From IMG/VR virus record IMGVR_UViG_3300023196_001233, positions 1 through 25,107 of that record: a DNA stretch of 25,107 nt; one strand, written 5' to 3'. The position numbers and the translations under genes were made by a program. The notes under the pieces were generated by a model. The model did no database searches and was not told the origin of the DNA. It saw only the letters and a list, made by a program, of their open reading frames with translations. The stretch is from a virus. Positions 1-25,107 of the stretch are shown one piece after another (positions within the stretch are counted from its first letter, which is position 1; every line of letters starts with the position of its first letter).

Positions 1-99
1 AGAGATAAATTGGCACACAAACAAAAATTAAATTGGCAAGACCAAGAATATAAAATAAAACAAAGTGAATTGGTAAAAAAAGGTGTCAATGCGAAGTGA
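1..99 (+). CDS. C-terminal end of an unknown gene (truncated by window edge)
   Basis: The first frame is open from the first base to a TGA at 97-99, giving 32 residues of a lysine/glutamine-rich tail that ends KKGVNAK. Its stop overlaps the start of the helicase gene by 11 bases, the tight packing seen between real genes throughout this window. The start lies outside the window. In related phages uvsY often precedes uvsW, but this short tail shows nothing that lets me assign it to UvsY, so no function is given. Confidence 0.5.
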   Translation, partial: RDKLAHKQKLNWQDQEYKIKQSELVKKGVNAK

Positions 100-1576
100 T
101 ATAATTATTAATAAAGTGAATGAGGTGTATGCACACATTCAATGCGAAAAAAGTATAGCTAAAGAAATGCATGAGCATTTTTCTTTTTTTGTACCAGGAT
201 ACACATTTGTTCCAGCGTATCGGAACAAATTATGGAATGGTAAAATATATCTTTATCATCTAAATACATCTCAAATATATCGAGGATTATTATTTTACAT
301 TGAACAGTTTGCAGAATCAAGAGGTTACACTTTTGAATACCAAGACGGATTGGATGTTGAAGATGAGTACTCAGTATACCATGCCAAAAAGTTTATAGAA
401 TCATTAAACATACATGCTCGTGGTGAGCCCCTAGAAGTTCGTGATTACCAGATTGATGCATACATTCATGCAATGCAAAAGAAACGAGCATTGTTATTAT
501 CTCCTACCGCTTCAGGTAAATCTCTTATAATCTATTTGTTATTCAGGCAACTATTTGAATATCAAAATCTTAAAGGTTTAATTATTGTTCCCACCACATC
601 TTTGGTTGAACAGTTATACTCCGATTTTGGTGATTATAATAATGGTGAAATGCCAGACATACATCGCATATATCAAGGTAAAGAAAAAGACACCGACAAA
701 CCGTTGACAATATCCACTTGGCAGTCATTGTATAAAATGCCAAAAGAATATTTTGAACAGTTTGATTATGTAATGGTTGATGAGGCACATCTGATGAAAG
801 CCCAATCTATCACCACTATTATGACTTCATGTATAAATGCCAAGTATCGTATTGGTCTTACAGGTACATTAGATGGAACCAAAACACATAAGTTGGTAAT
901 AGAAGGGCTTACAGGTCCTGTAAAGAAAGTAATTACCACAAGAGAGTTGATTGATAACAAACAAGTATCAGATTTTGAAATCAAATGTCTAGTACTAAAG
1001 CATGATGATGAGATTTGTAAACGCAATAAAGATTTTACTTACCAAGAAGAAATACAGTATCTCATTTCTCATATGGAAAGAAATAAATTTATTAAAAATC
1101 TGGCGGTTAGCTTAGGTACAAATACCTTAGTATTGTATCAAATGGTTGACAAACATGGTCAAATCCTGTATGATATGATTAAGAACACTAAGAACATTGG
1201 TGATAGAAAAGTATTCTTTGTTCATGGTGGAACTGACACTGCAGATAGAGAAGAAATTAGACGAATAATGGAGATTGAAAATGATGCTATTGTTGTCGCT
1301 TCTTTTGGTACTTTTAGTACTGGTATTAATATTAGAAATTTACATAATATTATATTTGCATCGCCGAGTAAAAGTAGGGTCAGGAATTTACAGTCGATTG
1401 GACGAGGTTTACGACAATCCGAAGGTAAAGAAAAAGCAATCCTTTACGACATAGCTGATGATATGCGGTATAAGAAACACATGAACTTTACCTTGAAACA
1501 TTTCGTGGAAAGAACTAAGATATATAATGAAGAGCAGTTCCCATTTAGAATCTATAAGATTGGATTAAAGAAATGA
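89..1576 (+). CDS. uvsW: UvsW-type superfamily 2 DNA helicase
   Basis: This 495-residue protein matches the length and layout of T4 UvsW, an ATP-dependent helicase that unwinds branched DNA (R-loops, Holliday junctions, stalled forks) and helps shift replication from origin-dependent to recombination-dependent initiation. The N-terminal region (about residues 1-110) corresponds to the small UvsW DNA-binding domain. A Q-like motif (RDYQIDA) is followed by Walker A SPTASGKS with Lys144, the DEAH box at 231-234, motif III-like GLTGT, and a C-terminal helicase domain with motif VI QSIGRGLRQ. The ATG at 89 is preferred over an in-frame GTG at 83 because AAAGG lies at the right distance before it and the GTG would sit on that ribosome-binding site. 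The stop overlaps the next start by four bases (ATGA). Family assignment is firm. Confidence 0.95.
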   Translation: MRSDIIINKVNEVYAHIQCEKSIAKEMHEHFSFFVPGYTFVPAYRNKLWNGKIYLYHLNTSQIYRGLLFYIEQFAESRGYTFEYQDGLDVEDEYSVYHAKKFIESLNIHARGEPLEVRDYQIDAYIHAMQKKRALLLSPTASGKSLIIYLLFRQLFEYQNLKGLIIVPTTSLVEQLYSDFGDYNNGEMPDIHRIYQGKEKDTDKPLTISTWQSLYKMPKEYFEQFDYVMVDEAHLMKAQSITTIMTSCINAKYRIGLTGTLDGTKTHKLVIEGLTGPVKKVITTRELIDNKQVSDFEIKCLVLKHDDEICKRNKDFTYQEEIQYLISHMERNKFIKNLAVSLGTNTLVLYQMVDKHGQILYDMIKNTKNIGDRKVFFVHGGTDTADREEIRRIMEIENDAIVVASFGTFSTGINIRNLHNIIFASPSKSRVRNLQSIGRGLRQSEGKEKAILYDIADDMRYKKHMNFTLKHFVERTKIYNEEQFPFRIYKIGLKK

Positions 1577-1941
1577 TACAGATAATTAGATTAAAGAATG
1601 GTGAAGATATCATTGGAGAAGTCTTTGAGGAAATTAAAGATGAATTGGAGATTGATTGTCCTATGACAGTTGATTTGGAATACCGTGGTAGAGAATCAGG
1701 CTTAGTAATGGCACATTGGTTGCCTGTTCAGCTAATTGACAAGAATCAGGTTAAGATTAAATCTTGTGATATACTTACAAGGTTTTATCCTAATGATGAA
1801 TTTGCCGAGTACTATATGAATACTGTGGATAAACTTAAAAATTTATTGAAGGCAAAAGAAATAACAGACACGTTAACAGATGAAGAAGTAGAAGATATTA
1901 TGGATGCTTTAGATGAAGGTGAAGGACAAACAATACATTAA
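1573..1941 (+). CDS. Small Sm-like (LSm-fold?) phage protein, copy 1
   Basis: A 122-residue protein coupled to uvsW by an ATGA overlap. It opens with a short beta-strand pattern and the motif LKNGEDIIGEV, has a central beta-rich part, and ends with a strongly acidic helix (DEEVEDIMDALDEGEGQ). The opening motif and a later FYPNDEFAEYY segment match the protein encoded just before the DNA polymerase (17881-18192: LITGEEVLGEV and YVPAEDFITNYN), so the two are probably paralogues. Small proteins of this pattern are common beside replication genes of T4-like cyanophages. The fold is my inference from the pattern of a short strand, a GE(D/E)xxGEV turn and a strand, which is Sm-like. Biochemical role unknown; an RNA- or nucleic-acid-binding role is possible. 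Confidence 0.75.
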   Translation: MIQIIRLKNGEDIIGEVFEEIKDELEIDCPMTVDLEYRGRESGLVMAHWLPVQLIDKNQVKIKSCDILTRFYPNDEFAEYYMNTVDKLKNLLKAKEITDTLTDEEVEDIMDALDEGEGQTIH

Positions 1942-2012
1942 ACCTATAACTTATCTTCATAGGCAACACCGACACTATACATGTTGTCAAGCCCTATGTC
2001 AACAACTTTTAG

Positions 2013-2021
2013 TGGTATACT
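2013..2021 (+). promoter_or_regulatory. Extended -10 promoter ahead of the late sigma gene
   Basis: TGGTATACT fits the extended -10 form TGnTATAAT with one mismatch. No good -35 box is present at 16-18 bases. Transcription would start about base 2028, only some nine bases before the gp55 ATG. Just upstream, TGTTG at 1983-1987 and CAACA at 2000-2004 form a small inverted repeat around the position a -35 contact would occupy. This is the only break in the otherwise gapless series from uvsW to the DUF4338 gene. Confidence 0.45.
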
Positions 2022-2036
2022 TGAAATGAGAATAAA

Positions 2037-2591
2037 ATGAGCACTACACCAAAGAAACAGAAACACTATATTAATAACGCAGATTTCCTTAAAGCCCTTG
2101 TGGATTATAAGGAAGCATGTAAACTATCCACAAAGAATGGAACAAAACTTCCTGCCATACCAAATTATATTGGCGAGAGTTTTATGAAGATTGCCGAAGG
2201 GTTATCTCATAAACCAAACTTTATCAACTACACATATCGTGAAGAAATGATTTCGGATGGTATTGAAAACTGTTTACAATACTTTGATAACTTTGATCCA
2301 AGCAAATCATCTAATCCATTTGCTTACTTTACTCAAATCATTTACTTTGCCTTTCTACGTAGAATCTCTAAAGAAAAGAAACAACTCTATGTTAAGTATA
2401 AGGCCACAGAACAAATGGGTATCTTAGATGAGTTTGAATTAATGGAGTATGAAGATGGTACCTCCAAACAATTTGAACTCTACGATAATATTGCCGAATT
2501 TATTGGAACATACGAAGAAGCCAAACAGGCAAAGAAAGATATAGCAATGGCAAAGAAGTCAAAAGGGCTTGAAAAATTTCTAGGAGAATGA
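2037..2591 (+). CDS. 55: Late-transcription sigma factor gp55
   Basis: This 184-residue protein has the size of T4 gp55 (185 aa) and the hallmark gp55/sigma-70 region 2-like core: YREEMISDGIENCLQYFDNFDP followed by NPFAYFTQIIYFAFLRRI (about residues 67-110). gp55 binds host RNA polymerase core and recognises the TATAAATA-type late promoter, working with the coactivator gp33 and the sliding clamp gp45. gp45 is encoded in this window; gp33 was not recognised here. A 95-base non-coding gap with an extended -10 element precedes the gene. It is followed four bases later by a small gene and then gp47, the usual order in cyanophage-type T4 relatives. Assignment is confident. Confidence 0.93.
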   Translation: MSTTPKKQKHYINNADFLKALVDYKEACKLSTKNGTKLPAIPNYIGESFMKIAEGLSHKPNFINYTYREEMISDGIENCLQYFDNFDPSKSSNPFAYFTQIIYFAFLRRISKEKKQLYVKYKATEQMGILDEFELMEYEDGTSKQFELYDNIAEFIGTYEEAKQAKKDIAMAKKSKGLEKFLGE

Positions 2592-2595
2592 TATA

Positions 2596-2757
2596 ATGTA
2601 TAAAGTGACGTATTATCTTGCTGCTTCTGCAGTAAGATTTAAGAGTTTTGAAACTCTACATGAGGCAACCGAATTTGCCAACAAACAATCAATTGATTCA
2701 GTTATTAAAATTAAATATTATGATAATGTCGACAGACGAAAAACAAATCGTAACTAA
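2596..2757 (+). CDS. Small hypothetical protein between gp55 and gp47
   Basis: A 53-residue reading frame starting MYKVTYYLAASAVRFKSF. It begins four bases after the gp55 stop, with AGGAG in the last gp55 codons at a good ribosome-binding distance. Its end overlaps the probable gp47 start in a different frame. The N-terminal YKVTYYL strand, a central helix (TLHEATEFANKQ) and a final strand (VIKIKYYD) suggest a compact alpha/beta domain. Tiny proteins in this position are common in T4-like marine phages. No function can be given. Confidence 0.7.
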   Translation: MYKVTYYLAASAVRFKSFETLHEATEFANKQSIDSVIKIKYYDNVDRRKTNRN

Positions 2758-3823
2758 ATTAGCAATTATTACCGATCAGCATTTTGGTGCACGAAACGAT
2801 TCACTTAATTTTCTGGACTACTATGAGAAGTTTTATGATGAAACATTCTTTCCAACATTAGAAGAACGTGGCATTACCCATGTCTTGGATTTGGGTGATA
2901 CATTTGACCGTAGAAAATACATAAATTTTTACACATACAAACGTGCCAGAGAAATGTTCTTTGACCGTTTGGCTCATCGTGATATTAAAATGTGGATGTT
3001 GGCAGGCAACCATGACACATACTTTAAGAATACCAATGAAGTAAACTCCGTCAATTTATTGTTACAAGAGTATACCAACATTACAGTAATTGATTCACCG
3101 CAAACCATTCAAGTAGGTGATACTAAAATCTGTATGATTCCCTGGATTTGTCCAGAGAATTATGAAGAATCATTGGAACAAATTAAAAATACAACAGCAG
3201 ATATTTGTTGTGGTCATTTAGAGATTGCAGGTTTTGCAATGTATCGTGGACATCCTAGTGAGGAGGGCTTAAGCCGTGAACTATTTCGAAAATTTGACTT
3301 CACCTTTAGTGGGCATTACCATCATAAATCTTCTGCTGATGGTATACATTATCTTGGAAACCCGTATGAACTTACTTGGCAAGACTACAATGATCCTCGT
3401 GGTTTTCATATCTTTGACTTGGATAGCAGAATACTTGATTTCGTAAAGAACCCTAATATCATGTTCCATAAAATTACATATGATGATAAAGTGGAATCGA
3501 TTACTGAAATTACCAATAAAGACTTGATCAAGTATACCAATACCTATGTTAAAGTCGTGGTAATCAACAAGACCAATCCCTATCTGTTCGACAAGTTTAT
3601 GGCAAGTTTATATGGTGTCAATCCTATCGATATTACCATTGCTGAGGACTTTACAGACTTGACAGAAGGCATAGAAGATGATATGATTGACCAAGCTGAA
3701 GATACCTTAACAGTATTAAACAAGTTTGTGGATTCTGTTAATGAAGATGGTATCGACAATAATAAATTAAAATCCGTTCTTCGTGAACTATATGTGGAAG
3801 CATTGAATACTGAACAAGCATGA
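2726..3823 (+). CDS. 47: Recombination endonuclease subunit gp47 (Mre11/SbcD family)
   Basis: gp47 is the nuclease subunit of the gp46/gp47 complex, which resects DNA ends to start recombination-dependent replication and host DNA breakdown. The 365-residue protein shows the calcineurin-like phosphoesterase motifs in order: DQH (Asp17, His19), GD (57-58) in DLGDTFDRR, GNHD (94-97), CGHLE and the metal-binding FSGHYHH. The ATG at 2726 leaves eleven residues before the first core strand. An ATG two codons earlier (2720) is possible, and upstream extension would run over the preceding small gene; the ribosome-binding site is weak for both. The gene ends in an ATGA overlap with gp46, typical of co-translated partners. 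Confidence 0.95.
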   Translation: MSTDEKQIVTKLAIITDQHFGARNDSLNFLDYYEKFYDETFFPTLEERGITHVLDLGDTFDRRKYINFYTYKRAREMFFDRLAHRDIKMWMLAGNHDTYFKNTNEVNSVNLLLQEYTNITVIDSPQTIQVGDTKICMIPWICPENYEESLEQIKNTTADICCGHLEIAGFAMYRGHPSEEGLSRELFRKFDFTFSGHYHHKSSADGIHYLGNPYELTWQDYNDPRGFHIFDLDSRILDFVKNPNIMFHKITYDDKVESITEITNKDLIKYTNTYVKVVVINKTNPYLFDKFMASLYGVNPIDITIAEDFTDLTEGIEDDMIDQAEDTLTVLNKFVDSVNEDGIDNNKLKSVLRELYVEALNTEQA

Positions 3824-5535
3824 TTCTATTTGAAAAGATAAGGTATCGGAACATTTTAAGTACCGGTACTAGTTTTACAGAAATACTCTTAAACAAATCA
3901 CCCAACACATTGATTATTGGCCACAACGGTGCCGGTAAATCCACTATTCTGGATGCTCTGTGTTTTGGTTTGTTTGGTAAACCATTTCGTAAAATTAATA
4001 AACCTAACCTATTAAACTCTATTAATCAACAACAAGCCGTTGTAGAGATTGAGTTATCTATTGGTAAAAAACAATATAAGATTGTTCGTGGTATTAAACC
4101 AAATATTTTTGAAATCTATCAGAATGGTGTCTTGTTGAATCAAGATGCTGCTGCCAAAGACTATCAAGAAGTATTGGAGAAGTCTATTCTAAAGCTGAAC
4201 TACAAATCATTTACTCAAGTGGTAATTCTTGGTTCGGCTTCATTTGTTCCGTTCATGCAGTTATCTCCTTCTGACCGTAGAGCAATCATTGAGGACTTAC
4301 TTGATATTCAAATCTTCTCCTCTATGAATGTTTTGGTTAAAGAGAAGATGTCCATTATTAAAGATTCTTCACAGAAGCTAAAGTATAGTTTAGACCTGAC
4401 TGCTGAAAAAATTAAGATGCAGAAAGAGGCAATTGCAGAACACAAGAAACATAATGATATTGAGATTGAAAGAAAACAACAAGAAGTGTTATCATCAATT
4501 GACCAAAAATTTCAACTAGAAAAAAACATTGCGTTAATACAAAAACATATTGATGTGTTACAGAGTCGGATATCAGACCAGGTATCGATGCAGAAGAAAT
4601 CTGCCAAACTATTACAACTAGAATCCAAACTAGAATCTCGTATTAAGAAACTAGATAAAGACCTTGGCTTCTATGAAGAACATACTGACTGTCCTACATG
4701 CAAACAAGGCATAGAGGAACACTTTAGGCAAGAACAGGTAACAACTCTTGGTACCAGTAAACAAGAAGTCAATCAAGGCCTCTCTGAATTGTCCATACAG
4801 ATTAATGAAACCAGTAAAAGAATTGAACAGATACAGTCCATATTGAAACACATTACAGAACACAATAATGAAATTGTTAAACACAATTCAACCATATCAG
4901 CCGTCAATTCTTACATTACTAAAATCCAAAGAGAGATTGGTGACTTATCAACCAAGAAAGAATCTCTTGAAGATGATAATGCCAAACTAAAGGAATTACG
5001 AGCAGAGCTTGGAGTCTTGGTTAAACAACAAGAGGAACTCTCAATAGAGAAACAGTATTATGATTATGCCTCTACCTTGTTGAAAGATACTGGTATTAAA
5101 ACCAAAATCATTAAACAGTATTTACCAGTTATGAACAAGTTGATTAACAAGTATCTTACTGCCATGGATTTCTTTGTAAACTTCAATATCAATGAAAACT
5201 TTGAAGAAACAATCAAGTCTAGGCATCGTGATGAATTCTCATATGCCAACTTTTCTGAAGGTGAGAAGATGCGTATCGACTTGGCTCTGTTGTTTACATG
5301 GCGTCAGATTGCTAAGTTGAAGAATAGTACCAATACCAATCTATTGATTCTTGATGAAGTATTTGATTCGTCATTGGATACGGTTGGTACAGAGGAGTTC
5401 TTGAAATTGATTCATGAAATGGGACATGATACTAATGTGTTTGTAATATCTCATAAAGGTGACCAACTGTTTGATAAGTTTAGGTCGGTTATTAAATTTC
5501 AAAAAGTAAACAATTTTAGTCAGGTGGTAAAATGA
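3820..5535 (+). CDS. 46: Recombination endonuclease subunit gp46 (Rad50/SbcC family)
   Basis: gp46 is the SMC-like ATPase that drives and tethers the gp47 nuclease. The 571-residue protein has an N-terminal ATPase half with Walker A GHNGAGKST (34-42). A long glutamate/lysine/glutamine-rich coiled coil follows, interrupted by the zinc hook CPTC (Cys291, Cys294). The C-terminal ATPase half has signature FSEGEK (from residue 478) and Walker B NLLILDEVFD with Asp512-Glu513, then the H-loop VISHKG. Length is close to T4 gp46 (560 aa). The gene is translationally coupled at both ends by ATGA overlaps. Function is well supported. Confidence 0.96.
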   Translation: MILFEKIRYRNILSTGTSFTEILLNKSPNTLIIGHNGAGKSTILDALCFGLFGKPFRKINKPNLLNSINQQQAVVEIELSIGKKQYKIVRGIKPNIFEIYQNGVLLNQDAAAKDYQEVLEKSILKLNYKSFTQVVILGSASFVPFMQLSPSDRRAIIEDLLDIQIFSSMNVLVKEKMSIIKDSSQKLKYSLDLTAEKIKMQKEAIAEHKKHNDIEIERKQQEVLSSIDQKFQLEKNIALIQKHIDVLQSRISDQVSMQKKSAKLLQLESKLESRIKKLDKDLGFYEEHTDCPTCKQGIEEHFRQEQVTTLGTSKQEVNQGLSELSIQINETSKRIEQIQSILKHITEHNNEIVKHNSTISAVNSYITKIQREIGDLSTKKESLEDDNAKLKELRAELGVLVKQQEELSIEKQYYDYASTLLKDTGIKTKIIKQYLPVMNKLINKYLTAMDFFVNFNINENFEETIKSRHRDEFSYANFSEGEKMRIDLALLFTWRQIAKLKNSTNTNLLILDEVFDSSLDTVGTEEFLKLIHEMGHDTNVFVISHKGDQLFDKFRSVIKFQKVNNFSQVVK

Positions 5536-6122
5536 GCGACACAATCGTATTTGATACAGACTCAAAAGAAAATTATGTAGAAAGCATACCAGTTTTTGAT
5601 TTGGTACCAGAAGATTCACCAATACTCAAAGAGTATTTGCCAATGTTTAATTTTGAAAACCCTCCTGTCGATCCTGTTAAGTTTGCTTCGTCTTTGGTTG
5701 AGACCTGTAAGAAACATAATGGTTATGGATTGTCAGCCAATCAATGTGGATTCCGTCATCGTGTATTTGTGATGGGTGCCAAAGAAGAATATGTGGCATT
5801 TTTTAATCCTAAGATTACTGCCGTTTCAAAAGAAGATGCTCATATGGAAGAAGGATGCCTTTCTTTTCCATTACTTGGTTTGATGATTACCAGACCATCT
5901 GAAATTATGGTTGAATACCAAGACTTCAATGGAGAGATTAAACAATCACAATTTAGTGGTATATCTGCTCGTTGTTTCTTACACGAGCTTGACCATATGA
6001 ATGGAATAGTGTATACTAGTCGTGTAAAACCGTTGGCATTACAAAACGGATTAAAGAAACGAACCAAGATACAGAAGATGATTAAGAAGATGGATAAAAA
6101 TTTGAAAAAGTTGGCAAAATAA
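5532..6122 (+). CDS. def: Peptide deformylase
   Basis: This enzyme removes the formyl group from N-terminal formyl-methionine of nascent proteins using a metal ion. All three family motifs are present: GYGLSANQ (64-71), EGCLSFP (107-113, metal-binding Cys109) and HELDH (151-155, two metal-binding His and catalytic Glu152). The 196-residue protein is longer than many phage deformylases: about 45 extra N-terminal residues precede the core, and a lysine-rich helix of about 35 residues ends it. Deformylase genes are frequent in marine T4-like phages. Here the gene is coupled by ATGA to gp46 and by a one-base TAATG overlap to the next gene, inside the recombination operon. Confidence 0.95.
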   Translation: MSDTIVFDTDSKENYVESIPVFDLVPEDSPILKEYLPMFNFENPPVDPVKFASSLVETCKKHNGYGLSANQCGFRHRVFVMGAKEEYVAFFNPKITAVSKEDAHMEEGCLSFPLLGLMITRPSEIMVEYQDFNGEIKQSQFSGISARCFLHELDHMNGIVYTSRVKPLALQNGLKKRTKIQKMIKKMDKNLKKLAK

Positions 6123-7387
6123 TGGCAACACCAATTGAGTTCGTAGAAAAACAATGGCAAGAATGGCAGGAGAAAAATCCTGTTTCTTCCTTTGAACATA
6201 TTGATGAAGCAAGTATGAAAGAAATCCTAATTAAGGATTTAACATATGCTTCACAAATGGATGTTCGTGAATATACTCTATATCAAAAGTGGTGTGAAGT
6301 GAAAGAACGTTATCCAATGAAAGAATCTTCTACACTATTTGGTGATGAGATGGTGATGGTTGATCCAGAACAACGCAAATTGGTTAATGAAGTAAAATCT
6401 AATTTTTGGGTACCACAAAGTCCTGATGATTATGAAAATTTAAAGCCTGTTATGGTATTATCTAATGGTGAAGATGCGGCTCGATGGAATGCCATTCGTA
6501 CCTTTTCATCGACCATGAAGAATAATAGTAACATTGGCCGTAACCTGTTTTATGTATTGACTGATGATGTAACTAAGAAGTATCTTGGTGTTATCTGTAT
6601 CTCCTCAGACTTTCTAGACCTTACTCCAAGAGATAACGCAATCGGATGGTCGAGAGATGTTAAGACACAGCAACACATGATTAATCATACGGCAATTGGA
6701 TCCACCATCGTTCCATTGCAACCACTAGGTTTTAATTACATGGGTGGTAAGTTACTTGCTCTCATGTGTTTATCTGATACCGTTCAAGCGGATTGGAAAC
6801 GACAGTATGGAGATACTCTAGTTGGTGTAACTACTACATCACTCTATGGTAAAACCAAAGCTGGCGGTTTATCACAGTATAGTAATCTTGAACATTGGAC
6901 AGAGATGGGATTCTCGTCAGGTTCTGTGGCATTTGAACCAAGTCGTTCAACCAAAAAATTAGTGTTTGACTGGATCAAAGAGAATGAACCTCGTAAATAC
7001 TTTGAGTGGTGGGATGCCAAGAATCAACAAGGACTTCCACTCAAGCGTGACCATAAGAATAGGTCATTAAACTTTGCCTATTCTAAACTTAAAATACCAA
7101 AAGAGTTGATTCGTACTGAACATCAACGTGGTATCTATTTTTCACCTCTGTATAATAATACGAATGAATACCTTCGGAAAGAAATTACCGATGAAAGTCT
7201 GGTAAAGTTGTTTGATACAAGTGAAGAAACTTTGGCAACTATTTGGAAAACCAAGTATGCTAAGGGTCGAATCAGGCAGTTACAGAAAAAGAATACCGTT
7301 TCATACGAATCTTTATTCTATGACGACCTGATTGAATTGTCTTGGGAAGAAACCAAGGCCAAATATTTACCACAAGTTGGTAGATAA
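6122..7387 (+). CDS. DUF4338 (DruA-like) protein, copy 1
   Basis: A 421-residue protein whose middle carries PLQPLGFNYMGGKLLAL followed by a KRQYGDTLVGVTTTSLYG segment (about residues 198-244). This matches my recollection of the DUF4338 family, named after DruA of the Druantia defence system: a glycine-rich GGKLLAL helix start, then a YG...L...TTS(L)YG segment. The same signature recurs in the truncated protein at the right edge (24428 on), where PSQPFGFNYLGGKLMAA and FETTSLYGTSK are seen, so the phage has at least two copies. Upstream residues (WNAIRTFSSTMKNNSNIGRNLFYVLTDD) also fit a conserved core. Biochemical function of the domain is unknown to me. It lies in the recombination operon, starting on the last base of the deformylase stop. 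Confidence 0.75.
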   Translation: MATPIEFVEKQWQEWQEKNPVSSFEHIDEASMKEILIKDLTYASQMDVREYTLYQKWCEVKERYPMKESSTLFGDEMVMVDPEQRKLVNEVKSNFWVPQSPDDYENLKPVMVLSNGEDAARWNAIRTFSSTMKNNSNIGRNLFYVLTDDVTKKYLGVICISSDFLDLTPRDNAIGWSRDVKTQQHMINHTAIGSTIVPLQPLGFNYMGGKLLALMCLSDTVQADWKRQYGDTLVGVTTTSLYGKTKAGGLSQYSNLEHWTEMGFSSGSVAFEPSRSTKKLVFDWIKENEPRKYFEWWDAKNQQGLPLKRDHKNRSLNFAYSKLKIPKELIRTEHQRGIYFSPLYNNTNEYLRKEITDESLVKLFDTSEETLATIWKTKYAKGRIRQLQKKNTVSYESLFYDDLIELSWEETKAKYLPQVGR

Positions 7388-7408
7388 TCAAGTGTACCAC
7401 AAGTATGC

Positions 7409-7437
7409 TTGACAACGAACATAGATAAGTGTATACT
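7409..7437 (+). promoter_or_regulatory. Sigma-70 promoter for the HTH gene
   Basis: TTGACA (7409-7414) and TATACT (7432-7437) are separated by exactly 17 bases, a near-perfect host-type promoter. It lies just after the DUF4338 stop and some 70 bases before the HTH start codon. Confidence 0.88.
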
Positions 7438-7506
7438 GTGTTCACTCGTTGAAAATTGATTGAGGCGAGAATTTTATTATTAACTTTATTATTAGGAGTT
7501 TTACAA

Positions 7507-7776
7507 ATGGCTAAATTATCTGCTAAACAACGTATCTTGAATGCTTTGACACAATCTGAAGGTTACAACACTTTCACAACTCTCCAAGCACAACGCCGTT
7601 TCGGTATCACTAACGTTTCTGCTCGCATCTCTGAGTTGCGTCAAGAAGGTTACGCTATCTACGGTAACAAGAAAACTGTAAACGGTGAGAAGCAAACTGT
7701 TTATCGTCTTGGTACTCCAAGCAAGTCTTTCAAAGCTGAATGCCGTGCTAACGGTGTTAAAGTACAATCTGTCTAA
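7507..7776 (+). CDS. Small winged-helix/HTH DNA-binding protein
   Basis: An 89-residue basic protein beginning MAKLSAKQRILNALTQ. The segment from about residue 17 (TTLQAQRRFGITNVSARISELRQEGYAIY) reads as helix-turn-helix followed by a wing, ending in YRLGTPS. This is the pattern of small phage HTH proteins that bind DNA. AGGAG lies nine bases before the ATG; an upstream in-frame start without such a site is rejected. The gene is a self-contained unit with its own strong promoter and a strong terminator. Its codons (many CGT, AAC, TTC, GGT, ACT) look more highly expressed than those of its neighbours. It could be an early regulator or an abundant DNA-coating protein; target unknown. Confidence 0.88.
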   Translation: MAKLSAKQRILNALTQSEGYNTFTTLQAQRRFGITNVSARISELRQEGYAIYGNKKTVNGEKQTVYRLGTPSKSFKAECRANGVKVQSV

Positions 7777-7792
7777 TCTAGACTAGATGCTG

Positions 7793-7824
7793 GGGATTCC
7801 ACGAAAGTGGAGTCCCTTTTTTTT
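7793..7824 (+). terminator. Strong intrinsic terminator after the HTH gene
   Basis: A 10-bp stem (GGGATTCCAC with GTGGAGTCCC, one G-U pair) closes a GAAA tetraloop and is followed directly by eight T residues. It isolates the HTH transcript from the downstream glycosyltransferase-like gene, whose ribosome-binding site lies a few bases beyond. Confidence 0.95.
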
Positions 7825-7839
7825 ATTTTCGGAGAACAA

Positions 7840-8658
7840 ATGGAAATTTCAATCAAAAAAGAAGAACTACAAAAGAAAAGCCTTTTTGTTGCCACACCAA
7901 TGTATGGCGGCATGAATCACGGCTTGTATATGAAAGCGTGTTTAGATTTACAAGGTCTGTGTGTTCAGTATGGCGTACAGATTAAATTTTCATTTCTTTT
8001 CAACGAATCATTAATCACACGAGCTCGTAACTATTTGGTCGATGAGTTTATTCATCGATCTGGTTGCTCGCATATGTTATTTTTGGACTCAGACATTGCA
8101 TTTAATCCACAAGATGTGATTGCTTTATTGGCACTCGATAAAGATGTTGCTGGCGGTCCTTATCCAAAGAAAGCAATCAAATGGAAATCTGTTAAGAAGG
8201 CCATGGAAAAGAATCCAGACATTGATGCACAAACACTAGAGAAAGTTACTGGTGATTATGTGTTTAATCCAGTTAAAGGCACAGCACAATTCTCGGTAAC
8301 AGAACCACTTGAAGTATTAGAGATTGGTACTGGATTCATGATGATTAAACGTGAAGTATTTGCCAAAATGACTGAAGCATATCCAACCATTCGATACAAA
8401 CCAGACCATGTTGGCCAAGCCAATTTTGATGGTACTCGTTACATCCATGCTTTCTTTGATACGGTCATCGACACAAAAGATTCGATTACTGGAGGCGGCT
8501 CGGATCGTTACCTATCAGAAGATTATATGTTCTGTCAAATGTGGCGTAAGATGGGCGGAGCAATTCACTTGTGTCCATGGATGAAAACCTCACATATTGG
8601 TACATATCATTTCCAAGGAGATATGCCAGCTGTTGCTAATTATGTTGGAGAAATGTAA
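7840..8658 (+). CDS. Glycosyltransferase-like protein (GT-A fold)
   Basis: A 272-residue protein beginning MEISIKKEELQKKSLFVATP. The core FVATPMYGG, RNYLVDEFI and HMLFLDSDIAF (DSD at residues 83-85) resembles nucleotide-sugar glycosyltransferases of the GT-A type, where the DxD-like motif holds the metal and sugar nucleotide. A later GTGFMMIKREVF segment and a C-terminal LSEDYMFCQMWRKMGG (a candidate catalytic ED motif) also fit family 2-type enzymes. The ATG at 7840 is chosen because GGAG stands six bases before it and earlier in-frame codons run into the terminator. Substrate unknown: modified DNA bases, virion proteins or host surface sugars are all possible. The stop overlaps the next start (TAATG). 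Confidence 0.75.
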   Translation: MEISIKKEELQKKSLFVATPMYGGMNHGLYMKACLDLQGLCVQYGVQIKFSFLFNESLITRARNYLVDEFIHRSGCSHMLFLDSDIAFNPQDVIALLALDKDVAGGPYPKKAIKWKSVKKAMEKNPDIDAQTLEKVTGDYVFNPVKGTAQFSVTEPLEVLEIGTGFMMIKREVFAKMTEAYPTIRYKPDHVGQANFDGTRYIHAFFDTVIDTKDSITGGGSDRYLSEDYMFCQMWRKMGGAIHLCPWMKTSHIGTYHFQGDMPAVANYVGEM

Positions 8659-8963
8659 TGGAAACTGGTCGTAAGTTTGATGGTGGTAAACTAGAATATG
8701 GTTTATTACCACCATTAGCACTAGAAGAAACTGTAAAAGTTCTTACTTTTGGTGCTCAGAAATATGAACGAGATAACTGGCAAAGAGTGCCTGATTCTAA
8801 GCGTAGATATTTTGATGCTCTACAACGGCATCTATGGGCTTGGAAGCAAGGTGAACAAATTGACCAAGAATCTGGTATTCACCATTTGGCACATGCGATG
8901 TGTTGCCTGATGTTTTTGTATGAACATGATGTTAAGTATTCCAAAGAATCACTTGACATTTAA
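8658..8963 (+). CDS. dATP/dGTP diphosphohydrolase N-terminal-like domain protein
   Basis: A 101-residue single-domain protein. The series KFDGGKLEYGLLPPLALEE, VLTFGAQKYERDNWQ, YFDALQRHLWAWKQGE and HHLAHAMCCLMFLYE matches the small family Pfam names dATP/dGTP diphosphohydrolase N-terminal (formerly DUF5664), an all-helical MazG/HD-like fold common in phages. Conserved acidic residues and histidines (HLWAWKQGE, HHLAHA) are likely metal ligands. By family it may hydrolyse a deoxynucleoside triphosphate or related nucleotide; the true substrate is not known. Its last codons contain the -35 box of the sliding-clamp promoter. Confidence 0.8.
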   Translation: METGRKFDGGKLEYGLLPPLALEETVKVLTFGAQKYERDNWQRVPDSKRRYFDALQRHLWAWKQGEQIDQESGIHHLAHAMCCLMFLYEHDVKYSKESLDI

Positions 8964-8981
8964 TTTGAATTGTAGTATCAT
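8953..8981 (+). promoter_or_regulatory. Sigma-70 promoter for the sliding clamp operon
   Basis: TTGACA (8953-8958), 17 bases, TATCAT (8976-8981). The -35 box is inside the end of the preceding coding region. The 12 bases TCACTTGACATT occur again at the promoter starting at 15524. Confidence 0.82.
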
Positions 8982-9010
8982 AGTTGTAAGTTTACATAAT
9001 GGAGAAACAA

Positions 9011-9682
9011 ATGAAGTTAACAACCGAAACACTATCAGTATTAAAAAACTTTGCCTCTATCAATCAAGGTATTGAGTTTAAGCAAGGTAATGTAATTAAG
9101 ACCATGTCAGGCGGTAAGACTGTTCTGGCTAAAGCAACGCTCAAAGATGAGTTTCCACATGACTTCTGTGTGTATGACTTAAATCAATTTTTGAATGTAC
9201 ATTCGATGTTTGACAATACCGAAATTGAATTTGATGATTCTAATGTCATCTTCAAATCAGGTAAGAAGAAAACCAAGTATCGTAAGACTGCCAAAGAAAT
9301 GATTGTAGTTGCACCAGATAAAGAATTGGCCTTACCTTCTGTCGATATTTCTTTCTCTTTAACTAAAGAAGATTTTGCTGATTTGATGAAGTCAGCTTCT
9401 GTTCTACAATCTCCTCATGTGGCCGTTGAGTCTACTGGTGGTAAGATTAGTGTAACAGGTTTTAATGCCAAAGATAATTCAGCACATACCAATTCTATTG
9501 AAGTTGCTGAAGGTAATGGCCAAACATTTAAGATGGTGTTCTTAACAGAAAATCTGAAGATGATTGCTGGTTCTTATGATGTTGAGATTTCGTCCAAAGG
9601 CCTTGCTTCATTCAAGAATACAACCACAGACATTCAGTATTGGGTAGCAACTGAATCTAAAGAATCTAAATTTGGAGAATAA
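9011..9682 (+). CDS. 45: Sliding clamp gp45
   Basis: This 223-residue protein is the trimeric processivity clamp that tethers DNA polymerase gp43 and also activates gp55-dependent late transcription. The opening MKLTTETLSVLKNFASINQG lines up with the start of T4 gp45, as does the later YDLNQFLNVHSMFDNTEIEFDD. T4 gp45 is 228 residues. The ATG at 9011 is preferred over an in-frame ATG at 8999 because GGAG at 9001-9004 sits at ribosome-binding distance before it and the T4 protein begins the same way. Its own sigma-70 promoter lies just upstream. Two small genes and the clamp loader follow. Confidence 0.95.
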   Translation: MKLTTETLSVLKNFASINQGIEFKQGNVIKTMSGGKTVLAKATLKDEFPHDFCVYDLNQFLNVHSMFDNTEIEFDDSNVIFKSGKKKTKYRKTAKEMIVVAPDKELALPSVDISFSLTKEDFADLMKSASVLQSPHVAVESTGGKISVTGFNAKDNSAHTNSIEVAEGNGQTFKMVFLTENLKMIAGSYDVEISSKGLASFKNTTTDIQYWVATESKESKFGE

Positions 9683-9683
9683 T

Positions 9684-9875
9684 ATGTTAGTATATTTTAC
9701 TGATGCAACAAACCAACAAAAGATTGCAGTCAATCCAAAATTTGTAGTTGTTGTATTTGTTTTACCTGATGGTGATATGAAAGGCAAAACAGTTATCGGA
9801 CTTTCAAATGGAAACATTGTAGTCGATGAGGACCAACTTAATGTGGTGGGTGTTTTGGAAGGTCAATTGAAATAA
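9684..9875 (+). CDS. Small hypothetical protein after the clamp
   Basis: A 63-residue protein starting MLVYFTDATNQQKIAVNPKF one base after the gp45 stop, with GGAG seven bases before the ATG. It is mostly beta strand: VVVVFVLPDG, KTVIGLSNGN, IVVDEDQLNVVGVLEG. The layout (first strand, xVNPxxV, LSNGxxxxVxE) faintly resembles the FlbD family of small proteins, but that is a pattern impression only. Overlaps the next gene by one base (TAATG). Function unknown. Confidence 0.75.
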   Translation: MLVYFTDATNQQKIAVNPKFVVVVFVLPDGDMKGKTVIGLSNGNIVVDEDQLNVVGVLEGQLK

Positions 9876-10153
9876 TGAGTATAACCATTCAAACCATCTA
9901 CGGCACATTAGATGAAAAACAACTCAAAGAATTGAAGGGTGCCATTCAAGAAATCGATAATTACTTTAATGAAATTGCAAATAAACAAAATCTAATTAAA
10001 GAGATTATCGAGGTTTCTGCTGACAATACTAAGATTCCTAAGAAGATTATTGCTAAGATGGCTAAGGTCTATCACAAACAATCTTTCCAGGAAGAAGTTG
10101 CACAACACAAGGAATTTGAATCCTTATTTGAAGGTATTACAGAAGTAAAATGA
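9875..10153 (+). CDS. Possible DsbA-like double-strand DNA-binding protein
   Basis: A 92-residue, mostly helical, charged protein: LDEKQLKELKGAIQEIDNYF, NEIANKQNLIKEIIE, then KIPKKIIAKMAKVYHKQSF and an acidic end. The arrangement (a helix that begins with a KGAI/V segment, a KxLIKEII helix, then a proline-lysine start of KxxAKxYHKQ) resembles small T4-like proteins annotated as late-promoter-region DNA-binding protein DsbA. I assign this with low certainty. It sits between gp45 and gp44 in the replication operon and is followed by 30 non-coding bases with GGGAG for gp44. Confidence 0.5.
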   Translation: MSITIQTIYGTLDEKQLKELKGAIQEIDNYFNEIANKQNLIKEIIEVSADNTKIPKKIIAKMAKVYHKQSFQEEVAQHKEFESLFEGITEVK

Positions 10154-10183
10154 TTGTGAATTATTATATTATGGGAGTTTTGA

Positions 10184-11119
10184 ATGGAACATTTATTATG
10201 GGTGGAAAAGTATCGGCCATCTAAAGTAGAAGATTGTGTCCTTCCGGATGCAATCAAATCTACTTTTCAGGAGTATGTCAATAGAAAAGAAATACCGAAC
10301 TTATTATTATCAGGTAGTGCCGGTGTTGGTAAAACTACAATCGCAAAAGCACTTTGTGAAGAAGTTGGTTGTGATTATATTATCATCAATGGTTCTGATG
10401 AGTCTGGTATTGATGTTCTTCGTAACAAAATCAAAAACTATGCTTCTTCGGTCTCCCTCATGGGTGGTCGCAAAGTTGTCATCATTGACGAAGCAGACTA
10501 TCTAAATCCAAATTCAACTCAACCTGCCATGCGTGGTGCGATTGAGGAGTTTGCGTCCAACTGTTCTTTTATCTTTACATGTAATTTCAAGAATCGTATT
10601 ATTGATCCGATTCATTCTCGTTGCACTGTTATTGATTTCAAAATCAATGGCCAAAAGGCCAAGATGGCAGGACAATTCTTCAAACGAGTTGAGTGGATCC
10701 TTGGCCAAGAATCGGTTGCCTACGACAAAGAAGTTGTGGCTGCTGTTATCACAAAGCATTTTCCAGACAACCGTAGAATTCTTAATGAACTTCAAAGATA
10801 TGCGGTGGGAGGTACTATTGATAAAGGTATACTTGCTTCTGTTAGTGATATACAACTTGCTGATTTACTTGCCGCACTTAAAGCAAAAGATTTCGCTTCG
10901 GCAAGAAAATGGGTCACCAACAACCTTGACAATGATCCGTCCAGAATATTTAGAAAGTTATATGATTCTTTATATGAGTCCCTCAAAGCACCATCGGTAC
11001 CCCAATTAGTTTTAATACTTGCAAGATATCAATACCAGGCCGCTTTCGTGGCTGATGCTGAAATCAATTTGATTGCTTGTTTAACTGAAATTATGGTGGA
11101 TTGTTCCTTTAAGGATTAA
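10184..11119 (+). CDS. 44: Clamp loader large subunit gp44
   Basis: gp44 is the AAA+ ATPase that, with gp62, opens the gp45 ring and loads it at primer ends. The 311-residue protein starts with WVEKYRPSKVEDCVLP, the classical clamp-loader opening. It has Walker A GSAGVGKTT (44-52), Walker B VVIIDEAD (98-105), sensor 1 around TCNFKNR and the SRC arginine-finger motif at 145-147. T4 gp44 is 319 residues. A strong GGGAG precedes the ATG. Its partner gp62 is separated from it by an antisense homing endonuclease gene, whose stop overlaps the gp44 3' end by 11 bases. Confidence 0.96.
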   Translation: MEHLLWVEKYRPSKVEDCVLPDAIKSTFQEYVNRKEIPNLLLSGSAGVGKTTIAKALCEEVGCDYIIINGSDESGIDVLRNKIKNYASSVSLMGGRKVVIIDEADYLNPNSTQPAMRGAIEEFASNCSFIFTCNFKNRIIDPIHSRCTVIDFKINGQKAKMAGQFFKRVEWILGQESVAYDKEVVAAVITKHFPDNRRILNELQRYAVGGTIDKGILASVSDIQLADLLAALKAKDFASARKWVTNNLDNDPSRIFRKLYDSLYESLKAPSVPQLVLILARYQYQAAFVADAEINLIACLTEIMVDCSFKD

Positions 11120-11738
11120 GTTGTTTTATAATATAACGAGAGAGTCCTGTTTCTTTCATAGCCTGTTTTATTGATATATATTTTTTATTATTGATTATTA
11201 CAGGTTTAGAAGTATCTCTCCCGTTTATTTTACCTTTACGCATTTTCGACCATTTAATTTTTTGTTCTCTGGTGTGATTTGGTTTGTTTATTATATTTTG
11301 TGATTGTCTAGTTTTTGATATTTTTTGTTTTGTTGTTTTTGAAAAAGTTCTTCCTTTTTTCCAATCGGTATAATTGTCAATTTCTAAAATATCTATAAAT
11401 TTATTTTGTTTACCATTTGTAATCCATATTCTATTTTGACCATTAGGAAAACCTGAATTATTTTTGTTTATGAAATCTTTTCTTTTAGATGCGTTCATTC
11501 TTGTTAAAACTTTTTGTTCCCAACATCTAGCTTTATACGAATTGATAAAGGTTTTTCGTATTTCAAAAAGAAAGTCATCTTTTCCATATTTGTTTATTAG
11601 ATTTCTAACATACTTGGATGAAGTAAAGTATGATTTCCATAAATCTGTTGGATTACAATTTTTTGAATATCGTACACCATAATAATATTGTTTTGTTGTT
11701 TTACAATATATGAGATATGTGTATGGTAAATTTTTCAT
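11109..11738 (-). CDS. GIY-YIG homing endonuclease with NUMOD-type DNA-binding repeats
   Basis: A 209-residue protein on the minus strand. The N-terminal catalytic domain has YLIY (8-11) and YYYG (18-21) for the GIY and YIG elements, Arg23 and Glu74 in KARCWEQKVL as probable catalytic residues. Two NUMOD3-like helices follow (FSKTTKQKISKTRQSQ and TREQKIKWSKMRKGK). The C-terminus is NUMOD1/helix-turn-helix-like: KPVIINNKKYISIKQAMKET and GLSRYIIKQ. Such free-standing endonucleases spread by cutting cognate sites in related phages. The gene is visibly more AT-rich than its neighbours, opposes the operon and separates the two clamp loader subunits, so it is probably a late insertion. No good ribosome-binding site is visible upstream of its ATG. 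Confidence 0.88.
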   Translation of the reverse strand: MKNLPYTYLIYCKTTKQYYYGVRYSKNCNPTDLWKSYFTSSKYVRNLINKYGKDDFLFEIRKTFINSYKARCWEQKVLTRMNASKRKDFINKNNSGFPNGQNRIWITNGKQNKFIDILEIDNYTDWKKGRTFSKTTKQKISKTRQSQNIINKPNHTREQKIKWSKMRKGKINGRDTSKPVIINNKKYISIKQAMKETGLSRYIIKQLNP

Positions 11739-11814
11739 TATGATGGAGTTTTTTTGTTATGTTATATATATTTAGTATTATTAGTTTTTATATAGTTGAT
11801 TGTGAGTTCAAATA

Positions 11815-12198
11815 ATGCCAGATTTATTCAAGGAGATTATACCTTCAATTTTACAAACCAAGAAATCAGTAATACATGATGATATAGACACAAAGGACTA
11901 TGTTCCTTTTGTGGTTAATCGTGCCTTATCTTACCATATGGATTGTGTTTTATATGCCAATGAGGTGAACCTTTATCCAGAATTGGAAAAAGACATGCAA
12001 TACCAATATCTTCTAAATACCGTAAGGTCGATGAAACGGCAATTCCAGCCGTGGCAGAAATCGTCTACCGACAAGGATTTAGAATGTGTAAAGATTTATT
12101 TTGGTTATTCCAATCAGAAGGCCAAAGAGGCTCTACGCATACTTAATGATGAACAAATCGCTGAAATAAAAAGAAAAACAGATAAAGGCGGAACATGA
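11815..12198 (+). CDS. 62: Clamp loader small subunit gp62
   Basis: gp62 is the non-ATPase subunit of the clamp loader. The 127-residue protein is shorter than T4 gp62 (187 aa) but matches the cyanophage-type form. Conserved features are SYHMDCVLYANEVN, then QYQYLLNTVRSMKRQFQPWQK and YFGYSNQKAKEALRILNDEQ. The 76 AT-rich bases between the homing endonuclease start and this gene hold no clear promoter, and the ribosome-binding site (GTGAG) is weak, so translation may have depended on coupling to gp44 before the endonuclease entered. The gene overlaps regA by four bases (ATGA). Confidence 0.9.
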   Translation: MPDLFKEIIPSILQTKKSVIHDDIDTKDYVPFVVNRALSYHMDCVLYANEVNLYPELEKDMQYQYLLNTVRSMKRQFQPWQKSSTDKDLECVKIYFGYSNQKAKEALRILNDEQIAEIKRKTDKGGT

Positions 12199-12602
12199 TT
12201 AACATTACAGATTTGGTTGAAGTGACTTTGAATGAGAATGATGATTTTCTCAAAGTACGTGAAACCCTTACCCGTATTGGCGTAGCATCTAAAAAAGACC
12301 AGACACTATACCAATCGTGTCATATTTTACACAAAAGAGGACAGTATTATATTGTCCACTTCAAAGAATTGTTTGCCTTAGATGGTAAACCAACCGATAT
12401 ATCAGAGAATGACCTATCTCGTAGAAATGCCATAATTAAACTATTGGCTGATTGGGAACTGGTAACTGTTGTCAAACATAGTCAAATTGAGGTGCCGCCT
12501 CCAATCTTTTTGAGCCAGATTAAAATATTGTCCCATAAAGAAAAAGATGGTTGGCAATTAGTACCAAAGTATCAAATTGGTAAAAAATCTCAGGACTATT
12601 GA
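12195..12602 (+). CDS. regA: RegA translational repressor
   Basis: RegA binds AU-rich sites around the start codons of phage early mRNAs and blocks ribosome binding. The 135-residue protein aligns with T4 RegA (122 aa) over almost its whole length: NENDDFLKVRETLTRIG, LYQSCHILHKRGQYYIVHFK, RRNAIIKLLADWEL and the closing WQLVPKYQIG. It is slightly longer than T4 RegA, with an extra few N-terminal residues and a short tail after the final IG. It is coupled to gp62 by ATGA, the T4 gene order. The TGA stop lies inside the -35 box of the hsp20 promoter. Confidence 0.96.
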   Translation: MINITDLVEVTLNENDDFLKVRETLTRIGVASKKDQTLYQSCHILHKRGQYYIVHFKELFALDGKPTDISENDLSRRNAIIKLLADWELVTVVKHSQIEVPPPIFLSQIKILSHKEKDGWQLVPKYQIGKKSQDY

Positions 12603-12627
12603 CATTCAGTATAAATACTAGTATACT
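12599..12627 (+). promoter_or_regulatory. Sigma-70 promoter of hsp20
   Basis: TTGACA (12599-12604), 17-base spacer, TATACT (12622-12627). The -35 overlaps the regA stop codon. Expected start near 12634, giving a leader of about 138 bases. Confidence 0.88.
12610..12617 (+). promoter_or_regulatory. T4-type late promoter motif inside the hsp20 promoter spacer
   Basis: An exact TATAAATA, the recognition box of gp55-type late promoters, lies in the spacer of the sigma-70 promoter. If used, transcription would start near 12623. It may give hsp20 both early and late expression, but an 8-base AT-rich match may also be chance. Confidence 0.45.
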
Positions 12628-12633
12628 GGCTTC

Positions 12634-12771
12634 ACCTTAGGACCGCTAAGTTACCGAAGCGTTTTAAAGCGGATGTGACGCAACGACATCACTGGATACC
12701 GTAACCAGTAAAACCGATACGCCTTCGGGGTATCAATTTTGAAAAACTCGCTTTTTAATAAGGAGAACTAT
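12634..12771 (+). promoter_or_regulatory. Structured 5' leader of hsp20
   Basis: Four consecutive hairpins can be drawn: CTTAG/CTAAG (12636-12650), GATGT/ACATC (12672-12690), ACTGG/CCAGT (12691-12709) and GATAC-CC/GG-GTATC with a UUCG loop closed by C-G (12716-12734, one bulged G). A long-range GTTAC/GTAAC pairing is an alternative to part of these. The last hairpin is followed by AATTTTG, so it could act as a weak terminator. The ribosome-binding AAGGAG at 12760-12765 lies outside the hairpins as drawn. A temperature- or ligand-sensing role is possible but unproven. Confidence 0.6.
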
Positions 12772-13215
12772 ATGTTCACAACTCTACAAGAATTACAAAA
12801 CTTCAATAAATCTTTCGATCCATTCTCAATCGGTTTCGACCGTGTGTTAGGCGATCTCCGTGAAATGACTGAAACGGCTGCAAAGAATGTTTCAAAATAT
12901 CCTCCATACAATATCAAAAGAATCAATGACAAGAAGTGGGTCATTGAAATGGCAGTTGCTGGCTTTGCCAAATCTGATATTGAACTCTCACTTGATGGTA
13001 ACAAGCTTACTGTTAAAGGTGCCGCTAAAGAAGATGAATTAGAAGAAGGCGTCTACGCTTTCAAAGGTATTGCTAACCGTGATTTTTCACACACATTTAA
13101 GATTGCAGACCAAGTTGAAATTGGTAATGCTGAAATGGTAAATGGCATGTTAAAAATCTGGTTGGAATCTTTGATGGAAACTCAAAACAACATCAAAAAG
13201 ATTGCCATCAAATGA
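12772..13215 (+). CDS. hsp20: HSP20 / alpha-crystallin small heat shock protein
   Basis: A 147-residue ATP-independent chaperone of the IbpA type. The N-terminal arm contains SIGFDRVLGDLREM. The alpha-crystallin domain begins YPPYNIKRINDKKWVIEMAV and includes AGFAKSDIELSL, KLTVKGAAKEDE, FKGIANRDFSHTFKIADQVE and MVNGMLKIWLE, which correspond to the IbpA strands. AAGGAG precedes the ATG. HSP20 genes are a signature of marine T4-like phages and may protect phage proteins or the photosynthetic or stressed host. The gene has its own strong promoter and a long structured leader, and is coupled by ATGA to a 21-codon reading frame. Confidence 0.94.
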   Translation: MFTTLQELQNFNKSFDPFSIGFDRVLGDLREMTETAAKNVSKYPPYNIKRINDKKWVIEMAVAGFAKSDIELSLDGNKLTVKGAAKEDELEEGVYAFKGIANRDFSHTFKIADQVEIGNAEMVNGMLKIWLESLMETQNNIKKIAIK

Positions 13216-13277
13216 GTAACTGGTGGCCTGTATCCGATGAGGAATGGGAAGATTTGAACTACCCAAACGGTAGATAA
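13212..13277 (+). CDS. 21-residue micro-protein coupled to hsp20
   Basis: A very short reading frame, MSNWWPVSDEEWEDLNYPNG plus Arg, starts in the hsp20 stop codon (ATGA). It is acidic, with three tryptophans and two prolines. It ends two bases before the terminator hairpin, so it fills the rest of the transcription unit exactly. The coupling and placement support it being translated; no function is known, and it could be a by-product of hsp20 termination. Confidence 0.5.
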   Translation: MSNWWPVSDEEWEDLNYPNGR

Positions 13278-13279
13278 TT

Positions 13280-13307
13280 AAAGGAGGCTTGACAAAAGCC
13301 TCCTTTT
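13280..13307 (+). terminator. Intrinsic terminator of the hsp20 unit, overlapping the next promoter
   Basis: An 11-bp stem (AAAGGAGGCTT with AAGCCTCCTTT) closes a five-base loop GACAA, followed by T then CTG. The U-tract is short but the stem is strong. Positions 13289-13294 (TTGACA: stem plus loop) are at the same time the -35 box of the following promoter. Confidence 0.8.
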
Positions 13308-13317
13308 CTGTTATAAT
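13289..13317 (+). promoter_or_regulatory. Consensus sigma-70 promoter for the small-gene/deaminase operon
   Basis: TTGACA (13289-13294), 17 bases, TATAAT (13312-13317): full consensus. The transcript would start about 13324, only a few bases before the ATG at 13327, so the first gene has almost no leader and no room for a ribosome-binding site. Confidence 0.9.
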
Positions 13318-13326
13318 GGTAACATT

Positions 13327-13521
13327 ATGAAAACTGTGAAAAAATCCCTCAAAAAAGTCCGTGCTAGAAATGGCACAAATATCTACTACACTTATTCTCA
13401 TTGGACAACTAAAGAGATTGACGGTGTTACTTTTATACCTGTTGTAATTCATCATCCAAATAATCATCAAACCGGTTCCATTCATTGGATGAAAAAAGAT
13501 ACTATGGACATTGTGAAATGA
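13327..13521 (+). CDS. Small hypothetical protein, first gene of a near-leaderless operon
   Basis: A 64-residue protein with a basic start (MKTVKKSLKKVRARNG) and a beta-rich body (IYYTYSHWTTKEIDG, FIPVVIHHPNNHQ, GSIHWMKKDTMDIVK). The consensus promoter just upstream predicts an mRNA beginning within a few bases of the ATG, so translation would be leaderless or nearly so. It is coupled to the next gene by an ATGA overlap. No recognisable family. Confidence 0.7.
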   Translation: MKTVKKSLKKVRARNGTNIYYTYSHWTTKEIDGVTFIPVVIHHPNNHQTGSIHWMKKDTMDIVK

Positions 13522-13727
13522 GTAATAAATTAGAAACGATGAATGTTTATCAAAGACATCGGTTTGATGCTAGCTCCAAATCCGATATGAAATTAGTTAA
13601 ACATTACTTTCATACAAATAGTTGGGGTAACTTTGGTTGTCCATTTCATTTGGAATGGCCATTTTTAACTGTTCCTGATATGTTAAAAGCAAAAATTACA
13701 GAATATACTTTAGGGGATTTAAAATGA
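13518..13727 (+). CDS. Small hypothetical protein
   Basis: A 69-residue protein beginning MSNKLETMNVYQRHRFDASS. It is rich in aromatic residues and histidine in the middle (HYFHTNSWGNFGCPFHLEWP) and ends in a short helix (PDMLKAKITEYTLG). The ATG in the ATGA overlap is chosen; an upstream in-frame ATG would reach far into the previous gene. It is coupled by another ATGA to the following gene. No family recognised. Confidence 0.7.
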   Translation: MSNKLETMNVYQRHRFDASSKSDMKLVKHYFHTNSWGNFGCPFHLEWPFLTVPDMLKAKITEYTLGDLK

Positions 13728-13894
13728 ATTGGTTAAAATATTCTGGTGCAACACTATCATTTACATTGAATCCTTATCATTGGACAATTCAATGTAAATA
13801 TCGTAAATCTGCGGATGTGTGGGAACAAGACGATTTTGTACTACAATTAGGTCCACTTTCGGTTAGAGTATGGATTGATGACGGCAATTGGTAA
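13724..13894 (+). CDS. Small hypothetical protein upstream of dCMP deaminase
   Basis: A 56-residue beta-rich protein: MNWLKYSGATLSFTLNPYHW, WTIQCKYRKS and FVLQLGPLSVRVWIDDGNW. It overlaps the previous gene by four bases (ATGA) and the dCMP deaminase by one base (TAATG), so it is certainly inside the same translation chain. The tryptophan-rich short strands suggest a small barrel or sheet. No family recognised. Confidence 0.7.
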   Translation: MNWLKYSGATLSFTLNPYHWTIQCKYRKSADVWEQDDFVLQLGPLSVRVWIDDGNW

Positions 13895-14352
13895 TGAAAA
13901 CTCGATTTATTGATATGTATATGACAATTGCTGAAACGGTTGCCAAACAATCTTCAGCAAAAAGACTTCAAGTTGGTGCTCTTGTGGTAAAAGAAGATAG
14001 GATTATCTCTATCGGATACAATGGAATGCCAGCTGGTTGGACTAATGATTGTGAAGATGTAATACAACACTCTGACGATACCGTAACCACCAAAACCAAA
14101 TCAGAAGTCATCCACGCAGAGGCCAATGCCATCGCTAAGTTAGCACGTTGTACGGAGTCTGGAGATGGTTCCATGATGTTCCTGACCCATGCCCCTTGTA
14201 TTGACTGTGCTAAGCAAGTATATACCGCTGGTATAAAAAAAGTTTATTACCGTAATTCGTATCGGGACACACTTGGAATAGACTTTCTTGAGAAATGTGG
14301 AGTTCCAGTAGAACAAATTTCACCAGGTGAAATCAAAGGTCTTGATAAATAA
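13894..14352 (+). CDS. cd: dCMP deaminase
   Basis: This zinc enzyme converts dCMP to dUMP and so feeds dTTP synthesis; T4 encodes one as gene cd. The 152-residue protein has the cytidine-deaminase signature HAEAN with His74 and Glu76, and APCIDCAKQ with zinc ligands Cys102 and Cys105. The N-terminal AKRLQVGALVVKEDRIISIG and GYNGMPAGW are typical of dCMP deaminases. It is preceded by three tiny genes in one operon. Its final codons contain the -35 box of the next promoter (TTGATA). Assignment is firm. Confidence 0.94.
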   Translation: MKTRFIDMYMTIAETVAKQSSAKRLQVGALVVKEDRIISIGYNGMPAGWTNDCEDVIQHSDDTVTTKTKSEVIHAEANAIAKLARCTESGDGSMMFLTHAPCIDCAKQVYTAGIKKVYYRNSYRDTLGIDFLEKCGVPVEQISPGEIKGLDK

Positions 14353-14370
14353 GTGAAAGTGTGATATAAT
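14342..14370 (+). promoter_or_regulatory. Extended -10 sigma-70 promoter for the SprT-like gene
   Basis: TTGATA (14342-14347), 17 bases, TATAAT (14365-14370), with TGA directly before the -10 giving the extended TGnTATAAT form. The -35 lies inside the dCMP deaminase gene. Confidence 0.85.
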
Positions 14371-14418
14371 ATAACTTGGAAATGCAATTATTGGGTCAAT
14401 TAATTAAGGAGACCTAAA

Positions 14419-14928
14419 ATGCAGTTAAGTATAGTTGGTTGTCCCGATAAAGAACGTTTCCGTCCTTTTGTGAAAAGGGCTGCTCTTTTTTACGCCAACG
14501 AATTGATGACCAAAAAAATATTAGAGAATGTTTATTTAAAAATAAGTTTTTCTAAAAAAATAGAAGCACAAGGTTACGCTCAAATTTTAGAGTATAACAA
14601 TTCTCGTAAAGCTAGAGAATTTGAAATAGAAATACATTCAGGAATTGGTGCAAAAGATATATTAAAAACTCTTGCACACGAAATGGTACATATTAAACAA
14701 TATGTCTATGGTGAAACCAACGAAACACTAACTCGTTGGAAAGGCCTTAAAGTTGATTCTGATGATATGGATTATTGGGTTCAACCATGGGAAATAGAAG
14801 CTCACGGAATGGAACCAGGACTATTTACCAAATTTGCTATTAAAGAAAAGCTTTGGGAAGTTTTTAATGATATTAGAAATCCAGATGATGAAATAGAAAT
14901 AGAACCTTTAGGTTGGAAATATTATTAA
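14419..14928 (+). CDS. SprT-like zinc metalloprotease domain protein
   Basis: A 169-residue protein with the zinc-protease motif HEMVH (87-91) in KTLAHEMVHIKQYVYGE and a downstream PWEIEAHGMEPGL segment in which Glu and His could complete the metal site. This is the SprT/Spartan-like fold often found in T4-like marine phages. By family it may cleave DNA-bound proteins, but phage members are uncharacterised. AAGGAG precedes the ATG. It is monocistronic: its own extended -10 promoter lies upstream and an intrinsic terminator follows within 20 bases. Confidence 0.85.
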   Translation: MQLSIVGCPDKERFRPFVKRAALFYANELMTKKILENVYLKISFSKKIEAQGYAQILEYNNSRKAREFEIEIHSGIGAKDILKTLAHEMVHIKQYVYGETNETLTRWKGLKVDSDDMDYWVQPWEIEAHGMEPGLFTKFAIKEKLWEVFNDIRNPDDEIEIEPLGWKYY

Positions 14929-14948
14929 AATAAGTTTATAAAAAATAG

Positions 14949-14977
14949 AACCCAACCTTAAACAAGTTGGGTTTTTT
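14949..14977 (+). terminator. Intrinsic terminator after the SprT-like gene
   Basis: AACCCAAC (14949-14956) pairs with GTTGGGTT (14966-14973), followed by a run of six T that overlaps the end of the stem. An inner CTT/AAG pairing is possible with one bulged C. It ends ten bases before tRNA-Trp. Confidence 0.88.
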
Positions 14978-14986
14978 GTTTTCTGA

Positions 14987-15060
14987 TTCTCGCTGGTGTA
15001 GTGGTAGCACAAGGCACTCCAAACGCCTTAGTTGCGGTTCGATTCCGTAGCGGGAAGCCA
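14987..15060 (+). tRNA. tRNA-Trp (CCA anticodon)
   Basis: A 74-nt cloverleaf with acceptor TTCTCGC/GCGGGAA (one G-U pair), discriminator G and encoded CCA. The anticodon loop is CTCCAAA with CCA at 15019-15021. The T-loop TTCGATT is canonical, with a G50-U64 wobble in the T-stem. The anticodon stem AGGCA/CGCCT has an A-C mismatch next to the loop, and the molecule starts with U rather than the usual G. It lies between a terminator and the next promoter, so its own promoter is not obvious; it may come from read-through. Confidence 0.9.
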
Positions 15061-15064
15061 AATC

Positions 15065-15095
15065 ATTGTAAAGTTTTTTGAAGTTATTGTAAAGT
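15065..15095 (+). repeat. Direct 10-bp repeat upstream of the tRNA-Glu promoter
   Basis: ATTGTAAAGT occurs at 15065-15074 and 15086-15095, 21 bases apart (two DNA turns). It is followed by a small hairpin TGTTGT/ACAACA (15095-15112) directly before the -35 box. This may be an operator or part of an RNA-processing signal for tRNA-Trp; nothing decides between them. Confidence 0.5.
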
Positions 15096-15117
15096 GTTGT
15101 TTTGGTACAACAGGTGC

Positions 15118-15145
15118 TTGACTTATGATATGGTTTGTGTATAAT
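15118..15145 (+). promoter_or_regulatory. Sigma-70 promoter for tRNA-Glu
   Basis: TTGACT (15118-15123), 16 bases, TATAAT (15140-15145). The expected start (about 15152) is only one to three bases before the mature tRNA 5' end. Confidence 0.82.
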
Positions 15146-15153
15146 GGTTGTAT

Positions 15154-15228
15154 ATATCGTTAGACAAGCGGTTAAGTCACCACCCTTTCACGGTGGCACC
15201 ATGGGTTCGAATCCCATACGATATACCA
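15154..15228 (+). tRNA. tRNA-Glu (TTC anticodon)
   Basis: A 75-nt cloverleaf: acceptor ATATCGT/ACGATAT, D-stem GAC/GTC, anticodon stem CCACC/GGTGG with loop CTTTCAC (anticodon TTC at 15187-15189), T-stem ATGGG/CCCAT with loop TTCGAAT, discriminator A, encoded CCA. All stems are fully paired. It is followed at once by the ribosome-binding site of a small gene. Confidence 0.95.
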
Positions 15229-15246
15229 ATTTTTAAGGAGAGTGTA

Positions 15247-15411
15247 ATGAAGAAAAGTAAAACACTTCCCAAAAAACGAAATTATTTGGTGAAGTTGGCC
15301 TTGTTTCGTAAAGCAGGAAGTCATCGTAAGAGTAATAAAGCAGTAAGGCGTAATGTCAATAGTAAGAAAGTGTATCCCATTGTTTACAGTTCAGTAAGTT
15401 TTTGTGTATAA
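15247..15411 (+). CDS. Small very basic protein between tRNA-Glu and tRNA-CAU
   Basis: A 54-residue protein, MKKSKTLPKKRNYLVKLALF followed by RKAGSHRKSNKAVRRN, with AGGAGA before its ATG. It is dominated by lysine and arginine, so nucleic-acid or ribosome binding is plausible. Small basic proteins with a KRNxxVxxxxFRKAGxHRKxxKAxRR-like pattern occur in many phages; I know no function for them. Its 3' codons include the left arm of a 16-bp inverted repeat and the -35 box of the next tRNA promoter, and its TAA stop is part of that promoter's TATAAT. Confidence 0.72.
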   Translation: MKKSKTLPKKRNYLVKLALFRKAGSHRKSNKAVRRNVNSKKVYPIVYSSVSFCV

Positions 15412-15426
15412 TGGGATACACTTTCT
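15365..15426 (+). repeat. Perfect 16-bp inverted repeat around a tRNA promoter
   Basis: AGAAAGTGTATCCCAT (15365-15380) and its exact complement ATGGGATACACTTTCT (15411-15426) flank a 30-base loop. The loop holds TTTACA and most of the TATAAT of the tRNA promoter, and the right arm ends three bases before the tRNA. No T-run follows, so it is not a standard terminator. RNA reading through from upstream would fold this stem. Confidence 0.9.
15383..15412 (+). promoter_or_regulatory. Sigma-70 promoter for tRNA-CAU (first copy)
   Basis: TTTACA (15383-15388), 18 bases, TATAAT (15407-15412). The start near 15419 leaves about 11 bases before the tRNA. It is enclosed by the inverted repeat and overlaps the stop codon of the preceding gene. 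Confidence 0.72.
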
Positions 15427-15429
15427 ATA

Positions 15430-15505
15430 GGGTCGTTAGCTTAAAGAGTAAAGCAATCGACTCATAATCGATGGAGTGTGGGTGCAAGTCCTTCACGACC
15501 CACCA
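15430..15505 (+). tRNA. tRNA with CAT anticodon (Met or Ile2), copy 1
   Basis: A 76-nt cloverleaf: acceptor GGGTCGT/ACGACCC, D-stem GCTT/AAGC, anticodon stem ATCGA/TCGAT with loop CTCATAA (CAT at 15463-15465), discriminator A, encoded CCA. The T-arm is unusual: stem GTGGG/CCTTC has a U50-U64 mismatch and a wobble at 51-63, and the loop TGCAAGT has G where nearly all tRNAs have U55. Whether it reads AUG as Met or, after lysidine modification, AUA as Ile cannot be seen from the sequence. Confidence 0.88.
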
Positions 15506-15523
15506 AGTATACCAAAATATCAC

Positions 15524-15552
15524 TTGACATTGTATAAAGAATGATATATAAT
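15524..15552 (+). promoter_or_regulatory. Full-consensus sigma-70 promoter
   Basis: TTGACA (15524-15529), 17 bases, TATAAT (15547-15552). It starts a unit with a 160-base leader, two small genes, tRNA-Gly and possibly the RNA candidate and groES beyond. Confidence 0.9.
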
Positions 15553-15558
15553 AGTATC

Positions 15559-15720
15559 TACTGTTGAGAAACAGCAAGTTTGTGCCGATGCAATAAATTA
15601 GGCATCCCCGTAGTCGGTAAGCGGGAACCATGCGGAGTGTAATAGTACGATTTGAGATACCCTCTTAGGTTAGATGAGCATAGCATCCCTCCGCTCCAAA
15701 TTTTATTTAAAGGACATATT
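15559..15720 (+). promoter_or_regulatory. Structured leader or small RNA, about 160 nt
   Basis: No gene fits here. A first hairpin CTGTT/AACAG with a GAGA loop (15560-15573) is followed by GATGC (15587-15591), which can pair with GCATC at 15602-15606 or with a second GCATC at 15683-15687. Other stems are CCCG/CGGG (15607-15625) and a closing helix GCGGAG/CTCCGC (15632-15637 with 15689-15694) followed by TCCA. The two alternative partners for GATGC are compatible with a switching leader. AAAGGA and the ATG of the small gene follow. No known riboswitch was recognised. Confidence 0.5.
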
Positions 15721-15885
15721 ATGGCTGCAGTGAAAAGTAAAAAGAAAAATCCAATGTTGACCAAAAATGGTAAACAAAGATTAGGTCCTTTGAATGTTGA
15801 GCAGCTGACTAAATTGTTAGATGGCGCTCGTAAGAAAAACAGACCTAAAATTGAAAAACGTATTGCTGTAATTCAAGCTCGTTAA
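15721..15885 (+). CDS. Small basic hypothetical protein
   Basis: A 54-residue protein beginning MAAVKSKKKNPMLTKNGKQR, with a following LNVEQLTKLLDGARKKNRPK helix. The ATG after AAAGGA is used; an upstream in-frame start would run through the structured leader and is rejected. The highly basic N-terminus and short amphipathic helix suggest nucleic-acid binding. It overlaps the next gene by one base (TAATG). No family recognised. Confidence 0.68.
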   Translation: MAAVKSKKKNPMLTKNGKQRLGPLNVEQLTKLLDGARKKNRPKIEKRIAVIQAR

Positions 15886-15998
15886 TGTCTGCTAATACTA
15901 CTCCTTCATGGGGTAGAATGTTGACAAAAAAAGAATTATTAGATTTACTTGCCCGTATCGAAGCAAAAGGTAAAGCAAGAAAAGATAAAGAGAAGTGA
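15885..15998 (+). CDS. 37-residue hypothetical protein ahead of tRNA-Gly
   Basis: A short frame starting on the last base of the previous stop: MSANTTPSWGRMLTKKELLD, then a basic helix with LLARIEAKGKARKDKEK. Like its neighbour it combines a leucine-rich helix with a lysine-rich end. Its stop is five bases before tRNA-Gly, so gene and tRNA share a transcript. The coupling argues that it is translated; function unknown. Confidence 0.58.
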   Translation: MSANTTPSWGRMLTKKELLDLLARIEAKGKARKDKEK

Positions 15999-16003
15999 GA
16001 TTT

Positions 16004-16077
16004 GCGGGATTAGTTTAATGGTAAAACTACAGGTTTCCAACCTGTTGTTGTCAGTTCGATTCTGTCATCCCGCTCCA
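16004..16077 (+). tRNA. tRNA-Gly (TCC anticodon)
   Basis: A 74-nt cloverleaf: acceptor GCGGGAT/ATCCCGC, discriminator T as usual for bacterial tRNA-Gly, encoded CCA. Anticodon stem ACAGG/CCTGT with loop TTTCCAA (anticodon TCC), T-loop TTCGATT. The T-stem GTCAG/CTGTC has a U50-U64 mismatch, the same position that is mismatched in the first CAU tRNA. Confidence 0.94.
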
Positions 16078-16472
16078 GAAACAGAGGTGCCATGGCTATG
16101 TTATTCAATCCCTAGAATATTATCCACAATTTGGCGAAAAATAGGATAAGAGGTCAAGTGTCTTAAACTATCCTCATAAATCATGAGATAGGATTGTCGT
16201 CCTAAGTTAGAAAGACACAAGGTTCTTTGTTTAGGGACAGAGAACATTGTTGAGAATGTGAGAGAAAGAATAAGCAATCCTAACTGTTAAGTAAGTTCCG
16301 ATCCTTGTCAAATCAACCTATGATCTAGGAAGTGTAGAATGCTAATGCTACAACGATGCGATTGAGGAGAGATCAAAGCAATGGCCACGTTAAGTGACAC
16401 AGGCGAGCACCTCTTAAACATATAACAGTATTCTCAACAATGACTATATACTATTTTGATTAAAAGATAATT
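16078..16472 (+). ncRNA. Gene-free 395-nt stretch, candidate structured RNA
   Basis: No credible reading frame is present, yet the stretch is dense in long complementary segments. These are TAAGAGGT/ACCTCTTA (16147-16154 with 16409-16416), TAGGATTG/CAATCCTA (16189-16196 with 16275-16282), GTGTCTT/AAGACAC (16158-16164 with 16212-16218) and a 10-bp hairpin GTTCTTTGTT/GACAGAGAAC with loop TAGG (16222-16245). There is also a 13-bp pair CATTGTTGAGAAT/ATTCTCAACAATG (16245-16257 with 16430-16442) that crosses the first one and so implies a pseudoknot, plus TTCCGATC/GATC-ta-GGAA and TGTAG/CTACA hairpins (about 16295-16352). I could not match tmRNA, RNase P RNA, 6S RNA or a group I intron core. It directly follows tRNA-Gly and ends at groES. 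Confidence 0.5.
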
Positions 16473-16730
16473 ATGAATTTGAAACCACTAAAAGATAAGA
16501 TTCTCATTTCCCGTATTGCAGCAGAAAAAGAAACAGCGTCTGGAATTATTCTGAAATCTTCAGATGGTCCTGATAGAGCATTAGTAGAAGCTCTTGCTGA
16601 TAATATTGATGAAGTTGAGATTGGTGATGAAATTCTTATTAACTGGAACGGAGCAGTTGCTGTTTCAGGTAAAGAAACCGATAAAGAATTTTATGTTGTT
16701 AATATTAAACACGTTATTTTAAGATTTTAA
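16473..16730 (+). CDS. GroES-like co-chaperonin (gp31 functional analogue)
   Basis: An 85-residue protein with the GroES layout: MNLKPLKDKILISRI first strand, a mobile-loop region EKETASGIILKSSDG around residues 18-32 that would contact GroEL, GDEILINWNGA, and the closing EFYVVNIKHVILRF strand. It is shorter than host GroES (about 97 aa) and lacks much of the roof hairpin; T4 gp31 is a diverged member of the same fold, needed to fold the major capsid protein with host GroEL. The ribosome-binding site is weak (AAAAG). It follows the 395-nt RNA candidate, which may be its leader. Confidence 0.88.
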   Translation: MNLKPLKDKILISRIAAEKETASGIILKSSDGPDRALVEALADNIDEVEIGDEILINWNGAVAVSGKETDKEFYVVNIKHVILRF

Positions 16731-16736
16731 TCTTTT

Positions 16737-17282
16737 ATGTTAAAAATTTGTTCCAAGTGTTCTATAGAATTTGAGGATACTAGTCCTTGGGGTAAATCTT
16801 TTTGTTCTAGAAAATGTGCCAATTCTAGAATACAAACTGAAGAAATAAGAAAAAAGAAAAGCAAATCTGCGAAAAAGTTTTTTTCTGAAAATGGTCATCC
16901 TATGAAAGGTAAACCAGGTAGAATTCACACAGAAGAAGATAAACAAAAAATTAAAAATGGTGTATTGGATAGACTTAAAAAGATAGGTCATATCAACAGA
17001 ACACCAGAACAGATGAAATTGAAGAATAGGATTGGTGTTAGTAAATATAGAGCTAGACTTTTGAACGCTATACAACCTGATTCAGATATGAATTTAATTA
17101 AAAAGATTTTTGAATATTGTCCACAAGGTCATGAAGTAGATCATATTGTGGCTTTGTCTGTGGGTGGAAAACACCACCAGGATAATTTACAATATTTACC
17201 TGAAAAAGAAAATCAAAGAAAAAATAAGTATAAAAAATACAATGAATCTCTCATAATTCGTTGGCAAGATTTGATAAATTAA
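16737..17282 (+). CDS. HNH homing endonuclease
   Basis: A 181-residue protein with an N-terminal zinc-ribbon-like knuckle (Cys5, Cys8, Cys23, Cys27), a NUMOD3-like basic helix region (GRIHTEEDKQKIKNG) and a C-terminal HNH nuclease: EVDHIVALSVGG (133-144), DNLQYLPEKENQRKNK. Asp135-His136 and Asn150 are the likely catalytic and metal residues. The gene begins six bases after groES and ends five bases before a tRNA. Like the GIY-YIG gene it is an intergenic selfish element of the kind common in T4-like phages; its cognate site is probably in a nearby gene of related phages. Confidence 0.9.
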   Translation: MLKICSKCSIEFEDTSPWGKSFCSRKCANSRIQTEEIRKKKSKSAKKFFSENGHPMKGKPGRIHTEEDKQKIKNGVLDRLKKIGHINRTPEQMKLKNRIGVSKYRARLLNAIQPDSDMNLIKKIFEYCPQGHEVDHIVALSVGGKHHQDNLQYLPEKENQRKNKYKKYNESLIIRWQDLIN

Positions 17283-17286
17283 CAGA

Positions 17287-17360
17287 AGCGGGTTGGTGAA
17301 AAGGTATCACAGAGGACTCATAATCCTCAGTTCCAGGTTCGACTCCGGGATCCGCAACCA
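17287..17360 (+). tRNA. tRNA with CAT anticodon (Met or Ile2), copy 2
   Basis: A 74-nt cloverleaf: D-stem GTGA/TCAC, anticodon stem GAGGA/TCCTC with loop CTCATAA (CAT at 17319-17321), T-loop TTCGACT, discriminator A, encoded CCA. Counting back from CCA and the T-arm, the acceptor is AGCGGGT/ATCCGCA: six pairs plus an A1-A72 mismatch, or equivalently one unpaired A before the discriminator. The T-stem CCAGG/CCGGG has an A51-G63 mismatch. The GGG/CCC anticodon stem of initiator tRNAs is absent and pair 11-24 is elongator type. Confidence 0.86.
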
Positions 17361-17373
17361 ATAAGGAAATTTT

Positions 17374-17508
17374 ATGTCTGAATCAGAAAAAAAGTTTAGA
17401 GAAGAACAATTAAAAAAAGTTCGTAATCTTCAACCAGCTCAACCTAAACCACAACCAAAATTCACACCTAAACCTAATGTAATGCGTAAGGCCGGCCGTG
17501 GAAGATAA
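17374..17508 (+). CDS. 44-residue proline/glutamine-rich basic protein
   Basis: A short frame starting 14 bases after the tRNA with AAGGA before its ATG: MSESEKKFREEQLKKVRNLQ, then PAQPKPQPKFTPKPN and a basic end with AGRGR. A charged helix followed by a proline-rich arm suggests an extended peptide that binds a partner. The next small gene begins inside its end. No function recognised. Confidence 0.62.
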   Translation: MSESEKKFREEQLKKVRNLQPAQPKPQPKFTPKPNVMRKAGRGR

Positions 17509-17605
17509 AGATCCGGTACAAGAACAAGACGATAAAAACTTAGATGACGAGTTTAAGCGGATTGAAGAAGAAAACAAATTGAAAGAAAAAAATTCAAGTT
17601 TTTAA
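17498..17605 (+). CDS. 35-residue acidic protein with GTG start
   Basis: A GTG inside the end of the previous gene opens a frame of 35 residues: EDKDPVQEQDDKNLDDEFKR, then IEEENKLKEKNSSF. It is strongly acidic and helical, the opposite charge of the preceding basic peptide. Its TAA stop overlaps the stop of the minus-strand gene within TTAA. GGCCGG before the GTG is not a good ribosome-binding site, so translation would depend on coupling. Tentative. Confidence 0.42.
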   Translation: MEDKDPVQEQDDKNLDDEFKRIEEENKLKEKNSSF

Positions 17606-17763
17606 TCTTTTGGTTTTGTTTTGTTTTTCTCCGTTACTATATCATCAAATTTTTTGCGCAATGCAAAAATATCACGCATGATTTCATTTTCAAATTTCTT
17701 TTGATTATCCTCAATTCGAACAAGTATTTCTTTCAATTTAATTATTGTATCTTTATCTGACAT
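17602..17763 (-). CDS. 53-residue coiled-coil protein on the minus strand
   Basis: Read leftward, ATG at 17763-17761 opens MSDKDTIIKLKEILVRIEDN followed by QKKFENEIMRDIFALRKKFD and a lysine-rich end. Heptad-like leucine/isoleucine spacing predicts one long helix or coiled coil. AAGG lies about eight bases before the ATG on this strand. It is the only minus-strand gene besides the GIY-YIG endonuclease. An exact TATAAATA late-promoter box lies 98 bases upstream on the same strand. Its stop codon shares TTAA with the stop of the converging plus-strand gene. Function unknown. Confidence 0.6.
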   Translation of the reverse strand: MSDKDTIIKLKEILVRIEDNQKKFENEIMRDIFALRKKFDDIVTEKNKTKPKD

Positions 17764-17814
17764 TTTTGGTACCTTATTTTTATATGTGAATAATAAAAAA
17801 TACCAAATGTCAGG

Positions 17815-17843
17815 TTGACATATATTGAAAAATACTGTACAAT
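17815..17843 (+). promoter_or_regulatory. Sigma-70 promoter for the Sm-like/gp43/uvsX/gp41 operon
   Basis: TTGACA (17815-17820), 17 bases, TACAAT (17838-17843). No further promoter is evident before the window ends, so it may drive the DNA polymerase, recombinase and helicase genes in one transcript. Confidence 0.85.
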
Positions 17844-17860
17844 CACCTCAAACACATATC

Positions 17861-17868
17861 TATTTATA
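17861..17868 (-). promoter_or_regulatory. T4-type late promoter motif on the minus strand
   Basis: TATTTATA on the plus strand is an exact TATAAATA on the minus strand. It would start leftward transcription near 17855 toward the 53-residue minus-strand gene, giving a leader of about 90 bases. The same DNA is the leader of the plus-strand operon, so late leftward and early rightward transcripts would overlap here. Confidence 0.42.
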
Positions 17869-17880
17869 TAAGGATCTATT

Positions 17881-18192
17881 ATGGAAATCATAGTTTTGAA
17901 ATTAATCACCGGAGAAGAAGTCTTAGGAGAGGTTGAATCCCAATCTGAAACCGAGTATGTACTGGTAAATCCAGTTGGCATTGCTGTCGTTCGTGGTAAA
18001 GATGGTCAACCTTCTGTGGGATTTGCACCATTTCCCATTCATGCCGAACAAAAGACTGATGCCACGGTTGCCTTGGCCAAGAAGAATGTAGTATACTCCT
18101 ATGTTCCTGCTGAAGATTTTATTACAAATTACAATCAAATTTTTGGTTCAGGAATTGTTCTTCCTCCAACCAAACAACTAATTACGGGTTAA
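17881..18192 (+). CDS. Small Sm-like (LSm-fold?) phage protein, copy 2
   Basis: A 103-residue protein starting MEIIVLKLITGEEVLGEVES. The GEE(V/I)LGEV turn followed by short strands (YVLVNPVGIAVVRG, SVGFAPFPIHAE) and the closing VYSYVPAEDFITNYNQIFG is the pattern of small Sm-like proteins of T4-like cyanophages. It is the paralogue of the protein at 1573-1941, without that copy's acidic tail. It is the first gene of the polymerase operon, and the polymerase TTG start lies one base after its stop, so translation of gp43 probably depends on this gene. Molecular role unknown. Confidence 0.78.
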   Translation: MEIIVLKLITGEEVLGEVESQSETEYVLVNPVGIAVVRGKDGQPSVGFAPFPIHAEQKTDATVALAKKNVVYSYVPAEDFITNYNQIFGSGIVLPPTKQLITG

Positions 18193-18193
18193 A

Positions 18194-20734
18194 TTGAGTT
18201 CATTCTACACAAACGTACAAAGCCTCGGTGGTAATATACTCTACCGAGGCATTAAAAACGGTCAAAAGATTAAAGCAAAGATTGAATATTCTCCTTCACT
18301 CTATATGCCTGCGACCAAAATTCAAGAAATAAAATTCAGAAATCTTGAAGGTGAACCACTTCAACAGAAAATCTTTGGCAACATTCGTGAAGCCAGAGAT
18401 TACATCAAGCAATTTGAGAATGTTTCTGGTGGTCCAACAATTCACGGCCAAACTCGTTTTGAGTATGCTTATATTGCTGACCAACATACTGGTATGGTTG
18501 ATTATGATTTCGATAAAGTATCTATTGCAGTAATCGATATCGAAGTGGGTTCGGAAAATGGATTTCCTGACCCATATCAAGCAAATGAACCTATCACAGC
18601 AATCGCCATCAAATATCTCAATGGTGAGATTTATGTGTTTGGTTGTGGTGAATATGAAACTCAAGGCAAAGAGATTTATGTAAAATGTAAAGATGAATAT
18701 TCTTTATGTAAACAATTTATGTCTTTGTGGTCAGAAAAATGTCCTGATATTATTACTGGTTGGAATACCAAGTTCTTTGATATACCCTATCTTGTAAATC
18801 GTTTTCGTAAAATTCTTGGAGAAGATGCAACTAAGAAACTATCTCCGTGGAATTATATAACAGAACGTAAAACTAATACACATGGCCGTGAACTAATTGC
18901 CTACAGTTTGGTTGGTGTTGAATCTCTTGATTACATTGAACTGTATAAGTGGTATGCTCCTGGTGGTAAGTCACAAGAATCGTATCGTTTAGATGCTATT
19001 GCTCAAGTTGAATTGGGTAAAGGTAAAATCTCATATGATGAATATGATAATCTACATTCACTCTATCGATTAAACTATCAAAAGTTTATTGAATACAACA
19101 TTGTTGACGTTGAGTTGATTGTTGAGTTGGAAGAAAAGTTAAAGTTGTTAGAACTTGGTGTAACTTTGGCTTACGACACCAAAACAAACTTTGAAGATAT
19201 CTTTGCTCAAACTCGTATGTGGGATTCTTTGACATATGCCTATTTGTTTGAAAAGAATATCATCGTACCTCCTCGTATCACCAAAGAAAAAGATGGAATG
19301 TTTGAAGGTGCTTATGTTAAAGTACCACAAACAGGATTACATGATTGGGTTGCTTCGTTTGACTTGAACTCATTGTATCCACATTTGATTATGCAGTATA
19401 ACATTTCACCAGAAACTTTGATTGAACCAGAAAACTATACGGATGAAATGCGAAGTATCTTATCTCAAGGTGTATCGGTAGACAAGATGTTAACTAAGTC
19501 TGTTGACCTTTCTAGATTGAAAGATGCAACGATTACACCAAACGGACAATTCTTTCGAACAGACATACAAGGTTTCTTGCCTAAGATGATGGAAGAAATG
19601 TATACAGACCGGTCTAAATTCAAGAAATTGATGTTGAAGGCTAAACAAGAATATGAAAACGAATCGAATGAAAGTAAGAAATATGAAATTGATAAACTGG
19701 TTGCAAAGTATAACAACATCCAACTGGCCAAGAAAGTTTCCCTTAATTCTGCTTATGGTGCTCTTGGTAGCCAATATTTCCGTTTTTATGATTTACGAAT
19801 GGCCCTTGGTGTCACTACTGCTGGACAATTAAGTATTCGTTGGATTGAGGCAAAGATTAATTCATATATGAATAAGTTATTAGATTCTAATGAAGATTAT
19901 GTAATTGCCTCCGACACAGATTCAATCTATTTACGTATGGGTGAATTGGTTGATAAATTTATTAAAGATAAATCAGACAAACTCAAAGTAATTCAATTTA
20001 TGGATAAAGTCTGTGAAGATAAATTACAACCATTCATTGATAAATCTTATGTTGAACTTGCTGATTATGCGCATGCGTATGACCAAAAGATGCAGATGAA
20101 ACGAGAAGGTCTATCCAATAAAGGAATATGGACTGCCAAGAAACGATACATTCTAAATGTATACAACAATGAAGGTGTTCAATATAACGAACCACAGATG
20201 AAGGTGATGGGTCTGGAGATGATTAAATCTTCTACACCATCTGCCATTCGTGATAAGATGAAAGAGGCTATTCTATTGATGGTGAACGGAACACAAGAAG
20301 ATATCCACAACTTTATTGCCGACTTTAGAACAGAGTTCAAACAGTTACCTGTTGAGGAGATTTCTTTTCCTCGTGGACTCAATGGCCTAAATACCTATTC
20401 TGATTCGTTGTCGTTATATAAAAAAGGAACACCAATCCATGTGAAAGGTGCTATTCTTTATAATCATAACTTGAAACAGAAGAATTTAACCAAGAAATAT
20501 CCACTCATACAAGAAGGTGAAAAGGTCAAGTTCACTTACCTTAAAATGCCTAATCCATTCAAAGATACCGTCATATCGTATCCATCTCGTTTACCAAAAG
20601 AGTTTGAATTACAAGACTATATCGATTACGATATGCAATTCAATAAAGCATTTTTAGAACCGATTAAAGTTATTTTGGATTGTATGAAGTGGTCAACAGA
20701 AAAAACCAGTTCAATAGAGGACTTCTTCACATGA
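18194..20734 (+). CDS. 43: Replicative DNA polymerase gp43 (family B)
   Basis: The phage replicative polymerase with 3'-5' proofreading. The 846-residue protein has exonuclease motif I DIEVG (Asp115, Glu117), motif II around NTKFFDIPYL and motif III EYNIVDVELI. Polymerase motif A is DLNSLYP (Asp390), motif B KKVSLNSAYGALG (about 513-525) and motif C SDTDSIY (Asp574, Asp576). The last residues SSIEDFF form a clamp-binding tail like the end of T4 gp43. The start is TTG at 18194: its product MSSFYTNVQSLGGNILYRGI lines up with the first residues of T4 gp43, and no ATG fits. T4 gp43 is 898 residues. The stop overlaps the membrane-protein start by four bases. Confidence 0.96.
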   Translation: MSSFYTNVQSLGGNILYRGIKNGQKIKAKIEYSPSLYMPATKIQEIKFRNLEGEPLQQKIFGNIREARDYIKQFENVSGGPTIHGQTRFEYAYIADQHTGMVDYDFDKVSIAVIDIEVGSENGFPDPYQANEPITAIAIKYLNGEIYVFGCGEYETQGKEIYVKCKDEYSLCKQFMSLWSEKCPDIITGWNTKFFDIPYLVNRFRKILGEDATKKLSPWNYITERKTNTHGRELIAYSLVGVESLDYIELYKWYAPGGKSQESYRLDAIAQVELGKGKISYDEYDNLHSLYRLNYQKFIEYNIVDVELIVELEEKLKLLELGVTLAYDTKTNFEDIFAQTRMWDSLTYAYLFEKNIIVPPRITKEKDGMFEGAYVKVPQTGLHDWVASFDLNSLYPHLIMQYNISPETLIEPENYTDEMRSILSQGVSVDKMLTKSVDLSRLKDATITPNGQFFRTDIQGFLPKMMEEMYTDRSKFKKLMLKAKQEYENESNESKKYEIDKLVAKYNNIQLAKKVSLNSAYGALGSQYFRFYDLRMALGVTTAGQLSIRWIEAKINSYMNKLLDSNEDYVIASDTDSIYLRMGELVDKFIKDKSDKLKVIQFMDKVCEDKLQPFIDKSYVELADYAHAYDQKMQMKREGLSNKGIWTAKKRYILNVYNNEGVQYNEPQMKVMGLEMIKSSTPSAIRDKMKEAILLMVNGTQEDIHNFIADFRTEFKQLPVEEISFPRGLNGLNTYSDSLSLYKKGTPIHVKGAILYNHNLKQKNLTKKYPLIQEGEKVKFTYLKMPNPFKDTVISYPSRLPKEFELQDYIDYDMQFNKAFLEPIKVILDCMKWSTEKTSSIEDFFT

Positions 20735-21702
20735 TATACTTAACTTTCTTATCTGCAATACTTTTATCTGGTATTGCGGGTTACTATTCAATCATAGGAC
20801 TTGCAGCCATTTTTATGGGTGCTTTTTGGCCTGTGGTGTTTATGGCATCATCTATGGAGTTTGCCAAGTTGGTAACTGCTTCATGGGTGTATCGTAATTG
20901 GAAAACTGCACCTAAATTGTTATTAACTTATTTGACCATTGCAGTTGTAATTTTGATGTTGATTACTTCGATGGGAATTTTTGGTTTCTTGGCCAAATCT
21001 CATATTGATTCTACATTAGATTCTGGTGCTAATACCGCTGAATTAAAAACACTCAACACACAACAAAAGATTACTGAAGAACGATTGAATTATTTGTTGA
21101 AAAAAGCAGGTGATGATCCAGAAAAAATTTCAAGATTAACCGATAAAGCTATTCAAGATACTCAAAAAGAACTTACCGAAATCAATAAGAAACGTTTACC
21201 ACTTCTTAAAGAAGAAAATAAATTAGTGGCAGATGTTGGTCCAATTAAATATATCGGAGATATGTTCTTTGAAGGTGATGATGCCATCGATAAAGCAGTT
21301 AGGTTGGTAATCTTTTTAATAATGCTTGTGTTTGACCCTTTAGCTGTGTTATTATTGATAGCTGGAAATATATCATTAAAGGAAAAGAATGAGGTCAAAA
21401 CTACCATTGAACCTACATCGATTGTGGAACCGATTCAAGAGAAAACACGGATTACAGAAAGTGATGCACCTCCAAAAGAAGAGGTTACAGAATCGGTACA
21501 GGTCAATAAAGAAAACATCGCATCAATTGAGGCGAATGAGAAAGTTGAAGATATTGTAATTGATGGCGCATCAGGTGAAACTATTCCTCCACTTGAGCAA
21601 GATCCAAAAAAGAAGAGGGGCTTTCCAAATAGAAAGTCTAAAATGGAACCTAAGTATGATTATGATGCAGAATTTGCATTTCGTGAAAAGGAAAATAAAT
21701 GA
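20731..21702 (+). CDS. Multi-pass membrane protein between polymerase and recombinase
   Basis: A 323-residue protein starting MIYLTFLSAILLSGIAGYYS. Three hydrophobic segments lie near the N-terminus (about 2-22, 24-42, 65-88). A charged helical region follows (LKTLNTQQKITEERLNYLLK, TDKAIQDTQKELTEINKKR). A fourth hydrophobic stretch (about 189-215, AVRLVIFLIMLVFDPLAVLL) precedes a 110-residue polar tail rich in Glu, Lys and Pro that ends with YDYDAEFAFREKENK. The ATG in the ATGA overlap with gp43 is used. Membrane proteins in this position occur in other T4-like marine phages, but I know no function; anchoring replication to the membrane or altering the host envelope are guesses. Confidence 0.8.
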   Translation: MIYLTFLSAILLSGIAGYYSIIGLAAIFMGAFWPVVFMASSMEFAKLVTASWVYRNWKTAPKLLLTYLTIAVVILMLITSMGIFGFLAKSHIDSTLDSGANTAELKTLNTQQKITEERLNYLLKKAGDDPEKISRLTDKAIQDTQKELTEINKKRLPLLKEENKLVADVGPIKYIGDMFFEGDDAIDKAVRLVIFLIMLVFDPLAVLLLIAGNISLKEKNEVKTTIEPTSIVEPIQEKTRITESDAPPKEEVTESVQVNKENIASIEANEKVEDIVIDGASGETIPPLEQDPKKKRGFPNRKSKMEPKYDYDAEFAFREKENK

Positions 21703-22769
21703 GTATTCTTGATAAAATTAAAAAAAATAGCAGCATTAAAGAATCTGCTATTCTATCCAAGTCAAAGTTTTTTACTGACAAAGATATGATTCCAACATCG
21801 ATTCCCATTATCAATGTGGCGTTGTCTGGTAAATTAGATGGTGGTCTTACACCAGGTCTTACAATGTGGGCAGGTCCATCCAAACATTTTAAGACTGCAT
21901 TTTCATTATTGATGGCCAAATCTTACTTGGACAAATATCCTGATGCGGCACTTTTATTTTATGATTCGGAGTTTGGTACTCCACAATCTTACTTTGATTC
22001 CTTTGGTATTGACACTAATCGTGTTCTTCATACACCACTTACTGACATAGAACAATTAAAGATTGATATCATGCAACAGTTGAAAGAATTGGATCGTAAT
22101 GATAAGTTAATCATTGTGGTTGATTCGATTGGTAACTTGGCCTCTATCAAAGAAGTTAATGATGCTTTGGATGGTAAAACTGTTGGTGATATGTCAAGAG
22201 CAAAAGCAGTCAAATCATTATTTCGTATGGTGACTCCGCATTTGTCGATGAAAGATATTCCAATGATTGTAGTTAATCATACTTACATGGAAATTGGAAT
22301 GTTCCCTAAAGCAATTGTTGGTGGTGGAACAGGTTCATACTATTCAGCTGATAACATCTTTGTACTTGGTCGTCAGCAAGAAAAAGAAGGTACAGAAGTT
22401 GTTGGTTATAACTTTATCATCAACGTAGAAAAATCTCGTTATGTTAAAGAGAAGTCTAAAATCCCCGTTACTGTTTCTTTTGATGGTGGTATTAGTAAAT
22501 GGTCTGGTTTATTGGACATTGCTTTAGATTCTGGCCATGTGATTAAACCCACTAACGGTTGGTATTCGCCTGTTGATGAAGATGGTGTTGTATCAGAAAA
22601 GAAATGGCGTATCAAAGATACTGATTCAAAAGAATTTTGGTTGCCAATTCTAAAGCAGAAAACTTTTCAAGATTTTATTCAAAACAAATACCAAATGGCT
22701 AAAGGCAGTATCTTGCAAGATGATATTGATGAAGCATTTGATATTCAAACTACTAATGGTGCAGAATGA
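21699..22769 (+). CDS. uvsX: UvsX recombinase (RecA family)
   Basis: UvsX forms filaments on single-stranded DNA and catalyses strand invasion that primes recombination-dependent replication. The 356-residue protein carries the UvsX-type Walker A GPSKHFKT (59-66; T4 has GPSKSFKS), FYDSEFGTP, Walker B KLIIVVDSIGNL, and IPMIVVNHTYMEIGMF with the DNA-binding loop 2 region IVGGGTGSYYSADNIF. T4 UvsX is 391 residues; the C-terminus here is shorter and ends with an acidic DDIDEAFD segment. Start is coupled by ATGA to the membrane protein and the stop by ATGA to the next gene. Confidence 0.96.
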   Translation: MSILDKIKKNSSIKESAILSKSKFFTDKDMIPTSIPIINVALSGKLDGGLTPGLTMWAGPSKHFKTAFSLLMAKSYLDKYPDAALLFYDSEFGTPQSYFDSFGIDTNRVLHTPLTDIEQLKIDIMQQLKELDRNDKLIIVVDSIGNLASIKEVNDALDGKTVGDMSRAKAVKSLFRMVTPHLSMKDIPMIVVNHTYMEIGMFPKAIVGGGTGSYYSADNIFVLGRQQEKEGTEVVGYNFIINVEKSRYVKEKSKIPVTVSFDGGISKWSGLLDIALDSGHVIKPTNGWYSPVDEDGVVSEKKWRIKDTDSKEFWLPILKQKTFQDFIQNKYQMAKGSILQDDIDEAFDIQTTNGAE

Positions 22770-23089
22770 TTGAAGGATTAGATTATTGTTTTATTTACCC
22801 AAAAGACGATGCGGCTTCGGTACACATTCGCCTTTTGGATGGACCTTATAAAAATACCGTTTTTAAGTATGGTAAGGTAAAGTTCAAAGAAGAAAATGAA
22901 CAAATCTATTTACTTTTCGCTTACGATGTGTTAGAATCCACAGTCGATAAGCCAAAGAAAATGGAAAAAGATTTGGACTTTAAGAATTATCTTGGTGATT
23001 TACTTGTGGAAATAATGAGCTCTAATGTCGAGCAGGAAGTGATTGATGAAACTGGAACAAACAATATTAAAGAATCTGATTTACAATGA
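22766..23089 (+). CDS. Small protein in the gp40 position, between uvsX and gp41
   Basis: A 107-residue protein: GLDYCFIYPKDDAASVHIRL, LLDGPYKNTVFKYGKVKFKE, then IYLLFAYDVLEST, a helix KDLDFKNYLGDLLVEIMSS and an acidic tail. T4 has gene 40 (prehead assembly chaperone) in this place, and marine relatives have a protein with a similar IxLLDGxYKxxxFxYG pattern. I treat it as a possible positional counterpart only, since I see no convincing motif. The end overlaps the helicase start by 44 bases in another frame. Confidence 0.72.
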   Translation: MIEGLDYCFIYPKDDAASVHIRLLDGPYKNTVFKYGKVKFKEENEQIYLLFAYDVLESTVDKPKKMEKDLDFKNYLGDLLVEIMSSNVEQEVIDETGTNNIKESDLQ

Positions 23090-24431
23090 TGACTATCTTC
23101 GTAAGGTCTTACCATTCATAAAGTCTGAATACTTTCCAGAAAATACAGAAAAAGTATTATTCAATGAAATTACATCATTCACAGAAACTTACAATACTAC
23201 GCCAACGATTGAGGCGTTGTCAATTGCCATCAAAGAAAAGAGAAACCTTACATCTGATGAAGTTCAGAGGTGTGAAGATTATCTCTCGGAAATTGAGAGT
23301 CATAAGTCGGAAGAAACCCAAGTACAATGGCTTGTTGACAAAACCGAAAAGTTTGTTCAAGAGAAAGCAATTTACAACGCAGTATTGGGGTCTATTTCAA
23401 TTCTCGATGGCAAAGACAAGACACTCGACAAAGGTTCGATTCCCAAAATATTATCGGACGCTTTAGCCGTTTCATTCGACAACTCAGTAGGACACGATTA
23501 CTTAGATGATTCTGACCAGCGTTATGATTTTTATCATAGAAAAGAAGAACGAATTCCCTTTGACTTGGACTATTTTAACAAGATTACAAAAGGCGGATTA
23601 CCGAACAAAACCCTTAATATTGCGTTGGCTGGAACGGGTGTTGGTAAGAGTTTGTTTATGTGTCATATGGCCGCAGGCGCTATGGTACAAGGTAAAAATG
23701 TATTATATCTCACATTAGAAATGAGTGAAGAAAAGATTGCTGAGCGTATTGATGCCAATCTTTTGAATACTGATATTGGTGAACTTGTAGAACTTCCAAA
23801 AGATATGTATGACAAGAAAGTTGCCAGAGTAAAAGAAAAGACTACAGGTAAATTAATTATCAAAGAATACCCAACAGCTTCTGCTTCAGCAACACACTTC
23901 AGGACTTTATTAAATGAACTCAATCTTAAGCGCAGTTTTGTTCCTCATATTATCTTCATTGATTACCTTAATATCTGTTGCTCTAGTCGTATTAAGGCTG
24001 GTGCAAATATTAATTCCTATACGTATGTTAAATCGATTGCTGAAGAACTTAGAGGACTTGCAGTGGAGTATAATGTGCCTATTGTTTCTGCCACACAGAC
24101 CACTCGTAGCGGATTTGGTTCAAGCGATCCGGGCCTTGAGGACACCAGTGAATCATTCGGACTCCCAGCCACCGCAGACTTAATGTTTGCCTTGATTTCT
24201 TCTGAAGAATTGGAAGAACTTGGACAGATGATGGTAAAACAATTAAAGAATAGATATAATGATCCAACATTCCATAAACGATTTACCATTGGTGTTGATA
24301 GAGCCAAGATGAAACTATTTGATGTGGAACAATCAGCACAATCAGGTATTGCTGATGCAGGTCATCAAGGCATTGGTGCCAACAATAAAATTAAACATGA
24401 AAAGAAATCATTTGACGGATTCAAAGTATGA
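23046..24431 (+). CDS. 41: Replicative DNA helicase gp41 (DnaB family)
   Basis: gp41 is the hexameric 5'-3' helicase of the T4 replisome and partner of the primase. The 461-residue protein aligns along its length with T4 gp41 (475 aa): YLRKVLPFIKSEYF, VGHDYLDDSDQRYDFY, Walker A AGTGVGKS (195-202), NVLYLTLEMSEEKIAERIDA, IKEYPTASASATHFRTLLNE, Walker B HIIFIDYLNIC and SFGLPATADLMFALIS. ATG at 23046 is used, as AGGA lies nine bases before it and the T4 protein begins at the same place; this makes an unusually long 44-base overlap with the preceding gene. The stop overlaps the next start by ATGA. Confidence 0.96.
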   Translation: MKLEQTILKNLIYNDDYLRKVLPFIKSEYFPENTEKVLFNEITSFTETYNTTPTIEALSIAIKEKRNLTSDEVQRCEDYLSEIESHKSEETQVQWLVDKTEKFVQEKAIYNAVLGSISILDGKDKTLDKGSIPKILSDALAVSFDNSVGHDYLDDSDQRYDFYHRKEERIPFDLDYFNKITKGGLPNKTLNIALAGTGVGKSLFMCHMAAGAMVQGKNVLYLTLEMSEEKIAERIDANLLNTDIGELVELPKDMYDKKVARVKEKTTGKLIIKEYPTASASATHFRTLLNELNLKRSFVPHIIFIDYLNICCSSRIKAGANINSYTYVKSIAEELRGLAVEYNVPIVSATQTTRSGFGSSDPGLEDTSESFGLPATADLMFALISSEELEELGQMMVKQLKNRYNDPTFHKRFTIGVDRAKMKLFDVEQSAQSGIADAGHQGIGANNKIKHEKKSFDGFKV

Positions 24432-25107
24432 TACTAAGTAGAGAATCCGCATTACATTGTTCAAAGGCCTTTTATGATTATTTCAATAATTATGGTGATA
24501 TAGAACAATACATGAGAGAAGAAAAACTCAAATCTCTCAATGATATTCCTAGTTCCATATTTCCACCAGAAGATGATTTATTTTCTGATTTTAATATGCA
24601 CCCAAATGATATGGAAATTGAAGTATCTCCAATGCCAATGCAACAATGGGAAACTTTATTGTCCATTACCAGTTCACACATCAATAAGGCACCCGTTGGT
24701 AGAAACATTCAATTGGGTGTCAAAGAGAAAAGAACAGGAAAGGTTCTAGGTTTCATTCGGTTAGGTTCACCAGTAATCTACATGAAGCCTCGTAATGAAA
24801 TGCTTGGCCAAGTGTTCTCGCAAACCTCCGAAACATCCAAACAGTTTAATGCTTCTGCTTTGATGGGTTTTGTTATTGTACCAAGTCAACCATTTGGTTT
24901 CAATTACCTAGGTGGCAAACTGATGGCTGCCATTTGTACCAGTCATGAAGTAAGAGAAATCTGCAATAAGAAATATGGTATGAATCTGTGTCTGTTTGAG
25001 ACCACCAGTTTGTATGGTACTTCCAAAACAGTATCACAGTATGATGGCATGAAACCTTATATTCGTTACCAAGGTTTGACTGAATCTGATATGATTCCAA
25101 TGATGCA
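24428..25107 (+). CDS. DUF4338 (DruA-like) protein, copy 2, truncated by window edge
   Basis: The frame from the ATG inside the gp41 stop codon stays open for 226 codons to the last base. The N-terminal part (MILSRESALHCSKAFYDYFN) is unlike copy 1. The later part matches it: PSQPFGFNYLGGKLMAAICT (from residue 152) and KKYGMNLCLFETTSLYGTSK against PLQPLGFNYMGGKLLALMCL and RQYGDTLVGVTTTSLYGKTK of the protein at 6122-7387. IRLGSPVIYMKPRNEMLGQV precedes the motif, equivalent to VICISSDFLDLTPRDNAIGW in copy 1. The C-terminal end lies outside the window. Function unknown; the position directly behind the helicase in the replication operon suggests a role in DNA metabolism. Confidence 0.78.
   Translation, partial: MILSRESALHCSKAFYDYFNNYGDIEQYMREEKLKSLNDIPSSIFPPEDDLFSDFNMHPNDMEIEVSPMPMQQWETLLSITSSHINKAPVGRNIQLGVKEKRTGKVLGFIRLGSPVIYMKPRNEMLGQVFSQTSETSKQFNASALMGFVIVPSQPFGFNYLGGKLMAAICTSHEVREICNKKYGMNLCLFETTSLYGTSKTVSQYDGMKPYIRYQGLTESDMIPMM

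Follow-up and report, generated by a model that had tools for sequence, protein, structure and literature searches.

The tmRNA, which is present in some phages, is a structured RNA of 300-400 nt with pseudoknots. RNA C and RNA D of phage T4 (rnaC/rnaD, species 1 and 2) are small RNAs located beside a tRNA in the tRNA cluster; they are transcribed from this region and their role is unknown (PMC3014915, PMC9697503). GOLLD and ROOL are RNAs of phages and prophages which occur near tRNA islands, in the case of ROOL often, and form RNA cages (PMC12286853). The RNA described here belongs to a previously unlisted, intricately folded family that joins this small set of phage RNAs beside tRNAs. It lies within a phage tRNA cluster and is co-directional with the tRNAs, a placement comparable to T4 RNA C/D, and is likewise close to phage tRNA islands, comparable to GOLLD and ROOL.

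The window, i.e. the whole stretch of 25,107 nt that was analysed (IMG/VR record IMGVR_UViG_3300023196_001233), is a 25.1-kb fragment of a T4-like phage with a family B DNA polymerase at 18194-20734. This polymerase is about 50% identical to cyanophage polymerases among the named phages and 69-83% identical to those of 80 IMG/VR contigs. Between a tRNA-Gly (UCC) with encoded CCA (16004-16077, + strand) and a Cpn10/GroES-like ORF (16473-16727), the first gene on the 3' side, 395 bases (16078-16472) are free of genes, as the first-pass annotation had pointed out; the ORFs overlapping this stretch are short and without support. The same annotation had proposed a candidate new structured phage RNA at this site. 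This proposal was borne out by covariation in homologues, the absence from Rfam 15 and the embedding among tRNAs, while the fold had to be corrected.

Several other features were observed in the surroundings. An HNH endonuclease gene is located downstream of the RNA at 16737-17279, and an ORF on the other strand at 11109-11738 resembles a GIY-YIG endonuclease, as judged by eye only; both probably encode homing endonucleases of the replication/tRNA region. Two small lysine-rich ORFs at 15721-15882 (54 aa) and 15885-15995 (37 aa) showed no match in Pfam/PHROG. The first one was seen again close to the RNA in 20 of 44 loci, and matching DNA is also present in relatives lacking the RNA. At 15630-15698, a conserved tRNA-like RNA was found, for which neither ARAGORN nor the Rfam tRNA model makes a call. 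It comprises an anticodon loop AUACCCU, a non-canonical T-loop AGCAUAG and an encoded CCA, and its acceptor and anticodon stems vary in step in the aligned homologous copies of eight relatives (the L110 row being at wrong coordinates).

A comparison of the stretch with the 80 polymerase-defined relatives revealed four clear homologues of part of it, each of which begins at window position ~16244, in three cases immediately after a tRNA. Therefore, the first 166 nt represent an extra module. The stretch is not one uniform element of 395 nt and consists of two parts, a conserved core of 198 nt (module B, 16245-16442, + strand) and an optional 5' module A (16078-16245, + strand). In contrast to the polymerase, the GroES-like protein found no relatives when used as search bait. 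Scanning the viral collection with each of two patterns from the conserved ends, TCTTAAACANNNAACAGTAT and AATCCYAACTGTTARGG, resulted in 43 and 56 contigs, respectively. Both motifs were present at a distance of 115-174 nt in 54 copies, 39 of them distinct. With two further scans and a calibrated covariance model of module B (R1, window match of 169.4 bits), the number increased to 48 distinct full-length copies in viral contigs, plus the truncated copy L126; as membership in the pattern scans depends on the conserved motifs, more divergent members were probably missed. For module A, a second calibrated model (R2) matched the window with 170.6 bits.

Module B is enclosed by the terminal helix P1 (16245-16257/16430-16442, + strand), a pairing of 13 bp that had already been listed in the first-pass annotation. 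P1 showed 99.1% paired cells, and its two strands covary, with two-sided, compensatory changes in 10 of 13 pairs. The hairpin P2 (16278-16293) has the sequence UCCY-AACUGUUA-RGGA, with a single C-U mismatch (16279/16292) in the window itself. Its loop ACUGUU (16283-16288) is complementary to AACAGU (16424-16429), which is located directly before the 3' strand of P1, and an H-type pseudoknot is predicted from the conservation and complementarity of the two strands. In 43 sequences, 100% of its cells are paired with only one-sided G-U changes; apart from these it is near-invariant, so that covariation cannot test it. P3 (16303-16367, 96.2% paired) closes a three-way junction with the hairpins P4 (16317-16329, 94.1%) and P5 (16334-16351, 91.7%), all three showing two-sided changes. 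Adjoining P3, the helix P6 (16368-16372/16410-16414, 95.8% paired, two-sided changes in 5 of 5 pairs) encloses a subdomain that is variable in length and sequence. Altogether, 97.4% of the cells in 43 aligned copies are paired, and 27 of 40 pairs comprise two-sided changes. The amount of two-sided cells was 254 compared to 70.8 +/- 9.4 for shuffles and 10-25 for slid controls, a count that leans towards the structure, since the alignment was fitted to it by the model. A plain MAFFT alignment with no structure fitted gave 181 two-sided cells compared to 57.5 after shuffling, the structure having been drawn by eye on those sequences.

For module A, an alignment of 11 copies showed 90.3% paired cells in PA1/PA2, PA4 and PA5, and 38 two-sided cells compared to 14 after shuffling. 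The stem-loops PA1/PA2 (16088-16136, alignment helices 1 and 2) present a conserved loop UCCCUA (16109-16114), and the hairpin PA4 (16189-16204) has the core GGAUYGUCGUCC. PA5 (16222-16245), a hairpin also noticed in the first pass, is 97% paired with both-sided changes at 4 of 9 pairs and has the invariant loop UUAGGGA. Within this loop, UAGGGA (16232-16237) is complementary to UCCCUA of the PA2 loop, and only one pair is broken in L113. A kissing loop, either within or between molecules, is predicted from this complementarity; the loops are conserved, which places it beyond a test by covariation. Every module A that was found abuts a module B on its 3' side, while module B occurs without module A in about two thirds of the copies. 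Therefore, module A is regarded as an optional domain on the 5' side of one and the same RNA.

All four pairings named in the first-pass annotation are present in the sequence. The 8-bp pair 16147-16154/16409-16416 was not retained, as its 3' strand (16410-16414) forms P6 in module B and most copies have no module A. The halves of the second 8-bp pair (16189-16196/16275-16282) are located in the separate hairpins PA4 and P2, and the pair is broken without compensation in L147, L148, L154 and L127. The pseudoknot that had been suggested by the crossing of the 13-bp pair with the outer 8-bp pair was rejected by the alignments; the predicted ACUGUU/AACAGU pseudoknot is a different one.

Variants of this arrangement were also observed. 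In L147 (1064-1108) and the near-identical L149 and L150, module B is collapsed to the P1 hairpin next to a complete module A. Other structured-looking spacers lie between the tRNA and module B in L106, L129, L093 and L101, possibly as alternative 5' modules; those of L093 and L101 have GGTCAGATACC in common. Upstream of module A in L154 (about 280-355), and similarly in L148, a tRNA-like gene of non-canonical type was found, with CAU in the anticodon loop, a T-loop AGCGUUA and a CCA end; ARAGORN makes no call for it in L148.

The folding energy of the + strand was only modestly better than that of shuffled sequence (z of -1.87, 3 of 100 shuffles as good), compared to a z of -1.26 for the - strand. 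Energy alone would not establish an RNA, and it is the comparative evidence that decides. Based on this evidence, the stretch is almost certainly a conserved structured RNA. It showed no match in Rfam 15 at E up to 10 (cmscan, window 15900-16600), and the same holds true for the homologous loci. Searches at both gathering and permissive thresholds yielded nothing beyond tRNAs, chance matches and, in L129, a tmRNA. The earlier finding of no tmRNA, RNase P RNA, 6S or group I intron signatures was upheld, since none of the respective Rfam models matched and ARAGORN found no tmRNA here.

The RNA is carried by many uncultured tailed phages. The tmRNA of L129 (6755-7157, - strand), a contig that also carries the new RNA, is of the permuted betaproteobacterial type, which hints at Betaproteobacteria as hosts in at least some cases. 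A scan of the prokaryote genomes of 84,980 species with the 5' motif pattern gave just two chance matches in apparent coding regions, and blastn of 50,697 phage records, including the named phages, with several members gave only tRNA or chance matches. No paper describing the RNA was found in the literature searched, with many subscription papers outside the reach of this search. Compared to the polymerase of the window, the polymerases of the carriers range from 79-86% identity through 51% down to split polymerases at 28-33%; the family therefore crosses phage lineages. Only 4 of the 80 close polymerase relatives contain the RNA (many of those loci being truncated), and three of the long relatives (G017-G019, 136-164 kb) are without it. 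The RNA is therefore accessory and not essential. In all 15 phage records with a full-length module B, of up to 236 kb, it is present in a single copy.

All 43 scored copies of module B are located in tRNA arrays, with the tRNAs of the locus on the strand of the RNA and none opposite. In 18 of these 43 copies, the end of the upstream tRNA lies at most 7 nt from the start of module B, and 13 of the 18 share the CA of the tRNA's CCA; many relatives without module A have a module B that starts at the CCA of a tRNA, and in the window module A begins directly after the tRNA-Gly. The next tRNA follows within 17 nt in at least 23 of 43 copies, so that co-transcription with the GroES-like gene, as suggested initially, does not hold as a general feature. 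Module B without module A is flush between two tRNAs in L141 (6 and 6 nt), L096 (-2 and 6 nt) and L107 (-2 and 5 nt). The slot between two tRNAs is filled almost exactly in L146 without module A, and likewise in L165 and L169 with both modules. Where the RNA is flush with tRNAs on both sides, there is no space left for a promoter, a terminator or a leader function. A leader function is therefore excluded as a general role, and excision by the tRNA-processing enzymes, given what is known of RNase P and of the 3'-end processing of tRNAs, would be the simplest biogenesis. The genes that recur in the neighbourhood belong to the shared T4-like tRNA/replication region, and no dedicated partner gene was found among them.

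Taking together the structure, the family with its modularity, the single copy, and the placement and orientation among tRNAs, all of which the comparisons show, we consider it probable that the tailed phages release a trans-acting RNA from their tRNA transcripts, with transcription, excision and stability inferred. The RNA would be transcribed within a polycistronic transcript of the tRNA array and cut out along with the flanking tRNAs. Its 5' end would result from the 3' maturation of the upstream tRNA; its 3' end would, in many phages, be generated when RNase P cleaves at the tRNA that follows. The 13-bp terminal helix, the pseudoknot and the junction domain could then fold the RNA into a compact, stable particle, and module A would be a further, optional domain of this molecule. 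During infection, this RNA may act in trans, the most likely modes being an action on the translation/tRNA machinery or a role as a particle, made of RNA only or of RNA and protein; a takeover of translation/tRNAs and an RNA-only particle are the leading guesses for its role. That it represents a categorically new class of lytic-phage RNA, in which RNA alone (catalytic or a self-assembling particle) acts on host translation/tRNAs and consists of a core that folds independently and of swappable 5' modules, is a tentative idea and rather unlikely. Several observations speak against a released trans-acting RNA: compared to shuffled sequence, the fold has only a marginal advantage, there is too little variation in the pseudoknot and in the kissing loop for a test by covariation, the RNA is accessory, and its carriers are uncultured contigs, with no named phage or host genome found to contain it.

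As a special case of such a trans-acting RNA, a cage or ring assembled from RNA only, analogous to GOLLD and ROOL, appears unlikely. These RNAs also sit near phage tRNA islands, the new RNA combines a conserved domain on the 3' side with a 5' domain that is variable or optional, as has been described for GOLLD (PMC12286853), and the conserved complementary loops of module A could act between molecules. However, no Rfam family including GOLLD and ROOL was matched at E up to 10, and the length of the RNA is half of that of GOLLD or less. It is also improbable that the RNA serves the tRNA array in processing or stability, i.e. as a structured spacer by which RNases are guided or tRNA ends protected, and which is inert after excision. 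While its constant location within tRNA arrays, often flush with tRNAs, and the collapsed copies L147, L149 and L150, which retain little beyond the P1 hairpin of module B, would fit a spacer, a spacer would need no conserved pseudoknot, three-way junction or invariant loops, would not be limited to one copy where an array comprises 20 or more tRNAs, and would not be missing from most relatives.

An origin from a mobile element, as a retron ncRNA (with P1 resembling a1/a2), the relic of a homing intron or an omega-RNA, is very improbable. P1 resembles terminal inverted repeats, the sites beside different tRNAs suggest recombination, and an HNH endonuclease gene lies downstream. Against this, the arms of P1 covary as an RNA helix, the RNA is single-copy and placed after the CCA of a tRNA and not within a gene, and no Rfam intron or HEARO match was obtained. 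A reverse transcriptase (RVT_1) was detected in none of 16 carrier records, with the positive controls detected, and a retron ncRNA was rejected on this basis. A role as cis-regulatory leader for the GroES-like gene that follows can be dismissed as hardly tenable, since the order of RNA and GroES-like gene in the window and in L005 is opposed by the copies followed closely by a tRNA, by the lack of a conserved position before one protein gene and by the occurrence of module B in other gene contexts.

Compared to the known systems, the new RNA differs from tmRNA in having neither a tRNA-like domain nor a tag ORF. ROOL is larger than the new RNA and unrelated in sequence and structure according to the covariance models. 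Members of GOLLD often exceed 800 nt, and membership in either family was rejected by cmscan with E up to 10 for the window region 15900-16600 and the homologous loci. T4 RNA C/D comprise 119-139 nt without the A/B domains, and homology was rejected as neither R1 nor R2 matches the T4 locus (L153). Altogether, the new RNA is like T4 RNA C/D and GOLLD/ROOL in its placement and, by the homology tests performed, is a member of none of them. The RNA is small enough for cryo-EM, probing and trans-expression tests to be practical. With its fold explicit, and with 48 copies and two calibrated models available, this compact family offers a smaller and more tractable case of the puzzle common to T4 RNA C/D, GOLLD/ROOL and the new RNA, namely for what reason phages maintain structured RNAs next to their tRNAs.
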